Shown: positions 1 to 64,000 of the stretch, piece by piece
Position numbering within the stretch: the stretch's first letter is position 1
Layout of the letters: each line of letters opens with the position of its first letter
Source of the DNA: Natronomonas marina
GTDB taxonomy: Archaea; Halobacteriota; Halobacteria; Halobacteriales; Haloarculaceae
Direction of reading: 5' to 3'
Assembly: GCF_024298905.1 (NCBI RefSeq)
Contig: NZ_CP101154.1
Span: 372,001 to 436,000 of the forward strand
DNA length: 64,000 nucleotides
Made by a program: the position numbers and the translations under genes
The notes under the pieces: model-generated
Seen by the model: only the letters and a program-made list of their open reading frames with translations
What the model was told of the DNA's origin: nothing
Database searches by the model: none

Positions 1-1266
1 CAGGCGCTCTCCTCGGCCGGCTACGCGACGGCGTGTTACTCCTCGAACGCCTGGATAACGCCGTACACCCGACTGACGGCGGGCTTCGACCGGCAGGACA
101 ACTTCTTCGAGGTGCTGCCCGGCGAGGCGCTGTCCGGGCTGGCGGCGAGCCTCTGGCAGCGCGTCCTCGACAGCCGCTTCCGGTGGGTCGCCGACCGCCT
201 CGTCGAGATGGGTAACGAAATTCACGAACACCTCGCCGGCGGCGAGGGCGCCGACTCGAAGACGCCCGAGATAATCGACCGGGTCACGGCCTTCGCCGAC
301 GACAACGCCGACGACGAGTGGTTCGCGTTCATCAATCTGATGGACGCCCACCTGCCGTACTACCCCCCCGAGGAGTACCGCGAGCAGTTCGCTCCCGGCG
401 TCGACCCCGAAGCCGTCTGTCAAAACTCCAAGGAGTACAACTCGGGGGCCCGCGCCATCGACGAGGCGGAGTTCGACGACATCCGGGACCTGTACGACGC
501 CGAGATACGCCACATCGACGCCGAACTCGGGCGCCTGTTCGACCACCTGAAGGAGACTGGCCAGTGGGAGGACACCCTCGTCGTCGTCTGCTCGGACCAC
601 GGCGAACTCCACGGCGAGCACGGTCTCTACGGCCACGAGTTCGCTATCTACGACCCCCTCGTGAACGTCCCGCTCTTCGTGAAACACCCCGACGTCGAGG
701 CCGGCCGGACCGACGAGCAGGTCGAGTTGCTCGACCTCTACGACACGGTGCTGGAGTCGGCGGCCGCCACCGACGCCACCGGAACCGTCGACGCCCGCCC
801 CTTCCAGCCGGGCCGGTCGCTGCTGTCTCCGGGCCGGGACATCGATGACGGCGAGTACGCCTTCGTCGACTACCACCGGCCGGTGGTGGAACTGAACCAA
901 CTGGAGACGAAGGCCGCCGACGCCGGCATCGACCTCGAGGAGGACTCGCGGTTCTACTCGCGGATGCGCGCGGCCCGCCGTCCCGACGGCAAGTACATCC
1001 GCAACGAGCGCATCGCCGACGAGGCCTACCGTCTCGACGCCGACCCCGGCGAGGTCGACCCGCTCGGCCGCGAGGGCACCGGGACCAGCGGCGAGGCCCC
1101 TCGCGTCGACGACCCCGTCCTCGAGCGGGTCTACGCCGCCCTCGAACGGTTCGAGGCCCGCGCCGCCGACGAGTGGGACGCCACCGCCACCGACGCCGAG
1201 GCAGCGCTGGACCACATGGACGAGGAGGCCAAAGAGCGCCTCCAGGACCTCGGCTACATGGAGTGA
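1..1266 (+). CDS. Sulfatase / alkaline phosphatase superfamily protein, C-terminal part (5' end outside window)
   Basis: The frame is open from the first base of the window, so the N-terminus and the usual CxPxR active-site region lie upstream and are missing here. The visible 421 residues include the late sulfatase signature VVVCSDHGELHGEHG followed by a His-rich GHEF segment and VPLFVKHP, which in this superfamily supply metal-binding Asp/His and the fold after the catalytic core. Families of this type hydrolyse sulfate or phosphate esters; haloarchaeal members often sit among polysaccharide or cell-surface genes, but no such neighbour is visible on this side. The last part is acidic and rich in Ala and Glu. 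The family call is firm; the substrate is unknown. Confidence 0.85.
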   Translation, partial: QALSSAGYATACYSSNAWITPYTRLTAGFDRQDNFFEVLPGEALSGLAASLWQRVLDSRFRWVADRLVEMGNEIHEHLAGGEGADSKTPEIIDRVTAFADDNADDEWFAFINLMDAHLPYYPPEEYREQFAPGVDPEAVCQNSKEYNSGARAIDEAEFDDIRDLYDAEIRHIDAELGRLFDHLKETGQWEDTLVVVCSDHGELHGEHGLYGHEFAIYDPLVNVPLFVKHPDVEAGRTDEQVELLDLYDTVLESAAATDATGTVDARPFQPGRSLLSPGRDIDDGEYAFVDYHRPVVELNQLETKAADAGIDLEEDSRFYSRMRAARRPDGKYIRNERIADEAYRLDADPGEVDPLGREGTGTSGEAPRVDDPVLERVYAALERFEARAADEWDATATDAEAALDHMDEEAKERLQDLGYME

Positions 1267-1303
1267 GTCGGTCGACGCGCCGCGAGCCGTCTCCGTACGA
1301 CGC

Positions 1304-1516
1304 CTACCGCCGGTCGTCGAGTTCCGCCCGCAGTTCCTCGAGTTCCCGCCGCGTCTCCGCCAGTTCCCGCTCCAGTTCCTCGATGCGTGCGTCGTCGTCG
1401 CGGCCGACGTAGAGACCGAACGTCCCGAGGAGGATTCCGGTACCGAACCCGACGATTGCGCCGCGCTGTCCGGCGAACAGGAGGCCGAAGACGACCGCGA
1501 GACCCGGGAGGGTCAC
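1304..1516 (-). CDS. Small membrane-anchored coiled-coil protein
   Basis: This 70-residue frame starts at GTG, the first usable start after an in-frame TAA upstream. Residues about 5-35 form one or two hydrophobic, glycine-rich membrane segments, and residues 42-70 are a charged heptad-like helix (EELERELAETRRELEELR). It ends in DDRR. The layout of a short membrane anchor plus cytoplasmic coiled coil is common among uncharacterised haloarchaeal proteins. I do not recognise a family and no function can be assigned. It is convergent with the sulfatase and downstream of the ketopantoate reductase, about 130 bp from it. Confidence 0.5.
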   Translation of the reverse strand: MTLPGLAVVFGLLFAGQRGAIVGFGTGILLGTFGLYVGRDDDARIEELERELAETRRELEELRAELDDRR

Positions 1517-1650
1517 GATTCCGTCGAACCAGTTGATAATACCGGATTCGAACTCCAGAAATTAAATCCGGCGCAATCGCCCGGCGTGCGGTCGCAATCA
1601 CGACCAGCGGGCCGGGGCGAGGGAGGCGATACCGGGGTCGTCTCGCCCGG

Positions 1651-2547
1651 TTAGCGGACCCCCTGTCCGGTTTCCCAGGCCCGCAACAGCCGCGTCGTCG
1701 TCTCGACGACCGGGGCGTCCACCCCGTGGTCGTCGGCCCGTTCGAGGACGTACCCGCCGATGGCGTCGACCTCGGTCCGGCGGCCGGCCTCGACGTCCTG
1801 CCGCATCGAGGAGGTGTTGGCCGCCGTCGCCCGGGCGACCCGTTCGACCGCGGATTCCGCCGCCGCCGCCGACAGGTCGACCCCCTCCGCGCGGGCGACG
1901 CGGGCGACCTCGCGGGCGGCATCGGCCGCCACGGGGCCGGCCTCGCCGTCCAGCAGGGCGCCGTTGTCGACCCGCGCCAGCGCCGTCGTCGCGTTGATAC
2001 CGGCGTTGACGGCCAGTTTCTCCCAGAGCCGGCGGGGCATGTCCCCGGCGACGGTCGTCACTATGCCCGCCGCCTCGAAGGCTGACCCGACCCGGTCGGC
2101 CACCTCGGACGGCCCGCCCGCTCTCGCGCCGAGAACGACCTCGCCGACGCCGGTACACCGGACGACGCCCGGATCCGGCCGCAGGGCGCCGTACGTGCAG
2201 GTGCCGGCGAGCACCGGCGCCTCGACCCGCCCGGCGAGGGTCGCCTCGTTGCCCATCCCGTTCTGGAGCGAACAGCAGACCCCGAGGTCGACGTCGGCGA
2301 GGGCGTCGGCGGCCGCGGGCGTGTCGAAGGCCTTCACGCAGACGACGGCCAGGTCGGTGGCCGCCGGCGCCTCGAGTCGCGCCGCCGGGTACACCGTCGT
2401 CTCGATTTCGCCCTCGATGCGGAGGCCGGACTCCCGGACCGCCGAGACGTGCGGCTCGCGGCCGACCAGCGTCACGTCGTGCTCCCGGGCGAGGAGTCCC
2501 CCGACGAGACTCCCCAGACTCCCGGCACCGAAGACGACCACGTCCAT
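1651..2547 (-). CDS. panE: Ketopantoate reductase (2-dehydropantoate 2-reductase)
   Basis: Reduces 2-dehydropantoate to pantoate in coenzyme A synthesis. The 298-residue length is normal. The N-terminal dinucleotide fold begins at once with VVFGAGSLGSLVG (GxGxxG at residues 7-12). The C-terminal helical domain carries the catalytic lysine and substrate-binding asparagine in WEKLAVNAGIN (Lys177, Asn181), and the SSMRQDVEAGRRTEVDAIGG segment is the family's C-terminal signature. The start is the first Met, directly before the nucleotide-binding strand. Bacterial enzymes use NADPH whereas some archaeal ones use NADH; the sequence does not decide this. It appears to be a stand-alone minus-strand gene. 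Confidence 0.88.
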   Translation of the reverse strand: MDVVVFGAGSLGSLVGGLLAREHDVTLVGREPHVSAVRESGLRIEGEIETTVYPAARLEAPAATDLAVVCVKAFDTPAAADALADVDLGVCCSLQNGMGNEATLAGRVEAPVLAGTCTYGALRPDPGVVRCTGVGEVVLGARAGGPSEVADRVGSAFEAAGIVTTVAGDMPRRLWEKLAVNAGINATTALARVDNGALLDGEAGPVAADAAREVARVARAEGVDLSAAAAESAVERVARATAANTSSMRQDVEAGRRTEVDAIGGYVLERADDHGVDAPVVETTTRLLRAWETGQGVR

Positions 2548-2592
2548 ACCCGCCCTACCCGCCGCACCGACAGAAAGCCACCGCTTCGGCCG

Positions 2593-2877
2593 TCAGTCCT
2601 CCTGGAGGTAGTTGATGCTCTCGCCGGAGGCGCCACAGGAGGGACACATCGCCGGCACGTCCTCGATGTCGCCGACCTCGCCGCACTCGCCACACCGCCA
2701 CATGAGCGTCTTCTCGCCGGCCTTGCTCTGGGCCTGCTCGCTGGTGGAGACCCCCTCCCGGTTCGTCACGTAGAACCCTCCGTCGTCGAGGTTCCGGACG
2801 CGGCCGAGTTCGTTCCCGTCCCGGTCGTAGATCGTCTCGCCGAACGTGACCTGCCGCTGTCGTTGTTCGCTGGCCAT
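2593..2877 (-). CDS. Rubredoxin-like zinc-ribbon protein
   Basis: A 94-residue protein with a C-terminal CxxC...CxxC knuckle pair (Cys62, Cys65, Cys78, Cys81) in RCGECGEVGD and MCPSCGASGE, expected to bind one Zn or Fe ion. The N-terminal half contains a beta-rich GETIYDRDGNELGRVRNL segment, similar to haloarchaeal proteins in which a short barrel precedes a rubrerythrin-type rubredoxin. No catalytic residues are visible, so a small redox or nucleic-acid-binding role are both possible. It lies just downstream of the IscU gene on the same strand but is separated by a control region with a dyad repeat, so it probably has its own promoter. Confidence 0.75.
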   Translation of the reverse strand: MASEQRQRQVTFGETIYDRDGNELGRVRNLDDGGFYVTNREGVSTSEQAQSKAGEKTLMWRCGECGEVGDIEDVPAMCPSCGASGESINYLQED

Positions 2878-2883
2878 ATGCTA

Positions 2884-2903
2884 TGGTACATCGTAACGTA
2901 CCA
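2884..2903. promoter_or_regulatory. 20-bp dyad upstream of the zinc-ribbon gene
   Basis: TGGTAC - 8 bp - GTACCA, a perfect inverted repeat with 6-bp arms. It lies 7 bp upstream of the zinc-ribbon start codon (at 2877) and just downstream of an A-run that reads TTTTTT on the coding strand. The placement over the presumed transcription start suggests a repressor operator. This is inference from position and symmetry. Confidence 0.4.
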
Positions 2904-2966
2904 AAAAACCGCCGCTCGTCGGAGTGCGACCGACGCCCGGTTCCCCGGTCGTCGTCGCTTCCCGGG

Positions 2967-3383
2967 CTACTCGGTCGTCGTCTCCGCTATCTCCTCGTCG
3001 CCCTCGTGGATGGCGACGCCGTCCTGTGCGACCTTCTCGGCCAGGACGGCGCACTTGATTCGCATCGGGCTGAGGTCGACGCCGAGCATGTCGATGACGT
3101 CGTCGCGGTCCATCTCCCGGACGGCCGACAGCGACTTCCCCCGGAGCTCCCTGGAGAGCATGCTCGCCGAGGCCTGGCTGATGGCACAGCCGTCGCCGAT
3201 GAAACTGACGCGCTCTATCGTCTCGTCGTCGTCCGCCAGTTCGAGGAACATCTTGATGGTGTCGCCGCACATCGGGTTCTCGCCGACGTGCTCGATGTCC
3301 GCGTCCTCGAGTTCCCCGTAGTTGCGGGGGTTCTTGTAGTGGTCGAGGATCTGCTGGCGGTACATGTCCGAGCCGGGTCCCAT
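2967..3383 (-). CDS. Iron-sulfur cluster scaffold, IscU/SufU type
   Basis: Scaffold on which [Fe-S] clusters are assembled using sulfur from a cysteine desulfurase. The 138-residue protein has the three conserved cysteines: Cys39 in NPMCGDTIK, Cys66 in GDGCAISQAS and Cys111 in MRIKCAVLAEK. The opening SDMYRQQILDHYKNPRNYG is the family signature. I chose the Met at 3383 because it gives the usual short MGxGSDMYR leader; a Met six codons on (3365) is the alternative, while an open frame upstream lacks family similarity. Its likely sulfur donor SufS is 13 kb away, not adjacent. C-terminal EEIAETTTE is a typical acidic haloarchaeal tail. Confidence 0.9.
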   Translation of the reverse strand: MGPGSDMYRQQILDHYKNPRNYGELEDADIEHVGENPMCGDTIKMFLELADDDETIERVSFIGDGCAISQASASMLSRELRGKSLSAVREMDRDDVIDMLGVDLSPMRIKCAVLAEKVAQDGVAIHEGDEEIAETTTE

Positions 3384-3541
3384 CGTTGTCGGTACAAGGG
3401 GAATGACCGCTAAAAGGCCACCGGTCGGGGCGGTCTCCCGTCGCGGCTGCGACACCCCGAACCGGCGGGGCGTGGTGTCGCCCCCGTTGCCGTCAGCCGG
3501 CGGCCAGAAGGTGTAAGAGTAACACTCCTCAAAGTGGACGT

Positions 3542-3937
3542 ATGGGCAGCGGCTCCGGGATCCCCGACGACGAGTTCGACGCGGTCGGCGAGCGCGTCGA
3601 GTGGTTCTTCGACCGGCTCTTAGACGAGGTCGCCGCCGAATCCTCCGTCTCACGGGCGATGCTGGTCGAGACGGTCATCAAACTGGAGGTCGCCGCCGAC
3701 CGCCGGCGGAACCACCTCCGCGAGACCGGCGAAACGGCGTACCGGACCGACGAGGCGGCGGTGCTGTGGCTCCCCGAATCCGTCCTGGAGTCGCTTGCGG
3801 CCGCTCAGGGTGTCTCGGAACTGGAGGCCGACGCCGCGGGCGAGGTGATGCGTCGCATGGCGCGGTCGATGGTCGGCGTCGACCACGAGGGCCGCCCCGG
3901 ATCGGCGCCGTTCGTGTTGCTCGATCCCGTGGCCTGA
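3542..3937 (+). CDS. Uncharacterised helical haloarchaeal protein
   Basis: A 131-residue acidic protein with mainly helical character and no membrane segment or signal peptide. Visible stretches such as FDRLLDEVAAESSVSRAMLVE and EVMRRMARSMVGVDHEGRPG suggest a compact helical bundle. I do not recognise a family. The start ATG follows a TAAGAGTAACACTC promoter-like stretch. It is followed by the PadR-like gene after 95 bp that contains a separate palindrome, so the two are probably not one operon. Confidence 0.6.
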   Translation: MGSGSGIPDDEFDAVGERVEWFFDRLLDEVAAESSVSRAMLVETVIKLEVAADRRRNHLRETGETAYRTDEAAVLWLPESVLESLAAAQGVSELEADAAGEVMRRMARSMVGVDHEGRPGSAPFVLLDPVA

Positions 3938-3997
3938 CGCCGTCCGAGCGGGGCTTTCGGCTGCGGTCCCGGCCGGTCAGTTCTCGATACCGGCGTG

Positions 3998-4018
3998 ACA
4001 CCCTTATTACACGGGTGT
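3998..4018. promoter_or_regulatory. ACACCC-N9-GGGTGT palindrome in front of the PadR-like gene
   Basis: A perfect 6-bp inverted repeat with a 9-bp AT-rich spacer (TTATTACAC) that itself resembles a TATA element, followed closely by another GGGGTGT just before the ATG at 4033. PadR-family repressors commonly bind inverted repeats at their own promoters, so autoregulation is plausible. No binding data are available. Confidence 0.45.
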
Positions 4019-4032
4019 GTTCACAGGGGTGT

Positions 4033-4563
4033 ATGAAAGACGAGGATCGACAGGCGGTGGGGATCGCCGATCTGGGTGACGGACGACGGAGCGGGTTCTC
4101 CCGGTTGTTGTCCGAACTGGAGCAAGGCTCCGGGGATGGGGTCGATCTCGGCACGTCGTCGGGCGGTGACGCGCCGGCCGGCCCCCATCCGGCCCGGCAG
4201 AACATCGATCTGATCGAGGAGGCGCTGTTCGCCGACTCCCCGTTCCGGCTCGACGAGAGCATCATCAACGAAGGGCTGGAGGAGATCCTCCTGGTCCTCA
4301 TCTCGATGCGGACCGAGGACACGAACGGCAAGACGCTCATGAGCGACCTCATCCGGCTGTTCGACGCCCAGCTCTCGCCCGGCACCGTCTACCCGACCCT
4401 CCACGAACTGGAGCAGGACGAGACCCTCGAGATGTTCGAACTCGTGCGCTCGAAGGAGTACCGGGTCGAGGACCGCGCGGCCGCCCGGTCGAAGGTCACC
4501 GAGGCCGCCAGACAGTTCCTCGCGCTCGGCGCGTTCTTCTACCTGTCGGCCGGCGACCTGTAA
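4033..4563 (+). CDS. PadR-like winged-helix transcription regulator
   Basis: A 176-residue protein. The C-terminal two thirds carry a winged helix: LEEILLVLISMRTED, then a recognition region LFDAQLSPGTVYPTLHELE and a wing ending in VRSKEYRVED, the arrangement seen in PadR regulators. The first 65 residues are low-complexity and acidic, with no recognisable ligand domain. The ATG lies immediately after a palindrome (3998-4018) that could be its own operator. It is convergent with the minus-strand archaellin transcript, whose last gene ends 47 bp away. A role in archaellum control is conceivable from position only. Confidence 0.7.
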   Translation: MKDEDRQAVGIADLGDGRRSGFSRLLSELEQGSGDGVDLGTSSGGDAPAGPHPARQNIDLIEEALFADSPFRLDESIINEGLEEILLVLISMRTEDTNGKTLMSDLIRLFDAQLSPGTVYPTLHELEQDETLEMFELVRSKEYRVEDRAAARSKVTEAARQFLALGAFFYLSAGDL

Positions 4564-4609
4564 CCGCCGGGACGACGGTGTGGCTCGCGGACGAGTGTCG
4601 CGGACCCGC

Positions 4610-5083
4610 CTACGGAGCCTCGACGTCGACCTCCCGGAGCAGTACCGACAGCACCGCCGCCGGGTCGCGGTCGGGTTCGACCGCGGTCGCGTACCAGCGG
4701 AGGAGTTCGGCGAAGGTCTCCCGGATGTCGTCGTGGGCAATCGTCGTCTCGGCGCGCCCGTTCGGCGTCTCGACCGCAATCGAGACCGCGAAGGCGGCGT
4801 CCGTATCGAACGGTCGGTGGCCGCCGTCCCCGTCCGCGCTCCGGTCGGCGCCCGCTCGTTCGGGCCGGTCGGTGGCCTGCCCCGAGGGGTCGGTCTCGGG
4901 GTCGGTACTGACGACGAACCGCTCTTCGTCCAGCCGGCTGACCCGGTCGTCCGATTCGAGTCGGGCCAACCGCGGGAGTTCCTCGGCGTCGATTACGGCC
5001 GCCACCTCGTCGGCGTCAGGTGGCGTCGCCTCCGCCTCGGTTCGATGCTCCTCGGGGTCGTCGTCTGGGGTATCGGGCGTCAT
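4610..5083 (-). CDS. Acidic uncharacterised protein, last gene of the archaellin-linked operon
   Basis: A 157-residue, very acidic protein. The N-terminal half is disordered (runs of D, E, P, T); the C-terminal half has a possible alpha/beta domain (FAVSIAVETPNGRAETTIAHDD followed by a helix with LLRWYATAVEPD). No membrane segment or motif of known function is seen. Its start overlaps the stop of the upstream membrane-protein gene by ATGA, so the two are translationally coupled. Function unknown; operon position suggests it serves the same process as the membrane and secreted proteins before it. Confidence 0.6.
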   Translation of the reverse strand: MTPDTPDDDPEEHRTEAEATPPDADEVAAVIDAEELPRLARLESDDRVSRLDEERFVVSTDPETDPSGQATDRPERAGADRSADGDGGHRPFDTDAAFAVSIAVETPNGRAETTIAHDDIRETFAELLRWYATAVEPDRDPAAVLSVLLREVDVEAP

Positions 5084-6966
5084 CGTATCGGAATCACCGC
5101 TTCGAGCAGTCGGGCAATCGGGAGGGCGAACGCTCGGCCGTCGCCGAAGTACTCCAGCCCGGAGAGGAGCACGAAGGCGGCCATCGCCGCGAGTGCCGCC
5201 GCGAGGACGGTCGGTCCGAGCGGTCGGGGCGCCCGCGACCCGGTGGCCGCCAGGCCCCAGCCGGCGACCCCGGCGGCGACGGCCAGGTTCAGGACCGCGA
5301 CGGCCTGGAGGACGGTCCCGACGCCCGCCGACGTCCCGGCGAACGCGACGGTCGGGATGGCGACGCCCGCGAGCGCCAGCGCCGGGGTCGCCGTCGGCAG
5401 TCGGTCCCCGGACGCGGCGAGCGCTTCGCGGACCGCCGGCACCCTCGCGACCGCCCAGACGAGCACCGGGGTCGCCGGCACGAGATACCTGACCGTGATC
5501 GTCGAGTGCAACGGCAGTCGCGGGAGGTACACGAGCGTCAGGAGCGTCACGTAGGCGACCGCGAACAGGTCGGTCGCGACGACGGGGTCGCGTCGGGCGG
5601 CGACGAGGTCGGCGACCCGCGGTCGCCCGCTACGCAGGAGGTGGACGGGAACCGCGAGCAGGACCGCAAACAGCGGCGCGGTCTCGAGCAACGCGAGATC
5701 GACCGTCTCGCCCCCGGTCCGGGCGTACTCGACGCCGGGTATGCGGCCGCTCCGGAGGAACACATGGTAGAGTCGCGTCGGTTCCAGCGCCGCCAGCCCC
5801 GCCGTGATCGCCTCGAACAGTCTCGAACCGCCCGCGAGCAGGCTCGCCGGGAGCACGCTCGCAGCCGCCACTCCGGAGCCGTCGCTGGCGGGGGCGGCCG
5901 ACGGACTGCCGCCGGTCGATCCCCCGGGAGCGCCGGACGTTCCCGCCGGGACGTCCGGGAGCAGGCGGGGGGGCATCAGCGGGTCCCCGGAGATCGCGAG
6001 GTTCGTCACGACGAAGGGGACGAGCGAGACCGCCAGGGCGGCCGCCACCGGGAGGAGGTCCCGTGGCCCGTTCGACCGTGCCGTGGCCACGTCGACGGCG
6101 CCGAGGGCGATGAGCAGGACGAGACCGTCCGGGGCGCTGATCCAGGCGGAAACCCCCACTGGGAGGTACGCGGCGGCCCTGTAGCGGCGGGCGGCCGCCG
6201 GATCGACGCTCTCCCGACTCCGGAGGTAGAGATACATCGTCACCATCGTCGCAAGCGCCAGCGGGACGTGTCGCTTCGGTATCGACGCCCAGAATCCGAC
6301 CGGCCCCAGCAGGACGGCGGCCACGCCGCCGAACACGGCGGTCCGATAGGCGTAGCACCGCCGGAGGAGGCGGTACGCGACGACGCCGACCAGGGCGGCC
6401 GCGACCATCGTCGTCAACTGGAGCGCGACGAGCGGTAACTGCCATCGCGGCAACGGCGACGCGTGGGCAACGTTCAGGAGGAACGCGCTCAGGGCGACCG
6501 CCGTCCCGCCGACCGTCGCTACCCGCCGACGGTCCGTCACGCTGCCGAGCGAGAGCGCGGCGCCGAGGAGCACGAGACTCCACCCCCCGGCCAACAGCAC
6601 CCGTGGCGCGATGAGGACCGTCGCGCCTCGGAGCAGCCAGTATACGGGCAGCGCCAGCGCGGCGTGGCCGTAGTTGCGGCCGTAGCGCCGCCCGTCGACG
6701 AGGTGCATTCCCGGGGCGGCACCGTCGTTCGGGCTGAACACGACGGGGTCGATGACGACCGTCCCGCGGGAGAGCGCCACGAGCGTGTCCGCGACGACGA
6801 AGGTGTCGACGATGAAGACGTCGACGCGCCAGTACAGCATGTAGAACGCCAGCGCGCACAGGAACACCGCCGCTCCGGTCCGGTCGCCGAACACCGCCCG
6901 AAAGAGCCTGCGTGCGTACCGCTCGGCGGTCGCCTCCAGCGCCCGGTAGCGCTCCGAGGGCGTCAT
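5080..6966 (-). CDS. Large multi-spanning membrane protein, GT-C-glycosyltransferase-like topology
   Basis: A 628-residue protein with at least ten hydrophobic segments spread over its whole length and a Gly/Ser/Pro-rich extracellular-type loop near residues 325-350 (TSGAPGGSTGGSPSAAP). The N-terminal region VFLCALAFYMLYWRVDVF, a polar first loop, then RYGRNYGHAALALPVYWLL resembles the layout of lipid-linked-sugar transferases of the GT-C fold, but I see no unambiguous DxD or other signature, so this remains a guess. The Met at 6966 overlaps the preceding gene by ATGA. It follows archaellin genes and a secreted protein on the same strand, so a role in archaellin modification or envelope assembly is possible. 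Confidence 0.7.
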   Translation of the reverse strand: MTPSERYRALEATAERYARRLFRAVFGDRTGAAVFLCALAFYMLYWRVDVFIVDTFVVADTLVALSRGTVVIDPVVFSPNDGAAPGMHLVDGRRYGRNYGHAALALPVYWLLRGATVLIAPRVLLAGGWSLVLLGAALSLGSVTDRRRVATVGGTAVALSAFLLNVAHASPLPRWQLPLVALQLTTMVAAALVGVVAYRLLRRCYAYRTAVFGGVAAVLLGPVGFWASIPKRHVPLALATMVTMYLYLRSRESVDPAAARRYRAAAYLPVGVSAWISAPDGLVLLIALGAVDVATARSNGPRDLLPVAAALAVSLVPFVVTNLAISGDPLMPPRLLPDVPAGTSGAPGGSTGGSPSAAPASDGSGVAAASVLPASLLAGGSRLFEAITAGLAALEPTRLYHVFLRSGRIPGVEYARTGGETVDLALLETAPLFAVLLAVPVHLLRSGRPRVADLVAARRDPVVATDLFAVAYVTLLTLVYLPRLPLHSTITVRYLVPATPVLVWAVARVPAVREALAASGDRLPTATPALALAGVAIPTVAFAGTSAGVGTVLQAVAVLNLAVAAGVAGWGLAATGSRAPRPLGPTVLAAALAAMAAFVLLSGLEYFGDGRAFALPIARLLEAVIPIR

Positions 6967-7475
6967 TCCGTCACCTCGACCGCGATGGACTCGCGCTCGA
7001 TCACGTACGTCTCGCCGTTCGCCGTGAGCGACACCGTCACCACGCCGGTGAGACTGGCGCCGCCGTCGAGCGGCGCCTCGACGGTCGCTGCGGGTGCCGC
7101 GACGGAGATATCCTCGGTCGTGCCGGCCGGCAGGCGCCGGGACCGCACGTCGGCGTACTCGACCGCCGGGAGTTCGACGCTGTACTCGACGACGACGGGA
7201 CTCGACGCGGTTTCGACGGCCACCCGGAGCGGCGCCACGTCGGGGCGATGTCCGCCCGGGACGCGCCGGAGCGTCCCGTCGGTCGGCAGCCGACGGACCT
7301 CGACTGCCGCCGTTCGGTCGACCGACATGCCGGCGTCGTCGACGAACGGCTGATGGAGGTCGCTCGGCGAGGAATCGGACGGCGAGTCCACGCCGGTGAC
7401 GGCGGGACCGGTCCCGATGCCCACCACGAGAACGACGCCGAGGGTCAAAAGCAGGGCCGTCCGTTCGGGAGTCAT
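6963..7475 (-). CDS. Secreted or membrane-anchored beta-rich protein
   Basis: A 170-residue protein with an N-terminal hydrophobic segment (TALLLTLGVVLVVGIGTG, residues 6-23) that fits a signal peptide or anchor. The remainder is extracellular in character: rich in V, T and S, few charged clusters, with alternating patterns (VVVEYSVELPAVEYADVRS; LTGVVTVSLTANGETYVIE) typical of an immunoglobulin-like beta sandwich. There is no type IV pilin peptide. It begins 35 bp after the third archaellin stop and overlaps the next membrane-protein gene by ATGA, so it is probably on the archaellin transcript. Exact role unknown. Confidence 0.65.
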   Translation of the reverse strand: MTPERTALLLTLGVVLVVGIGTGPAVTGVDSPSDSSPSDLHQPFVDDAGMSVDRTAAVEVRRLPTDGTLRRVPGGHRPDVAPLRVAVETASSPVVVEYSVELPAVEYADVRSRRLPAGTTEDISVAAPAATVEAPLDGGASLTGVVTVSLTANGETYVIERESIAVEVTE

Positions 7476-7510
7476 CTATCAAATAGCGGTGGGCGGTCGG
7501 ATGGTTCGGG

Positions 7511-8089
7511 TCAGACCCGCACGTAGTCCTTGCCGGTCAGGACGTCCGGGACGTTGACGCCGTAGATGGTCGAGGCGCCGGACTGGTCGGTGACCTCCAG
7601 CGTGGCCTCCTCGCCCGCGGCGAGACCGTTGCCCCCCTCGATGCTGCTCGTCGATATCTCGATCCGGATTCGGTCGCTGTTGGCGTCGAGGACCTCCCCG
7701 TCCGTTCCGGAGACGTCCGACATCGAGAACTCGGTCGACGACGTGCTCGAGGCGTTCTCCAGCGTCACCGAGCTACTGTCGCTCGTGTACTGAACCGTCG
7801 CCTTCGAGAGGTTGATCGGTTCCGAGCCCGGCGATTTCTTGACGACCAGCTCGACGGTACTGACGCTACTACTGGACACCGTACCGGTGGCGGAGACGAC
7901 GTCGATCTGGTTCGAGACCTCGGACTGTGCGTCGGACCCCGTGTCTTCGGCCTGCGACTGCAGGAGGCCCGCCGTGTTGACGAGCACGCCCGCGGCGACG
8001 GCGGCCACGAGCACGAGTGCGATGAAGATGATGAGCGTCCCGATACCGACCTGGCCGCGGTCGACGTCGGTGTCGGACAGTTCCCTCAT
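7511..8089 (-). CDS. Archaellin (major filament subunit), third copy in transcript order
   Basis: A 192-residue archaellin. The N-terminus carries a class III signal peptide ending [15 protein letters not shown], with cleavage by the prepilin-type peptidase expected between Gly12 and Gln13, followed by the hydrophobic helix that packs in the filament core. The C-terminus [20 protein letters not shown] is shared by all three copies; the middle (residues about 70-150) varies. It is rich in Ser, Thr and Asp, suited to high salt and to glycosylation. It lies 4 bp after the second copy. The start region and preceding spacer GATACG are almost identical to those of its neighbour. Confidence 0.93.
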
Positions 8090-8093
8090 CGTA

Positions 8094-8669
8094 TCACACT
8101 CGCACGTAGTCCTTGCCGGTCAGGACGTCCGGGACGTTGACGCCGTAGATGGTCGAGGCGCCGGACTGGTCGGTGACCTCCAGGGTCGCTTCCTCACCGG
8201 CACCGAGCCCGCTGGACTCGATGCTGCTGGTGTCGACCGTGATCCGGATCCGGTCGCTGTTCTGATCGAGGACTGTCCCCGACGTTCCGGAGACGTCCGT
8301 CGTCGAGAACGTCGTCCCGTCGGCGGTCCCGCCCTGGGTCAGCGTCACCGAACTGGTGTCGCTCGTGTACTCGATGGTCGCCTGCGAGAGGTCGATCGGT
8401 TCCGAGCCCGGCGACTTCTTGACGACCAGCTCGACCGTCCCGACGTCGCCCCCGCTGACCGTACCGGTGGCGGAGACGACGTCGATCTGGTTCGAGACCT
8501 CGGACTGTGCGTCGGAGCCGGTGTCCTCGGCCTGCGACTGCAGGAGGCCCGCCGTGTTGACGAGCACGCCCGCGGCGACGGCGGCCACGAGCACGAGTGC
8601 GATGAAGATGATGAGCGTCCCGATACCGACCTGGCCGCGGTCGACGTCGGTGTCGAACAGTTCCCTCAT
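8094..8669 (-). CDS. Archaellin, second copy in transcript order
   Basis: A 191-residue archaellin with the same N-terminus as the third copy (only Phe for Ser at residue 5) up to VSATGTVS, about 70 identical residues, and the same last 27 residues. The middle differs ([12 protein letters not shown], then [16 protein letters not shown]). Cleavage is expected after Gly12 ([10 protein letters not shown]). Four base pairs separate its stop from the next start. The near-identical ends with a diverged centre suggest recent duplication or gene conversion between copies. It would be assembled by the ArlI/ArlJ machinery encoded on the opposite strand. Confidence 0.93.
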
Positions 8670-8673
8670 CGTA

Positions 8674-9231
8674 TCACACCCTCACGTAGCTCTTGCCGGT
8701 CAGGACGTCCGGGACGTTGACGCCGTAGATGGTCGAAGCGCCGGACTGGTCGACGATTTCGAGGGTGGCCTCCTCGCCCGCGGCGAGGTCACCGCTCTCG
8801 ATCGAATTGACGTCGATCGTGATTTTGATCCGGTCGCTGTTCTGCTCGAGGACCGACCCGCTGGTCCCCGAGACGTCGGATGTCGACAGCGACGTGAGCG
8901 TACTGGACGCCGAATCGCTCGTGTACTCGATGGTCGCCTGCGAGAGGTCGATCGGTTCCGACCCCGGCGACTTCTTGACGACCAGCTCTATCGTCTCGAC
9001 CCCGTCGGTGCCGTCCGATGCGACGCCCGTCGCGGAGACGACGTCGATCTGGTTCGATACTTCTGACTGTGCGTCGGACCCCGTATCTTCGGCCTGCGAC
9101 TGCAGGAGGCCCGCCGTGTTGACGAGCACGCCCGCGGCGACGGCGGCCACGAGCACCAGCGCGATGAAGATGATCAGGGTCCCGATACCGACCTGGCCGC
9201 GGTCGGCGTCGGCGTTCGGTTGCAGTTGCAT
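8674..9231 (-). CDS. Archaellin, first gene of the archaellin transcript
   Basis: A 185-residue archaellin with a distinct leader peptide ([12 protein letters not shown]) but the same mature start [22 protein letters not shown] and the same C-terminal end ending KSYVRV. It is preceded by a good Shine-Dalgarno (AGGTGA, ending 7 nt before the ATG), unlike the two following copies. Upstream lies a strongly folded leader (9246-9304) and a TATA element near 9344-9350. Being first and having the best ribosome site, it is likely the most highly expressed subunit. The gene is divergent from the arlCE-J operon. Confidence 0.93.
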
Positions 9232-9245
9232 GTTTGGTCACCTGT

Positions 9246-9304
9246 CAACCCTCGCCTCGCCACCGCACCGCCGCGGTGCGGACCTGACGAGCAAGCGAGG
9301 GTTG
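9246..9304 (-). promoter_or_regulatory. Nested stem-loop in the archaellin mRNA leader
   Basis: On the coding (minus) strand the outer arms CAACCCTCGC and GCGAGGGTTG (10 bp, perfect) enclose inner arms CCGCACCG and CGGTGCGG (8 bp, 3-nt loop). The inner arms are at 9263-9270 and 9274-9281. The structure lies 15 nt upstream of the first archaellin start and immediately before its Shine-Dalgarno, so it would be part of the 5' leader. It could protect the mRNA or control ribosome access. Confidence 0.6.
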
Positions 9305-9343
9305 CTGGGTTGAATCCCCATCGACCCCTTCTTCGAGGACTGG

Positions 9344-9350
9344 CTATAAT
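9344..9350 (-). promoter_or_regulatory. Probable TATA box of the archaellin transcript
   Basis: ATTATAG on the minus strand. With the usual spacing of about 25 bp, transcription would start near 9318, giving a leader of about 90 nt that contains the 9246-9304 stem-loop. Predicted from sequence only. Confidence 0.45.
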
Positions 9351-9368
9351 GTCGGCAGACGTTCAGCA

Positions 9369-9415
9369 GGGGATTCGAGGCACGACTCACGATCCGAGTC
9401 GTCCGACGAATCCCC
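9369..9415. promoter_or_regulatory. Nested inverted repeat between the divergent archaellin and arlCE promoters
   Basis: Outer arms GGGGATTCG (9369-9377) and CGAATCCCC (9407-9415) enclose inner arms ACGACTC (9382-9388) and GAGTCGT (9396-9402). It sits just upstream of the archaellin TATA box (9344-9350) and about 20 bp upstream of CCTATACC (9435-9442), a probable arlCE TATA. The position suits a shared regulator-binding site for both transcripts. The inner 21 bp recur at 15699-15719. The whole 9232-9547 stretch otherwise has no gene; GGAG about 12 nt before the arlCE ATG is its ribosome site. Confidence 0.55.
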
Positions 9416-9547
9416 CCGTGAGCGTGCTCGGAGACCTATACCGTCGAGCGCCCAACCTGCGGCCGTGACCGGACTCGCATCAGCACAGTCCGCCCGCCGG
9501 CGGGGTCCTCCGGTCCCCATCCGGGCGGCCGAAGGAGACTCACTGGC

Positions 9548-10621
9548 ATGGCATACGATTTCATCGACCGGCTGCTGGGCGAATCGTCGACAAGCGACAG
9601 CGAAGAGGACCACGAGGGCACGATGAGCGACGAGGAATCGGCCGTGGTCGAGCGGGCGACCGACCACGACGACGAAAACGATCACGAGACGACCGACGCC
9701 GCCCAGTCCGGGACCGAACCGCCCATCGAGGAGGTCGACGCCCGCCTGGACGAACTCGAGACCGAACTCGCGGACAACGAGTCGTCGATCCGATCCATCG
9801 AGTCCAGCCAGGAGGAGATGGCCGAGACGATGGCCGACCTCGACGATACCGTCCGTCGGCTCCTGGGCGTCTACGACCAGCTCACCGCTGCCGAGAACCC
9901 CTTCACCCGGGGCGATGGTGGCGGGAGGACCGACGGCGCGAGCGGCGACGGCTTCGGTCTCGTCGACGAGCCCGAGAAGCCGCCAACGCCGGACGAGGAG
10001 CCGACGACGGGCGAGGACGACGGGACGGGGGCGGTCCCGGCCGCCGCCGACGACAGGGACACCGACGACCGACGTTCGGGACCGACGGACGAGCCGTCGG
10101 ACGACCGGCCCGGCGAGACGACCACCGTGGGGTTCGAGGACCTGCTGGAGTCCGGGGACGGCGCCGCGGACGACGAGGACGCCCCGATCGCGGCGACCGG
10201 CCCGTCCGCCGACGATGCGGCCGGGTTCGACGCGGCCACGCACGAACAGGGTCCGACCCCGACTGCCGACGCCGCGGTGTCCGACGCGGCGACGGACGCG
10301 CCCGACGCCGTCACGTCCGTCCAGCTCGCGGAGTTCCCGTCGGGGTACGCCGCCGACCTCCTCGCCATGGAGTGGCTGGCGAACATGGTCGAGACCTCGG
10401 GGCCGGCCGGCGCCCTGAAGGCGCTGTCGTTCTACGAGGAACTGGGCTGGGTCAGCAGCGATGTCGCCGACACCCTCGAGCTGTACCTCTCGGGGCCCAA
10501 CCTCGACGACGACGTCGATCCGAACAGTCCCGTCGAACTAACCGCGAGCGACCACGCCGAGAGCTACCGGTACGTGCTCCGGCTACGCGCGCTCGACGAC
10601 CTCGACATGACGGCCGAGTAA
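9548..10621 (+). CDS. arlCE: Archaellum protein ArlCE (fused FlaC/FlaE)
   Basis: Cytoplasmic archaellum component that links the motor to the chemotaxis machinery in euryarchaea. Of the 357 residues, the first 50 are acidic, residues about 55-105 form a coiled coil (EVDARLDELETELADNES and following), and a long disordered acidic linker follows. From residue 257 the conserved ArlD/E domain reads SVQLAEFPSGYAADLLAMEW ... LKALSFYEELGWVSSDVADTL. The gene opens the plus-strand operon arlCE-F-G-H-I-J and is preceded by AAGGAGACT, a reasonable Shine-Dalgarno. The long linker and fused C and E parts are typical of haloarchaea. Confidence 0.9.
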   Translation: MAYDFIDRLLGESSTSDSEEDHEGTMSDEESAVVERATDHDDENDHETTDAAQSGTEPPIEEVDARLDELETELADNESSIRSIESSQEEMAETMADLDDTVRRLLGVYDQLTAAENPFTRGDGGGRTDGASGDGFGLVDEPEKPPTPDEEPTTGEDDGTGAVPAAADDRDTDDRRSGPTDEPSDDRPGETTTVGFEDLLESGDGAADDEDAPIAATGPSADDAAGFDAATHEQGPTPTADAAVSDAATDAPDAVTSVQLAEFPSGYAADLLAMEWLANMVETSGPAGALKALSFYEELGWVSSDVADTLELYLSGPNLDDDVDPNSPVELTASDHAESYRYVLRLRALDDLDMTAE

Positions 10622-10626
10622 CACCG

Positions 10627-11067
10627 ATGGGATTCAGCGTCAGTGGCGCGACCGTCGTCGTCCTCGTCGGACTGCTGGTCAGCACGGCCACCCTCTACCC
10701 GACCCTGGACCGGAGCCGGGAACTGCAACGGGAGGCCACGGACGACCGCGCCGAGCGCCTGCTCGATCGGCAGAACACGGCCATCAGCGTCGAGAACGCG
10801 ACGTACAACCGGACCAGCGACGAACTGACGGTGACGCTGAAAAACGACGGGACGACCACGCTGTCGACCACCCGGACCGACCTCCTGGCGGACGGCGTCT
10901 ACCGCGACGGCGCGACGACGGCGGTCGCCGGCGACCCCGGTCGCGAGGCGTGGACGCCGGCCGAGACCCTGACGTTCACCGCCGACCTCCCGACGGCGCC
11001 CGCACGCGTCAAGATCGTCACCGAGGGCGGCGTCTCGGTGGCCGCCACCGTCACGGAGGTGACCTGA
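10627..11067 (+). CDS. arlF: Archaellum stator protein ArlF
   Basis: A 146-residue protein with one N-terminal membrane helix (ATVVVLVGLLVSTATLYPTL) and an extracellular beta-sandwich domain (ENATYNRTSDELTVTLKNDG ... VKIVTEGGVSVAATVTEV). ArlF with ArlG forms the stator complex that binds the S-layer and anchors the motor in the pseudoperiplasm. The pilin-like N-terminus lacks the processing site of archaellins. It begins 5 bp after arlCE. Its 3' end contains GGAGGTGA, the ribosome site of the next gene. Confidence 0.9.
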   Translation: MGFSVSGATVVVLVGLLVSTATLYPTLDRSRELQREATDDRAERLLDRQNTAISVENATYNRTSDELTVTLKNDGTTTLSTTRTDLLADGVYRDGATTAVAGDPGREAWTPAETLTFTADLPTAPARVKIVTEGGVSVAATVTEVT

Positions 11068-11068
11068 C

Positions 11069-11515
11069 GTGGCCAGCGTCTCGGCGTCGACGCTCATCAT
11101 CTTCATCGCCGCCGTCGGACTCGCGGCCGCCGTCTCCGGGACGATGATCGACAGCGTCGGCACGATCAGCGACTCCGTGAGCGAACGCGGCGAGGTCGTC
11201 AGCGACCAGATCGACACGGACGTCGAGATAATCAGCGACGCCGGCAGCGACGCCGTCTACGACGACGGCACCGTCACCGTCCTCGTCAAGAACGTCGGGT
11301 CGGGGACGCTCCCGAGTCGCCCCGACGCGCTCGATGTCCTCGTCGACGGCCAGTACGTCGCCACCGCCGACCGGTCGATCACCGTCCTGGGCGGCGACGC
11401 CTGGGACGAGGGCAGCGTCGCCAGACTCGTCCTCGATTGGTCGCTCGGTGCGGGCACCCACCGCGTGTCGGTACACATCAACGGCGAGACGGAGACCTTC
11501 GAGTTCCACGTATGA
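11069..11515 (+). CDS. arlG: Archaellum stator protein ArlG
   Basis: A 148-residue protein with an N-terminal membrane helix (STLIIFIAAVGLAAAVSGTM) and a beta-sandwich ectodomain like that of ArlF (GTVTVLVKNVGSGTLPSRPD). The GTG start at 11069 is fixed by a perfect GGAGGTGA Shine-Dalgarno six bases before it, one base after the arlF stop. ArlG filaments capped by ArlF are thought to form the stator. The stop overlaps the arlH start (ATGA), showing translational coupling. Confidence 0.9.
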   Translation: MASVSASTLIIFIAAVGLAAAVSGTMIDSVGTISDSVSERGEVVSDQIDTDVEIISDAGSDAVYDDGTVTVLVKNVGSGTLPSRPDALDVLVDGQYVATADRSITVLGGDAWDEGSVARLVLDWSLGAGTHRVSVHINGETETFEFHV

Positions 11516-12261
11516 GCACGACAACGCACTACTCGCTCGGACTCGGCGAACGGGACCGCGTCGACCACGCCTTCGGCGGCGGACTCCCCCGCGGCTCCAT
11601 CACCCTGATCGAGGGTCCCGACGGCGCGGGCAAGAGCGTCCTCACCCAGCGGATGGCCTACGGCATGGCGACCGAGGGCACCCACGTCAGCGTCGTCTCC
11701 CCGGAGCTGTCGGCCCGCGAGTACATCGACCAGATGCACTCGCTGTCCTACGACGTGGTCCAGCACCTCCTCGAGGACCGACTCGCGTACTTCCACGTCG
11801 ACGTCGACACCCACACCCGGTCGGCGGGCGGCATGGCCGGCACGCGCCCGCTCGTCTCGAAGTTCACCGAGCCGAGCGTCATCTGGCACGGCGACGTCGT
11901 AATCGTCGACGGCTTCGGCGCCCTCCTCCGCAACGACCCCGAGTTCGACGCGGTCGCCGAGACCGCCGACGAGGACCACTTCGTCCAGAGCGTCGTCCGC
12001 TTTCTCGACCGGATGACCGCCGCCGACCGTGCCGTCGTCCTCACGGTCAACCCGGCGTTGCTCGCCGACCGCGCGGTCCAGCCCCTCCGGGACGCCGCCG
12101 ACGTGTACCTCTCCATCGAACGGTCGACCGTCGGCCAGGACATCAGGCGCAAGGCGCTCGTCAACCGGTTCGTCGGGATGGCGAACCAGGTCGACGACAC
12201 CATCGGGTTCGACGTCCAGCACGGCCGCGGCATCGTGATCGTGAGCCGGACGGTGGCCTGA
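11512..12261 (+). CDS. arlH: Archaellum motor regulator ArlH (RecA/KaiC-like ATPase fold)
   Basis: A 249-residue RecA-fold protein that binds ATP and docks on the hexameric motor ArlI. The Walker A is GPDGAGKS (about residues 35-42) and the Walker B is VVIVDGFGALL. The N-terminus YSLGLGERDRVDHAFGGGLP is the KaiC-like entry, and the C-terminus ends in the strand GRGIVIVSRTVA. ArlH autophosphorylation is thought to regulate assembly. The ATG overlaps the arlG stop and arlI starts one base after this stop, so stoichiometry is probably set by coupling. Confidence 0.92.
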   Translation: MSTTTHYSLGLGERDRVDHAFGGGLPRGSITLIEGPDGAGKSVLTQRMAYGMATEGTHVSVVSPELSAREYIDQMHSLSYDVVQHLLEDRLAYFHVDVDTHTRSAGGMAGTRPLVSKFTEPSVIWHGDVVIVDGFGALLRNDPEFDAVAETADEDHFVQSVVRFLDRMTAADRAVVLTVNPALLADRAVQPLRDAADVYLSIERSTVGQDIRRKALVNRFVGMANQVDDTIGFDVQHGRGIVIVSRTVA

Positions 12262-12262
12262 G

Positions 12263-13954
12263 ATGACCGAACTCGGCACCCGGCGCGTGACCGACGAGTT
12301 GCAGGCGGTCCTCGACGAACACGACCACGTCGCCGACCACGTCGAGAGCGTCCGCGCCGACACCGGCGAGTACCCGCTCTACACGGAGGAACTCGGCCGC
12401 GACCACGAGTCCAAGCGGCCGCACGTCCTCTACCCCGTCGACCCGCCGATATTCGTCCACGTCTACGGCGACGTCGGCGAGGACACGATGTACACGGGCC
12501 TGGAGCCGTCGCTCGACGCGTCGGAACGCGACCTGTACGAACGGCTCCGTCAACGCGTGCTGGACCGCAGCGTCACCCGGCCGGCGCCGTCCGACGACGA
12601 CGAGTTCCAGGAGTACCTCGACGAACTCGTCCGGGAGGTCCTCGACGTCGACGGCTCCGCCTCCGGACTCTCCGGTACCCTCCGGCGACGACTGCTGGGG
12701 TCGGAGTTCAGCGTGACCGAGGACACCTACGAACGGCTCCGGTACCAGCTCCTCCGGGACATCGCCGGTCTCGGTCCCATCGAGGCCGTGATGGCCGACA
12801 CCCACAACGAGGACATCCACGTCATCGGGCCCCACGAGTGCTACGTCGACCACGAGGTCTACGGAATGCTGGAGACGAACGTCGACTTCGGCTCCATCGA
12901 GGAGTTCGAAAACTGGATTCGGAACATGGGCGAGCGGATGAACCACCCGGTGAGCGACTCCGATCCCATCGTCGACTCGACGCTGCCGAACGGCTCCCGG
13001 ATCAACATCATCTACTCCGACGACGTCAGCATCAAGGGCCCCTCGCTCACGATCCGGCAGGGCGAGGAGGTGCCGCTGTCGATCCTCCAGATCACCAAGT
13101 GGGGGACGCTCAGCCCCGAACTGGCGGCGTACCTCTGGCTCTGCATGGAGAACGAACAGACCGTCTTCGTCGTCGGCGAGACCGCCTCCGGCAAGACGAC
13201 GACGCTGAACGCCATGTTCTCGTTCATCCCCCGGGACGTGAAGATCTACACCGCCGAGGACACCGCCGAAGTGATGCCGCCCCACGACAACTGGCAGCAG
13301 CTGTTGACCCGGGAGGGTCAGGGCGACAGCGCCTCCGACGTCGACATGTTCGACCTCGTGGCGGCCGCGCTCCGCTCGCGGCCCGGCTACATCTGCGTCG
13401 GTGAGGTCCGCGGCGCCGAGGCCCAGATGGCGTTCCAGGCCGCCCAGACCGGCCACCCGATACTCATCACGTTCCACGCGAGCGACATCGTCTCGATGAT
13501 CCAGCGGTTCACCTCGAACCCGATCAACATCCCCGAGACGTTCATGGACAACGCCGACGTCGCGCTGTTCCAGAACCGCGTCAAGCAGGGCGACGACATC
13601 CTCCGCCGCGTCACGAGCGTTCAGGAGATCGAGGGCTACTCCGAACACGAGGGCGGCGTCATCACCCGCGAGGCCTTCGAGTGGGACCCCCGAAGCGACG
13701 ACGTCGTGTTCAAGGGGCAGAACAACTCCTACGTGCTGGAAGAACAGATCGCCACGCTGCTCGGCTACCGGGACACCCGCGAGATCTACGACGAACTCGA
13801 CCGCCGCGCCGAGATCGTGCGCCGCCTCATCGAGGCCGACGTGCTCGGGTACCACGAGGTCAACCGGGCCATCGAGACGTTCCAGCGCGACGGCGTCGAG
13901 GGGCTGCCGATCGACATCGGCGGTCTCGCCACCACGACCGTCCCGGGGGCCTGA
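12263..13954 (+). CDS. arlI: Archaellum motor ATPase ArlI
   Basis: Secretion-type ATPase that powers both filament assembly and rotation. At 563 residues it has the normal length for haloarchaea. The N-terminal domain contains the three-helix region followed by ATVGLGPIEAV-type sequence (here DIAGLGPIEAVMADTHNEDI). The catalytic core has Walker A VVGETASGKTTTL (about residue 304), a Walker B region RSRPGYICVGEVRGAEA (about 376) and the His-box QTGHPILITFHASD. The protein ends in a Gly-rich tail. It works as a hexamer under the membrane with ArlJ and ArlH. Confidence 0.95.
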   Translation: MTELGTRRVTDELQAVLDEHDHVADHVESVRADTGEYPLYTEELGRDHESKRPHVLYPVDPPIFVHVYGDVGEDTMYTGLEPSLDASERDLYERLRQRVLDRSVTRPAPSDDDEFQEYLDELVREVLDVDGSASGLSGTLRRRLLGSEFSVTEDTYERLRYQLLRDIAGLGPIEAVMADTHNEDIHVIGPHECYVDHEVYGMLETNVDFGSIEEFENWIRNMGERMNHPVSDSDPIVDSTLPNGSRINIIYSDDVSIKGPSLTIRQGEEVPLSILQITKWGTLSPELAAYLWLCMENEQTVFVVGETASGKTTTLNAMFSFIPRDVKIYTAEDTAEVMPPHDNWQQLLTREGQGDSASDVDMFDLVAAALRSRPGYICVGEVRGAEAQMAFQAAQTGHPILITFHASDIVSMIQRFTSNPINIPETFMDNADVALFQNRVKQGDDILRRVTSVQEIEGYSEHEGGVITREAFEWDPRSDDVVFKGQNNSYVLEEQIATLLGYRDTREIYDELDRRAEIVRRLIEADVLGYHEVNRAIETFQRDGVEGLPIDIGGLATTTVPGA

Positions 13955-13960
13955 GGCGCC

Positions 13961-15685
13961 GTGAGCACCGCCGACGCCGACGAGGGGGCGTTCGAACTCG
14001 ACGCCCGGGAGCTGCTGCTGTCGGTCGCCGACTCCTACCGGTACATGGAGATGTCCGCCCGCCGGTACGCGCTGGTGGTGCTGTTGCCCGCGACGCTTTT
14101 CGCCCTCGGCACCGTCGTCGTCGCCGTCGCGGCGCCGGTCGGCCTGACGGTCCGACTGCCGCTGGTCGGACTGGGACTGCTGGCGGCCGCGGTCGCGGTG
14201 TTCTACCCGAAGGTCGTCCAGGACCGCCGGAGCCGGGAGATACGCGAGCGGTTCCACCTGTTTCTCACGCACATCACGGTTCTGTCGATGACGAACATCG
14301 ACCGCGTCGAGATATTCCGGACGCTCGCGGAGGTCGACGAGTACGGGGCGCTGGCCACCGAGATGGGTCACATCGTCGCCCTGGTCGACACCTGGAACCA
14401 GTCGCTCGACGACGCCTGCCGGTTGCGGTCGAAACGTGCCGACTCCGAACTCCTGTCGGACTTCCTCGAACGGCTCGCCTACGCCGTCGGCGCCGGCCAG
14501 TCGCTGAGCGACTTCCTGGTGGACGAACAGGACACCATCCTCCAGCAGTTCGTCATCCGGTACGAGTCCGACCTGGCGAAACTGGACGTCCTCAAGGAAC
14601 TGTACCTCTCGCTGATGCTCTCGACGACGTTCATCCTCGTGTTCTCGACGGTCCTGCCGCTCCTCCTGGGTATCTCGCCGGTGCTGCTGGTCGGCGGCGT
14701 CGTCGTCATGTTCGGGATCGTCCAGGGCGGGTTCCTCTTCGTCGTCCACACCATCTCGCCGTGGGACCCGGTGTGGTTCCACGCCGACGAACTCTCGACG
14801 CCGGCCGAGAACGTCCGGACCGCCCTCTGGGTCGGCGTCGGACTGACGCTTTCGGCGGCGCTCGGCGTCCTCGCCGTCGCCGTCGGCCTCCTGCCCGTCC
14901 CGCGGGACCTCGTTCCGACGCCGATCTACATGAGTATCGTCGTCACCCCGCTTTTGATTCCCGGCGTCGTGATGCGGCGGGAGGAAAACCGGGTCAAGGA
15001 CCGCGACAAGGGATTCCCGTCGTTCATTCGCGCGCTCGGCAGCGTCGAGGCCGTCAAACAGACCTCGACAGTCAACGTCCTGGCGACGCTCCGCAACAAG
15101 GACTTCGGCGCGCTCACCCGGAACGTCGAGGGTCTCTATCGCCGCCTCAACCTCCGGATCGACACGACACGGTCCTGGCGGCTGTTCGCCGCCGAGACCG
15201 GCTCCTACCTCATCCAGAAGTTCGGCGACATGTACGTCGTCGGCCGACGGATGGGCGGCGATTCGCAGGTCCTCGGTCAGGTCATCAGCACCAACTTCTC
15301 GGAGGTCCTCCGGGTCCGGGAACAGCGTGCCCAGGCGACCTCGACGTTCGTCGGCGTCATGTACGGCATCACGGCCGCCTCGATATTCTCCGCGTTCATC
15401 GGTCTTCAGATCGCCGAACAGATGCTGGCGATTGCGAAGGGACTCGACAGCAACAGCGAGATCACGTCGCTGCTGTTCAACCCACAGGTGTACGACGTGG
15501 CCAGCATCGAGTTCCTCCTGTTCGGGGTGGTGCTTTTGAACGCCCTGCTGTCGTCGCTCATCATCCGGCTGATCGACCGTGGCCACACGGTCAACGCCCT
15601 CGTCCACTTCGTGATGCTGATCTGGACCGGGTCGGTCGTGGCCGTCGTCACCCAGTTCGTCGCCGGCCAGCTCATCACCGTCTGA
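13961..15685 (+). CDS. arlJ: Archaellum membrane platform protein ArlJ
   Basis: A 574-residue polytopic protein of the T2SSF/TadC family that forms the membrane platform on which ArlI turns. Hydrophobic helices are visible near residues 35-85, 205-255, 270-345 and 460 to the end, separated by two large charged cytoplasmic domains (for example RDRRSREIRERFHLFLTHIT and REENRVKDRDKGFPSFIRAL) containing the conserved charged loops that contact the ATPase. The GTG start lies 6 bp after arlI. A perfect palindrome follows the stop (15698-15720), so arlJ probably ends the operon. Confidence 0.93.
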   Translation: MSTADADEGAFELDARELLLSVADSYRYMEMSARRYALVVLLPATLFALGTVVVAVAAPVGLTVRLPLVGLGLLAAAVAVFYPKVVQDRRSREIRERFHLFLTHITVLSMTNIDRVEIFRTLAEVDEYGALATEMGHIVALVDTWNQSLDDACRLRSKRADSELLSDFLERLAYAVGAGQSLSDFLVDEQDTILQQFVIRYESDLAKLDVLKELYLSLMLSTTFILVFSTVLPLLLGISPVLLVGGVVVMFGIVQGGFLFVVHTISPWDPVWFHADELSTPAENVRTALWVGVGLTLSAALGVLAVAVGLLPVPRDLVPTPIYMSIVVTPLLIPGVVMRREENRVKDRDKGFPSFIRALGSVEAVKQTSTVNVLATLRNKDFGALTRNVEGLYRRLNLRIDTTRSWRLFAAETGSYLIQKFGDMYVVGRRMGGDSQVLGQVISTNFSEVLRVREQRAQATSTFVGVMYGITAASIFSAFIGLQIAEQMLAIAKGLDSNSEITSLLFNPQVYDVASIEFLLFGVVLLNALLSSLIIRLIDRGHTVNALVHFVMLIWTGSVVAVVTQFVAGQLITV

Positions 15686-15697
15686 TCCCGGTCGCAC

Positions 15698-15720
15698 GAC
15701 GACTCACGGCGTGAGTCGTC
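15698..15720. promoter_or_regulatory. Perfect 10-bp palindrome after arlJ, sister of the 9382-9402 motif
   Basis: GACGACTCAC - GGC - GTGAGTCGTC. It could fold as a hairpin at the end of the arl mRNA or act as an operator for the next gene at 15778. The central 21 bp (15699-15719) match 9382-9402 at 17 positions, with identical arms ACGACTCACG and GAGTCGT and differences only in the four central bases. No T-run follows, so it does not look like a classical terminator. Confidence 0.55.
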
Positions 15721-15777
15721 CCCCGAGGCTCGACGGAGGTTGATGCGTCGGCCGCCGGTAGGTCGGAAGCGAGAGCC

Positions 15778-16212
15778 ATGTCACGAAGCCACTACCTCGA
15801 AACCATCGAACCGACCCCCGAGCAGGTCAGCCTGACCCTCGAGTGGGCGAGCTACCTCGGCGACACGTTCGGCACGAGCGGCGGTCTGAGCGCGCTGCAG
15901 TACTACCAGCAACTCGGCTGGATCACGCCGGCCGTCCGCGAACAGCTCATCCGGTACATCCGGGGCCTGTCGCTCGAGGAGATTCACAACAAGAAGTTCG
16001 ACGAACCGGGCACGCCAGTCGGTCCGCTGGAGCCGCTCAGCGGGAGTCCCTTCGGCGCCCACTCGGTGTCGCTGCAGTACATCGCCGCGCTGGCGAACCA
16101 CGACCTCGAGGCGAACGTTATGCTCGCGAAGCTCGCCCGACAGCGCGTGAACAGCCGCGTCGACGACGAACCCCGGGCGTTCACCGCCGGCGGCGACCAC
16201 CAGCTCTCCTGA
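15778..16212 (+). CDS. ArlD/E-domain archaellum protein
   Basis: A 144-residue stand-alone version of the domain that ends ArlCE. The match is clear in TLEWASYLGDTFGTSGGLSA, LQYYQQLGWITPAVREQLIRYIRG and HSVSLQYIAALANHDLEANV, which parallel LAMEWLANMVETSGPAGALK and ALSFYEELGWVSSDVADTLE in ArlCE. Such ArlD proteins occur beside arl operons in haloarchaea and are thought to work with ArlCE between the motor and the chemotaxis adaptors. It is separated from arlJ by 92 bp containing a palindrome, so it may have its own promoter or be controlled by that site. Confidence 0.85.
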   Translation: MSRSHYLETIEPTPEQVSLTLEWASYLGDTFGTSGGLSALQYYQQLGWITPAVREQLIRYIRGLSLEEIHNKKFDEPGTPVGPLEPLSGSPFGAHSVSLQYIAALANHDLEANVMLAKLARQRVNSRVDDEPRAFTAGGDHQLS

Positions 16213-16279
16213 CGCACGCCGGCCGACGGACCAGCCCCGATACGCAAGGCCCAAATCACCGGCCGTCGAGTCGTGTCCC

Positions 16280-16720
16280 ATGGCCGAATCCCGATCCGTG
16301 CGCCGCCCCCGGACCGACGGGGGCGAAACCGACGGGGACGACGCCGCTACCGACACCGACCAGGACGACGAGGAGTGGGTCCCCCTCGAGGGTCTCTCCC
16401 AGGAGGGCCTGCTGCTGCTTTTCGCCGGGCTAGCGGCCGGGATGGCGTCGCTGACCGCGCTCAGCCGGGGCCAGCCCCAGCCGGTCGTCGTCTTCGGTGC
16501 GGCCGCCGGGGTCGTCGCAATCGCACTCTTCGCCGTCGACCTCCTCTCGGGATACGCTCCCGACCTGTGGGCCCACCTCCTGGTCGGCGGCGGGGCCCTG
16601 CTTGCGGCCGGCTTCGCCGTCCCCGGCCGCCACTACGTCAACGCCGCGACGTTCGGTGTGGCCGCCGCGCTCGTGCTCTGGCGGGTCGTCGACGTCGAGA
16701 TACTGGGCGCCGACCGGTAG
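16280..16720 (+). CDS. Four-helix membrane protein with acidic N-terminus
   Basis: A 146-residue protein. Residues 1-40 are hydrophilic and acidic (DGDDAATDTDQDDEEWVPLE). Four hydrophobic segments follow (LLLLFAGLAAGMASLTAL; VVVFGAAAGVVAIALFAVDL; LWAHLLVGGGALLAAGFAVP; AATFGVAAALVLWRVVDVEI). I recognise no family and see no conserved polar residues in the membrane part. It follows the ArlD-like gene on the same strand after 67 bp. Its stop is followed at once by the promoter of the repeated element at 16722. Confidence 0.55.
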   Translation: MAESRSVRRPRTDGGETDGDDAATDTDQDDEEWVPLEGLSQEGLLLLFAGLAAGMASLTALSRGQPQPVVVFGAAAGVVAIALFAVDLLSGYAPDLWAHLLVGGGALLAAGFAVPGRHYVNAATFGVAAALVLWRVVDVEILGADR

Positions 16721-16721
16721 A

Positions 16722-16838
16722 CCGACGATTTATATACGGAGACGGAGCCAGACGGCGCGTGACCTGAGGTCTGCCGGCGAGCGGTCGTGGCTGGAGCGCG
16801 GAGCGCCGCCGCCGGCATCGTCACGCTCCGCCTGCTCG
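16722..16838 (+). ncRNA. Candidate small RNA, copy A of a two-copy structured element
   Basis: It starts with a strong TATA element TTTATATAC (16729-16737). The following block 16748-16817 matches the minus strand at 43435-43549 at 58 of 70 positions by hand count, and both copies end CGCCTGCTCG. Within the block an 8-bp stem TGCCGGCG/CGCCGGCA can form; in copy B the pairing is shifted to GCCGGCGG/CCGCCGGC, keeping 8 pairs. No open reading frame is shared and no plus-strand gene follows, since sufS lies opposite. This suggests an independent transcript of roughly 80-100 nt. No known RNA family is recognised. Confidence 0.5.
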
Positions 16839-16880
16839 ATTTCCCGCCCCACGAGAACCGTCGCGGCCACTGTGGGGGAG

Positions 16881-18122
16881 CTACGCGAACAGTTGCCGGG
16901 CGTCGTCGACGGCCTCGACCAGCCGGTCGACCTCGCTCTTCGTGTTGTAGATGTAGAAGGAGGCCCGCGCGGAGGCCGCCGTCCCGAGGACGTCGTGCAG
17001 CGGCTGGGTGCAGTGGTCGCCGGCACGAATGGCCACCGCCGAGTCGTTGAGGATGGACGAGAGGTCGTGGGCGTGGACGCCGTCGAGGTTGAACGCGACC
17101 AGGCCGCCGCGGTCGTCGCCCGGCGGCCCGTACACCTCGACGTCGTCCTGTTCGGTCAGCCTGTCGTAGGCGTACTCGGCGAGTTCGGCCTCGTGGCGCT
17201 CGACGTTCTCCATGCCGACGTCGTCGAGGTAGTCGCAGGCCTCCGCCAGGGCGATGCCCTGGCTGATCGGCGGCGTCCCGGCCTCGAACTTCCAGGGAAG
17301 TTCGTTCCAGGTCGCGTCCTCGAAGGTGACCTTCAGGATCATCTCGCCGCCGTAGAGGTACGGCTCCATCCCCTCCAGCAGGTGCTGCTTGCCGTAGAGG
17401 ACGCCGATACCCGTCGGGCCGCACATCTTGTGGCCGGAGAAGGCCAGGAAGTCGGCGTCCAATTGCTCGACGTCCACGGGCCGGTTCGGAACCGACTGGG
17501 CGGCGTCGACGAACATGTAGGCGCCGTGGTCGTGGGCGATGTCGGCCAGCTCGCCGACGGGGTTGATGGTGCCGAGCGTGTTCGAGACGTGGACCGTCGA
17601 CACCATCGCGGTGTCGTCGGTTATCAGTTCGCGGGCGGCCTCCATGTCCAGTCGCCCCTCGTCGGTGATGGGGATGTACCGGCAGTCGGCGCCGGTCCGC
17701 TTGGCTATCTGCTGCCAGGTCACGAGCGAGGCGTGGTGCTCCATCTCCGTCAGCACCACCTCGTCGCCGGGACCGAGTTCGTTCAGGCCCCAGGCGTAGG
17801 CGACGAGGTTCATCGACTCGGTGGTGTTCTTGGTGAAGATTATCTCCTCGCGGCCGCCGGAGGCACCGACGAACTCCGCGACCCGGTCGTGGGCCTCCTC
17901 GTAGGCGACGGAGGCCTCCTGGCTCAACTGGTGGATGCCCCGGTGGACGTTGGCGTTGTACTCGCGGTAGTACTCGGCGATGGTCTCGACGACGGGCTCG
18001 GGCGTCTGCGTCGTCGCCGCGTTGTCGAGGTAGACGATCTGTGACCCCTCGAACTCCCGCTCGAGGATGGGAAAGTCAGCCCGGATGGACTCGACGTCGA
18101 GCGGCTCGGCGTGCTGGCTCAT
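16881..18122 (-). CDS. sufS: Cysteine desulfurase, SufS type
   Basis: Pyridoxal-phosphate enzyme that removes sulfur from cysteine and passes it to scaffolds such as the IscU/SufU protein at 2967. Its 413 residues match the SufS/CsdB group. YLDNAATTQTP opens the fold, MEHHASLVTWQ carries the cofactor-stacking His, Lys232 in AFSGHKMCGPTG forms the Schiff base, and Cys371 in RAGDHCTQP is the catalytic persulfide cysteine on the short SufS-type loop. The enzyme has no suf neighbours here; sufBCD must be elsewhere. The minus-strand start ATG lies 91 bp from the next gene's stop. Confidence 0.92.
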   Translation of the reverse strand: MSQHAEPLDVESIRADFPILEREFEGSQIVYLDNAATTQTPEPVVETIAEYYREYNANVHRGIHQLSQEASVAYEEAHDRVAEFVGASGGREEIIFTKNTTESMNLVAYAWGLNELGPGDEVVLTEMEHHASLVTWQQIAKRTGADCRYIPITDEGRLDMEAARELITDDTAMVSTVHVSNTLGTINPVGELADIAHDHGAYMFVDAAQSVPNRPVDVEQLDADFLAFSGHKMCGPTGIGVLYGKQHLLEGMEPYLYGGEMILKVTFEDATWNELPWKFEAGTPPISQGIALAEACDYLDDVGMENVERHEAELAEYAYDRLTEQDDVEVYGPPGDDRGGLVAFNLDGVHAHDLSSILNDSAVAIRAGDHCTQPLHDVLGTAASARASFYIYNTKSEVDRLVEAVDDARQLFA

Positions 18123-18213
18123 TACCTCTCGATAGCGGACGGAGGCTGGTTACTCCTTCGGTCCCGGACCCCTCCCGTGGAACCGGTGGCGGTTACGTTC
18201 GGGGTGCGGGCGC

Positions 18214-19317
18214 TCACTCGGCGTCCTCGAGTACCTCGTCGGGAATCTCGATGCCGAGCCCCGGTCCCTCCGGCGGGCGAATCGTGCCGTCGTCGTGCTC
18301 GAAGCCGTCTTCGAGCATGAACGACCAGACGTCCGGGGTCCACGGCGGCTCCATCGGGTACTCACACCACGGGCTGCCGGCGGCGGTCATGGCGTGGAGG
18401 TTCGCCGCGAAGCCGACGGCGTTCGTCCAGGTGTGGGGGACGAACCGGAGGCCGTGAGCCTGGCCCATCCGGGCGACGTCGACGGCCCCCCGGATGCCGG
18501 TCGCCAGCGCCGCGTCCGGCTGGAGGACGTCCAGCGAGCCGTACTCGACGAACTCCCGGAAGTGGTGGGTGCCGTTGTTGAACTCGCCGCCGGCGATGTC
18601 GACGTCGACGGCGTCCCGGAGGCGGGCGTATCCCTCGTAGTCGTGGCGGTGCAGCGGCTCCTCGAGCCACGCGACGCCGCCGACGTCTTCGAGTCCGCGG
18701 GCGAACTCCAGGGCCTCGGAGAAGGACCACTCGACCGGGTCCTCCATCACCCGGACCGCCCACCCCTTGTTCGCGTCGACCATCAGCGTCAACTCGGGGA
18801 ACGCCTCCCGCACTCGCCGGACGGTCTCGATGTGGTCGAGTTCGGTGACGCGGAGTTTGACCGCCTCGAATCCCTCGTCGACGCGCTCCTCGACGTAGTC
18901 GATGCGGTCGTCGGCGTCCATCAACTCGCCCGTCGAGGCGTAGACCGGGATGTCGCGGGCCTCGGCGCCGAACAGTTCGTACACCGGCTTGCCGGCGTCC
19001 TTGCCGATGATGTCCCACAGCGCCATCTCGACGTGCCAGGGCCGCGGGCCGACGAGGTTGACGGTCTCGAGTTTGCCGAGGATCCCCTCGACGTTGTGGG
19101 GGTTCTCGCCGGTCAAAAACAGTTCCAGCGGCGTCTCGTACTCGAGACCGCCGGCGAAGGAGGGCGAGGCGCCGTAGCCGGTGATGCCCTCGTCGGTCTC
19201 GATCTCGAACAGTTCGAGTTCGTGGGTCGCCTGCGGATACCCCGGAATCCAGGTGGGGTAGAACGGTTCCTCGAGGGCGTGTTCGAGGTGGTACTGGTTG
19301 ACGCCGGTTATCTGCAT
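18214..19317 (-). CDS. Enolase-superfamily enzyme (mandelate racemase / muconate lactonizing type)
   Basis: A 367-residue member of the enolase superfamily: an N-terminal alpha+beta capping domain (to about residue 115), then a modified TIM barrel. Metal-binding acids are visible at the ends of strands in LMVDANKGW, VAWLEEPLHRHD and IAGGEFNNGT. The acid-base region reads AVKLRV, with Arg in place of the second Lys of the KxK pair, and FVPHTWTNAV supplies a His late in the barrel as in the mandelate racemase branch. These point to proton abstraction from a sugar acid or similar carboxylate, but the substrate cannot be read off. No sugar-catabolic neighbours are present. Confidence 0.8.
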   Translation of the reverse strand: MQITGVNQYHLEHALEEPFYPTWIPGYPQATHELELFEIETDEGITGYGASPSFAGGLEYETPLELFLTGENPHNVEGILGKLETVNLVGPRPWHVEMALWDIIGKDAGKPVYELFGAEARDIPVYASTGELMDADDRIDYVEERVDEGFEAVKLRVTELDHIETVRRVREAFPELTLMVDANKGWAVRVMEDPVEWSFSEALEFARGLEDVGGVAWLEEPLHRHDYEGYARLRDAVDVDIAGGEFNNGTHHFREFVEYGSLDVLQPDAALATGIRGAVDVARMGQAHGLRFVPHTWTNAVGFAANLHAMTAAGSPWCEYPMEPPWTPDVWSFMLEDGFEHDDGTIRPPEGPGLGIEIPDEVLEDAE

Positions 19318-19360
19318 AGCGGCGAGGCGTGCGCCGTCCGCTTGAAAGTTGGCCCGGCGG

Positions 19361-21049
19361 TCACTCGAACGGCGAGCCGCCCGAGACCGCTCCCAGTCCG
19401 ATGCCGTCGAACGGCTGAGGGTCGGTCTGGATACCGCCGAACTCGAAGCGTGCGCCGCCGTCGGCGGCGTCGGTAACCGACACCTCCCAGCCGTGGGCGA
19501 CGGTGATGCTTCTGACGACCGGCAGCCCCAGTCCGGTGCCGCCGTGCGTCGAGTAGCCGTACTCGAAGACCTCGGCGCGGTCCTCGGTCGGGATCCCGGT
19601 TCCGTCGTCGGCGACGAAGAAACCGTCCGGACGCGTCCCGACCTCGACGGTCACGTCGTCGCCGCCATGAGTGACGGCATTGATGAAGAGGTTCTCCAGA
19701 AGCTGATTGAACCGGCTCTCGTCGGCCAGCAGTCGCTCGTCGCCGACGACCTCCAGTGTGGCGCCGCCGGTGTTGACCTCGTTCCAGGCGCGTTCGGCGG
19801 CCGCGGCCAGCGAGACGGGCGCCGTCTCCTCGACGACGCGACCCTCGTGACCCAGCGTCAGCAGGTCGTCGATGAGCGTCTCGATGCGGTCCGTGGCCGG
19901 ATCGACGTCATCGAGGTGGGAGACGTCGCCGGTCTCGCGTGCGAGCCGGGTGTACCCCGTGATGGCGTTCAGCGGGTTCCGAAGATCGTGGGCCGCGATG
20001 CGGGTGAACTGTTCGAGGCGGCGGTTCTGCTCGCGCAACTGGCGCTGTCTGCGGACCTGTTCGGTGAGATCGGAGGCCAGCAGGACCGCACCGTCGCCGT
20101 CGAGTTCCACCTCGCGGAGCCGGAACCATCGCTCGGTCCCGTCGAGAGTGATCGCGCTCGGCTCCGCCTCGGCGTTCAGGAGTGGATCGGGAACCACCGA
20201 CGATACCGGCGCTCCGAGCGGGTCGTCGACGATCGTGAGCCGTCTGGCGGCCGGGTTGAGGTCGACGAGTTCGCCCGTGCGGCTCACGACGAACACCGCG
20301 TCGTCGATGGCGTCGACGACCGCCGAGCGGGCGACGGGGGTCAGGTTCGTGACGCCGGTGCCGAACACCGCGTACGCCAGCAGGATGCCGCCGAACGCGA
20401 ACCCGACGGGAGTCGGATCGACGGGAAAGGAGGGCCCGAACCGGAAGAGGTAGACGACGTTCGTCGCCCATGGAACCATCGTCCCGCCGAGGATGGCCGC
20501 GGACTGGCGGCGGTACTCCCGGTGGCTCTCGAGGGCGAACCACACGAGCAGGAGTGTTCCGGCGACCAGCAGGAGGTAACTGTAGGCGGCGTGAACGTAG
20601 AACAGCGGTCCCGAGGTCGCAACGAGTACCTCGCCGTTCCCGAACGGGACCGACCGAACCCCGACGAAAAAGAGGCCGTGTGTCGGGTTCGTCGCCAGTG
20701 CGGAAACCGTCCCCGCGGGAACGACGAAGAGCGCGGCGACCCGGCGGCGGGAGAGGGAGATGTCGCGGTTCGTGTAGTGGGCCACGAAGCGGAAGAACAG
20801 CACCGGGGTGGTCGCAACGCCCAGATACATCACGACCGTGAGGAGGTGCCAGCCGGCACGGGTCGGCACGAGCAGGCGCCCGAAGGCCCCGAGCGACCAC
20901 AGCAGGAGTCCGACCATCACCGCGCCGAACGAGCGGGCGACGCGGTTGTCCCGCCGGGCCAGGCCGTACGTGGCCATGCTCGCGGTGAGAACTGTGGCGG
21001 CGGCGTAGCCGGCCCACAGCAGAAACGTCGTCGCCGACGACGATACCAT
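19361..21049 (-). CDS. Membrane sensor histidine kinase with 7TM N-terminus and PAS domain
   Basis: A 562-residue kinase. Residues 1-235 contain seven hydrophobic helices, matching the 7TM sensor region common in haloarchaeal kinases. Residues about 240-335 form a PAS-like domain (VVDAIDDAVFVVSRTGELVD). The dimerisation helix carries the phospho-acceptor His354 in AAHDLRNPLNAITGYTRLA. The ATPase domain has the N box LLENLFINAVTHGG, G1 FVADDGTGIP and G2 HGGTGLGLPVVRSI. No response regulator lies next to it, so it is an orphan kinase. The ligand could be membrane-soluble or light-related, but no retinal lysine is evident. Confidence 0.9.
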   Translation of the reverse strand: MVSSSATTFLLWAGYAAATVLTASMATYGLARRDNRVARSFGAVMVGLLLWSLGAFGRLLVPTRAGWHLLTVVMYLGVATTPVLFFRFVAHYTNRDISLSRRRVAALFVVPAGTVSALATNPTHGLFFVGVRSVPFGNGEVLVATSGPLFYVHAAYSYLLLVAGTLLLVWFALESHREYRRQSAAILGGTMVPWATNVVYLFRFGPSFPVDPTPVGFAFGGILLAYAVFGTGVTNLTPVARSAVVDAIDDAVFVVSRTGELVDLNPAARRLTIVDDPLGAPVSSVVPDPLLNAEAEPSAITLDGTERWFRLREVELDGDGAVLLASDLTEQVRRQRQLREQNRRLEQFTRIAAHDLRNPLNAITGYTRLARETGDVSHLDDVDPATDRIETLIDDLLTLGHEGRVVEETAPVSLAAAAERAWNEVNTGGATLEVVGDERLLADESRFNQLLENLFINAVTHGGDDVTVEVGTRPDGFFVADDGTGIPTEDRAEVFEYGYSTHGGTGLGLPVVRSITVAHGWEVSVTDAADGGARFEFGGIQTDPQPFDGIGLGAVSGGSPFE

Positions 21050-21149
21050 TCGGTGATTGACACGGTGCCGCTTCGGATAATACTACCGGGCAGTTCGGCT
21101 ATCGTCGTACGTTTCCGGATTCGGCGGCGTCGACGGCCGCCCCCGCCCG

Positions 21150-21443
21150 TTACATCCGGAGGTACTGGGCGTGGACGGTCCCCTCGAACTCGAGGACGTT
21201 GGCCTCCTCGACGAAGCCGTGTTCGACGGCGACCCCGACGGCGTCGTGGCCGACGAGGTTCGCAACCGTCGCCTTCGAGAGGCTGGCGACGACCTCCTCG
21301 GGGGTCGCCTCCTCGCCGTCGTAGAACTCCGGCTCGACGGTCAGCGACACCTCGCCGTTCTCGAAGGTGTCCCCGAGGACATCCGCGTCGCAGACGGAGA
21401 CGAGCAGCCCCTCCTGTGTCGACCGCTCGCACAGCAGCATCAT
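21150..21443 (-). CDS. DUF424 family protein
   Basis: A 97-residue protein matching the archaeal DUF424 family, with features such as LVSVCDADVLGDTFENGEVSL, VVASLSKATVANLVGHDAVG and a final FEGTVHAQYL. The family is of unknown function and is often near translation or RNA genes in archaea. The start codon overlaps the stop of the TPR gene by ATGA; the Met at 21443 is therefore preferred over an adjacent Met at 21440. No catalytic motif is visible. Confidence 0.82.
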   Translation of the reverse strand: MMLLCERSTQEGLLVSVCDADVLGDTFENGEVSLTVEPEFYDGEEATPEEVVASLSKATVANLVGHDAVGVAVEHGFVEEANVLEFEGTVHAQYLRM

Positions 21444-22186
21444 CGCTGGCGCTCTTCGACCATCCGCTCTTCGGCCTGCTGTCGCAGTTCCTCGGCCTCG
21501 TCGGCGACCTCCTCGGCGCGGTCGTCCTCGCCCATCTCCTCCAGCGCGCGGGCCTTCTCCTCGAGGACGTCGGGGCTGCGGTGGCCGAGTCGGAGCGCGT
21601 TGTCGAAACAGGAGACGGCGTCCTCGGCGAGTCCCCGCTCCAGGAGGAAGAAGCCGCGGTTGTACCAGCCCTGCGGGAACCGGGGATCGAGTTCGACGGC
21701 CCGCTCGGCGTGCTCCAGCGCCTGCTCGCTTTGCCCGGCCTTCCACAGCGCGTAGGCGAGATTGGTCTCCGCCGAAGCAGCGTGTTCGGAGTCGTCGTCG
21801 ATTGCGAGCGCCTCCCGGTAGGCGTCGATGGCCCGCTGGAACTCCTGCAGTTCGGCGTGTGCGGCGCCCTTGTTCACCCACGCCTCCTGCTCGATGCCGT
21901 CGTCGTCGGTGAACTGCGCGGCACGCTCGAAGGTGTCGGTGGCCTGTTCGTGGCGGTTGATACGCATGTAGTCGAGCCCCACGTCGAGCAGTTCCTCGGC
22001 GTCGACCTGATCGGCCGGGATCTGCTCGCGGTCGAGGGTGTCGGCGACGACCCGGGAGTCGACGGGGTCGACCTGGTCGGGGTCGACGTCCAGCGACGGC
22101 GGGTCGATGTCGAAGCCCTCGTACGGCTCGCCGAACCCCTGCCCCTCGGAGAACTCGTGGGGTTCGTCGCGCTCGTCGTCTGTCAT
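21440..22186 (-). CDS. Tetratricopeptide-repeat protein
   Basis: A 248-residue cytoplasmic protein. After an acidic, proline-containing N-terminus of about 60 residues it has at least four TPR units, for example LDVGLDYMRINRHEQATDTF, WVNKGAAHAELQEFQRAIDA, NLAYALWKAGQSEQALEHAE and GWYNRGFFLLERGLAEDAVS, followed by a charged helix that ends in EERMVEERQR. TPR arrays bind partner proteins. The stop overlaps the DUF424 start, so the two proteins are likely made together and may interact. No enzymatic domain is seen. Confidence 0.85.
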   Translation of the reverse strand: MTDDERDEPHEFSEGQGFGEPYEGFDIDPPSLDVDPDQVDPVDSRVVADTLDREQIPADQVDAEELLDVGLDYMRINRHEQATDTFERAAQFTDDDGIEQEAWVNKGAAHAELQEFQRAIDAYREALAIDDDSEHAASAETNLAYALWKAGQSEQALEHAERAVELDPRFPQGWYNRGFFLLERGLAEDAVSCFDNALRLGHRSPDVLEEKARALEEMGEDDRAEEVADEAEELRQQAEERMVEERQR

Positions 22187-22286
22187 ACGCCGAGGTTGGC
22201 CGCGAATGCGGGTAAGAGTTGCGACCCCACCCGGCGGCGGGCGATCGTGACCTCCGGTCCGGGGCCGGACGGGGTCGCCGACGCCG

Positions 22287-23468
22287 TCAGTCCAGCGATG
22301 TCGGCGTCCGCGACTGCTCGCCGTACTCGACGAGCGCCTCGAGTTCGTCCTCGGTCCCCTGGTTGGTCTGCCAGATGAACTCCTCGGCACGGATCGCCGC
22401 CGACTGCACGTCGTCGATGCGGGGAATGTCCGTCACGCCGGAGAAGACGACGACCGCAGCGACCCGGTCCTCGCCGGGCAGCGGGTAGTCGCCCGCCCGG
22501 ACCTCCAGGCAGTCGGCGGTCTCTTCGAGCCAGCTTCGGGCCTGCTCGATGCCCTTGCGGTCGAGTTTCTCGGGCGGTCCGGAGACGACCAACAGCGCCC
22601 GTTTCGTGCTCTCGATCCCACAGGGGACGGTGAGCTGACCGAGGGTCGCCCGGCGGACGAGCGAGCTGATGCGTTCCGCGGAGCCGCCGTTCGCTGCGAT
22701 GTCCGGCTCCTCGTCGGTGAAGCGGTCGAAGAAGCCGCCGGTGTCGTCCTCGACCGACTCCGATGCGTAGCCCACGCTCGTGATGCCGCGGTCGCCGAAC
22801 GTGTTGATGATCTCGGAGGCGTCGACGACGGATTCGGCGACGGTGTCGCCGAGGGCGTCCACCTCGCCGGCCGAGAGTAGCGCACCGAACCGGGTGACGA
22901 TCTCGTCGTTGATGGCGGCGTACCCCTCGGCGAGGCTCTCGCCGGTCGTCTTGAACGCGTCGTTGTCGAACAGCAGCAGGTTGTCGACGCTGTCGACGAA
23001 CTTCTCCAGGGAGTCGGCCGCGTTCCGGTTGTAGATCCCGCCCTCGCTCTCGGCGGGCAGGATACCGAGTCCGTAGACCGGTTTGGCGTAGATCCGCTGG
23101 AGGTAGTCCGCCAGCACCGGACTCCCGCCGCTGCCGGTGCCGCCGCCGAGCCCCGCGAGGATGAGGAAGGCGTCGACCTCGCTCGTCGAGCCGTTCTCTA
23201 TCGCCGTCTGTATCTCCCCGAGGTCCGTCTCCGTACACTCCCGCCCGAGGTCCGGTTCCGTCCCCGCACCGTGGCCGTTGACCACGGTCTGTCCGATGAG
23301 GACGCGGTTGTGTTTGGGGACGTGCTCGAGGGACATCAGGTCGGCCTTCGCGGAGTTGACCGCGACTGGCTGGTCGATGACGCCGGTACCTCTGTTCGTG
23401 TCGTATTCCAGGAAGCGGTCGAGGATCTTCCCGCCCGCTTGCCCGAAGCCGATTACTGCGAGTTTCAT
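22287..23468 (-). CDS. cetZ: CetZ family tubulin-like GTPase
   Basis: Haloarchaeal FtsZ/tubulin-superfamily cytoskeletal protein that controls cell shape rather than division. At 393 residues it is the normal CetZ length. The N-terminus KLAVIGFGQAGGKILDRFLE contacts nucleotide, the tubulin signature GGGTGSGG is at residues 108-115, and GLGILPAESEGGIYNRNAAD and NTFGDRGITSVGYA follow as in CetZ. The Met at 23468 starts the first strand, with no N-terminal extension as in FtsZ1/2. The paralog (CetZ1, 2 or other) cannot be assigned here. Its promoter (23547-23582) holds several CGAAAC/GGTTTC repeats. Confidence 0.92.
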   Translation of the reverse strand: MKLAVIGFGQAGGKILDRFLEYDTNRGTGVIDQPVAVNSAKADLMSLEHVPKHNRVLIGQTVVNGHGAGTEPDLGRECTETDLGEIQTAIENGSTSEVDAFLILAGLGGGTGSGGSPVLADYLQRIYAKPVYGLGILPAESEGGIYNRNAADSLEKFVDSVDNLLLFDNDAFKTTGESLAEGYAAINDEIVTRFGALLSAGEVDALGDTVAESVVDASEIINTFGDRGITSVGYASESVEDDTGGFFDRFTDEEPDIAANGGSAERISSLVRRATLGQLTVPCGIESTKRALLVVSGPPEKLDRKGIEQARSWLEETADCLEVRAGDYPLPGEDRVAAVVVFSGVTDIPRIDDVQSAAIRAEEFIWQTNQGTEDELEALVEYGEQSRTPTSLD

Positions 23469-23546
23469 GGTTCGTTCTCCCGGGACACTCCAGCGCGGTC
23501 CGCCCCGCCGACGCCCCGAGCGTGCCAACCGCTCGGTCCCGATAGG

Positions 23547-23582
23547 TATTTAAACCGGTTTCAGTTTCGGTAAACGAAACCG
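23547..23582 (-). promoter_or_regulatory. cetZ promoter with TATA and GGTTTC/GAAACC palindromes
   Basis: On the minus strand a TTTAAATA box (23547-23554) is preceded by CGGTTTC (23576-23582 as GAAACCG on plus) and GAAACCG (23556-23562 as CGGTTTC on plus), 7-bp arms that form an inverted repeat, with a further CGAAAC between them. CGAAAC-type sequence upstream of TATA resembles a haloarchaeal BRE, but the symmetrical arrangement also suits a regulator site. Confidence 0.5.
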
Positions 23583-23635
23583 AGCACGACCACCGGCGGC
23601 GCGGGAACTTTGTCGACGCCGGTCCCACCTAGCGT

Positions 23636-24184
23636 ATGCGACTGTTCGTTAGCGTCGACCTCGAGGGCCTCGACGGGGCGGTGGCCGACGCACAGGAACC
23701 GTTCCGCGGCCTGCCGGGACTGAACCCCACCGACCCCGCGACGGCCCACGTAACGATGAAGTTCCTCGGGGAGGGCGACCACGACCTCGGGGCGCTGTCG
23801 GCCGCCATCGAGCGGGCCGTCGACTCGGCGGGTGTCGATCCCTTCGAGGCGCGCTTCGAGGGGCTCGGGGTCTTCCCCTCGATGGACTACATCAGCGTCG
23901 TCTGGCTCGGCGTCGCCGAGGGCAGCGAGGAGTTGACTGCGCTCCACGAGACGCTGGAGGACGAGACGACCGCCATCGGCTACGAGCCCGAATCCCACGA
24001 GTTCACGCCCCACGTCACGCTGGCGCGGATGGACAACGCCGCCGCGAAGGACGAGGTCCAGCGGGCGGTCCGCGAGCGCGACCCCGAGGTCGGGTCCCTC
24101 GGCGTCGAGGAACTCCGGCTCACGGAGAGCACGCTGACGCCCGACGGCCCCGAGTACGAGACGGTCGCGGCGTTCGAGCTCTGA
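23636..24184 (+). CDS. thpR: RNA 2',3'-cyclic 3'-phosphodiesterase (2H family, LigT/ThpR)
   Basis: A 182-residue 2H phosphoesterase that opens 2',3'-cyclic phosphates in RNA or tRNA fragments. Both HxT motifs are present: HVTMKFLGE (His38, Thr40) and HVTLARM (near residue 126). MRLFVSVDLEGLDG is the usual N-terminus, with Ser-Val-Asp in place of the Ala-Ile-Asp seen in bacteria. Length matches the family. The ATG has no clear Shine-Dalgarno and lies divergent from cetZ in a 167-bp gap. It is probably monocistronic. Confidence 0.9.
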   Translation: MRLFVSVDLEGLDGAVADAQEPFRGLPGLNPTDPATAHVTMKFLGEGDHDLGALSAAIERAVDSAGVDPFEARFEGLGVFPSMDYISVVWLGVAEGSEELTALHETLEDETTAIGYEPESHEFTPHVTLARMDNAAAKDEVQRAVRERDPEVGSLGVEELRLTESTLTPDGPEYETVAAFEL

Positions 24185-24304
24185 CCGGCGACCGCCGCCG
24201 CTCGCGGCTGTGGTACGTCGTCGCAATACCGGCGAAATATCGGGTACAACCCCGGGTATTATGCGAGTCACGTTTGCTAACCAGATAGCGCACGGAGGGG
24301 AGCC

Positions 24305-24391
24305 ATGACAGACGAAGACACCACCTGGGACCGGACTGGGGTCGCCTTCCCGACCCGCAATCGCCGTCCGGCCAACGGGCACGACCGATGA
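24305..24391 (+). CDS. 28-residue open frame opening the transhydrogenase operon
   Basis: A short frame (MTDEDTTWDRTGVAFP and following) with a strong GGAGG Shine-Dalgarno six bases before its ATG. Its stop overlaps the ATG of pntAA as ATGA. That ribosome site cannot serve pntAA itself because it is about 90 bases away, so the small frame is probably translated and couples to pntAA. The peptide is hydrophilic with basic C-terminal residues and no known motif. It may be a leader peptide or a genuine microprotein. Confidence 0.5.
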   Translation: MTDEDTTWDRTGVAFPTRNRRPANGHDR

Positions 24392-25584
24392 TAGTTGGGG
24401 TACCGACCGAGACCGTTCCGGGGGAGACGCGCGTCGCGCTCGTCCCGCCGAAGACCGAGGACCTCATCGAGGACGGCCACGAGGTAGTCGTCGCGTCCGG
24501 CGCCGGCACGGGGTCGGACTGGACCGACGCCGACTACCGCGAGGCCGGCTGTGAGGTCGTCGACGACCGCGAGACGGTGTTCGAACGCGCCGACGTCGTC
24601 GCACAGGTCCGGGCGATGGGCGCGAGACCGGACGACGACGTCGACCCCTACCGGGAGGGACAGGTCGTCGTCGGCCTGCTGGGTCCGTACGACCTGGACG
24701 ACCGACTGCAGCGCCTCGCCGACACCGGGGTCACGGCCTTCGCGCTCGAACTCATGCCGCGCATCAGCCGGGCACAGAGCATGGACGCGCTGTCGTCGAT
24801 GTCCAGCATCGGAGGCTACAAGTCGGCGATAGTCGCCGCCGAGGCGCTGCCGAAGATGTTCCCCCTGCAGATGACCGCCGCGGGCACCGTCCAGCCGGCC
24901 GAGGTGTTCGTCATCGGGGCCGGCGTCGCCGGCCTGCAGGCCATCGCCACGGCCGACCGCCTCGGCGCCTCCGTCCGCGGCTACGACATCCGCCTCGAGG
25001 TGAAACAGGAGGTCGAGAGCCTCGGCGCCGACTTCGTCGAACTCGACCTCGAGACCGAGGGCTCCGGCGACGACGAGGGGTACGCCCGCGAGATGGACGA
25101 CGAGTTCCTCGAGAAACAGCGCCAGGAACTCACCCGCGTCGTCGGCGAGTCCGACGTGGTCATCACCACCGCGGCCGTCCCCGGCAAGCCCGCCCCGGAA
25201 CTCGTCACCGAGGAGATGCTCGACGGGATGGATTCGGGCGGCGTCGTCGTCGACCTCTCGGCCGCGACGGGCGGCAACTGCGAGGTGACCGACCCCGGCG
25301 AGACGGTCGAGTACGACGGCGTCACCGTCTTCGGGCCGACGAACCTGCCCGCGACCGTCCCGCACCACGCCAGCCAACTGTACTCGAACAACGTCTCGAA
25401 CTTCCTGGAGAACCTCTACGACGATGGCGAACTCGACACCGACGACGAGATCGTGGACTCGACGATGCTCACCCACGACGGCGACGTCCGCTGGACGCAC
25501 CCGGCCGAGGCGGCCGACGACGGGGACGACTCCGAGGCGCCCGAGGGAGACGCCGCCGAAGCGGAGGGCGACGATGACGACTGA
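24388..25584 (+). CDS. pntAA: NAD(P) transhydrogenase alpha subunit, NAD-binding part
   Basis: Soluble domain I of proton-translocating transhydrogenase, which passes hydride between NAD(H) and NADP(H) while protons cross the membrane. The 398 residues resemble alanine dehydrogenase: VPTETVPGETRVALVP at the start, the Rossmann motif VFVIGAGVAGLQAIATA, and VVVDLSAATGGNCEVTDPGE late in the domain. An acidic tail of about 25 residues (EAADDGDDSEAPEGDAAEAE) replaces the membrane helices that are fused here in E. coli PntA; those are the separate next gene. It overlaps the preceding small frame. Confidence 0.92.
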   Translation: MIVGVPTETVPGETRVALVPPKTEDLIEDGHEVVVASGAGTGSDWTDADYREAGCEVVDDRETVFERADVVAQVRAMGARPDDDVDPYREGQVVVGLLGPYDLDDRLQRLADTGVTAFALELMPRISRAQSMDALSSMSSIGGYKSAIVAAEALPKMFPLQMTAAGTVQPAEVFVIGAGVAGLQAIATADRLGASVRGYDIRLEVKQEVESLGADFVELDLETEGSGDDEGYAREMDDEFLEKQRQELTRVVGESDVVITTAAVPGKPAPELVTEEMLDGMDSGGVVVDLSAATGGNCEVTDPGETVEYDGVTVFGPTNLPATVPHHASQLYSNNVSNFLENLYDDGELDTDDEIVDSTMLTHDGDVRWTHPAEAADDGDDSEAPEGDAAEAEGDDDD

Positions 25585-25636
25585 GACGGCCGGGCGGTCT
25601 CGGGCCGCGACGCGAACCCGGAGGGCCGATCCGTGA
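25574..25636 (+). CDS. Possible 20-residue bridging peptide between pntAA and pntAB
   Basis: ATGACGACTGAG starts inside the last codons of pntAA, seven bases after GGAGG, and the frame ends in TGA that overlaps the GTG of pntAB (GTGA). The peptide is Arg/Thr-rich. The GGAGG is also pntAA coding sequence (Glu-Gly), so it may be accidental, and pntAB has its own GGAGG eight bases before its GTG. Weak case for a gene; it may only relay ribosomes. Confidence 0.25.
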   Translation: MTTETAGRSRAATRTRRADP

Positions 25637-25914
25637 CGGACCTCATCACGAACCTGACGTTCTTCGTCCTGGCGGCGTTCCTCGGCTACTCCATCATCAC
25701 CAAGATCCCGGCGACGCTGCACACGCCGCTGATGTCGGGCGCCAACGCCATCACCGGCATCACGCTGGTCGGCGCCGTGGTGGTCGCCGGCTCCGGGTCG
25801 ACGACGCTTGCGACCGCGCTCGGCTTCCTCGCGGTCGTGATGGCGACCATCAACGTCGTCGGGGGCTACCTGGTGAGCCACATCATGCTGCAGGACTTCC
25901 ACGGGGGGAACTGA
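25633..25914 (+). CDS. pntAB: NAD(P) transhydrogenase alpha subunit, membrane part
   Basis: A 93-residue protein with three to four membrane helices (NLTFFVLAAFLGYSIITKIP; TGITLVGAVVVAGSG; TALGFLAVVMATINVVGGYL). It corresponds to the membrane segment at the C-terminus of E. coli PntA, encoded separately in many archaea and bacteria. KIPATLHTPLMSGANAITGI is the family signature, and the end LVSHIMLQDFHGGN is characteristic. A GTG start is used, supported by CGGAGG at the right spacing. It lies between pntAA and pntB and completes domain II with PntB. Confidence 0.92.
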   Translation: MTDLITNLTFFVLAAFLGYSIITKIPATLHTPLMSGANAITGITLVGAVVVAGSGSTTLATALGFLAVVMATINVVGGYLVSHIMLQDFHGGN

Positions 25915-25916
25915 CC

Positions 25917-27347
25917 GTGGTGGACTTCCTCTCGGATTCGGTGCTTCGGCTGGTCTACCTGGTCGCGGCGGTCCTGTTCATCCAGGGACTCCGCGACATG
26001 ACCCACCCGCGGACGGCGGTCCGCGGGAACCTCACCTCGGCGGCCGGGATGCTCGTCGCCGTCGTCGTCACGCTGCTGAACTTCGAGATACTCTCGCCGG
26101 CCGTCCTGGTCGGGGGTCTCGCCGTCGGCAGCCTCGTCGGCGCCGGCCTCGGGATGACCGTCGACATGACCGAGATGCCGCAACTCGTCGGCGCGTTCAA
26201 CGGCTTCGGCGGCGGCGCCTCCGCGCTCGTGGCCGGCGCCGAACTCGTCGCGCGGGCCGGCAACGGGGGCGCGTTCCCGACCGACGTCGCCGTCGCGGCG
26301 GCCGCCTCCGGCATCATCGGCGCCGTGACCTTCACCGGCAGCATGGTCGCCGCCGGCAAACTCCACGGCGTCGTCACCGGGTCGGCCATCCGCTACACCG
26401 GCGAACAGGTGGTCAAGGCGCTACTGCTGGGCGTCGCGGTGCTGGCGGGCGGCTACCTCGTCGTCCAGCCGGACCTGCTGTCGTCGGTGCTGCAGGGGTC
26501 GTGGGTGCCGGCGTTCTGGCTGCTCGTCGCCGCCGCCGCCGTTCTCGGCGTGATGCTCGTCATCCCCATCGGCGGGGCGGACATGCCCGTCGTCATCGCG
26601 CTGCTGAACGCCTACTCCGGGCTGGCGGCGGCCGGTACCGGGTTCGTCCTCACGAACACGGCCCTCATCATCGCGGGCACGCTCGTCGGCGCCGCCGGGT
26701 TCATCCTGACCGTCATCATGTGCGAGTCGATGAACCGCTCGCTGACCAACGTGCTGTTCGGCGGCTTCGGCGAGGAGGCCTCCAGCGAGGAGATGGACGA
26801 CATCTACGAGGGCAACATCACGGAGACCTCGCCGGCAGAACTGGAGATGCTTCTGGACACCGCCGACCGGGTCGTCGTCGTGCCGGGCTACGGGATGGCG
26901 GTCGCACAGGCCCAGCACGCCGTCGCGGAACTGTCCGGGTTGCTCGACGAGGACGGCGTCGAGGTGGCGTTCGGCATCCATCCGGTCGCCGGCCGGATGC
27001 CGGGTCACATGAACGTCCTGCTGGCCGAGGCGGACGTCCCCTACGACAAGATGAAGGAACTCGAGGAGGTCAACCCGACCTTCTCGCAGACGGACGTGGT
27101 CATCGTCACCGGGGCCAACGACGTGGTGAACCCGCGGGCCAACGAGGCCGACGGCAGCCCCATCTCCGGGATGCCGGTGTTGAACGTCGGGGACGCTGGC
27201 ACCGTCGTCGTCAACAAGCGGAGCCTCAGCCCCGGCTTCTCCGGGATTCCCAATCCGCTTTTCGCCCAGGACAACACGGTGATGCTGTTCGGCGACGGCA
27301 AGGAGACGATGCAGGAGGTCGTAAACGAGTACAAGGAGAACCGGTAG
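25917..27347 (+). CDS. pntB: NAD(P) transhydrogenase beta subunit
   Basis: A 476-residue subunit with about eight membrane helices in residues 10-270, forming the proton channel with PntAB, then the NADP-binding domain III (from about residue 310). Domain III shows [40 protein letters not shown] and [16 protein letters not shown], where NADP and the DI-DIII interface are contacted. The GTG start is 3 bp after the pntAB stop; a second GTG follows it directly. The complex would supply NADPH from NADH using proton motive force. Confidence 0.93.
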
Positions 27348-27374
27348 CGACCGACCCCACCGCTCGACCGTCCT

Positions 27375-27390
27375 CGAAACTCATTTAACC
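27375..27390 (+). promoter_or_regulatory. Promoter of the ribosomal/translation cluster
   Basis: CGAAAC followed by a TCATTTAACC box, 25-30 bp upstream of the L39e ATG at 27415. This is a typical haloarchaeal BRE-TATA pair placed so that transcription would start at or very near the start codon (leaderless). Confidence 0.6.
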
Positions 27391-27414
27391 ACCGCGGCGG
27401 AACGTCCGTCCACT

Positions 27415-27567
27415 ATGAGCAAGAAGTCGAAGGCCAAGAAGAAGCGCCTCTCGAAACTCGAGCGGCAGAACAGCCGCGTGCCGGCCTGGGTCATCATGAA
27501 GACCGACCGCGACACGCTCCGCAACCACAAGCGCCGCAATTGGCGGCGGAACGACACGGACGAATGA
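27415..27567 (+). CDS. rpl39e: Ribosomal protein L39e
   Basis: A 50-residue, very basic protein of the large subunit, located at the exit-tunnel wall. The sequence [20 protein letters not shown], then [12 protein letters not shown] and [14 protein letters not shown], is unmistakable L39e. It is too short for many gene finders. The stop overlaps the L31e ATG (ATGA). It opens the conserved archaeal string L39e-L31e-aIF6, whose remaining usual members (LX, prefoldin alpha, FtsY) come after an interruption. Confidence 0.97.
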
Positions 27568-27836
27568 GCGCCGAATTCGACGAGCGCGTCATGACGGTGC
27601 CGCTGCGGGACGTCCTCGCGGAGTCGAAGGGCCAGCGCGCCGACAAGGCCATGAGCCTCGTCCGCTCGCACCTCGCCCAGCACTTCAACGTCGCCGAGGA
27701 CGACGTCCGCCTGGACCCCTCCATCAACGAGGCCGTCTGGTCGCGCGGCCGCTCGAAGCCCCCCGAGAAGCTCCGCGTCCGCGCCGCCCGCTTCGAGGAG
27801 GAGGGCGAGGCGGTCGTCGAGGCCGAGACCGCATAA
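27564..27836 (+). CDS. rpl31e: Ribosomal protein L31e
   Basis: A 90-residue large-subunit protein near the tunnel exit, part of the docking platform for nascent-chain factors. [40 protein letters not shown] and [20 protein letters not shown] are family signatures. The acidic C-terminal tail ([13 protein letters not shown]) is a halophilic feature. It overlaps L39e and ends one base before the aIF6 GTG. Confidence 0.96.
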
Positions 27837-27837
27837 C

Positions 27838-28503
27838 GTGCTCCGTGCGGCCCTCTCCGGCTCCGCCTACGTCGGCGTCTTCGCGCGGGCCACCGACGAT
27901 TGTCTCCTGATCCGTCCGGACGTCGAGGAGTCGCTGCTCGAGGAGTTCGAGGCGGAACTGGAGGTGCCGGCCGTCGAGACGACCGTCGCCGGGTCGACGA
28001 CCGTCGGTTCGCTGGCCGTCGGCAACGACAGCGGCATCCTCGTCAGCGAGCGGGTCCGCGACCGCGAGGTCGACCGCATCGAGACGGCGACGGACCTGCC
28101 GGTCGTGGAGCTTCCGGGCCGCATCAACGCCGCCGGAAACGTCGTCCTCGCGAACAACGAGGGGGCCTACGCCCACCCCGACCTCTCCCGAAAGGCGATT
28201 CAGGCCGTCGAGGACGCCCTCGACGTCCCCGTCGAGCGTGGGACCCTCGCCGGCGTGCGGACCGTCGGGACGGCGGCCGTCGCCACCGACGACGGGGTGC
28301 TCTGTCATCCGAAGACGACCGACGAGGAACTGGACGCCCTCGAGGAACTGCTCGGCGTCTACGCCGACATCGGGACCATCAACTACGGTGGCCCGCTGGT
28401 CGGCTCCGGCCTCGTGGCCAACGAGAACGGCTACGTGGTCGGCCAGGACACTACGGGACCCGAACTCGGGCGCATCGAGGACGCGCTCGGCTACATCGAC
28501 TGA
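27838..28503 (+). CDS. tif6: Translation initiation factor aIF6
   Basis: A 221-residue anti-association factor that binds the large ribosomal subunit and prevents premature joining. Five similar beta-alpha modules are visible as repeats of the pattern VPxVET/[15 protein letters not shown] and [37 protein letters not shown] and [19 protein letters not shown], consistent with its five-fold pseudo-symmetry. The start is GTG, one base after L31e. The stop codon TGA is also the first base triplet of the dispersed repeat at 28501. Confidence 0.95.
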
Positions 28504-28602
28504 TACTGCCGGCCGCAATTACGCGGCGTCCGTTTCGTGATGTTCGACAGTGGCCGTTCCGTACGACCGGGTCTCCGCAACTACTGGTTCGGACAGCCAC
28601 AG
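28501..28602. repeat. Dispersed repeat, diverged copy (after tif6)
   Basis: Aligns without gaps to 54704-54805, 79 of 102 positions identical by hand count. Both copies start TGATACTGCCGGC, where TGA is the stop of the preceding plus-strand gene, and both lie between convergent genes. This copy has lost the right inverted repeat that is perfect in the other. It sits at the point where the translation cluster is interrupted. Confidence 0.6.
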
Positions 28603-28660
28603 TACGAGCCGGCTTCGCTCCCGGCCCGCAGACCGGACGAAGTCACCCGAGAGCGCCCGA

Positions 28661-29626
28661 TCAGGGCTCGACGACGAGTTTGCCGAGGAAGCTGTCCTCC
28701 ATGACGGCGCGCTGTGCCTCGCCAGCCTCCTCGAGGTCGTAGGAGCGGGCTACCTCGATGGACAGCGCGCCGATGTCCATGAGGTGGGCGATACCCCGGA
28801 GCGGAACCCGGAGGTCGGGCGCGTTGAACAGGCTCATGAACTGGTAGCTCACGTCCTTCGAGCGGGCGGCGCCGTCGTTGGTGAACCCCGGCGCGGGATC
28901 GTTCTCGCCGATACCGACCACCCTCGCCTCCGGTGCGGCCACGTCGGCGTCGAACTGGAGGTAGTCGTCGAGTCGGTGGTCCAGCACCACGTCGACGCCG
29001 CCGTCGGACGCCGCCAGTACTTCGTCGACGAGGCCGTCGCTGGCGTAGTCGAGGACGGTGTCGGCGCCGAGGGCCGCGAGGTCGTCGTGGTAGTCGGGGC
29101 TGGCGGTGGTGACCGTCCGGGCGCTGACCGCGGCGGCTATCTGGACGGCGGCGTGGCCGACGCCGCCGGACCCGCCGTGGACGAGACAGTACTCGGCGGG
29201 GTCGAGGTTCGCGTGGTCGACGAGCGCGCGCCAGGCGGTCGCCGCGACGACGCCGGCCGCCCCCGCCTCGACGAGGTCGACGCCGTCTGGCAGGGCGACG
29301 ACGCGGTCCCCGGGGACCGTCGCGTACTCGGCGTAGCCGCCCTGGTAGCCGGCGTTGCCGATGCCGGTGCCGAACACCCGGTCGCCGGTCTCGAAGTCCT
29401 CGATTCCCGCGCCCACCTCGCCGACGACGCCGGCGAAGTCGACGCCCGGGGTGAAGGGGAGACCGACGGGTTCGTAGGAGCCCTCCCGGAAGTACGTGTC
29501 CACGGGGTTGACACCCGCGGCGGCCACCTCGACGAGCAGTTCGTCGTCGGCCGGGTCGGGGCGGGACACGTCCTCGACGGCCAGTACCTCCGTGCCACCG
29601 TGCTCGGAGAGTCGGACGGCTCTCAT
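28661..29626 (-). CDS. NADPH:quinone reductase / zeta-crystallin-like MDR protein
   Basis: A 321-residue medium-chain dehydrogenase/reductase without the zinc ligands of alcohol dehydrogenases, as in quinone oxidoreductases. The N-terminal GroES-like domain includes GVNPVDTYFREGSYEP and LPFTPGVDFAGVVGEVG; the Rossmann domain has YCLVHGGSGGVGHAAVQIA for NADPH. It probably reduces quinones or enones with NADPH. It runs opposite to, and splits, the translation cluster. The promoter has a TATA-like CTTATACC about 30 bp upstream of the ATG and a GTGTATCCAC motif directly before it. Confidence 0.88.
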   Translation of the reverse strand: MRAVRLSEHGGTEVLAVEDVSRPDPADDELLVEVAAAGVNPVDTYFREGSYEPVGLPFTPGVDFAGVVGEVGAGIEDFETGDRVFGTGIGNAGYQGGYAEYATVPGDRVVALPDGVDLVEAGAAGVVAATAWRALVDHANLDPAEYCLVHGGSGGVGHAAVQIAAAVSARTVTTASPDYHDDLAALGADTVLDYASDGLVDEVLAASDGGVDVVLDHRLDDYLQFDADVAAPEARVVGIGENDPAPGFTNDGAARSKDVSYQFMSLFNAPDLRVPLRGIAHLMDIGALSIEVARSYDLEEAGEAQRAVMEDSFLGKLVVEP

Positions 29627-29763
29627 GACGTGGATACACTCCCTGCGTCGGTATAAGCGTGTGTCCCGACGCGAGGCGGGGACGGCATCGGCGGCCCGGT
29701 CGGAGCGGCCGTCCCGAACCGGGATGAGGAAGATACTTCCCGCTCGCGGTCCGTCGTCCGTAC

Positions 29764-29937
29764 ATGAGCGAGTTTACTGTCCGGGGCCGGTTCCCCGCCC
29801 GCTACGGCGAGCAGGCGTTCGAGAAACAGGTCGAGGCACCCAACGAGGACGTCGCCGTCGAGCGGGCCTACGCGGAGTTCGGCTCCCAGCACGGGCTGAA
29901 GCGCACCCAGATCGACATCGACGGGGTGGACGCATGA
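29764..29937 (+). CDS. rplX: Ribosomal protein LX (L18Ae / L20e)
   Basis: A 57-residue archaeal large-subunit protein. EFTVRGRFPARYGEQAFEKQ, EAPNEDVAVERAYAEFGSQH and LKRTQIDIDG match the family along its whole length. The start ATG is close to a promoter-like stretch GAAGATACTTCC; the stop overlaps the prefoldin ATG. It resumes the cluster after the reverse-oriented oxidoreductase. Confidence 0.95.
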   Translation: MSEFTVRGRFPARYGEQAFEKQVEAPNEDVAVERAYAEFGSQHGLKRTQIDIDGVDA

Positions 29938-30395
29938 GCCTCGGCGGTGGCGGTGGCGGCGGCGCCATGCAGCAGATCCAGCAGCAACTCCAGGCCCTCG
30001 AAGAGGAGAAGCAGGCCATCGAGGCCGAAATCGAGGCCGTCGAGGACGAGAAGGCCGAGATCGACGAGGCCATCGAGGCCATCGAGACGCTGGAGACCGA
30101 CGACACGGTGCAGGTCCCGCTCGGTGGCGGCGCCTACGTCCGCGCGGAGATTCAGGACATGGACCAGGTCGTCGTCGGCCTGGGCGGCGGCTACGCCGCC
30201 GAGCGCGACAGCGAGGGCGCGGTCGACTCCCTGGAGACGAAGAAGGACACCCTCGACGACCGCATCGCCGAACTGGAAGACGAAATCGACGAGGTCGACG
30301 AGGAGACCGAGGAACTCGAACAGAAGGCCCAGCAGGCCCAGCAACAGCAGATGCAGCAGATGCAACAGCAGATGCAGCAGCAGGACGACGAGTAA
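29934..30395 (+). CDS. pfdA: Prefoldin alpha subunit
   Basis: A 153-residue chaperone subunit that with prefoldin beta forms a hexameric jellyfish holding unfolded proteins for the thermosome. Two long coiled-coil helices (residues about 12-60 and 95-150) flank the central beta hairpins with VQVPLGGGAYVRAEIQDMDQ and VVVGLGGGYAAERD. The tail is a Gln/Met-rich run (QQMQQM and so on), an extended coiled coil. The ATG overlaps the LX stop (ATGA), and ftsY follows 6 bp later. Confidence 0.94.
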   Translation: MSLGGGGGGGAMQQIQQQLQALEEEKQAIEAEIEAVEDEKAEIDEAIEAIETLETDDTVQVPLGGGAYVRAEIQDMDQVVVGLGGGYAAERDSEGAVDSLETKKDTLDDRIAELEDEIDEVDEETEELEQKAQQAQQQQMQQMQQQMQQQDDE

Positions 30396-30401
30396 GGCGC
30401 G

Positions 30402-31478
30402 ATGTTCGACGGACTGAAAGAGAAGCTCGGCCGGTTCCAGGAGGACGTCGAGGAGGAGGCCGAGGCGGCCGACAGCGAGGCGGCGGACGACGCCGAGTCC
30501 GCCGAGCCCACCGAGTCCGCCGAATCCACCGCGTCTACCGACGCCGCTGCCGCCGACGAGTCCGACGAGAGCGAGGACGAGGAGGACGACGTCGGTCTCG
30601 CCAAGAAGGCGGCGCTGGCCGCGACGGGCAAGACCATCATCACCGAGTCGGAGCTCGAGGAGCCGCTCGAACAGCTCGAACTCGAGTTGCTGCAGGGCGA
30701 CGTCGAGATGAGCGTCGCCCGGGAGATAACCGACCGCATCCGCGAGCGACTGGTCGGCGACACCCGCAAGCAGGTCGAGTCCGGCGAGCAGGTCGTCCAG
30801 CGGGCCATCGCCGACGCGCTCCGGGAGGTCATCGGCGTCGGCCAGTTCGACTTCGAGGGTCGCATCGCCGAGGCCGAGAAGCCAATCGTGATGGTGTTCA
30901 CCGGCGTCAACGGCGTCGGCAAGACCACCTCCATCGCCAAGATGGCCCGGTGGCTGGAGGAGCGCGGCTACTCGTCGGTGCTGGCCAACGGCGACACCTA
31001 CCGGGCCGGCGCAAACGAGCAGATCGAGGAGCACGCCGAGGTCCTCGGCAAGAAGATAATCACCCACGAGCAGGGCGGCGACCCGGCGGCGGTCATCTAC
31101 GACGCCGTCGAGTACGCCGAGGCCAACGGCGTCGACGTCGTGCTGGGCGACACCGCCGGTCGCCTGCACACCTCCAACGACCTGATGGCGCAACTGGAGA
31201 AGATCGACCGCGTCGTCGACCCGGACATGACGCTGTTCGTCGACGAGGCCGTCGCGGGCCAGGACGCGACCAACCGGGCCGAGGAGTTCAACGACGCCGC
31301 CGAAATCGACGGCGCCATCCTCACGAAGGCCGACGCGGACTCCCAGGGCGGGGCCGCCATCTCCATCGCCCACGTCACCGGCAAGCCGATACTCTTCCTC
31401 GGGACCGGGCAGGGCTACGAGGACCTGGAGCGGTTCGACCCCGACGTCATCGTCGACCGCCTGCTCGACGAGGCGTAG
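30402..31478 (+). CDS. ftsY: Signal recognition particle receptor FtsY
   Basis: GTPase that receives SRP-ribosome complexes at the membrane. The 358 residues comprise a short amphipathic start, an acidic A domain (residues 15-64) and the NG domain. The G domain has the P-loop GVNGVGKTTSIAKMARWL (168-185), DTYRAGANEQIEEH, DTAGRLHTSNDLMAQLEKID and TKADADSQGGAAIS. The end GQGYEDLERFDPDVIVDRLL is typical. It closes the L39e-to-FtsY cluster that joins ribosome, chaperone and targeting genes. Confidence 0.96.
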   Translation: MFDGLKEKLGRFQEDVEEEAEAADSEAADDAESAEPTESAESTASTDAAAADESDESEDEEDDVGLAKKAALAATGKTIITESELEEPLEQLELELLQGDVEMSVAREITDRIRERLVGDTRKQVESGEQVVQRAIADALREVIGVGQFDFEGRIAEAEKPIVMVFTGVNGVGKTTSIAKMARWLEERGYSSVLANGDTYRAGANEQIEEHAEVLGKKIITHEQGGDPAAVIYDAVEYAEANGVDVVLGDTAGRLHTSNDLMAQLEKIDRVVDPDMTLFVDEAVAGQDATNRAEEFNDAAEIDGAILTKADADSQGGAAISIAHVTGKPILFLGTGQGYEDLERFDPDVIVDRLLDEA

Positions 31479-31482
31479 GCCC

Positions 31483-31863
31483 GTGCGGGACGGTGTCGCC
31501 GTCGCCGTCCTCGCGGTCGCGTTCCTCGGCGTCGGGGTTTGGTTCGCCACCACGACCACCGACCTCCCGAGCGAGGCGGCCCCGAACGCCACGTTCTCCG
31601 TGAACGACCTCGACGACGGGACGGTCGCCGTCGAGCACGCGGGCGGCGAGCCGCTCGACGGCGACGCCGTCAGGGTGCTGGTCTACGAGGACCGACTCCT
31701 GCCGGACCGGACCGTCCACGCGTCGACGTGGGCGGAGAACGGGACCGTCGGCCCGGGTGATCGGCTCCGCATCGAGGACCCGCGGATCGAGTCCGGTCAC
31801 AGAGTCGTCGTCCGGTGGTTCGGCGAAAACGGGCAGGCCAACCTCGCCGAGACGCGTCTCTAG
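31483..31863 (+). CDS. Membrane-anchored protein with archaeal pilin-like ectodomain
   Basis: A 126-residue protein with GTG start 4 bp after ftsY. It has one N-terminal hydrophobic helix (VAVAVLAVAFLGVGVWFATT), then a short beta-sandwich: ATFSVNDLDDGTVAVEHAGG, EPLDGDAVRVLVYEDRLL and RVVVRWFGENGQ. The pattern of HxGGxPLDxxxVxV resembles the C-terminal domain of haloarchaeal type IV pilins, but the processing motif before the helix is lacking. It would face the cell exterior. It overlaps the convergent zinc-ribbon gene by 4 bp. Function unknown. Confidence 0.6.
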   Translation: MRDGVAVAVLAVAFLGVGVWFATTTTDLPSEAAPNATFSVNDLDDGTVAVEHAGGEPLDGDAVRVLVYEDRLLPDRTVHASTWAENGTVGPGDRLRIEDPRIESGHRVVVRWFGENGQANLAETRL

Positions 31864-32699
31864 GCGCCGGCCTCGGCGTCTGGGCCCGCCGCGGCGTCGG
31901 GTTCCTCGTAGGGCACCTCGAGCAGGCGGTCGCCGCAGTCCTCGCAGGCGACGCCGACGACGGTGGTCGACCGACAGCAGGACTCGACGACCTCGGTGTC
32001 GGCGGTGACGGGGCCACCACAGGCGGGGCAGATCTCGACGAAGACGCGGAGCCCGCCGAGCAGTTGGCTGCGGCGCTGTGGATCCAGGGCCTCCCAGCCG
32101 TCGACCCGCTCGGGGAGCTCCTTGGCGGCGGCGAGGTCGGCCAGAAGCGCCGCCCGGGACTCCCACTGGCCGATCTGCGTGCCGTTCTCCGTGGCGATGT
32201 AGGCCTCCCCGTAGGACTCGAAGACCACCTCGCCGCCGTCGAGGTCGAGCTGGTCGGCCAGTTCGACCCGCAGCGTCTCCTCGTCGGCGAGCCGTTCCAT
32301 CCGCTCGCGCCAGTCGGTCTCGAAGGCGTCGGTGAGACAGAGGTCGTCGCTCTCCTCGCAGGGTTCGACGACGCCGGCCCCCAGGAGCACCGTCTCGGGG
32401 TCGAACTCCTCGGGGGCGACCGGCTCCGGGTCGGGCTGCTTGTCGAACTTCGCCAGCAGCCAGTCTGGGAAGTACCGCTTCGTGAGTTCGGGCGTCTTCG
32501 GGACGAGATAGCCCCGCAGCCAGATGCTCGCAACGCCCAGGGCGGCGAACCCGACCGCGACGGGCACCGAGACGAACGCGAGTCCGGCGGCCACGACCGC
32601 CGTGATCGCGAGGTTCGTCGCCGTGCAGGGAATACAGCGGTTCTCCCCGGTGTACTCCGGCTGTCGAACCCGGTCCAGCGCCTTGCTCGTCACTGACAT
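31860..32699 (-). CDS. Membrane-associated double zinc-ribbon protein
   Basis: A 279-residue protein. Near the N-terminus is a CxxC (ENRCIPCTATN) next to two hydrophobic helices (LAITAVVAAGLAFVSVPVAV; GFAALGVASIWLRGYL). The C-terminal part carries a second cysteine set: ICPACGG, then VESCCRS and VACEDCGDRL, likely a zinc ribbon. The middle is acidic and soluble. I chose the Met at 32699 because it precedes the CxxC/helix region closely; an upstream Met exists but lies beyond the likely promoter T-run. I recognise no family. One of the four 25-bp dyads is 90 bp upstream. Confidence 0.65.
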   Translation of the reverse strand: MSVTSKALDRVRQPEYTGENRCIPCTATNLAITAVVAAGLAFVSVPVAVGFAALGVASIWLRGYLVPKTPELTKRYFPDWLLAKFDKQPDPEPVAPEEFDPETVLLGAGVVEPCEESDDLCLTDAFETDWRERMERLADEETLRVELADQLDLDGGEVVFESYGEAYIATENGTQIGQWESRAALLADLAAAKELPERVDGWEALDPQRRSQLLGGLRVFVEICPACGGPVTADTEVVESCCRSTTVVGVACEDCGDRLLEVPYEEPDAAAGPDAEAGA

Positions 32700-32788
32700 A
32701 GACGGGTGTACGCCTGGGACAGCAAAAAAATGCCGTTGCGATGCGGGGAAATCAACCAGTCCGGCCGATGTCACGACGGCCGGCGTCC

Positions 32789-32813
32789 GTTTCCTATACC
32801 GGAATACGGTTTA
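32789..32813. promoter_or_regulatory. 25-bp dyad motif, copy 1
   Basis: Read on the minus strand it has the form TAAACCGTAT-N6-ATAGGAAAC. It starts at the TAA stop of the enoyl-CoA hydratase and is 90 bp upstream of the zinc-ribbon gene start. Core arms are CGTAT and ATAGG (one mismatch from perfect symmetry). Related copies are at 33616, 37494 and 39430. Confidence 0.5.
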
Positions 32814-33563
32814 CTCCTCGTCCGGCACCCCTTCGCCGCCCCGACCTTCGCCGCCGGCGAAGCGGTCGGCGCCCTCGACTGCGGTCTCCAGTGCGCGGGA
32901 GCCGTGCCACCCCTCGGTCGCGAGGCCCTGCTCCAGCGTCGACCCCAGGCCGTCGTAGACGGCGGCTCTGTCGGTGCGGACCGTCTCCTGGGGAAAGCCC
33001 GCGACGAGTTCGGCCATCTCGACGGCGGTCTCCAGCGCCTCCCCCTCGGGAGTGAGGCGGTTGACCAGTCCCCACTCCTTTGCGGTCTCGGGGGCCAGTT
33101 CCCGCCCGGTCAGTATCAACTCCAGGGCCCGCCCGAGTCCGACCACTCGGGGCAACCGCTGGGTACCGCCGTCGACCAGCGGGACGCCGAACCGGCGCTC
33201 GAAGCAGCCGAACGTGGCCGACTCGCTCGCCACACGGAGGTCACACCACAGCGCCATCTCCAGGCCGCCCGCGACGCAGTGGCCCTCGATGGCCGCGATG
33301 GTCGGTTTCGAGACGCGCGTGCGCGTGAAGCCGAGCCACCCCTCCGGGCGGTCCTGCAGGTCCATCTCCTTGAGGTCCGCACCGGCCGAGAAGGTGCCCT
33401 CGCTGCCGGTCAGCACGCCGACCAGGGCGTCGTCGTCCCCGTCGAAGCGTTCCCAGGCGTCGCCGAGCGCCTCGGCGGTGGCGTCGTCGATTGCGTTGCG
33501 TCGCTCCGGGCGGTCGACCGTGACGACGGCCACGGGACCGCGGCGGTCGTACTCGACTGTCAT
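32811..33563 (-). CDS. Enoyl-CoA hydratase / isomerase family protein
   Basis: A 250-residue crotonase-fold enzyme. The oxyanion-hole motifs are GTFSAGADLKEM and CVAGGLEMALWCDLRVASES; the catalytic positions usually held by two Glu read FGCFERRFGVPLVDGGTQRL, with Glu in FERRFG and Asp in place of the second Glu. This could favour isomerase or other crotonase chemistry, so the substrate is open. The start at 33563 precedes VEYDRRGPVAVVTVDRPERR. It is divergent from the dioxygenase gene, with one 25-bp dyad between them. Confidence 0.85.
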   Translation of the reverse strand: MTVEYDRRGPVAVVTVDRPERRNAIDDATAEALGDAWERFDGDDDALVGVLTGSEGTFSAGADLKEMDLQDRPEGWLGFTRTRVSKPTIAAIEGHCVAGGLEMALWCDLRVASESATFGCFERRFGVPLVDGGTQRLPRVVGLGRALELILTGRELAPETAKEWGLVNRLTPEGEALETAVEMAELVAGFPQETVRTDRAAVYDGLGSTLEQGLATEGWHGSRALETAVEGADRFAGGEGRGGEGVPDEE

Positions 33564-33615
33564 GGCGGCGAATCGACCGACGGGAGCATAAAAGGGACGG
33601 CGCGCTGCCCCAGAA

Positions 33616-33640
33616 TAAACCGTATGTCGGGATACGAAAC
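33616..33640. promoter_or_regulatory. 25-bp dyad motif, copy 2
   Basis: Plus-strand form TAAACCGTAT-GTCGGG-ATACGAAAC with perfect CGTAT/ATACG arms. It lies in the 171-bp gap between the divergent enoyl-CoA hydratase (start 33563) and dioxygenase (start 33735). A second GATACGAAG occurs about 30 bp further on. Confidence 0.5.
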
Positions 33641-33734
33641 TGCGACGCATGCGACCCGACACGTATTGTGGCTGCGATACGAAGTCACGCTGGACCCGCG
33701 CTAACCGTCGGTCGGGTCGCTGACATCACAACAC

Positions 33735-34679
33735 ATGCTTACGGATACCCCCGGCATCCACCACATCACGGGCATCGTTCGGGACGCACAGTCGAACGTC
33801 GACTTCTATGCCGGCGTCCTCGGTCTCCGCCTGGTCAAGCAGACGGTGAACTTCAACGAGAAGTTCACTCGGCACCTGTTCTACGGCGACGAAACCGGCT
33901 CGCCAGGTACTGTGCTGACGTTCTTCCCGTATCCCGCCGAGGACGACGGCCGCATCGGAACACCACAGATCGGCACCGCCTCGCTGACCGTCCCGCCGAA
34001 CTCGGTGTCCTACTGGCGAGATCGACTCCGGACACGCGACGTTACCGTGGAGGGCCCGTTCGACCGGTTCGACGAGACGGTACTCCGGTTTACCGACCCG
34101 GACGGGACACGACTGGAACTGGTTACCGGCGAGTCGGACGTGGGTCCGTGGACGGACGGACCGGTCCCGGCGCGGCACGCCGTCCGCGGCATCCACGGCG
34201 TGACGCTGCTTTCGGCGAGGGTCTTCGTCACCGCGAGCGTCCTGGAGACGCTCGGGTTCGAACTGCTCGACCAGGAGGGCGACCGGGTTCGGTACCGGGC
34301 CCCTGGCGACCGGGCCACCGTCGTCGACCTCCTCGACCGAGACGCCGAATTCGGCCGGGAGGGCGCGGGCTCGATCCACCACGTCGCCGTCCGAGTCCCC
34401 GAGAAGGACCAACTCTACGAGTGGCACGATCTCTTCCGGGAACGCGGCTACGACGTCTCGCGGGTGAAGGACCGCCACTTCTTCCATTCCCTGTACGTCC
34501 GGGAACCCGGCGGCATTCTGCTGGAACTCGCCACGGAATCGCCGGGGCTTGCGGCGGGCGTCGACAGCGACCCCCCGAGTACGTCGCTGTTTCTCCCGCC
34601 GTGGCTCGAAGAGGACCGCGAGATGATCGAGGGGCAACTACGGCCGCTCGACCCCTCTCCCGGGACGGGAACGGACTGA
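33735..34679 (+). CDS. VOC-superfamily ring-cleaving dioxygenase (MhqO/PcpA-like)
   Basis: A 314-residue protein of two tandem vicinal-oxygen-chelate modules. Likely Fe(II) ligands are His in PGIHHITGIV at the N-terminus, His in SIHHVAVRVPE and Glu in GGILLELATESPG, the pattern of hydroquinone-cleaving enzymes such as PcpA and MhqO. LGLRLVKQTVNFNEKFTRHL and YGDETGSPGTVLTFFPYP are strong family signatures. It may cleave substituted hydroquinones or act in quinone stress. The end WLEEDREMIEGQLRPL is typical. A CoA-binding protein follows on the same strand. Confidence 0.85.
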   Translation: MLTDTPGIHHITGIVRDAQSNVDFYAGVLGLRLVKQTVNFNEKFTRHLFYGDETGSPGTVLTFFPYPAEDDGRIGTPQIGTASLTVPPNSVSYWRDRLRTRDVTVEGPFDRFDETVLRFTDPDGTRLELVTGESDVGPWTDGPVPARHAVRGIHGVTLLSARVFVTASVLETLGFELLDQEGDRVRYRAPGDRATVVDLLDRDAEFGREGAGSIHHVAVRVPEKDQLYEWHDLFRERGYDVSRVKDRHFFHSLYVREPGGILLELATESPGLAAGVDSDPPSTSLFLPPWLEEDREMIEGQLRPLDPSPGTGTD

Positions 34680-34733
34680 CGGGCCGACACCGGTTGCGGT
34701 ACACTGATCTTTTCGGCTCCCGCTACCGGGTGT

Positions 34734-35156
34734 ATGCCGCTGGAAGATCCCGACGAACTCCGGCGCGTTCTCGGATACGACCGGGTTGCCGTCGTGGGTG
34801 CATCGACGTCGCACGAGAAGGCAGCACACATCGTGCCGGCGTACCTCCGTCGGCACGGCTACGAACTCCGACCCGTCAATCCGGCGGCCGAGACGGTGTT
34901 CGGCACTCGGGCGTCCGATTCACTCGCGGGCGTTCCCGGGACGGTCGACGTCGTCGAGATATTCCGACCGAGCGAGGAGGTACCCGGAATCGTCGCGGCG
35001 GCGCTCGACCGCGACGACGTGGCGGCCATCTGGATGCAGCAGGGGATTCGGCACGACGAGGCCGCACGGAAAGCGGAGGCCGCCGGGCTCGACGTCGTGC
35101 AGGACCGCTGTATGAAGGTCGAACACGGCCGGTTGATCCGTCACCCGATGGACTAG
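34734..35156 (+). CDS. CoA-binding domain protein (YccU-like)
   Basis: A 140-residue single Rossmann-like domain of the YccU/CoA-binding family. The nucleotide loop is RVAVVGASTSHEKAAHIVP; YLRRHGYELRPVNPAAETVF, VVEIFRPSEEVPGIVAAALD and IWMQQGIRHDEAARKAEAAG follow in the normal order, and the end QDRCMKVEHGRLI is characteristic. These proteins bind CoA or similar nucleotides, and their role is unclear. It starts 54 bp after the dioxygenase. Confidence 0.9.
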   Translation: MPLEDPDELRRVLGYDRVAVVGASTSHEKAAHIVPAYLRRHGYELRPVNPAAETVFGTRASDSLAGVPGTVDVVEIFRPSEEVPGIVAAALDRDDVAAIWMQQGIRHDEAARKAEAAGLDVVQDRCMKVEHGRLIRHPMD

Positions 35157-35256
35157 CTCGGAATCGGTCGACGTGTGTTTCCGTTGCCGTAGACGAACCG
35201 ACCGCCGAGTGGTCGGTGGCGAACGCCGACACCACCGGCGTTCTCGACCGGCGCAA

Positions 35257-36681
35257 TCAGCCCAACTGCTCGCCGACGACGGCGTCGGCGTGCTCGATGA
35301 ACTCCCCCTCGTTGCCGGCGGGTATCGTCGCGCCGGCGGCGACGTCGTGGCCGCCGCCGTCCCCGCCGGCGGCGCGGGCGGCCTCCCCCATCACGACCGA
35401 GAGGTCGAGGCCCTGGCTCACGAGCGGCCCCGTTCCGCGCCCGGAGACCTTCGTCTCCTCGTCGCTCTTGCGGGCGAAGGCGACGATTGGCATCTCGCGG
35501 GAGACGCCGTCGGCGCTCATCGACATGCCCGCGATGATGCCGACGATGGTCTCGCGTATCTCGTCGCCAGCGTCGAACCACTGGAGGTGCTCCTCGGTCG
35601 TGACGCCGTGCTCCTCGACCCACTCGATGCCCTCCGAGAGGTTCCGGCGGTGGGTCCGGAGCAGTTCCCGTGCCCGCTCCAGGGCGGCCTCGCGGTCGCC
35701 GAGACAGACCGCCAGTCCGACGTCGGCGCGCTCGTAGCGGGCCGTCGCGTTCAGAAGGGTCGAGAACTCGCTGGCGTCCCGCAGGGCGGTGCCCGGCGTC
35801 TCCTCGGTGAGGACGTAGGAGGTGCCGACGAGACGGTCGATCTTGAACGCCGGGACGCCCCTGGAGACGGCGTGCTGGACGAGGGCGCTGGCGACCGCCT
35901 GCTTCTCGTCGTCGGTCAGGTCGACCCACCGCTTCCAGGCGCCGTCGGCGCGGCAGTCGATGTCGAGGCCGTCGAGGAAGGAGACGACGCCGCGCTCGTC
36001 GTTCGTGATACCCGGAATCCGCACGTCGGAGGCGTACTCTAGCAGTTTCGGAAGCGGGCGGGTCTGCTTGCCGTACACCGCGAGGTCCTTCGTCTCCGCG
36101 AGGACGCCGGCCTCGACGCCCTCCGCGACGACCCCCTCGTTCGCGCCGTGCAGTTCCCCACCGCTGGCCTGCATGTCGCCGACGGCGCCGACGACGGCCA
36201 GCGCCGCCAGGTCGCGGTTCCCCAGTCGGGCCTCGGGGCCGCGCTCCGCCAGCGCCCGTGCGAGGACGTACGCCGCGCCCGCGCCCGACAGTTCCGAGGC
36301 GCCGTCGATGCCCTCCAGCAGGGGGTTGAGGTGGAACTCGGTGTCGGCGTCGGCCGGCTGGTGGTGGTCGGCGACGACGGGCGTGAACTCGCCCGCCTCC
36401 TCGTGGTCGGTGATGATGTCCAGTTGGCCGCTGCCGAAGTCGGTGAACAGCACGGTGTCGTACTCGCGGGCCGCGATGCCGGTGATCGAATCGGCGTCCA
36501 GTTGCTTCTCGAAGACCGTCTCGAAGGGGAGTCCCGCCCGCCGGAGCGCCGTCGCGGCGACGGCGGCGCTGGTCAGGCCGTCGGCGTCGATGTGGGAGGC
36601 CAGCAGTACGCGGTCGGCGTCGAGGAGGGCGTCCGCACACGCGCTGGCGCGCGCCTCGAGTTCCGGAACCGGAGCGTCCAT
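35257..36681 (-). CDS. DHH-family nuclease, RecJ/GAN-like
   Basis: A 474-residue DHH phosphoesterase. The DHH motifs are LLASHIDADGLTSAAV, TVLFTDFGSGQ and VVADHHQPAD, with LAALAVVGAVGDMQ as the next acidic site; the C-terminal DHHA1 motif reads GGDGGGHDVAAGATIP. This matches archaeal RecJ-like proteins, among them GAN, which associates with the GINS replication complex and degrades single-stranded DNA. Haloarchaea have several paralogs, so I do not assign which. The TTTATAC element about 30 bp upstream of the ATG suggests its own short-leader promoter. Confidence 0.88.
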   Translation of the reverse strand: MDAPVPELEARASACADALLDADRVLLASHIDADGLTSAAVAATALRRAGLPFETVFEKQLDADSITGIAAREYDTVLFTDFGSGQLDIITDHEEAGEFTPVVADHHQPADADTEFHLNPLLEGIDGASELSGAGAAYVLARALAERGPEARLGNRDLAALAVVGAVGDMQASGGELHGANEGVVAEGVEAGVLAETKDLAVYGKQTRPLPKLLEYASDVRIPGITNDERGVVSFLDGLDIDCRADGAWKRWVDLTDDEKQAVASALVQHAVSRGVPAFKIDRLVGTSYVLTEETPGTALRDASEFSTLLNATARYERADVGLAVCLGDREAALERARELLRTHRRNLSEGIEWVEEHGVTTEEHLQWFDAGDEIRETIVGIIAGMSMSADGVSREMPIVAFARKSDEETKVSGRGTGPLVSQGLDLSVVMGEAARAAGGDGGGHDVAAGATIPAGNEGEFIEHADAVVGEQLG

Positions 36682-36738
36682 CGGGCGTAGGTTGTGCGGC
36701 TCGGTGTATAAACCGTCGGTCGGCGGCGGCAGACCCGC

Positions 36739-37458
36739 TCAGAGACGCTCGACGACGGCCGCGGCGAGGGCGGCGAACTCGGCGTCGGCGGGGACGACGT
36801 CGACGCCGACACCGTACGATTCGGCGGTCTCGCGAGTCGGGTCGCCGATGGTCCCGACGACGGCGTCGTTCAGGCCCTCGACGGCGGCCGAACGGACGCC
36901 CCGCTCGTCGGCCGCCGCCAGGAAGTGCTCGACGGTCAGCGAGGAGGTGAAACAGGCGCCGTCGAGGCGGCCCTCGGCCGCCGCGACCGCCGACTCGCCC
37001 GCCTCCTCTGGCCGGACCAGCCGGTAGAGCACCGTCTCGTGGACGTACGCGCCGGCGTCGTTCAGGCCGTCCGTGAGGACCGCCGAGCCGTGGTCCGAGC
37101 GGGCCACCTCGACCCGCTCGCCCGCTACCTCGTCTTCGAGTTCCTCGACCAGCCCCGACGAGGAGTACTCCTCCGGGACGCGGTCGACGCGGTAGCCGTT
37201 CGATCTCAGCGCGTCGGCGGTCGCGGTCCCGATGGCGACGACCTCGCTCGCCGGCGTCCAGCCGGCATCGCGGGCCAGTTCGACGCCGGTCTTGCTCGTC
37301 AGTACCGTGTAGGCGGCGTCCTCGCGGGGGGTATCCCCGGTCGGTTCGACGGCCAGCATCGGGTCCGAGAGCGGCTCTGAACCCATCTCGCGGACGATTT
37401 CGGTGGCCTCGGCTGCGCGCTCGTCGTTCGGTCGGAAGAACGCGACCGTCTCAGCCAT
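36739..37458 (-). CDS. hemD: Uroporphyrinogen-III synthase
   Basis: Closes hydroxymethylbilane with ring D inversion to uroporphyrinogen III. HemD sequences diverge widely, so the call rests on TVAFFRPNDERAAEATEIVR at the start, YTVLTSKTGVELARDAGW, VVAIGTATADALRSNGYRVD, CFTSSLTVEHFLAAADERG and VVGTIGDPTRETAESYGVG, together with the position next to the methyltransferase and hemC. The 239-residue length fits. I chose the Met at 37458. It is 57 bp after the upstream gene and has a dyad (37494-37518) in between, so it may have a promoter of its own. Confidence 0.85.
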   Translation of the reverse strand: MAETVAFFRPNDERAAEATEIVREMGSEPLSDPMLAVEPTGDTPREDAAYTVLTSKTGVELARDAGWTPASEVVAIGTATADALRSNGYRVDRVPEEYSSSGLVEELEDEVAGERVEVARSDHGSAVLTDGLNDAGAYVHETVLYRLVRPEEAGESAVAAAEGRLDGACFTSSLTVEHFLAAADERGVRSAAVEGLNDAVVGTIGDPTRETAESYGVGVDVVPADAEFAALAAAVVERL

Positions 37459-37493
37459 CCTCGCTCGGCCTCCCACCGTTCGCGCCCGAACGA

Positions 37494-37518
37494 ATTTCGT
37501 ATATCGACATGCGGTTTA
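37494..37518. promoter_or_regulatory. 25-bp dyad motif, copy 3 (upstream of hemD)
   Basis: On the minus strand TAAACCGCAT-GTCGAT-ATACGAAAT. It begins at the TAA stop of the methyltransferase and ends 36 bp before the hemD start. It contains a GATATAC stretch that could be a TATA box, so promoter and operator may coincide. Confidence 0.5.
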
Positions 37519-38289
37519 CTCAGTCTCCTCTCGCCCGTCTCGTTCGTTTCGGAGAAACGCCTTCACGCGCTCTCTCGTCGCCGCAACGTCGCCGACGACG
37601 GTGATGGCCGGCGGCTCGATTCCCTCGCTGTCGCGGACGTCGACGATGGTCTCGAGCGTACCGCTGGCGACCCGCTGGTCCGGCCAGGTCGCCCGCTCGA
37701 TCAGCGCGACCGGCGTCTCGGGGTCCATGCCGGCGTCGAGCAGTTCCCCGGTGTAGGCCGGCAGTTTGCCGACGCCCATCAGCACGACCAGTGTCCCGCC
37801 CGTGTCCGCGAGGGCGTGCCAGTCGATGGCCGACTCGTCCTTCGTCGGGTCTTCGTGGCCGGTCACGAACGATACCGACGAGGTGTGATCGCGGTGCGTG
37901 ACGGGGATTCCGGCGACACCGGCGCCCGCGATCGCGCTCGTGACGCCGGGGACGTACTCGAAGGGAATCCCGTTGTCGGCGAGATGCTCAGCCTCCTCGC
38001 CGCCGCGGCCGAAGACGAACGGGTCGCCGCCCTTGAGGCGGACGACGGTCTTGTCCTCTTCGGCCAACTCGACGAGGCGGCGGTTGGTGTACTCCTGGGG
38101 GGTCCACTCGCCGCCGGCGCGCTTGCCGACGTCCTCGCGTTTCGCCTCCGGGATGGACTCCAGAATCTCCGCGCCCGGCAGTTTGTCGTGGAGGACGACG
38201 TCGGCCGACTCGATGAGTCGCCTGGCCCTGACCGTCAGGAGGTCCGGGTCGCCGGGGCCGCTGCCGACCAGGTACACCGTGCCGGTCAC
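37516..38289 (-). CDS. cobA: Uroporphyrinogen-III C-methyltransferase (SUMT)
   Basis: Transfers two methyl groups from S-adenosylmethionine to uroporphyrinogen III, giving precorrin-2 for sirohaem and cobalamin. All hallmarks are present in 257 residues: VYLVGSGPGDPDLLTVRARR, ADVVLHDKL, VVRLKGGDPFVFGRGGEEAE, GIPFEYVPGVTSAIAG and TLVVLMGVGKLPAYTGEL. It starts with GTG overlapping the hemC stop (GTGA) and so is translationally coupled to hemC. The gene could equally be called sumT or cysG-like. Confidence 0.93.
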   Translation of the reverse strand: MTGTVYLVGSGPGDPDLLTVRARRLIESADVVLHDKLPGAEILESIPEAKREDVGKRAGGEWTPQEYTNRRLVELAEEDKTVVRLKGGDPFVFGRGGEEAEHLADNGIPFEYVPGVTSAIAGAGVAGIPVTHRDHTSSVSFVTGHEDPTKDESAIDWHALADTGGTLVVLMGVGKLPAYTGELLDAGMDPETPVALIERATWPDQRVASGTLETIVDVRDSEGIEPPAITVVGDVAATRERVKAFLRNERDGREETE

Positions 38290-39350
38290 TCCCCGTCCCC
38301 CCTGCGTGCCCGCTCGATGAGGTCCGCCGCGCCCTCCTCGGCCAGTTCCTCGGCGAGTTCGCTGGCGGCCTCGGGGTGGCGCTCGACTGGCAGGTCCCGG
38401 GTCGCCTCGATCTCCTCGGTGCCGTCCTGCGAGAGGACGCGAACCCGCGTGCGGACGTACTCGCCCTGGAGGACCGCGTGGATGCCGACGGGGGCGACGC
38501 AGCCGCCCCCGAGCGTCCCGAGGACCGTCCGCTCGACGGTGGTCACGACCCGCGTCCGCGGGTGGTCGAGTTCGTGGTTCAGCGTGTCGGCGACGTCGCC
38601 CTCTCGGGCCGTCACCGCGATGGTCCCCTGCCCCGGCGCCGGGACGAACGAGGCGGGGAGCCGCTGGAACGCCAGGGTGTCCAGCAGGTCGATGCGCTCG
38701 AGGCCGGCCTCCGCGAGGACGATGGCGTCGAAGACGGTTTCGATGTCACGGCCCAGCGCCTGTCGCCGTAGCTCCGGGAGGTCGTCGAACCACTCCTCGG
38801 CGGTCCGGTCGTAGCTCGCGTCGCCCTCCTCCTCTTGGGCCTCCAGGCGGCGTTCGTGCTCGGCCTGCAACGGCGGGGCCAGCAGTTTCTGGACGCGAGT
38901 GTCGACGTTCCCGCGTAGCGGTTCGACCGCCAAATCCGGGCGGGCCGAGAGTAACTGGGCCTTCCGGCGGAGGCTCGATGTCCCGACGGTCGCCCCCTCC
39001 GGGAGGTCCGGGAGGTCGGTCCCGTCCGGTGTCAGGAGGACGTCGTCCGCGGACGCCCGTTCGGGAACGGCCGCGACGACGAGTTCGTCGGGGAACTCCG
39101 TCGGCACGTCCTTCATCGAGTGGATCGCGGCGTCGACCTCGCCGTCGATGACCTTCTCGTCGAGGCTGCGGACGAACGCGCCGGTCTTGCCGAGTCGGTG
39201 TATCAGCTCGTCCCGGACGCTGTCGCCCGTCGTCTCCACCTCCACGAGTTCGACCTCCCGGCGTCGGCTCTCGAGGGCCCGGGCGACGCGCTGGGCCTGC
39301 CGCAGTGCGAGGTCCGACCCCCGCGTCGCCAGCCGAATCGTCTCTGTCAT
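38286..39350 (-). CDS. hemC: Hydroxymethylbilane synthase (porphobilinogen deaminase)
   Basis: Polymerises four porphobilinogens. Signatures are IRLATRGSDLALRQAQRVAR, AAIHSMKDVPTEFPDELVVA, GTSSLRRKAQLLSARPDL and LRGNVDTRVQKL. The dipyrromethane cofactor attaches to Cys284 in GGGCVAPVGIHA. At 354 residues it is about 45 longer than typical bacterial enzymes, mainly because of an acidic insertion around residues 157-195 (ERRLEAQEEEGDASYDRTAE and following). The Met at 39350 starts the conserved fold directly. It is the first gene of hemC-cobA, with hemD next. Confidence 0.94.
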   Translation of the reverse strand: MTETIRLATRGSDLALRQAQRVARALESRRREVELVEVETTGDSVRDELIHRLGKTGAFVRSLDEKVIDGEVDAAIHSMKDVPTEFPDELVVAAVPERASADDVLLTPDGTDLPDLPEGATVGTSSLRRKAQLLSARPDLAVEPLRGNVDTRVQKLLAPPLQAEHERRLEAQEEEGDASYDRTAEEWFDDLPELRRQALGRDIETVFDAIVLAEAGLERIDLLDTLAFQRLPASFVPAPGQGTIAVTAREGDVADTLNHELDHPRTRVVTTVERTVLGTLGGGCVAPVGIHAVLQGEYVRTRVRVLSQDGTEEIEATRDLPVERHPEAASELAEELAEEGAADLIERARRGDGE

Positions 39351-39429
39351 ACCCGAAGGTGGGTGGCCGCGATTGAAACCCCCTTCGTCTCCCCCGGACA
39401 CCGGCCGTCCGCTCCGGTCGCTCGTACGG

Positions 39430-39454
39430 TAAATCGGATACGGCTATACGAAAC
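39430..39454. promoter_or_regulatory. 25-bp dyad motif, copy 4 (upstream of hemC)
   Basis: Plus-strand form TAAATCGGAT-ACGGCT-ATACGAAAC, located 80 bp upstream of the hemC start. Spacing of all fixed positions equals that of the other three copies. Confidence 0.5.
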
Positions 39455-39549
39455 CGGTGGGACACGCCCGGCACGGACGCTCCTCCCAGGGAGTGTCTCG
39501 GCGGTCGATGCTGGGCTGATCGGGCGTCGAAAAGGGTTCGCCGTGGCGC

Positions 39550-40509
39550 TCAGGCCTCGACTTCGGCGCGCTCGCGGATGATGTTCTCCAGTTCCTCGGC
39601 GTCGTCAATGCGCTCCATCTCCTCGCGCTCGATGAGTGCGGTCCCTTCGACGGAATCCTGGCGGGCGCGCTCGACGACGTACACCGACCGGGTTCGCGTC
39701 ACCTCACCCACCGAAGACATGATGCGGGCCCGCTTCTCGGCGGTGCGGTTGAACTCCGAGTGGCCGGTGAGCACCTTCCGGTCGCTTCCTTCGTCCTCGC
39801 TGATGGCCTTGAACGGCGCCCGCGACGTCGGGTGGACCTCGAAGCCGACCCGCGTCAGGACCGTGATGAGGTGGGCGTCGTCGGGGTCGGCCTCCGGTTC
39901 GTCGGGGTCGTCGGTCTCCTCGCGGACCTCCTCGGCACCCTCGAGGACGCTGACGGGGCTGGCGAGCGGCCGGTCGAAGATCTCCTCCAGTTCGGCGGCG
40001 ACGTCGACGCTTGCGTTCATACCGTCCTCGTACTTGGAGACGGTGCGCCGCGAGACGCCGAGTTCGTTCGCGAGTTTGCCGAGCGACCACTCCCGGTCGG
40101 AGCGGACGTCCGACAGCAGGTCGCCGTCGATGTTGACGTACAGCCCTCCGGGTGCGGCGTAGATGAGCGGCGGCACCTCCTCGATGAACAGGTCCATCGC
40201 TGTGTCCGGCGACAGCACGGGCACGCCGTGTCTGAAGTAGACGACGCCCGGTTTGAGATCCTCGTTTCGGGTCCGGAGCCCGATGACCAGCGGCGTCGCC
40301 TCGAGGTACTCGCCGAGTCGGCGCATCTCGGCGCCCGTGTACCCGTCGAAGGCGTCGATGTTGGCCAGCACCTTCAACAGCACCACGTCGTCGCCGCGAC
40401 GGGCCGCGATGTCGAAGCTCTTCGGGCGAATCGCACACCGGTCGCTCACCGCGAAGCCTGCGTCCTCGAGCATCGTGGTGACGTTGCCGACCAGTGCGGA
40501 CCGGGACAT
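39550..40509 (-). CDS. Archaeal XRE-type transcription regulator
   Basis: A 319-residue protein of a conserved archaeal family. Residues 1-110 form an alpha/beta domain ([40 protein letters not shown]) that resembles a restriction-endonuclease-like fold without clear catalytic residues. A Cro/XRE helix-turn-helix follows near residues 140-175 ([20 protein letters not shown]). The C-terminal domain ([20 protein letters not shown] and onward) recalls the N-terminal one. Family members are annotated as putative transcription regulators. It is divergent from tiaS. Target genes are unknown; the nearby dyads are possible targets. Confidence 0.82.
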
Positions 40510-40646
40510 AGAGGTATGTAAGCGTTTCCCTGGTTAAATGTGTTTCCCCGGCTCACACCGGCGCTATCTTGCGGTTGGGTGGGCACGAACGGCCGCCGGC
40601 TTTACGCACCGAAACCCGGTTAGGTACCCTTCCCGTATCCCTCTCC

Positions 40647-41915
40647 GTGACCGTCATCGGGCTGGACGACACCGACTCCCGCGAGCGGGGGATGTGTACG
40701 ACCTACGTCGCCGATACCGTCGCTCGACGGCTCGTCGACGCGGGTGCGACCGTCGAGCGGGTGCTGCTCGTCCGGTGCAATCCGGCCGTCGAACACAAGA
40801 CGCGGGGCAACGCCTCGCTGGCCGTCCACACCGACGCCGCTCCGGCGACCGCCGCCCGAATCGCCGTCGATGTCGTCGGTGCGGCCGCCGAGACTGCCGA
40901 CGATCGGACGAACCCCGGTGTCGTCGTCGCCGACGGCTCGCCCGAGGCGGTTCCGGATCCGGTCGTCGACTTCGCACGAGAGGCCGTCAGCGGGCACCAC
41001 ACCCGCGAGCGCGCCCGCCGGGTCCTGTCCGAGGCCAGCTATCGCGCCGAGAGGTGGAAGAACGGCCGCGGCATTATCGGTTCCCTGGCGGCCGTCGGTG
41101 CGTGGGCCGCCTTCGACGAGTGGACCTACGAGCGCATCGCCTACCGTCGGTCGGACCGGTGGGGGACGGAGCGGGACGTCGACGTCGAGTCGGTCTTCGA
41201 GGCCGCCGAGACCGCCTATCCGACGGTGTGGGACACGGTCGACCGCGGGACCGGCGAGGCGGTCTGCGTTCCACGGACGCCGGGACCGGTGCTCTACGGC
41301 ATCCGCGGCGACGACGCAGAGGCCTGTCGTGAGACTGCTGCCCGAATCGACTCCGAGCCGGTCGACCGGAGCCGGCTCTTCGTGACGAACCAGGGGACCG
41401 ACGCCCACCTCCTCGACGGGACCGTTTCGGGTGCGGTGGACGGTCGGTCCTATCGCCTCGACGCGACCGTCTCGACGGCACCGGAGACCCGTCGCGGTGG
41501 TCACGTCTTCTTCGACGTCGACGGTGGGACGGCGCAACTGCAGTGCGTCGCCTTCGAGCCCACGAAGCGATTCCGCGACCGGATCCGGCGGCTCCGGGTC
41601 GGCGACGACCTGACCGTCTGCGGCGAGGTAAAAGCCGGCACCCTGAAACTCGAGAAGTTCGCCGTCAGGGCGCTTCGGGAGGTCGAGTCGGTCACGCCGA
41701 CGTGCCCCGAGTGCGAGCGGACGATGGAGTCCGCCGGCCGCGGCCAGGGCTACCGGTGCCGCGACTGCGGAACGGCCGCGGACGGCAGGGTCGAACGACC
41801 CCTCGACCGCGACCTAGCAGTCGGCTGGTACGAGGTCCCGCCCCGGGCCAGGCGACACGTCGCCAAGCCGCTCGTCAGGGGCGGCTTCGACGGGCCGACT
41901 CACCCCGAGCGGTAG
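40647..41915 (+). CDS. tiaS: tRNA(Ile2) 2-agmatinylcytidine synthetase TiaS
   Basis: Attaches agmatine to C34 of the AUA-reading isoleucine tRNA, an archaeal counterpart of bacterial lysidine formation. It opens VTVIGLDDTDSRERGMCTTY, the ATP-binding TCKD-type start, and contains GIIGSLAAVGAWAAFDEWTY, RRGGHVFFDVDGGTAQLQCV of the OB-fold region, and a C-terminal zinc ribbon (CPECERTMESAGRGQGYRCR). I chose the GTG at 40647 because it begins exactly at the conserved VTVIGLDDTD; the frame is open for 26 more codons with no family similarity. Length 422 residues. Confidence 0.92.
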   Translation: MTVIGLDDTDSRERGMCTTYVADTVARRLVDAGATVERVLLVRCNPAVEHKTRGNASLAVHTDAAPATAARIAVDVVGAAAETADDRTNPGVVVADGSPEAVPDPVVDFAREAVSGHHTRERARRVLSEASYRAERWKNGRGIIGSLAAVGAWAAFDEWTYERIAYRRSDRWGTERDVDVESVFEAAETAYPTVWDTVDRGTGEAVCVPRTPGPVLYGIRGDDAEACRETAARIDSEPVDRSRLFVTNQGTDAHLLDGTVSGAVDGRSYRLDATVSTAPETRRGGHVFFDVDGGTAQLQCVAFEPTKRFRDRIRRLRVGDDLTVCGEVKAGTLKLEKFAVRALREVESVTPTCPECERTMESAGRGQGYRCRDCGTAADGRVERPLDRDLAVGWYEVPPRARRHVAKPLVRGGFDGPTHPER

Positions 41916-41970
41916 TCGAACGTTGTGAACTGTTGCCACAGTTTATGTGTGTCGGCGTCCCTGTGTCGGT

Positions 41971-42324
41971 ATGGCCAGCAGCCCGGGCGAACGACTCCGA
42001 ACGGTCTGTGAGGCGTGCGGTCTGCCGTTCTACGCCGAGAAGGCGGCGTGTCCCTACTGCGGTTCCGCGGCACCGGGCGAGGCGGCTCCCGAGGAGTCGG
42101 GGTTCGTCTTCGGCAACGACGCCGACGGCAACGGGCGGACGAGGTGTCCGGAGTGTGGACTCCCGCACTACGACGACACGGCGGGGTGTCCGTACTGCGA
42201 GTACGCGGGCACGACGGGCGAGTCGGAGTCGACAGCCGACACTCCGGCCGAGCGTCCCACCGACGGGACCACCGAAAGCGAATCGGGCATTTTCGACCGT
42301 CTCAAGTCCGTACTCGGCCTCTGA
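41971..42324 (+). CDS. Two-zinc-ribbon small protein
   Basis: A 117-residue protein with two CxxC/CPYC knuckle sets: VCEACGLPFYAEKAACPYCG and RCPECGLPHYDDTAGCPYCE. The spacing is the same in both, so it is an internal duplication. The C-terminus is acidic and ends in a short amphipathic helix (GIFDRLKSVLGL) that might bind a membrane or partner. There is no known function; the pattern is common in haloarchaea. The ATG at 41971 is preferred to an upstream one at 41947, which adds an unrelated MCRRPCVG leader. Its stop abuts the thrC stop. Confidence 0.7.
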   Translation: MASSPGERLRTVCEACGLPFYAEKAACPYCGSAAPGEAAPEESGFVFGNDADGNGRTRCPECGLPHYDDTAGCPYCEYAGTTGESESTADTPAERPTDGTTESESGIFDRLKSVLGL

Positions 42325-43392
42325 CTATCCTTTCAGGCCGCTGCCCGACAGCGGGACGACGACGTCGGCGTCGTCGTCGAGCACGCCCCGGTCGCGGTAC
42401 CTGTGGAGTGCGGCGGGGGCAACCGCACACGTCGGTTCGGTGTAGAAGCCCGCACGGTGGAGGCGGTCGAGTTCCGCCTCGACGGCCGACGCGGGGAGGG
42501 CGATTGCGTTGCCGTCGGTCGCCTCGATGGCCGCCAGCAGGTGTCGCTTCTGGGGTGGCTCTCGAATCTGGATACCGTCGGCGACGGCGTTGTCACCGGC
42601 CGCGGCGCTCTCGCCGTGGAGTGCGGCGACGACCGGTGCGTACCCGGCCGCCTGCGCGCCCAGCAGCCGTGGCATCCGGTCGGTCCAGCCGGCCGCTCGC
42701 AACGCCCGGAACCCGCGATAGGCGCCGAGGAACATCGTCCCGTGGCCGAGCGGCATCACGACCGCGTCGGGGACCGACCAGCCGCGATGGTGTGCGATCT
42801 CGTAGGCCATCGTCGCCGTCCCGGCGAAGAACGCGGGGTTCCAGGCGTGGCTCGCGTACCAGCCCTCCCCCGACGCGACGCTCTCGATGCAGGCGTCGGT
42901 CACGTCCTCGCGGGTCCCCTCGACTCGGACGAGATTCGCCCCGGTCCGGCGGATGGCCCGGAGCTTCGACTCCTTGGCGTCCGCCGGGACGTATATCTCG
43001 GCCGGAATCCCGGCCCTGGCCGCGTAGGTGGCGATCGCGGCGCCCGCGTTACCCGAGGAATCCTCGAGGACGCGCTCGGCGCCGACCTCGACGGCCCGCG
43101 ACAGCGTCGTCGTCGCGCCGCGGTCCTTGAACGACCCTGTCGGGAAGACGTACTCCAGTTTGAACTCGGCGTCCCAGTCCGGGGCGTCGACGAGCGGCGT
43201 GTACCCCTCCCCGAGGGTGACGTGCCGCTCGACCGGGAGGAACGACTCGAAGGCCCACAGGCCCTCGCGCGGGTCGATGTCGGGGGCGTCGGTCGCCGGG
43301 AGCGGCCGGTCGGCAAACTGGAGCGGTTCGCCGCACGCACACCGCCAGCGGTCGGCGTACTCGCGGCCACAGTCCGGACAGCGGAGGTCCAT
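42325..43392 (-). CDS. thrC: Threonine synthase
   Basis: PLP enzyme converting O-phosphohomoserine to threonine. The 355 residues start with a zinc-knuckle (LRCPDCGREYADRWRCACG) as in archaeal members. The cofactor lysine is Lys89 in PTGSFKDRGATTTLSRAV; EDSSGNAGAAIATYAARAGI binds the phosphate, and HGTMFLGAYRGFRAL and VPLSGSGLKG close the site. It is convergent with the zinc-ribbon gene with no space. The upstream region contains repeated element B (43435-43549), which could be a 5' leader of this gene or a separate RNA. Confidence 0.9.
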   Translation of the reverse strand: MDLRCPDCGREYADRWRCACGEPLQFADRPLPATDAPDIDPREGLWAFESFLPVERHVTLGEGYTPLVDAPDWDAEFKLEYVFPTGSFKDRGATTTLSRAVEVGAERVLEDSSGNAGAAIATYAARAGIPAEIYVPADAKESKLRAIRRTGANLVRVEGTREDVTDACIESVASGEGWYASHAWNPAFFAGTATMAYEIAHHRGWSVPDAVVMPLGHGTMFLGAYRGFRALRAAGWTDRMPRLLGAQAAGYAPVVAALHGESAAAGDNAVADGIQIREPPQKRHLLAAIEATDGNAIALPASAVEAELDRLHRAGFYTEPTCAVAPAALHRYRDRGVLDDDADVVVPLSGSGLKG

Positions 43393-43434
43393 GGCCGACA
43401 GTGGACGGCCGCGGCCCTGTCCGTTTCGGTGTGA

Positions 43435-43549
43435 CGAGCAGGCGGGACTCGGGTGCCGGCGGCGGCGTCCCGCGCTCCGGCCTCGACCGACCGCCGGCGA
43501 CCGTCAGGTCACGGGCGGTCTGGACGCCCCCTTGTATATAAACCGTCGG
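43435..43549 (-). ncRNA. Candidate small RNA or thrC leader, copy B of the structured element
   Basis: Minus-strand copy of the 16722-16838 element: TATA TTTATATAC at 43534-43542, the same conserved block, an 8-bp stem GCCGGCGG/CCGCCGGC, and the common end CGCCTGCTCG. If transcription starts about 25 bp after the TATA, the RNA would run toward thrC, whose start is about 120 nt further. It may therefore be a leader, but copy A has no gene downstream, which favours a separate small RNA. No known riboswitch or RNA family is recognised. Confidence 0.5.
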
Positions 43550-43575
43550 ACGATCCGGCCGACGCCCTAGGACGG

Positions 43576-44532
43576 TCAGAAGGAGTCGATGTCGGTCCCC
43601 AGCGAGCAGACGTACTCGCCGGTCGCGGCCTGCGGGAGGCGGCGGTGCCGCCAGAAGACCCCGCCGGAGTCGGCGGTCACCTCCGCCTTGACCGTCCCGA
43701 AGGGGTCGGTCACCTCGAAGAGCGTGTCGCCGCGCTGGACCTCCTCGCCGAGTTCGACCGCGTACGAGACCAGCCCGCCGGCCGGCGAGCCGTACTGCTC
43801 GAAGCCGGTCGCCCGGGTCTGTGGCTGGAGGTCGACGTCGCCCTCTAGGAAGCCGTACCGGTAGAGGACGTTGAAGACGCCCTTCAGGCCCTTCCGGATG
43901 GATTCCTCGTCCCAGCCGACCGAACCGCCGAGTTCGGGGTCGATGGTGGGGATGCCCTCGTCCGGCGCGGCACGGGCGAGCTGTCCGTCGGGCCCCTTCT
44001 GGTCGAGGATGTAGCCGCAGCCGAACGCCTTCGCCAGTTCGAGACAGTCCCGGTGGAGCCGGTGGCGGGAGCCACACCGCACGCGCGTTTCGTCTATCAT
44101 ACAGGAGGTCGACCCCTGGTGGAGGTCCAGCACGAGGTCGGCGCGGCTGGCGGCCTCGAAGGTGGCCGCGGCGATGCGCTCGGAGGCGGTCCCCTCCTCG
44201 TCGCCGGGATAGGCGCGATTGAGCTTCGTGTCGTCGATGGGGTTGCGGTGTTCGGCCACCTGGAAGCCGTAGTGGTTGACGATGCCGACGATGAGCAACT
44301 CGCCGGCCAGGTCCGCGGGGTCGAGTTGCGGGACGAGCCGCTGGACGACCCCGAGTCCGTTGAGTTCGTCGCCGTCCGAGACCGCCTGAATGTAGAGCGT
44401 CTTGCCGTCGCGGTCGCCGTTGACGACCGCGACCGGCAGACCCACCTCGGAGCCGTCCCGGGCTTCACCGACCGACAGCCGCCCCGTGTCGATTTCGCCC
44501 GGGGCCGCACTCGCCGAACCGAGGGTAGTCAT
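43576..44532 (-). CDS. Succinylglutamate desuccinylase / aspartoacylase family protein
   Basis: A 318-residue zinc carboxypeptidase-fold enzyme. Zinc and catalytic residues are visible in LLIVGIVNHYGFQVAEHRNP, LVLDLHQGST (His of the zinc site) and TIDPELGGSVGWDEESIRKG (catalytic Glu). The C-terminal beta domain (VELGEEVQRGDTLFEVTDPF) is biotinyl-like, as in this family. Such enzymes remove acyl or peptide groups from amino acid derivatives or related amides. The substrate is unknown; no arginine-degradation neighbours occur. The Met at 44532 fits the start, MTTLGSAS; an open frame upstream is not conserved-looking. Confidence 0.85.
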   Translation of the reverse strand: MTTLGSASAAPGEIDTGRLSVGEARDGSEVGLPVAVVNGDRDGKTLYIQAVSDGDELNGLGVVQRLVPQLDPADLAGELLIVGIVNHYGFQVAEHRNPIDDTKLNRAYPGDEEGTASERIAAATFEAASRADLVLDLHQGSTSCMIDETRVRCGSRHRLHRDCLELAKAFGCGYILDQKGPDGQLARAAPDEGIPTIDPELGGSVGWDEESIRKGLKGVFNVLYRYGFLEGDVDLQPQTRATGFEQYGSPAGGLVSYAVELGEEVQRGDTLFEVTDPFGTVKAEVTADSGGVFWRHRRLPQAATGEYVCSLGTDIDSF

Positions 44533-44638
44533 TACTACCAATCCTCTTGCGGGCGGTCTTAGGCCTACTGATACCCGCCGACTTTTCCGTGTGTCCGATA
44601 CCTGTACGGATTTGTGTCGGCCGCCCCTACGGACGGCT

Positions 44639-45526
44639 GTGTCAGCCGATACTCCCGACCGTCCCGGCGTCGCCGCACTCGCCGAGGAACTGGAGGTGCG
44701 CCGGCACGCCCGCAGCGGCCTCCTCGCGGGCGCCGCCATCGCCGCCGCGGTCTTCGTCATCTTCGCGTACCTGCCGGGGACCGACGAGTCGCTGCTCTAC
44801 TGGGGGGCGCTGTCGTTCGTGCTGGCGACCGCGGTCGCCGGACTCGTCACCACGCTCCTCGTCGCCCGGGCGGCCTACCGGCGGACGCTCTCGGTCAACG
44901 GTATCGACCCCGGCCGGCGCTCGCCGTCGACGCTCGCGGTTCTCATCGGACTGCTCGGGTGGGCGCTCGTCCCCGTCGTCGCCACGCTGGCCGTCGAGCG
45001 CCCCTCGGGGGGCTTCCGGTTGCTGGTCGCCCTGGTGACCGGCGGGTTCGTCGCCCTCGCGGTCGGCGGTCTCGGCCTGCGAGTCGCCGTCGCGCTCTCG
45101 TTGAGCCACGAGTGGCGCCCGCGCGAGGCGGCCGCGGGCGCGGTCGTCTACACCGCCCTCGTCGCGGCGCCGGCAGTCGGCTGTCCGTCGGGTGGGGCCT
45201 GTCTCGGGACGCCGGACGGACTGGTCGCCGCGGTCGTCGGTCTCGACCCGGCGGCCGTCTCGACGGTCTACGCGGCGGTCGTCCTCGCCGGCGGGTTCCT
45301 CGTCGGCGCGGCCCTCGGCGTCCGTGGGGCCGCCCCACCCCACGGCGTCGTCGCGGGCGTCGTCGCGGCCATCGCAACCCTCCCGCTCGTCGCGGCGGCG
45401 TCGGGCGACCCTGCCGTCGTGCGGTCGACCGCGCTGTACCTGCCGGTTCTGCTGGGAACGGTCGGCGGCGTCGGCGGCGCGGTCGTCGTCGGAATCCGTT
45501 CTTCGGATGGTTCGCCCGAACGATAA
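44639..45526 (+). CDS. Multi-spanning membrane protein of unknown family
   Basis: A 295-residue protein with GTG start (ADTPDRPGVAALAEELEVRR as the cytoplasmic N-terminus) and about eight hydrophobic helices, several Gly/Ala-rich. Arg-rich short loops (YRRTLSVNGIDPGRRSP) suggest the cytoplasmic side. There is a pair of cysteines in an outside loop (GCPSGGACLGTP), able to form a disulfide. I recognise no transporter motif. It ends 33 bp before gltA. Function unknown. Confidence 0.6.
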   Translation: MSADTPDRPGVAALAEELEVRRHARSGLLAGAAIAAAVFVIFAYLPGTDESLLYWGALSFVLATAVAGLVTTLLVARAAYRRTLSVNGIDPGRRSPSTLAVLIGLLGWALVPVVATLAVERPSGGFRLLVALVTGGFVALAVGGLGLRVAVALSLSHEWRPREAAAGAVVYTALVAAPAVGCPSGGACLGTPDGLVAAVVGLDPAAVSTVYAAVVLAGGFLVGAALGVRGAAPPHGVVAGVVAAIATLPLVAAASGDPAVVRSTALYLPVLLGTVGGVGGAVVVGIRSSDGSPER

Positions 45527-45559
45527 CCCTTTTCTCCCGTGCATTGGAACCGGTAGCGT

Positions 45560-46699
45560 ATGACCGAGGAGCTCAAGAAAGGGCTGGAGGGTGTTCTGGT
45601 CGCCGAGTCGTCGCTCAGCTACATCGACGGCGACGAGGGCAAGCTGGTCTACTGCGGCTACACCATCGACGATCTCGCCCGGAACGCCACGTACGAGGAG
45701 GTCGTCTACCTCCTGTGGCACGGCGAACTGCCGAACCGCGAGGAACTGGCGGAGTTCGAGGCGTCGATGGCCGAGGAGCGCCACCTCGACGACGGCGTCC
45801 ACCGCCTGGTCCGCGACCTGGCCGAGGCCGACGAGGAGCCGATGGCGGCGCTGCGGACCATCGTCTCGACGCTGTCCGCCTACGACGACGACGCCGAGGC
45901 CGACGTGGACCCGACGAACGAGGCGGCCAACCTCCGGAAGGGCCGCCGCATCACCGCCAAAGTCCCGACCGCGCTGGCAGCGTTCGACCGCATCCGCAAC
46001 GGGAACGACCCCGTCGCTCCCCGCGAGGACCTCGGACACGCGGCGAACTTCCTCTACATGCTCAACGGCGAGGAACCCGACGACGTGCTGGCGGAGACGT
46101 TCGACATGGCGCTCGTGTTGCACGCCGACCACGGGCTGAACGCCTCGACGTTCTCGGCGACGGTCACCGCCTCGACGCTCGCGGATCTCCACGCCGCGGT
46201 CACCTCGGCGGTGGGGACGCTGTCGGGCAGCCTCCACGGCGGCGCCAACCAGGACGTCATGGAGATGCTCAAGGAGGTCGACGCCTCCGACAAGGACGCC
46301 CTCGAGTGGGTCACCGACGCTCTCGAAGCGGGCCGTCGCGTGCCCGGCTTCGGCCACCGCGTCTACAACGTCAAGGACCCGCGTGCGAAGATACTCAGCG
46401 AGAAGTCGAAGGCGCTGGGCGAGGCCGGCGACATGAAGTGGTACGAGTACTCGACGACCATCGAGGACTACCTCGTCGAGGAGAAGGGCCTGGCACCCAA
46501 TGTCGACTTCTACTCGGCGTCGACGTACTACCAGATGGGCATCCCGGTCGACATCTACACGCCCATCTTCGCGATGAGTCGCGTCGGCGGCTGGATCGCA
46601 CACGTCCTCGAACAGTACGACGACAACCGGCTCATCCGGCCCCGCTCGCGCTACGTCGGCAGCGAGGACCGCTCGGTGCCGCCCATCGACGAGCGATAG
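45560..46699 (+). CDS. gltA: Citrate synthase
   Basis: Condenses oxaloacetate with acetyl-CoA at the entry to the citric acid cycle. The 379-residue length is that of archaeal/Gram-positive dimeric forms. Catalytic residues: His in GSLHGGANQDVMEM (about residue 226), His in VPGFGHRVYNVKDPRA (about 264) and Asp in PNVDFYSASTYYQMGIP (about 314). ESSLSYIDGDEGKLVYCGYT and CoA-binding RPRSRYVGS also fit. A related 2-methylcitrate synthase activity cannot be excluded. A hairpin followed by seven T lies after the stop. Confidence 0.93.
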   Translation: MTEELKKGLEGVLVAESSLSYIDGDEGKLVYCGYTIDDLARNATYEEVVYLLWHGELPNREELAEFEASMAEERHLDDGVHRLVRDLAEADEEPMAALRTIVSTLSAYDDDAEADVDPTNEAANLRKGRRITAKVPTALAAFDRIRNGNDPVAPREDLGHAANFLYMLNGEEPDDVLAETFDMALVLHADHGLNASTFSATVTASTLADLHAAVTSAVGTLSGSLHGGANQDVMEMLKEVDASDKDALEWVTDALEAGRRVPGFGHRVYNVKDPRAKILSEKSKALGEAGDMKWYEYSTTIEDYLVEEKGLAPNVDFYSASTYYQMGIPVDIYTPIFAMSRVGGWIAHVLEQYDDNRLIRPRSRYVGSEDRSVPPIDER

Positions 46700-46737
46700 T
46701 CCCGGACGCCGGTTCGCTCGACCCTCCTCCCTTTCGA

Positions 46738-46760
46738 CGCGGATTCCGCGCCGTTTTTTT
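46738..46760 (+). terminator. Hairpin plus T-run after gltA, overlapping the pyrE TATA
   Basis: CGCGG-ATT-CCGCG (5-bp stem, 3-nt loop) followed by CCGTTTTTTT. It ends 24 bp before the pyrE ATG, exactly where a TATA box for a leaderless pyrE transcript should be. The T-run probably ends gltA transcription and starts pyrE. Confidence 0.5.
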
Positions 46761-46783
46761 ATCCGCTGCCGTCAGTTGCCGGT

Positions 46784-47326
46784 ATGGCCGACCAGCAGCT
46801 CATCGACGCGCTCAGAGAGGCCGAGGCGGTGAAGTTCGGCGAGTTCGAACTCTCCCACGGCGGGACCTCGGAGTACTACGTCGACAAGTACGTCTTCGAG
46901 ACCGATCCGCACTGCCTGGAACTGATAGCGGCGGCCTTCGCCGACCGCCTGCTCGCGGACGGCGACGCGCCGCCCCGACTCGCCGGCGTGGCGCTCGGTG
47001 CAGTTCCGCTCGTCGCCGCCACCGCCGTCGAGACGGGGGCTCCCTACGTCATCGTCCGTAAGCAGGCCAAGGAGTACGGCACCGGAAACCGCATCGAGGG
47101 CGAACTCGCGGCGGGCGAGGAGGTCGTCGTCGTCGAGGACATCGCCACGACCGGCCAGAGCGCCGTCGACGCCGTCGAGGCGCTGCGGGAGGCGGGCGCC
47201 GTCGTCGACCGCGTCCTCGTCGTCGTCGACCGCGAGGAGGGCGCCCGCGAGCACCTCGCCGAGAACGATGTCGAACTGGAGTCGCTCCTGACGGCCTCCG
47301 AGTTGCTCGCCGACGCCGGCCGGTAG
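46784..47326 (+). CDS. pyrE: Orotate phosphoribosyltransferase
   Basis: Forms orotidine 5'-phosphate in pyrimidine synthesis. The 180 residues contain [20 protein letters not shown] at the start, the substrate region [20 protein letters not shown] and the PRPP-binding loop [20 protein letters not shown]. Length is typical of archaeal PyrE. It is followed after 103 bp by a related phosphoribosyltransferase-fold regulator, a combination often seen in haloarchaea. Confidence 0.93.
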
Positions 47327-47429
47327 TCCGTTCGGCTCTCAGTCGACGCCGGTGTATCCACTTTAGTGTCTATCTTTGACTGGAGAAACATCGACGTATT
47401 CATGGACGTGCGTTGACTCCGTTGTAATC

Positions 47430-48143
47430 ATGAACCGTTCGGAGAAGGCCGCCCTCCAGTTGCGTGCGGTCGACGTGCTGCGGACGCTGAAGGAGACGCG
47501 CACCTACGAGGAGTTGGCGGCGGAGACGGGACTGCCGGCGGGCGATCTGAACCGCTACGTCAACGGTCACGTACTCCCGAGCGAGACGCGGGCCCGCGAG
47601 GTCGTCGAGGACGTCGGCGCGGACCTGCTGGCGGAGGAACTGGACGCCCGTATCGCGGTCGACGAGGAGGGTTACGTCGACAACTCGCGGGTCGTCTTCG
47701 ACCAGTCGTTCCTCTCTCTGGTACCGCCGGTCGCCGCGGAGCAACTCGGCGTCGACCCGCCGGACGCGGTGCTGACGGCGGCGACCGACGGCATCACGCT
47801 CGCGGCCGCCATGTCGCGGTACTTCGGGTCGCGCTGTGCCTACGCCAAGAAGTCCCGCGAGACGGCCGTCGAGGAGTTCATCGAGGCCCGCCAGCGCCTC
47901 TCGTCGGGCATCGAGATCGACTACTACCTCCCGGCAAGCGCCGTCGACGCCGGCGAGTCCGTCCTCGTCGTCGACGACCTCATCCGGTCCGGCGAGACCC
48001 AGCAACTGCTCCTCGACATCGCTCGCTCGGCCGGCGCCGACGTGGCGGGCGTCTTCGCGCTCATCGCGGTCGGCGACGAGGGCATCGAGCGGGCCCGCGC
48101 CCACACCGACGCCCCCGTCGATGCACTCGTCCGTCTCGACTGA
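47430..48143 (+). CDS. gfcR: GfcR-type regulator: HTH fused to phosphoribosyltransferase domain
   Basis: A 237-residue protein. Residues 1-75 are a helix-turn-helix (LRTLKETRTYEELAAETGLP, then DLNRYVNGHVLPSETRAREV). The remainder is a PRPP-binding domain with VLTAATDGITLAAAMSRYFG and the PRPP loop ESVLVVDDLIRSGETQQLLL. This layout matches GfcR, reported as an activator of sugar-breakdown genes in haloarchaea, earlier annotated as PyrE-like. It probably senses PRPP or a sugar phosphate. It adjoins a purine-type permease, so a nucleobase role like that of PurR is the alternative. A GTGTATCCAC motif lies upstream. Confidence 0.85.
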   Translation: MNRSEKAALQLRAVDVLRTLKETRTYEELAAETGLPAGDLNRYVNGHVLPSETRAREVVEDVGADLLAEELDARIAVDEEGYVDNSRVVFDQSFLSLVPPVAAEQLGVDPPDAVLTAATDGITLAAAMSRYFGSRCAYAKKSRETAVEEFIEARQRLSSGIEIDYYLPASAVDAGESVLVVDDLIRSGETQQLLLDIARSAGADVAGVFALIAVGDEGIERARAHTDAPVDALVRLD

Positions 48144-48227
48144 GTGTTGGACGAACGTGGATACACTGGCCGGGTTTTCGACGGTAACTACTAAGTCCCC
48201 GTCCTGTGGTATGCCCGAACGTGAAAC

Positions 48228-49706
48228 ATGGCCGCGACTGATTCCATCGCCGAGTTCTTCGAATTCGACGAGTACGACACCGACCTGGGGACGGAGACCA
48301 CCGCCGGGATAACGACGTTCCTGGCGATGGCGTACATCATCGTCGTCAACCCGAGCATCCTGGCGCCGGCCATCGTCGGCGGGACGCCCGAGGGCGGCGA
48401 CGTGCCGACGACCGAAATCGCCGGCTCCACGTACACCTACTTCCAGGTCGTCGAGATGCTCACCGTCGTCACGATCCTGGCGTCGGTGGTCGCCATCCTC
48501 GTGATGGCGCTGTACGCGAACCGTCCCTTCGGGCTGGCGCCCGGCCTGGGGCTGAACGCCTTCTTCGCGTTCACGGTCGTGCTGACGCTGGGGGTCCCCT
48601 GGCAGGTCGCCCTCGCCGCGGTCTTCGTCGAGGGCATCGTCTTCATCGCGCTGACTGCCGTCGGCGCCCGCGAGTACATCATCCAGCTGTTCCCCGAACC
48701 GGTGAAGTTCGCGGTCGGGGCCGGTATCGGCGTGTTCCTGCTGTTTCTCGGTCTCCAGGAGATGCAGGTCGTCGTCGACGACCCGGCGACGCTGGTCTCT
48801 TTGGGGAACGTCCTCCAGAGCCCGGTCGCGGCGCTGTCGCTCGTCGGTCTCGCGGTCACGCTGATGCTGTACGCCCGCGACATCAGGGGTTCCATCGTCA
48901 TCGGCATCCTCGGGACGGCGGTCGCGGGCTACGTGCTGACGCTTCTCGGCGTCGTCCAGCGGGGCGTTCTCGACGCGGGGACGATTTCGCAGGTCGAAAG
49001 CGACGGCGTCGGCTCGCTGCTGTTCGGCGTCCAGTACGACTTCACGCCGCTGTTCTTCGGCTTTATCGATGGCCTCGGGCTCATCACCGAGGACCCGCTC
49101 GTGTTCGTGCTGGTCGTCTTCACGTTCTTCTTCGTCGACTTCTTCGACACCGCCGGCACGCTCATCGGCGTCTCACAGATCGCCGGCTTTCTCGACGAGA
49201 ACGGCGACCTGCCGAACATCGACCGGCCGCTGATGGCCGACGCTGTCGGCACCACCCTCGGCGCGATGATGGGCACCTCGACGGTGACGACGTTCATCGA
49301 GTCGGCCACCGGCGTCGAGGAGGGCGGTCGCACCGGCTTCACCGCCCTCGTCGTCGGGGCCCTGTTCGCGCTGTCGCTGCTCGTCGTGCCGCTCGTCTCC
49401 GCCATCCCGACCTACGCGACCTACATCGCGCTGGTCGTCGTCGGCATCATCATGCTGCAGGGCGTCGCCGACATCGACTGGAGCGACCCGGCGTGGGCCA
49501 TCTCCGGCGGTCTCACCATCACCGTCATGCCGCTCACGGCCTCCATCGCCAACGGACTCGCCGCGGGCATCATGAGCTACCCGGTCGTCAAGGCGGCCAT
49601 CGGTGACCGCGAGGACGTCTCTGCCGGCCAGTGGGTCCTCGGGGTCCTCTTCGTGCTCTACTTCGCCGTCTTCTTCGCCGTCGACGCCGGCCTGCTCGCG
49701 TTCTGA
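48228..49706 (+). CDS. NCS2-family nucleobase permease (AzgA-like)
   Basis: A 492-residue transporter with about 12-14 membrane helices. TTAGITTFLAMAYIIVVNPS, FGLAPGLGLNAFFAFTVVLT, FFVDFFDTAGTLIGVSQIAG and STVTTFIESATGVEEGGRTG are signatures of the AzgA branch that imports adenine, guanine and hypoxanthine with protons. The N-terminal SIAEFFEFDEYDTDLGTE is also typical. It follows the GfcR-type regulator with 84 bp between, containing a GTGGATACAC motif, and may be controlled by it. Confidence 0.92.
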   Translation: MAATDSIAEFFEFDEYDTDLGTETTAGITTFLAMAYIIVVNPSILAPAIVGGTPEGGDVPTTEIAGSTYTYFQVVEMLTVVTILASVVAILVMALYANRPFGLAPGLGLNAFFAFTVVLTLGVPWQVALAAVFVEGIVFIALTAVGAREYIIQLFPEPVKFAVGAGIGVFLLFLGLQEMQVVVDDPATLVSLGNVLQSPVAALSLVGLAVTLMLYARDIRGSIVIGILGTAVAGYVLTLLGVVQRGVLDAGTISQVESDGVGSLLFGVQYDFTPLFFGFIDGLGLITEDPLVFVLVVFTFFFVDFFDTAGTLIGVSQIAGFLDENGDLPNIDRPLMADAVGTTLGAMMGTSTVTTFIESATGVEEGGRTGFTALVVGALFALSLLVVPLVSAIPTYATYIALVVVGIIMLQGVADIDWSDPAWAISGGLTITVMPLTASIANGLAAGIMSYPVVKAAIGDREDVSAGQWVLGVLFVLYFAVFFAVDAGLLAF

Positions 49707-49757
49707 ACTCCCCTCGGAACCGTAACACCTTCCAGTCGGTCGGTCCCCAGGGTCGGT

Positions 49758-51185
49758 ATGGAGGTCCCGTACGTCGGCGAGTGCTCCCGGCGGACGCTCG
49801 CCCGCCTTTCGGCCGCGCTGGTCGTCCTCGCGCTCTTTGCACCTGCGGCCTACGCGGCCCTCGACCCCGAGGGAATCGACCTCGGTCCCGGCACCGTCGA
49901 GGAACCCGCCGACCAGCGAACCTACGTCAGTGTCCAGGGGTTTCACTTCGCCGGCTACGGCCAGCCGAAGAAGCCAGCCAGACTCGTCGCCGCCGACGGC
50001 GACGCCGAACTGGCCTGGCTCTTCGAGGGCGACTCCGTCGGCGCCGTCTGGTTCTACGAGGTCGACCCGCTGCCGGACGGCAACCTCTTCGTCACCTCGA
50101 CGTACCCCGACGGGACCATCGCCTTCGAGTACGACCCCGACACCGACGAGGTGGTCCAGCGTCACGAACTGCCGGGTCTCGTCGACACCCACAGCACGGC
50201 CTGGCTTGGCGACGGGCGCCTGCTGGTCGCCAACATGCGGGCGACGGAGGACGGCGTCCCCGAGGACCGTCTCTTCGTCCGGAACACGACGACCGGCGAG
50301 ACCGTCTGGGAGTGGCGCTTCCGGAACCACTACCCCAACGGCACCGACGGCGGCTTCGACGGCGACTGGACCCACGTCAACGACGTCGAGACGGTCGGCG
50401 ACGGCGACCGCTACGTCCTGGCATCGCCCCGGAACTTCGATCAGGTCATCGTCGTCGACCGCCGGACCGGCAACGTCGTCATGCGACTCGGCGAGGACGG
50501 TGAGTACGGGACGCTGAACGAACAGCACAATCCCGACTACCTCGAACGCGAGGACGGCACGCCGGTCATCCTGGTCGCCGACAGCGAGAACGACCGGGTC
50601 GTCGAGTACGAACGGGAGTGCGGCGGCGCCGACCCCCGCCTCGGGGCCGGAACGTCGCCGACCGACTGCGAGTGGGAGCAGGTGTGGGCCGTCGACGGCT
50701 TCAACTGGCCCCGCGACGCCGACCGCCTGCCGAACGGCAACACCTTGGTGACAGACACGCTGAACCACCGCGTCGTCGAGGTGACGCCGGAGGGCGAGGT
50801 GGTCTGGGAGTTCTACGCCGCCTGGGCCCCCTACGACGCCGAGCGGGGCGCTCCCGGCAGCAACGGCCCGACGATGGCCGACCGGGGGACGACCGGGTCG
50901 TTCACCGTCTCCGGCGGCGCCGACGACTCGCCGGCCGCCCGCTACCACGTCGGCGACGCCATCGCCGCGGCCGGCGCCGGGACACCGGTCGAATCGCAGA
51001 CCGAGGAGCTCGCCACCACCTACGCCCACGTCGAACCGTGGTTCCGCCCCGTCTGGATGGGGTCGTGGACGTTCCTCGCGTTCGCCGTCGGCGTCCTCCT
51101 GTCGGTCGGGTGGGCACTCGTCGAACTCGCCGCCCGCCGCGACCGCATCGCTGCCGGACTCCGAGGCCGGTTCGGCGCCGGGTGA
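49758..51185 (+). CDS. Arylsulfotransferase-like beta-propeller membrane protein
   Basis: A 475-residue protein with an N-terminal hydrophobic segment (LSAALVVLALFAPAAYAALD) and a C-terminal one (WTFLAFAVGVLLSVGWALVE). Between them is a six-bladed-propeller pattern: FYEVDPLPDGNLFVTSTYPD, HSTAWLGDGRLLVANMRATE, DWTHVNDVETVGDGDRYVLA, FDQVIVVDRRTGNVVMRLGE and NWPRDADRLPNGNTLVTDTL. This resembles ASST/arylsulfotransferase-like families. The conserved THVND His is present, but in many archaea such proteins may have no sulfotransferase activity. It probably faces outside. Confidence 0.78.
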   Translation: MEVPYVGECSRRTLARLSAALVVLALFAPAAYAALDPEGIDLGPGTVEEPADQRTYVSVQGFHFAGYGQPKKPARLVAADGDAELAWLFEGDSVGAVWFYEVDPLPDGNLFVTSTYPDGTIAFEYDPDTDEVVQRHELPGLVDTHSTAWLGDGRLLVANMRATEDGVPEDRLFVRNTTTGETVWEWRFRNHYPNGTDGGFDGDWTHVNDVETVGDGDRYVLASPRNFDQVIVVDRRTGNVVMRLGEDGEYGTLNEQHNPDYLEREDGTPVILVADSENDRVVEYERECGGADPRLGAGTSPTDCEWEQVWAVDGFNWPRDADRLPNGNTLVTDTLNHRVVEVTPEGEVVWEFYAAWAPYDAERGAPGSNGPTMADRGTTGSFTVSGGADDSPAARYHVGDAIAAAGAGTPVESQTEELATTYAHVEPWFRPVWMGSWTFLAFAVGVLLSVGWALVELAARRDRIAAGLRGRFGAG

Positions 51186-51257
51186 GACGCGTCGGTCTGG
51201 TCGCCGCCGGACACAGTACCGTCGCGCTCTTTAGGACCGAGGCGCTACCGACGGTCG

Positions 51258-51512
51258 ATGGCGAACATCACGCTCTACGAACTGCCCGGCTGTCCGTACT
51301 GTGCGAAGGTCATCGACAAACTGAACGAACTCGGCCTCGAGTACGACAGCATCGAGGTGCCGAGCGACCACGCCGACCGCACCGAGGTCGAGGCGGTCAG
51401 CGGCCAGACCGGCGTCCCCGTCATCGTCGACGAGGAACACGGCGTCGACGGCATGAACGAGTCCGACGACATCGTCGCCTACCTCGAAGAGACCTACGGC
51501 GCCGGCGCCTGA
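51258..51512 (+). CDS. Glutaredoxin-like protein
   Basis: An 84-residue thioredoxin-fold protein with active site CPYC (Cys12, Cys15) in LYELPGCPYCAKVIDKLNEL, the cis-Pro segment GQTGVPVIVDEEHG and a final helix. It would reduce disulfides or glutathione-like (gamma-glutamylcysteine) mixed disulfides in haloarchaea. It could also be described as a glutathione S-transferase N-terminal domain; no C-terminal domain follows. It is preceded by an ASST-like gene. Confidence 0.9.
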   Translation: MANITLYELPGCPYCAKVIDKLNELGLEYDSIEVPSDHADRTEVEAVSGQTGVPVIVDEEHGVDGMNESDDIVAYLEETYGAGA

Positions 51513-51688
51513 CGACGGCACTCGCTTTTCGGAGCGACGGCGCCGCGACCACCGGCCGGTCAGGCGCCGCGAACTGACCACGCTACCGTTCGAGGCGCCG
51601 TATCCGTCGCTGCGCGGGACGCAGCGGGCCCGTCCAGCAGTTCTAACTCCCCTCTCCCGAACGACCACGCACGGACCCGATACGTCAC

Positions 51689-52240
51689 ATGACCAAACGG
51701 AAGCCGAACTACTGCCCGTACTGTGGGACGGCCCTCATGGCCAGAACGTTCGAGGAACGCGAGCGGCGATTCTGCCCGACGTGTGGGGAGTTCGTCTTCC
51801 AGAACCCGGTTCCGGTCGGTCGCGTCGTCGTCCTCGACGGCGACCGTGCGCTGTTCGTCGAACGCGCCCGGCCACCCTATCAGGGGACGTGGACGATACC
51901 GGGCGGCGTCCTGGAAGTCGACGAGTCGGCGGCGCTCGGAGCGACGCGAGAACTGCGGGAGGAGACTGGCGTGGGCGCGTCCGCCAAAGACCTGGAACTC
52001 GTCTACACCGACGTCGACGTCGACGACGACGGCTCGATTCTCACGGTCTGCTTCGCCGTCGAGCGCGACCGGACGACCGGCACCCCACGGGTCGGCGACG
52101 AACCGAGCGCGGTCGAGTTTCGGGAGCCGGGACGACTGGTCGAGAGCGGCGAGGAAACTCGCCCGCTCGACCGCCGGTGTCTCGAGGCCGCGTTCGAACG
52201 GGTTCGGGACGAGGAACGCGAGTTCACGCCACGGTCCTGA
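51689..52240 (+). CDS. NUDIX hydrolase with zinc ribbon
   Basis: A 183-residue protein. The N-terminal zinc ribbon has Cys9/Cys12 (NYCPYCGT) and Cys29/Cys32 (RFCPTCGE). The NUDIX box is GGVLEVDESAALGATRELREETGVG, given here by its key residues G-x5-E-x7-REL-REE, which binds Mg and cleaves nucleoside diphosphate-linked compounds. The ribbon-NUDIX arrangement resembles NADH pyrophosphatase (NudC), but the NudC-specific SQPWPFPxS motif is absent. The substrate is therefore open. The family is common in haloarchaea. Confidence 0.9.
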   Translation: MTKRKPNYCPYCGTALMARTFEERERRFCPTCGEFVFQNPVPVGRVVVLDGDRALFVERARPPYQGTWTIPGGVLEVDESAALGATRELREETGVGASAKDLELVYTDVDVDDDGSILTVCFAVERDRTTGTPRVGDEPSAVEFREPGRLVESGEETRPLDRRCLEAAFERVRDEEREFTPRS

Positions 52241-52319
52241 CCGCGTGAACGGCAGACCGGTCAGTGTGGTGTTTCGCTTCGGCGGACACCTTCGACGCGA
52301 GAGAGCCAGCAGCCGTCGT

Positions 52320-53660
52320 TCACAGCGCTTCCTTGTACGCCTCCAGCGTCTCCTCGACGTCGGACTCGGTGTGGCCGTAGGAGACGAAGTTGGCCTCGAA
52401 CTGGTTCTGGGAGACCAGCACGCCCTGTTCGAGCATCTTCGGGCGGAACAGCCGGGCGTACCGCTCTGTTTCGGCGTCGCTCACGTCGGTGCCGGCCTTC
52501 GGACAGTTCCCGTAGCGGTCGCAGTCGTGGTCCTGCCGGCAGCCCTCGGCGCAGGCGCCGCCCTGCGGCCCGCCCTCCGCGCGCGTGAACACGACCTTGA
52601 AGACCGAGTCGGTCCCGACGACGGTGTACTCGGGGGCGTGGTCGGCGACGATGTCGGTCAGCCCCGCCCGCAACTGCCGGCCGAGGTCGTCGACGTGCTC
52701 GTAGACGTCGTTCTCGGCGCAGAACTTCAGCGTCTCGAGACCGGCGGCCATCGTCACCGGGTGCCCCGAGAAGGTGCCGGCCTGGAAGACGTCGCCGGCG
52801 GGCGTGAACTGCTCGACGTACTCCGTCTTGCCGCCGATGGCGCCGACGGGGAAGCCGCCGCCGATTATCTTCCCGAACGTCGTGAGGTCGGGGTCGATGC
52901 CGAACTTCCCCTGGGCGCAGCCGAGCCCGCCCACCCGGAAGCCGGTGATGACCTCGTCGAAGACGAGGAGCGCGCCGTGGTCGTCGGTCAGTTCCCGGAG
53001 CGTCTCGTGGTAGCCGTCCTCCGGGTAGACGATGCCCATGTTGGCCTGGACGGGTTCGACGAGGACGGCGGCGATGTCGTCGCCGTGGGTCTCGAACACG
53101 TCGCGGGCGGCCGCCTCGTCGTTGAACGGAATCGGTAGCGTGTGCTCGGAGAACGACTGCGGGATGCCGGGGCTGGACGGCCGGGGGTGGTCGGGGTCGC
53201 CCTCGACGAGCGTCGTCTCCTGGGCGCCGTGGTAGCCGCCCCGCATGACGACGATCTTCTCGCGGCCGGTGACCGCCCGCGCGAGTCGGCAGGCCGACAC
53301 CGTCGCCTCGGTCCCGCTGTTGACGAACCGTATCATCTCGACGCTCGGGACGTGCCGGCAGACGAACTCGGCGTGTTCGACCTCGATCTCGGAGGGCATC
53401 CCGTACATCGGCCCTTCGGCGGCGTGCGACTGGACGGCCGCGGCGACCGGCTCGGGGGTGTCGTGACCCAGGAGGAGCGGTCCGAGCCCCTGCACCCAGT
53501 CGACGTAGCGGTTCCCGTCGGCGTCGACGACGTGGCCGCCCTCGCCCCGCTCGACGAACGTCGGGTACGGTTGTGGCGCGGCACGCACCGAGGAGTTGAC
53601 CCCGCCGGGCAGCACCGACAGCGCCCGGTCGTACAGCGCTCGGGAGGCGTCGCGGTTCAT
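52320..53660 (-). CDS. hemL: Glutamate-1-semialdehyde 2,1-aminomutase
   Basis: Converts glutamate-1-semialdehyde to 5-aminolevulinate, the tetrapyrrole precursor. The 446 residues include [20 protein letters not shown], the PLP lysine Lys264 in [17 protein letters not shown], and [13 protein letters not shown]. Near residues 370-386 an insertion carries four cysteines ([20 protein letters not shown]: Cys370, 374, 380, 386), not part of the E. coli enzyme; it may bind a metal or cluster. The product feeds HemB at 57347. hemA is not in the window. Confidence 0.95.
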
Positions 53661-54046
53661 ACCTCGCGGTAGACCGGCCGCCCCGAAAGAGGTTACCGTC
53701 CACGGCGACGCCCGGCGTCGTTCCGGGCCACCTCGGACGAGATGAAGAAAATAACTTCTGTCGGGAAAAGGTGGGTGTTCGTACTGAAATTTCGCAAGAA
53801 CATCTAGGTATTGCCGGGTCCATTGCCCTATTACTTGCGGGACGTGTATCGACTGGTACCGAGAGGCCCAGCGGTCTCCGGTACTGCATCGCTCAGGACC
53901 ATCACACGGCTGGCATTCCGTGTTCCTCCGGGGTCCCGGTCGGACCCTCTCTTCGGACGTTACGCCCCGAGCAGCGGCGTTGCTCGTCTGCCGATAACTT
54001 GATTGTATTAGCCAGTTATAACACGCTGGCGGCCCTCCCGTCGGCG
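53661..54046. other. 386-bp gap between hemL and the TenA-like gene
   Basis: There is no convincing gene. The right part is less GC-rich than its surroundings and is open on the plus strand in the TenA frame without family similarity. GTTATAAC near 54016, about 30 bp before the TenA ATG, is the likely TATA box. No TPP riboswitch consensus was found, although TenA proteins may belong to thiamine salvage. Confidence 0.5.
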
Positions 54047-54706
54047 ATGGCGTTCAGCGACCGACTGCTCGACGCCGGCGAGGAGGTATGGGCGGCACAG
54101 AAGGACCACCCGTTCGTCCGGGAACTCGCCCGTGGGACTCTCGAGGAGGCGGCCTTCGAGCACTGGGTCAGGCAGGACTACCGGTACCTGCTCGACTACG
54201 CCCGACTGTTCGCAATCGCGGGCGCGAAGGCCGACGACGAGGCGACGATGACCCGCCTGCTCGGGGTCGCCCACCGCGTGCTCGACGAGGAGATGGACCT
54301 CCACCGGTCCTTCGCGGCCGACTACGGCATCTCGGCGGCGGAACTGGAGCGCACCGAGAAGGCACCGACCTGCGTCGCCTACACGAACTACCTGCTGCGG
54401 ACCGCCTACGAGGGCTCCATCGCCGAGATCGCGGCGGCGCTTTACCCCTGCGTGCAGGGCTACCTCGACGTCGCCGAGCACATGGCGGACCTGGCCGACG
54501 ACGACCACCGCTACACGCCGTTCATCGAGACCTACACCGGCGAGGAGTTCCGCGAGGCGACCGCGTGGTGTCGGTCCTTCGTCGACCGCTGTGGCGAGGC
54601 GTCCCCCGGCGAGCACGACGCGATGGAGGCGGCATTCCTCCGGAGCGCGAAACTGGAGTACCGCTTCTGGGAGATGGCCTACACCCTGGAGGGGTGGGGG
54701 CTCTGA
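54047..54706 (+). CDS. TenA/THI-4 family protein (thiaminase II-like)
   Basis: A 219-residue all-helical protein of the TenA family, which hydrolyses aminopyrimidine forms of thiamine for salvage. Recognisable segments are [75 protein letters not shown] and [20 protein letters not shown]. The active-site Cys of TenA would be that in YPCVQGY or CRSF; I cannot decide. The Met at 54047 is favoured by the TATA position. The stop TGA is the first triplet of a repeat element. Confidence 0.85.
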
Positions 54707-54815
54707 TACTGCCGGCTGTAATTACGTGAAGACAGTTCCGTGATTTTCGACAGTAGCCGTTCTGTACAGTCGGGTTTCCGCCACCACTGGCTTAGATAGT
54801 TACAGCCGGCAGTAT
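54704..54815. repeat. Dispersed repeat with perfect 16-bp terminal inverted repeats (MITE-like)
   Basis: The left end ATACTGCCGGCTGTAA (from 54706) and the right end TTACAGCCGGCAGTAT (to 54815) are exact inverted repeats. The interior matches 28501-28602. No gene fits inside. Length about 110 bp and inverted ends suit a miniature inverted-repeat transposable element, though a conserved bidirectional terminator is the alternative, as both copies lie between convergent genes. No flanking target duplication is obvious. Confidence 0.6.
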
Positions 54816-54874
54816 GAGAAGGAGCGCGGTTCGCGGCCGTCCGGGGGGTGCATCCCCGTTCTCGTCCGCCCGGC

Positions 54875-55330
54875 TCACCCCTCCGGGAGGGGACAGCCCC
54901 CGTCCCGGACCGTCGAGGCGACCGAACAGTCGACACCGTCGACGTTCGGGTCCGCATGCAGTTCCCGCAGGCAGGCCCCGATGGCCGCCTCGTCTTCGAA
55001 CTTGCCGACCGCGAAGACCGTGAACGGACCGCTCGTCTCGTAGACGGTGACGAACGCCGACGTCTCGCGCAGCCGCGTCGTCACCGCTTCGATGTCGGCG
55101 AGGTCGACGGCGAGCCGGACGACGGCCGTCCGGTAGTCCAGCGCCTCGTAGTCGATTCGGGCGGTGTAGCCCCGGATCGCACCGCGCGATTCCAGCGACT
55201 CCAGCCGTTCCTGTACCGTCGTCGGCACCGACCCGACCGCCTCGGCGACGGCGCGGACGTCCGCGCGACCGTCCCGACAGAGCGCGGCGACGATTCGCTC
55301 GTCGAGCGACCCGTCGAGTGACTCGGTCAC
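54875..55330 (-). CDS. Lrp/AsnC family regulator
   Basis: A 151-residue regulator. The N-terminal HTH reads ERIVAALCRDGRADVRAVAE and AVGSVPTTVQERLESLESRG; the C-terminal RAM domain (GYTARIDYEALDYRTAVVRL, FVTVYETSGPFTVFAVGKFE) binds ligands and makes octamers. It starts with GTG one base after the amt stop and so is co-transcribed with the ammonium transporter. Lrp-type proteins often answer amino acids such as glutamine, so control of nitrogen uptake is likely, by inference from operon position. Confidence 0.88.
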   Translation of the reverse strand: MTESLDGSLDERIVAALCRDGRADVRAVAEAVGSVPTTVQERLESLESRGAIRGYTARIDYEALDYRTAVVRLAVDLADIEAVTTRLRETSAFVTVYETSGPFTVFAVGKFEDEAAIGACLRELHADPNVDGVDCSVASTVRDGGCPLPEG

Positions 55331-55331
55331 G

Positions 55332-57026
55332 TCAGACCGCGGACGTTCCGACCTCGCCGGTCCGGATCTGGTAGGCGTCCTCCACCGGGAGGATGAACAC
55401 CTTGCCGTCGCCCGGTTCGCCGGTTTTGCCGGCCGCCTGGATGGCCTCGGCGACGTCCTCGGCGGGGATGTCAGCGACCACGCACTCGACTTTCACCTTC
55501 TGGTGGAGGTCGACGCTGTACTCCTCGCCGCGCCACTGGCCCTTCTTGGCGGGCTGGGAGCCGCGACCGGAGACGTTCGTCACCGTCAGGGACGGGGCAC
55601 CGACCTCCGCGAGGCCCTGCTTGACGTCCGAGAGCTTGTCCGGGCGGATGAACGCCATGACCATCCTGATGCCACCGTCGTTGGCGACGCCGCCGTCGGG
55701 GCGGACGATGCCATCCTCTTCGACCAGTCCGTCGTCGGTGACGACGCGCCCGCCGTCGGTCGCGGTCGGACCGCTGGAACCGCGGCCGAACTCTGGGTAG
55801 GTGTTGGTGCCGTGCTCGGAGATGTCGAGCCCCTCCTGCTCGTGGTCCGGGGAGACGCGTGCCTGCCCGGCGAGCTTGAACACGAACCAGATGAGCGCAG
55901 TCATCGTGAGCGTCCAGCCGCCGATGATGACGACGCCGACGACCTGGGCGATGAACTGACTGGTGATCGAATCGACGGCTCCCGGCAGCGCGACGAACGG
56001 CATCAGGAGCGCACCGAGCACGCCGGCGCTGCCGTGGACGGGGAAGACCGCACAGACGTCGTCGATCTTCAGCCGCTCGGAGACGAAGTCGAAGACGATC
56101 GGTAGCTGAATCCCGGCGAGGGTACCGACGATGATCGCACCCCACCAGTGGGTCGTGTTCGGAATGGCCGTGATGGCGGCCAGCCCGGCGAGCATCCCGT
56201 TGGCGGTGTAGAGGGTGTCGACCTTGCCGGACCGCAGGAGCGCGACGGCGGCGGAGCCGATGGCGCCCATCGCCATGGCGACCGTCGTGGTCATGGCCGC
56301 CTGGCCCAAGGTGCCTTCGAGACCGGAGCCGCCCGTAGCGAAGGCAGCGGCGGTGCCGACGTTGAACCCGTACCAGCCGAAACAGAGCATGAGCGTCCCA
56401 AGCACCGCGAACGTCATCGAGTGACCGGGGATGACGTTGACCGAGCCGCCATCGGTGTACCGGTCCATCCGCGGGCCGAGGATGGCCGCGGCCGTGAGGC
56501 CGGCGATGCCGCCCATGCCGTGGACGATCATCCCGCCGGCGAAGTCGGCGAACGCCGTGCCGACGAGCTGTTCGACGAGTCCTGCGCCGGGGGAGGCCCA
56601 CGTCATCGCGATGACGACCGGGTAAATCACGGCCGCCAGCAGGAACGTGTAGGTGATGTACGCGCGGAGCTTCGCGCGTCCGGCGACGGCGCCCGAGACG
56701 ATGGTCGCGGCGGTCATCGCGAAGACCGCACCGTACAGCCAGCTGACGTAGCCGCCTGCACCGGCGGCGGGCGAAAAGCCCGCGCCGGTCGCGAGACTCG
56801 CGATGCCGGTGCCGATGACGAAGAACACCATGACGCCGACGGCCCACGTCAGCATGTTCTTCGTGAGCTGGTTGGCGACGTTCTTCGAGCGCACCTGCCC
56901 GGCCTCCAGCATCGCGAAGCCGGCGTGCATGAAGAAGATGAGGAACGTCACCGTCAGAATCCACGTCTCGTTGATGGCGGCCGCCATCTCCTCGGCACTC
57001 GCCTGCAACACCAGCGCGTCGATCAT
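55332..57026 (-). CDS. amt: Ammonium transporter fused to a PII signal protein
   Basis: A 564-residue fusion. Residues about 15-410 are an Amt channel with eleven helices ([40 protein letters not shown] with the twin-His region, [18 protein letters not shown]). After an acidic linker with [14 protein letters not shown], residues 455-564 are a complete PII domain: [20 protein letters not shown], the T-loop with RGEEYSVDL (Tyr503 at the position of the modified Tyr51), B-loop [21 protein letters not shown] normally docks its T-loop into Amt to shut it; here both are one chain. A GGAGGT Shine-Dalgarno (57033-57038) fixes the start. Confidence 0.94.
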
Positions 57027-57346
57027 ATTGCTACCTCCGTACTACTCGCAACTCCGTTTGGAAGTTCGTCCATGTTTGCGTATGTTTCGACCATGTTTGT
57101 CTTCCGACTCACAAGAGAGCGTCATGGAACACCACCACATAAAGGTTGTAGTTGAAGATAGCAAATCTATTACTGCGTCGGTGGACACCCGTCCGGTCTT
57201 GGGCACGATAATATCTATATAAGGTCGTACAGCGTCAACTATTCCGGTAGATATCCGACTCGATTCTGGACGAACGTCGAAGGCAAGCATTGCCAACCCC
57301 CGTCGTTCGGCGCGCTTTGCGGCGCGCGCGGTGGGATCTCAGGGGG
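57027..57346 (-). promoter_or_regulatory. amt control region
   Basis: 320 bp without a convincing gene. Minus-strand features: Shine-Dalgarno GGAGGT at 57033-57038; repeated AAACATGG/GAAACATACG/AAACATGG between about 57073 and 57102; a TATA-like CCTTTATG near 57138-57145; and a further CCTTATATAG near 57213-57222. The region is more AT-rich than average. The repeats and two possible TATA boxes suggest regulated expression, as expected for ammonium uptake. Confidence 0.5.
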
Positions 57347-58327
57347 TCACAGCCGCTCGGCGACGTCCTCGGCGAAGTACGTCAGTATCAGGTCCGAACC
57401 GGCCCGCTTGATGGAGAGCAGCGACTCGTGGGCGACCGCCTCGAGGTCGAGCCACCCCTTCTCGGCGGCGGCGTGCAACATCGCGTACTCGCCGGAGACG
57501 TTGTAGGCGGCGACGGGGTGGTCGAACTCCCGGCGAACCGCGGCGACGACGTCGAGGTACGGCAGCGCGGGCTTGACCATCAGGACGTCGGCGCCCTGCT
57601 CGACGTCGAGGCGGACCTCGCGCGTGGCCTCGCGCGCGTTCGCGGGGTCCATCTGGTAGTGTCGCCGGTCGCCGAAGGCGGGCGCGCCGTCGGCGGCGTC
57701 CCGGAACGGGCCGTAGAAGGCCGACTCGTACTTGGCGGCGTAGGACATCACCGGCAGGTTCCCGTGGCCGGCGGCGTCCAGCGCCGCCCGGACGGCGGCC
57801 ACCATCCCGTCCATCATCCCCGAGGGCGCGACCATGTCGGCGCCGGCGTCGGCGTGGGAGACGGCGATGCGGCCCAGCGCCTCCAGGGTCGCGTCGTTGT
57901 CGACCGTCATCCGGGGGTCCTCGCGGGCGCCGTCCTCCAGGAGGCCGCAGTGACCGTGGTCGGTGTACTCGCACATGCAGACATCCGTGATGACGTAGAC
58001 GTCGGTGCGATCGGTGATGCGGGAGACGGCGCGCTGGACGACGCCGTCGTCGGCCCACGCCCGGCTTCCCTCGGAGTCCTTCGACTCGGGGACACCGAAC
58101 ACCATCACCGCCTCGACGCCCTTCTCGGCTATCTCGCGGACGCGGGCGACGCTCTCGGCGACGGGGACCCGCTCGTGGCCCGGCATCGACTCGATGGGGA
58201 CTCGCTCGTCGGCCGTCGCGTCGACGAAGACGGGCGCGACGAGGTCCGAGGCCCGGAGGTCGGTCTCGCTGACCAGCGGCCGGACCCCGTCCGTGCGGAG
58301 TCGTCGGGGCCGGTTCGTGAGGTCCAT
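57347..58327 (-). CDS. hemB: Porphobilinogen synthase (delta-aminolevulinate dehydratase)
   Basis: Joins two aminolevulinates to porphobilinogen. The 326 residues carry the zinc-type cysteines 117, 119 and 127 in [14 protein letters not shown], and Schiff-base lysines Lys199 in [18 protein letters not shown] and Lys252 in [12 protein letters not shown]. The [20 protein letters not shown] start is conserved; I chose the Met at 58327. The active-site region [15 protein letters not shown] is also normal. The metal site predicts Zn dependence. It is divergent from the DedA gene. Confidence 0.95.
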
Positions 58328-58418
58328 ACCGGCCGTCCGGCCGCGTCCGGCAAAGACGCGTCGCTTCGCGGGCCGTGACACAACGCATTTAACGCCCGTG
58401 GCCCGAGAGTCGGTACGA

Positions 58419-59054
58419 ATGGCAGTCGGGACGGAGCCCTCCGGGTCGCGCCTCCGGTCGTTCTTCGAGCGGTATATCGTCTACATCGCGGGCGGCGTGA
58501 CGCTTTCGTGTCTTCTGGTCGGCGTCTATCTGTTCGTCTTCGCGGACTCGTCGTTCGCCGAGTACCTGCTGGAAACCTACGGGCTGGCCGCCCTCTTTCT
58601 GATACTCATCCTGGAGGGGGCGATGCTGCTGTACTTCGCACCGAGCGAGGCGCTGGCGCCCGCCGGCGTCGCGTTGCTCGCCGACGGCCCGACCGACTAC
58701 TCGGGGATCGCGGCGGTCGTCGGCGTCATGGTGCTGGGCGCGACGGTCGGGCAGTTCGCGCTGTTCACCGTCGCAAAGCGGGCCGGCCGGGAGTACCTGC
58801 TGGCACAATCGTGGTTCCGCGTCTCGGAGTCGCGTCTCGAACGCTTCGAGGCCTGGTTCGAGCGGTGGGGTCCGGTCGCCGTCCCCGTCTCGAATGCCCT
58901 GCTGTTCACCCGCGGGATGCTCACCGTCCCGGCCGGGTTCGCTGACATGGACGACCGGACGTTCCTCGTGCTGTCGGCGCTCGGCACGCTCGTCTTCCAG
59001 ACGTGGCTCGTCGCGCTGTGGCTGCTCGTCGGCGAACAGCTCGGCGCGCTGTGA
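58419..59054 (+). CDS. DedA / SNARE-associated membrane protein
   Basis: A 211-residue DedA-superfamily protein with about five hydrophobic segments. Characteristic features are the re-entrant region [20 protein letters not shown] and the helix-loop [20 protein letters not shown] (normally FxRxxPxxR-like), with [17 protein letters not shown]. DedA proteins help flip or recycle lipid carriers and maintain proton balance. The ATG at 58419 is 25-30 bp after a CATTTAACG box, so the transcript is probably leaderless. It is the last clearly core gene before the accessory end. Confidence 0.85.
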
Positions 59055-59294
59055 AACGGGAGGGAGGAGAGTTGGTGGAGGGAAACCACCGACGGACAGG
59101 TATGGGATACGGGCGTTGGGGCTCTGGTCCGGAGCCGGTCGTTGCTTGGGACACAACGCCCACCCGGATGAACGGGGGGAAGTTCGTTAACGCTGTGGGC
59201 GGCGATGGACGGCACTATTAAGTACCCGTTCCTATAGAAACCGCTCAAAACCAACGATCTACATTCAGGACCTGTGAGCTACACGAGCCCCGCG

Positions 59295-59642
59295 TCAGAG
59301 GAACTCCCGGACCTCGGAGTACCACATGTCGTGGTGGTCGACGGCATCGATCCGGCGGGCCACCTTGGCGGCGATGACGTGCCAGCAGAGTTCGGTCGGG
59401 TCCTCGGGGTCGAGGTTGTACCGGCTGTCCTCGCACTCGCAGCCGCCGTCCTCGACGACGTGCTCCTCGGAGTGGCCGACGACGACGGTGAAATCGCGGT
59501 ACTCCTTGACCCGTTCCTCGCCGACGGCCTCGATGGCTCGGACGCCGCGGTCGCCGTGGGCCGCGATGATGGTGTCGGCGGCGTCGCTGGTCAGTTCGCC
59601 GGCCGCCTCCAGTTTCGACTCCCAGTCGTCGACCGCGGTCAC
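59295..59642 (-). CDS. Small SWIM-type zinc-finger protein
   Basis: A protein of about 115 residues. A CxC...CxH pattern (GGCECEDSRYN, then LCWHVIAAKVA) matches a SWIM zinc finger, which usually binds DNA or proteins. The N-terminal part (WESKLEAAGELTSDAADTII) is helical. I chose the GTG at 59642, about 45 bp after a TTGAAAAG TATA-like box; an upstream GTG at 59681 would fall before the expected transcription start. Function is unknown; similar short SWIM proteins occur in many haloarchaea. Confidence 0.65.
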   Translation of the reverse strand: MTAVDDWESKLEAAGELTSDAADTIIAAHGDRGVRAIEAVGEERVKEYRDFTVVVGHSEEHVVEDGGCECEDSRYNLDPEDPTELCWHVIAAKVARRIDAVDHHDMWYSEVREFL

Positions 59643-59787
59643 GCCTCGGCGTTGTGCGGCATCGGGCAAAACGCTTCGCACCGACCCTTTTCAACGAGCG
59701 GTGTGCGAGCGGCGCTCCCCCGAACGACGAAAAATCGGGACGCACGCGACCGACCGCTCCGGTCCGGTTCCGACTCCACGGCTCGTG

Positions 59788-60040
59788 TTACCTCTCGGGG
59801 GACTCCGAGGGGTAGACGGCCGCGTCGGACCCCTGTGCGAATATCTCGTGTATCGGGTCGGTGTCGTTCGGGAACGCCCACTCGTCGCCGTAGCACGTCC
59901 CGAAGTCGGAATCGAGCGTCAGCGACTCGACGTCGTAGACCGCTCACCGCGGGTGGTCGACGCGGTACCGCCGCCTCCGGCCGAGCCTGTCGGTGCCGAA
60001 GCCCCGGGTGTGTTCCCGCAGTACTGGCCGCGTATACCGT
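59788..60040 (-). pseudogene. Decayed 3' gene fragment with in-frame stop
   Basis: The minus-strand frame ends at TAA (59788-59790) and reads protein-like sequence: VYDVESLTLDSDFGTCYGDE, WAFPNDTDPIHEIFAQGSD and before it GFGTDRLGRRRRYRVDHPR, but an in-frame TGA separates the two. No start or upstream part is found before the promoter of the next gene at 60075. It is therefore the C-terminal remnant of a gene of unrecognised family. Confidence 0.5.
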
Positions 60041-60074
60041 GAGGAACTTCCGTCGGTGACCCCAACTACCCGGT

Positions 60075-60785
60075 ATGGTCGTTCCACTGGAGATGGGCTG
60101 GCGCCACCTGCTGTTCGAGAACTGGCCGGTCGATCCGGAGTCGATGAACGCCCATCTCCCCGCGTCGCTCAGCGCGGACACTCACGACGGGAGCGCGTGG
60201 CTCTCGGTGGTCCCGTTCACGAACGTCGCCGTCCGGCCGAAGGGGGTCCCGCGACCGCTCGGCGTGCGGCTCCCTGAAATCAACGTCCGGACGTACGTCA
60301 TCCGTGACGGCGTGCCGAGCGTCTACTTCTTCAGCCTGGACGCACAGGGGCTCGCCAGCGTCACCGGTGCCCGCCTGTTCCATCACCTCCCGTACTACTA
60401 CGCCCGGATCGCGCTGGAGATGAGCGACGGCCGCGTCCGGTTCGAGAGCCGGCGTCGCCATCCCGGTGCCCGTCCCGGCCACTACGAGGCCACGTACTGG
60501 CCGACCGGCGAACCGTTCGACGCACCGACGGATCCGCTGGCGGAGTTTCTCGTCGAGCGCTATCGCTTCTACACCGAAGCGCCCGACGGGTCACTCCGCT
60601 ACACCGACGTCGATCACGACACATGGACGCTGTACCCGGCCGCCGCGACCGTCGAAACCGATACGCTGTTGCGAGCCGATGGCTTCGCCCGCCCGGACGA
60701 AGAGCCAGTGTGCTACTACAGCCCGGGGCTGGACGTCGTCGCGTCTCGGAGCAAACGGCTGGAGGAAGACACGGATGACCGCTGA
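60075..60785 (+). CDS. DUF2071 family protein (YqjF-like)
   Basis: A 236-residue protein of the DUF2071 family: GWRHLLFENWPVDPESMNAH, WLSVVPFTNVAVRPKGVPRP, EINVRTYVIRDGVPSVYFFS, LFHHLPYYYARIALEMSDGR and a final YYSPGLDVVASRSKRL. The fold resembles acetoacetate decarboxylase, but the function is unknown. Its last codons overlap (ATGACCGCTGA) the start of a broken DCC-family gene, a gene pair that is normally found together; this suggests a thiol-disulfide or envelope role. Confidence 0.85.
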   Translation: MVVPLEMGWRHLLFENWPVDPESMNAHLPASLSADTHDGSAWLSVVPFTNVAVRPKGVPRPLGVRLPEINVRTYVIRDGVPSVYFFSLDAQGLASVTGARLFHHLPYYYARIALEMSDGRVRFESRRRHPGARPGHYEATYWPTGEPFDAPTDPLAEFLVERYRFYTEAPDGSLRYTDVDHDTWTLYPAAATVETDTLLRADGFARPDEEPVCYYSPGLDVVASRSKRLEEDTDDR

Positions 60786-61076
60786 GACGGATACCGAGAC
60801 AAGGGCCGCAGGACGAGGCGGTCGTGTTGTTCGACGGGGTCTGTAACGGGCTCGTTGCCTTTCTGCCCTCTCGAGATCCCGACGGGCGACTCCAGTTCGC
60901 CGCGGTGCAGTCCGACGCGGGACAGGAACTGCTGGCCCGGTACGTGTCGGTCGGCTCCTCCCGAGCGGCGTCCGTGAGCCCCTGTACGACGTCGTCGCCG
61001 ACAACCGCGACGACTGGTTCGGGTGGAACGATCAGTGTACGATTCCGACGAGGCCGTCAGCGACCGGTTTCTCTAG
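60775..61076 (+). pseudogene. Broken DCC-family thiol-disulfide oxidoreductase (DUF393)
   Basis: Successive frames together spell the family: VVLFDGVCN (from 60821), DPDGRLQFAAVQSDAGQELL, then in another frame EPLYDVVADNRDDWFGWNDQ and finally EAVSDRFL with stop TAG at 61074-61076. A shift near 60800, loss of the second cysteine of CNLC and several residues after it, missing codons near 60950 and one more shift near 61050 disable it. The start ATG at 60775 overlaps the DUF2071 stop. It is inactive as read. Confidence 0.75.
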
Positions 61077-61504
61077 GTTACAGCGACCGCGAGATGAAAC
61101 ACGCCGATGAGCGTGAACCCTGCTGCGACCAGCCGATCGTCCGGTCGGGAACCCATGTGACGCTGTGTCGCTGCACGGAGAAACCACCAGCCAGCGATCC
61201 ACACGAGCAGGTACGGCGCGAACCACGCCGAAAGCCAGCGCGACGCGAGTAGATCGAGAACCCCGATCGAAACGAGGGTGTAGCTGACGGCGTGGTTCAT
61301 AATCTGCGCGATTCCGCGGACATCCGATCGCTTCGTCTGGTACGTGACGACGAGCAGATTCAGCGGACGCAGCGAGTCGCCCTCCACTGGTATCGCACCG
61401 TCGAAATCCAGTAGCCACGGCATGGCGAAGTGAACGGTTCCCAGAACGACGGTGAACGTACCGCAGATGAGGAACCCAGCCGCAAGAACGAGGTCGGAGA
61501 CCAT
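61073..61504 (-). CDS. Four-helix membrane protein
   Basis: A 143-residue protein with four hydrophobic helices: LVLAAGFLICGTFTVVLGTV, then AVSYTLVSIGVLDLLASRWL, APYLLVWIAGWWFLRAATQR and LVAAGFTLIGVFHLAVAVT. The polar HFAMPWLLDFDGAIPVEGDS loop lies after helix 1. I chose the Met at 61504; an in-frame Met at 61552 would add 16 mostly polar residues. Its stop overlaps the end of the broken DCC gene. No family is recognised. The transposase gene lies 100 bp upstream. Confidence 0.65.
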   Translation of the reverse strand: MVSDLVLAAGFLICGTFTVVLGTVHFAMPWLLDFDGAIPVEGDSLRPLNLLVVTYQTKRSDVRGIAQIMNHAVSYTLVSIGVLDLLASRWLSAWFAPYLLVWIAGWWFLRAATQRHMGSRPDDRLVAAGFTLIGVFHLAVAVT

Positions 61505-61604
61505 CGGTGGACGGATGTTCGGCCGGAGGGGTATTGGAATTTGGTATCCCACCGACGTGCCACCTGGGACGAGTCAAGGCGGGTCAGTCCTCGGTAATTG
61601 AGCC

Positions 61605-63467
61605 TCAGTTCTCAAATTCAGGATGGCCTTCGAGACGGAACGGATAGCCATCTCCGAACACCTCTCGAACAATGTTACTTCGAACTGATAGATCTCGCAC
61701 TTCTCCGATATCAATGTCCTCCATGTCAAGCAGCATGGCGATCATCAACTGGTTGGCGGTGAAGGGGTAACGCCCCTGGTCATCTTTCACCGGGCGGTCG
61801 TTCTCCACAGCGTACTTCACGTTCGACGCCATCCACATCGCGTTGTAGATGAACGCCATGCTGGCGATAAATTCTCGCTGGCTCCGGAGTTCGCTTGCCG
61901 ACTTCGCGGTGAAATCGTGTTTCATCAGTCGATAGGATGTCTCCACCGCCCAACGCTGCCGATATCGTCGCCCGATCTCCAACCCGCCGAACTGCTCGGG
62001 ATTGAGGTTGGTGTAGTAGACCTCCCAATTCCCCTGGTCTTCGGTTCCGGTGTCAGCCCTGGAGATACGTTTCTCCGACGGCATCGTGATGAGCCACGAC
62101 TCGGCCTCGCTTTCCGGGACTTCCTCACCGATGCGAACGTCGTATCCCGCTGCATTGTAGTCCAGGTCGTTGTAAATCGCGCCTTCCTTGAGTTCCCTCA
62201 CGATAGAGGGCATACGCCCTCGCAGACGGGAAATGAAGTCGAGGCTGTGATTTTCGAGACACTCGTGCATTCCGCGACCGTAGAATCCCCCGTCCATACA
62301 GACGACATCAGGCTCAACGTACTGATCGGCGTAGGTGAGCAGTTCGTCTATCTGGTGCTCGATGTTCCCGCGGCGCTGGATGCTCTTCGCGGCCAGCGTC
62401 ACGGGTATCTCGACGTTGGCGAGGCTCACGGACGCGATCTGGAACGCGTAGGCGCTCCCCGCCTTCTCATTCACACCCTCGACGCCGATGGGCTGGTCTT
62501 CGTGCGGAATCTCATCCCGGTCGAGCGGCTCCCCGTTCTTGTTTTTCTGGTTCGAGTGCCGACCGTACCACATGATATTCGTGAGGTCCACGGCGATATC
62601 GGTCGTCTCGGGCAGGTAGCCGTACTCATCGATTACGGTAATGATCGACTCCAAGGCGGCGAGGTACATCTTCCGCAGTTTGAGCATGTCATACTCGCGG
62701 AGCTGGTTCCAGAGCGTTTTGAAGCCGGGCACGTCTCGGTAGTAAAAGTACGGGAGAAACCGGAGTGATTCCTCGGCGTCGTTGGGGTGGATGTTGCACA
62801 GCCCGGCGATCTCCATCAGCTTGAACAACTGCCACTTGGGGTACGTGACCCGTGACTCGTCCCGGTCCAGCTGGAAATACTGGTACGCTCTCTTCCGCAT
62901 CTCGCGCGAGATGAGCACGAGCGGCGGCTCTCCGCGCCCGTCGGCTGAGGATTCCGGCAGCGTGACGACCTCGTCGTTGTCCTCCAGTTCCTCTAGGACC
63001 TCCCGAACCTCGGTACGTACCTCACCGCCGAGTTGTTTCTCGACTTCCTCACTGATGCGCTCGATTGTGTTTTCGGTGACGGTGTCGTTCAGGCCGAGAT
63101 GTTCCGCAACGCCGTCCTTCAACTCCTCTTCGATGGCGTAGTCCTTCGAGGCGGTGAGGGACCGGTAGAGATAGAGCCGTGCGGCGTCCTCCCTGTCGAG
63201 TTTGTACCAGTTCTTCTCCAGCTTCCAGAACGGGAGGGTGTCGGTGACGAGGTCAAGCTCGCCAACGGCTTCGGCTGGATCGAAGCCCTGGTCCAGGTAG
63301 GCCTGAAGCTGCTCCGAGATGGATGCCATCGGCCACCTCTTTGCGTGTAGCAGCTCGAAACCAAGCATCAGGAGTGCCTTCGAGTTATCAGGGAACTCTG
63401 CCGCCAGCTCGGGATTCGACGAAAAGTCGAGATCGATAGATCCAAACTCCTGTGGAGGATTCGGCAC
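61605..63467 (-). mobile_element. IS4-superfamily transposase gene (620 residues)
   Basis: A complete DDE transposase starting with GTG at 63467. The IS4-type motif Y-x2-R-x3-E-x6-K is exact in YRQRWAVETSYRLMK. The second acidic residue is in PDVVCMDGGFYGRG; an earlier Asp in DIAVDLTNIMWYGRHS is the likely first. The long N-terminal region (residues 1-270) is acidic and helical. TTTATAACC, 30 bp upstream of the GTG, is the probable promoter. I could not find convincing terminal inverted repeats on either side, so the element's ends are undefined. GC content is lower than in the core region. Confidence 0.85.
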
Positions 63468-63520
63468 GCTTCCGGGACGTTACTGCTGTATAGGTTATAA
63501 ATTAGCAGGTGTCACCTATC

Positions 63521-63643
63521 ATGCATCCCGACTTCACCCTCCGCACCGTAGTACTGCGATGGGCTCCGGTATTGGGCCTCTTCCCGGTCATCGCTGGCAT
63601 CGTACTCGTCGGCACAACTTATTCACTCAATGAGCGGCAATAG
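63521..63643 (+). CDS. Possible 40-residue single-helix membrane protein
   Basis: The frame MHPDFTLRTVVLRW plus a hydrophobic run (LGLFPVIAGIVLVGTTYSL) ending NERQ. The palindrome AGGTG-T-CACCT ends 4 bp before the ATG, and a TATA-like TTATAAATT is upstream, though that box also serves the divergent transposase. Short and unconserved as far as I can judge; it could be a real small membrane protein or chance. Confidence 0.35.
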   Translation: MHPDFTLRTVVLRWAPVLGLFPVIAGIVLVGTTYSLNERQ

Positions 63644-63647
63644 AGTT

Positions 63648-64000
63648 CTACGTCGGTTTGATAGATTCGGTTGCTTCCTGTTCCTGAGTACGTACAACCT
63701 CCTCGAACTCACGCATGAACTCATCGACGGTGTTTCCCATGATGACGACAGGCTCGCCCTCTGCGAGAAGATCGGTCAGCACAGTCTCGGCGTCGCTTCC
63801 TTTGTCGTGTCGGGTGACCGGCAGCTCGGTATTCTCAGCGAACGCACGCGTATTGGCCCCGCCAACGTGGGCGCTATCGATGTGGCCTTGATCGTAGAGG
63901 AGGTCAACGTACTCTGCGAACGAGGCGGTTCGACCCCGCCGGTCTCGGCGGAGATAGACGAACGGCAGTATCTGTTCGTCTTCCGAAACGAGTGCCTGAC
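63648..64000 (-). CDS. C-terminal part of a CapB/PgsB-like Mur ligase (5' end outside window)
   Basis: A partial frame of about 117 codons ending at TAG (63648-63650). It reads ALVSEDEQILPFVYLRRDRR, GRTASFAEYVDLLYDQGHID, NTRAFAENTELPVTRHDKGS and EGEPVVIMGNTVDEFMREFE. The RxDRxxRTxxF segment and the late GNT/GNI position resemble poly-gamma-glutamate synthase CapB/PgsB. The ATP-binding part would be off the window, so the call is tentative. If correct, capC should follow on the same strand, but the transposase region is there instead. Confidence 0.45.
   Translation of the reverse strand, partial: QALVSEDEQILPFVYLRRDRRGRTASFAEYVDLLYDQGHIDSAHVGGANTRAFAENTELPVTRHDKGSDAETVLTDLLAEGEPVVIMGNTVDEFMREFEEVVRTQEQEATESIKPT

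Follow-up and report, generated by a model that had tools for sequence, protein, structure and literature searches.

Two short intergenic elements, here called copies A and B, lie on opposite strands of a 64,000-nt stretch of Natronomonas marina DNA (contig NZ_CP101154.1, positions 372,001 to 436,000), referred to below as the window. An initial annotation, made from the letters alone, described a two-copy structured element with its own TATA box and proposed a small-RNA family, copy B being perhaps the leader of thrC. This raises the question of whether such elements are independent RNA genes, cis-acting leaders of their neighbours or small mobile sequences. The comparison of homologs presented here suggests that copies A and B are members of a Halobacteria-specific and apparently undescribed family of small RNA genes.

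Copies A and B belong to a multi-copy family

Both copies exist as they had been described, from TATA to TCG(A/T), A at 16729-16839 on the plus strand and B at 43542-43434 on the minus strand (Table 1). The TTTATATAC box, the CGCCTGCTCG ending and the 8-bp stems, TGCCGGCG/CGCCGGCA in A and GCCGGCGG/CCGCCGGC in B, were all verified. A search with copy A against its own genome recovered B (E 4e-21; 79-80% identity across about 117-134 bp) and, at E 3e-11, a third copy of 75% identity. A 146-aa gene lies 8 nt upstream of copy A, and a convergent sufS-like gene ends 41 nt downstream. Copy B is indeed just 5′ of thrC, with a gap of 41 nt and not the 43 nt first reported. On the strand of copy A and shortly before it, window positions 11512-15685 contain genes that resemble those of archaellum FlaH/FlaI/FlaJ (recognised by eye).

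The element is repeated, as proposed, but well beyond two copies. The window's genome contains 19 according to covariance model R1 (E <= 0.05), and each of 20 Natronomonas genomes contains 13-33 at the same threshold; all 20 were also matched by BLASTN over 60 relatives. Model R1 detects at least one copy in 135 of 146 genomes and in all 22 genera of the taxonomic family of Natronomonas, and model R2 in 237 of 392 Halobacteriales genomes (62 of 95 genera). Matches of model R2 are confined to the order, none being found outside Halobacteriales in a phylum sample of 148 genomes. Copy number varies widely, from 57 in Halomarina halobia, 26 in Halorarius halobius and 23 in Halobaculum gomorrense to 11 in Halobacterium sp. 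KA-4 and 2 in Haloferax prahovense. Haloquadratum walsbyi J07HQW1, Natrinema pallidum and Natrialba swarupiae gave no copies with the covariance model, which was trained on copies bearing the mini-ORF described below and which degenerate copies may escape. The family is present in each of 15 Haloferax genomes, in nearly all of them as a single strong copy of predicted length 78 nt. At locus L192 a copy lies between a HAD-hydrolase gene and a zinc-ribbon gene, and the H. volcanii copy is expected in the same slot.

No Rfam 15 family matches the window, either at the gathering threshold or at E <= 10, and three loci from the same genome gave chance matches only (E 0.87 or more). Searches of the open-access literature yielded no description of the family; an earlier mention in subscription journals or supplements, which lie outside that scope, is possible.

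Table 1. Positions of the features of copies A and B in the window
Feature	Position	Strand	Basis
Copy A, BRE (CGACGA) and TATA box TTTATATAC	16723..16737	+	family logo
Copy A, "-16" promoter box CGGAGCCA, one deviation from CGNGRCCA	16743..16750	+	model columns 15-22, IC up to 2.0; box also before protein genes
Copy A, predicted TSS and leaderless mini-ORF GTG-ACC-TGA	16759..16767	+	start/stop codon counts; TATA-to-start distance of leaderless genes
Copy A, S1 5′ strand (TGCCGGCG, bulged A, GCGG)	16772..16784	+	covariation
Copy A, loop L1 (TCGTGGCTGGAGC); family form cGAGGCGGGAGy	16785..16797	+	family logo conservation
Copy A, S2 5′ strand GCGGAGCG	16798..16805	+	covariation
Copy A, S1 3′ strand (CCGC + CGCCGGCA)	16806..16817	+	covariation
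Copy A, variable loop L3	16818..16823	+	family's lowest information
Copy A, S2 3′ strand CGCTCCGC, crosses S1	16824..16831	+	covariation
Copy A, invariant 3′ tail CTGCTCGA (family CTGTTCGC)	16832..16839	+	conservation stops at tail end
Copy B, whole element, TATA (43542-43534) to 3′ tail CTGCTCGT (43441-43434)	43434..43542	-	sequence match to A
Copy B, predicted TSS and leaderless mini-ORF GTG-ACC-TGA	43504..43512	-	codon counts; TATA-to-start distance
Copy B, S1 5′ strand (GCCGGCGG, bulged T, CGGT)	43486..43498	-	covariation
Copy B, S2 5′ strand GCGGGAC	43467..43473	-	covariation
Copy B, S1 3′ strand (GCCG + CCGCCGGC)	43455..43466	-	covariation
Copy B, S2 3′ strand GTCCCGC	43442..43448	-	covariation

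A promoter followed by a start-X-stop mini-ORF

In the family logo TTTATA is preceded by a BRE, with C at -6 in 92% and G at -5 in 71% of copies. A conserved additional box, CGNGRCCA, is found at about -16 (columns 15-22) and is followed by Y-R at columns 30-31. At column 31 begins [A/G]TG-NNN-stop, with the start present in 162 and the stop in 162 of the 164 copies and, among 187 non-redundant copies, in 183 and 184 respectively (about 98%). The stops used in the latter set are TGA (164), TAA (13) and TAG (7), with TGG once. G is allowed in the third position after A and not after G (Fisher p 4e-7, an optimistic value as the sequences are related), which is the signature of a stop codon. Exceptions are limited to a few copies, with ACG, ATC or GTC as start and TGG, CGG or TGC where the stop is expected.

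The distance from TATA to this start is 30 nt in 119, 31 nt in 38 and 29 nt in 3 of the 164 copies. Where a TATA box was found for the 655 ordinary genes of these loci, its first T is located 29-31 nt upstream of the ATG. Transcription of the element is thus predicted to start at the [A/G]UG itself, the position of a leaderless start codon. In Haloferax volcanii mRNAs are mostly leaderless and GUG starts occur, but a leaderless GUG initiates weakly in Haloferax (PMC4983044), and efficient initiation on the element is therefore doubtful.

The RNA is predicted to form an H-type pseudoknot

A scan of all column pairs in 16 aligned homologs, in which no structure was assumed, ranked a helix S2 (GCGYGGRRC...GYYCCGC) first and S1, the 8-bp stem noted initially, second. 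Since S1 and S2 cross, the fold is an H-type pseudoknot: the original stem is real and incomplete. Three helices taken together had 88.5% of cells paired and 12 of 19 pairs changed on both sides, a result equalled by none of 500 shuffles. In 64 sequences S2 was 97% paired with 99 double-change cells (0 of 500 shuffles), and its pairing was lost when the partner was slid by one column. APC-corrected mutual information over 164 sequences placed the column pairs 74-97, 75-96, 70-101, 55-79, 73-98, 56-78, 51-82 and 49-84 at the top (z up to 29). These correspond to S2 and to S1, the latter extending up to 12 bp with one bulge. The alignments behind these counts were fitted to S2 only, which had first been found on the structure-free alignment, and S1 is therefore confirmed independently. 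The small-RNA family proposed initially is thus supported by hundreds of homologs and by covariation of both helices, in line with the many homologs and compensatory changes that had been predicted.

The resulting architecture includes S1 of 8-12 bp, L1 of about 12 nt, S2 of 7-8 bp, L2 of about 0 and L3 of 6-60 nt. MFE folding of A and B gave nothing unusual (z -0.4 and -0.1), so that the evidence for structure is covariation and not folding energy; pseudoknots cannot be represented by MFE folding. Three additional pairings were considered and rejected. An inner hairpin in the S1 loop (columns 56-59/64-67) is just 83% paired and absent from the top covarying pairs, the extension of S1 being found instead. 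A closing helix between GSGRCCAG and the 3′ tail shows no covariation and, GSGRCCAG being upstream of the TSS, would fall outside the transcript. L1 and the 3′ tail likewise show no covariation that would indicate pairing between them.

GSGRCCAG (logo columns 16-23) is a 7/8 match to the reverse complement of the tail CTGTTCGC (columns 102-109), again with no covariation; the two regions may be sites for one DNA-binding protein.

The 3′ end

CTGYTCGC is the most conserved stretch of the family, and conservation drops past C(C/T)A. Eight Haloferax genomes show 94-99% identity over the 78 nt from GTG to TCGC and diverge in the following 19 nt. The RNA probably extends from GTG to TCGC and is about 78-80 nt long. 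An intrinsic terminator was rejected, TTTT occurring within 60 nt downstream of 7 of 164 copies, to be compared with 3.4% of controls. As no T-tract follows the element, the 3′ end is probably generated by processing or by an unusual terminator.

The promoter box also precedes protein-coding genes

The strict pattern TTYAWRN8CGNGRCCA, with the reversed pattern as control, has 9-51 matches per genome in six RNA-bearing genomes (control, 0). RNA-lacking genomes have 1-12 (control, 0-2), so that some single matches there are expected by chance, and some are intragenic with no start codon at the expected place. Many strict matches are RNA copies, and most others are followed after 30-33 nt by an ATG or GTG which opens a real gene. 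According to Pfam these leaderless genes include T2SSE (pilus ATPase), Pilin_N, DUF7283, DUF7310, DUF7382, DUF3006 and DUF6735, together with Cas_Cas4, NucS_N, TctA, ParA/CbiA, PLDc_2, HerA/DUF87, HNH_repeat and one IS605 OrfB; several types recur in 3-4 genomes. NCBIfam concurs (TadA-like ATPase, pilin, Cas4, MinD), with matches below cut-off except for the pilin.

DUF7283 is preceded by the box in two other families. In genera without the RNA the box is found before DUF7310/7382, Cas4-like, HerA, NucS-like, DUF7283 and pilin genes, which suggests that the signal is ancient and common to the order, and that the RNA came under it later or has often been lost. DUF7283 and the RNA tend to occur together: 207 genomes have both, 30 the RNA only, 68 DUF7283 only and 87 neither (odds ratio 8.8, kinship being ignored). 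The box-bearing pilus ATPase, pilin, nuclease and HerA genes are thus candidates for an order-wide regulon of DNA uptake or exchange, a role read from domain names only. The regulon proposal rests on the family and not on the window, where both copies deviate from the strict box (CGGAGCCA in A and GGCGTCCA in B).

Box-bearing regulon genes can be paired, HerA-like with DUF7382 and DUF7310-like with DUF7382. In Halomarina (locus L434, 1537, both strands) a HerA-like and a DUF7382 gene are arranged back to back on opposite strands with a box on each. In an RNA-lacking genus such gene pairs are about 1.2 kb apart on opposite strands, each gene with its box (L461/L473 and L463/L475).

A possible role at the ribosome

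The reading that we favour, and hold to be rather probable, is that each copy is an independent gene of a pseudoknot small-RNA family, co-regulated with a pilus/DNA-processing gene set and acting on the ribosome. Its structural components, namely the promoter with CGNGRCCA, the H-type pseudoknot, the CTGYTCGC tail, the [A/G]TG-NNN-stop and the intergenic slots, are established at the level of sequence comparison. We infer with moderate confidence that a common regulator co-expresses the RNA and the box-bearing pilus and DNA-processing genes and, less firmly, that the RNA acts through the ribosome.

Across the family the stems drift freely, in contrast to a constant 5′ message, L1 and 3′ tail. 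This suggests that shape and constant loops matter, as in an RNA that meets a protein or the ribosome. Retention of the leaderless start codon argues that a ribosome is engaged, and retention of a stop two codons on that it must not enter the knot. The start codon lies 14-15 nt ahead of the pseudoknot (S1); the edge of an initiating 70S ribosome is expected about 14-15 nt past the first base of the start codon. The free small RNA would engage ribosomes that initiate on leaderless messages: a 70S ribosome would initiate at its 5′ start codon, elongation would be blocked because codon 3 is a stop, and the 70S would be held with the pseudoknot at the mRNA entry. Many such RNAs might jointly tune or pause (leaderless) translation during a pilus or DNA-uptake type of programme. 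In its fullest and still tentative form, the RNA, encoded by dozens of chromosomal genes, would be the order-wide arm of a DNA-uptake/pilus regulon, a mimic of leaderless mRNA which holds the 70S in a start-stop cycle and so reprograms leaderless translation during expression of the DNA-exchange machinery.

The same drifting stems, constant loops and constant 3′ tail are typical of protein-binding RNAs, and could be expected of a conventional trans-acting sRNA which binds a protein or pairs with mRNA. The start-X-stop would then merely shield the pseudoknot from leaderless ribosomes, the ribosome not being the target, and the early stop would protect the fold. Loss of the start codon would, however, suffice to avoid translation, yet about 98% of copies retain [A/G]UG, and we regard this explanation as rather unlikely.

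Genomic placement and dispersal

Whether the copies behave as independent genes can also be judged from their surroundings. None of 164 loci overlaps a gene predicted by a codon-usage gene finder. The copies lie between convergent genes (63), in tandem on the same strand (53) or on the opposite strand (32), or between divergent genes (16), and for 95 of the 164 the downstream gene is convergent. The start of a divergent neighbour is never closer than 28 nt, and that of a co-directional one is mostly at 34 nt or more, as expected if each has its own leaderless promoter. Most loci are conserved and many are syntenic within a genus, the 41-nt spacing to thrC being fixed in several Natronomonas. 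A few (for example L206, L267 and L276) are apparently common to different families.

In Halomarina recent copies are up to 96% identical, and only the unit from BRE to TCGC is common to them, the flanks being unrelated; the whole gene can therefore disperse. Such dispersal as a discrete unit, copy numbers of 0 to 57 and the stop codons of 34 of the 95 convergent neighbours, located within 1 nt of the last base of the element, would all suit a small non-autonomous mobile element (SINE- or MITE-like) consisting of promoter and RNA, whose RNA structure serves its own spread. We nevertheless consider this improbable. Terminal inverted repeats and target duplications were not seen in 10 recently duplicated Halomarina copies, the imperfect GSGRCCAG...CTGTTCGC similarity being all that resembles a terminal repeat. 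All Halomarina copies listed (57 found) are on the chromosome contig (2.95 of 4.3 Mb), though about 30% of the genome is elsewhere. Phage and plasmid collections and viral contigs were unmatched in searches of low sensitivity, loci are conserved within genera and Natronomonas has had no recent burst.

About a third of the convergent neighbours end at TCGC + TA, which suggests that arrival of the element or compaction fixed the ends of these genes.

It is highly improbable that the element is a cis-acting leader (riboswitch, attenuator or uORF) of the downstream gene, as first suggested for copy B: the fixed spacing to thrC and the Thr codon (ACC) in the mini-ORF there would fit, but 95 of 164 copies face a convergent gene, thrC is one neighbour among many, co-directional genes usually start at least 34 nt off with space for their own leaderless promoter (as does thrC at 41 nt), and Thr is the commonest codon 2 throughout the family (77 of 164), with no enrichment at thrC.

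In Natronomonas gomsonensis and N. sp. CBA1123 (L034, L076) the region upstream of thrC is without the element, but CTGTTC and CGTTCGCACCC persist there as short stretches that may be the remains of a decayed copy.

Relation to known systems

The own promoter, intergenic position and conserved RNA structure predicted here are those of a haloarchaeal small RNA gene. Type III toxin-antitoxin ToxI RNA shares the H-type pseudoknot architecture. ToxI is a tandem repeat beside toxN, whereas the present copies are single dispersed genes with their own promoters. The two-codon minigenes of lambda bar (AUG AUA UAA), which can occupy ribosomes, provide the same message of start, one codon and stop. They are bacterial, leadered, without a pseudoknot and dependent on a specific rare codon, in contrast to a leaderless, multi-copy gene family with a variable codon 2.

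Haloferax volcanii rancRNA_s194, IG1.7 and Hts4 are ribosome-associated intergenic RNAs of 72-97 nt; s194, 97 nt long and reported as >94% conserved, has its own promoter, binds 50S and inhibits translation in vitro (PMC6104027). These are likewise haloarchaeal intergenic RNAs of similar size, with a promoter of its own in the case of s194. By its description there, s194 is nevertheless a poor fit, with 97 nt as against conservation ending at 78 nt in Haloferax here. In the DNA-damage Ups/Ced regulon of Sulfolobales one promoter motif co-ordinates a pilus ATPase, pilins and a HerA-like DNA translocase (PMC5817253, PMC11868833). The gene content under a common motif is similar; the lineage and the motif differ, and the regulon has no known RNA members.

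Among the structured small-RNA gene families of haloarchaea, the present one seems to rank with the most numerous. Sequence divergence too great for BLAST, and a fold that is unremarkable unless the pseudoknot is considered, are the probable reasons why it was overlooked. The family connects a non-coding RNA with minimal leaderless ORFs in organisms dominated by leaderless translation, and its box would tie pilus ATPase and pilins, nucleases and HerA into one order-wide regulon, a candidate route of haloarchaeal DNA uptake or exchange. The low copy number in Haloferax makes a direct test by deletion possible.

Several other identities were rejected. The family does not resemble archaeal C/D or H/ACA guide RNAs: RUGAUGA and a fixed ACA are absent, CUGA occurs only as mini-ORF stop context, and the stems drift with compensation and include no guide-like block. 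With a convergent gene following 95 of 164 copies, it does not form a riboswitch or cis-leader class. The archaeal S15/eL15/L4 leader candidates (PMC7247131) are gene leaders, of a different kind, and MITEHsal2 of Halobacterium, at about 411 bp, is a different element (PMC10264941). A TnpB/IS605 omega-RNA was also rejected: no tnpB was recognised by eye among the flanking genes, the copies have their own intergenic slots, and one tnpB has the promoter box alone in common. This IS605 OrfB/TnpB-type gene (L428, genome G018) carries TATA and box at leaderless distance.
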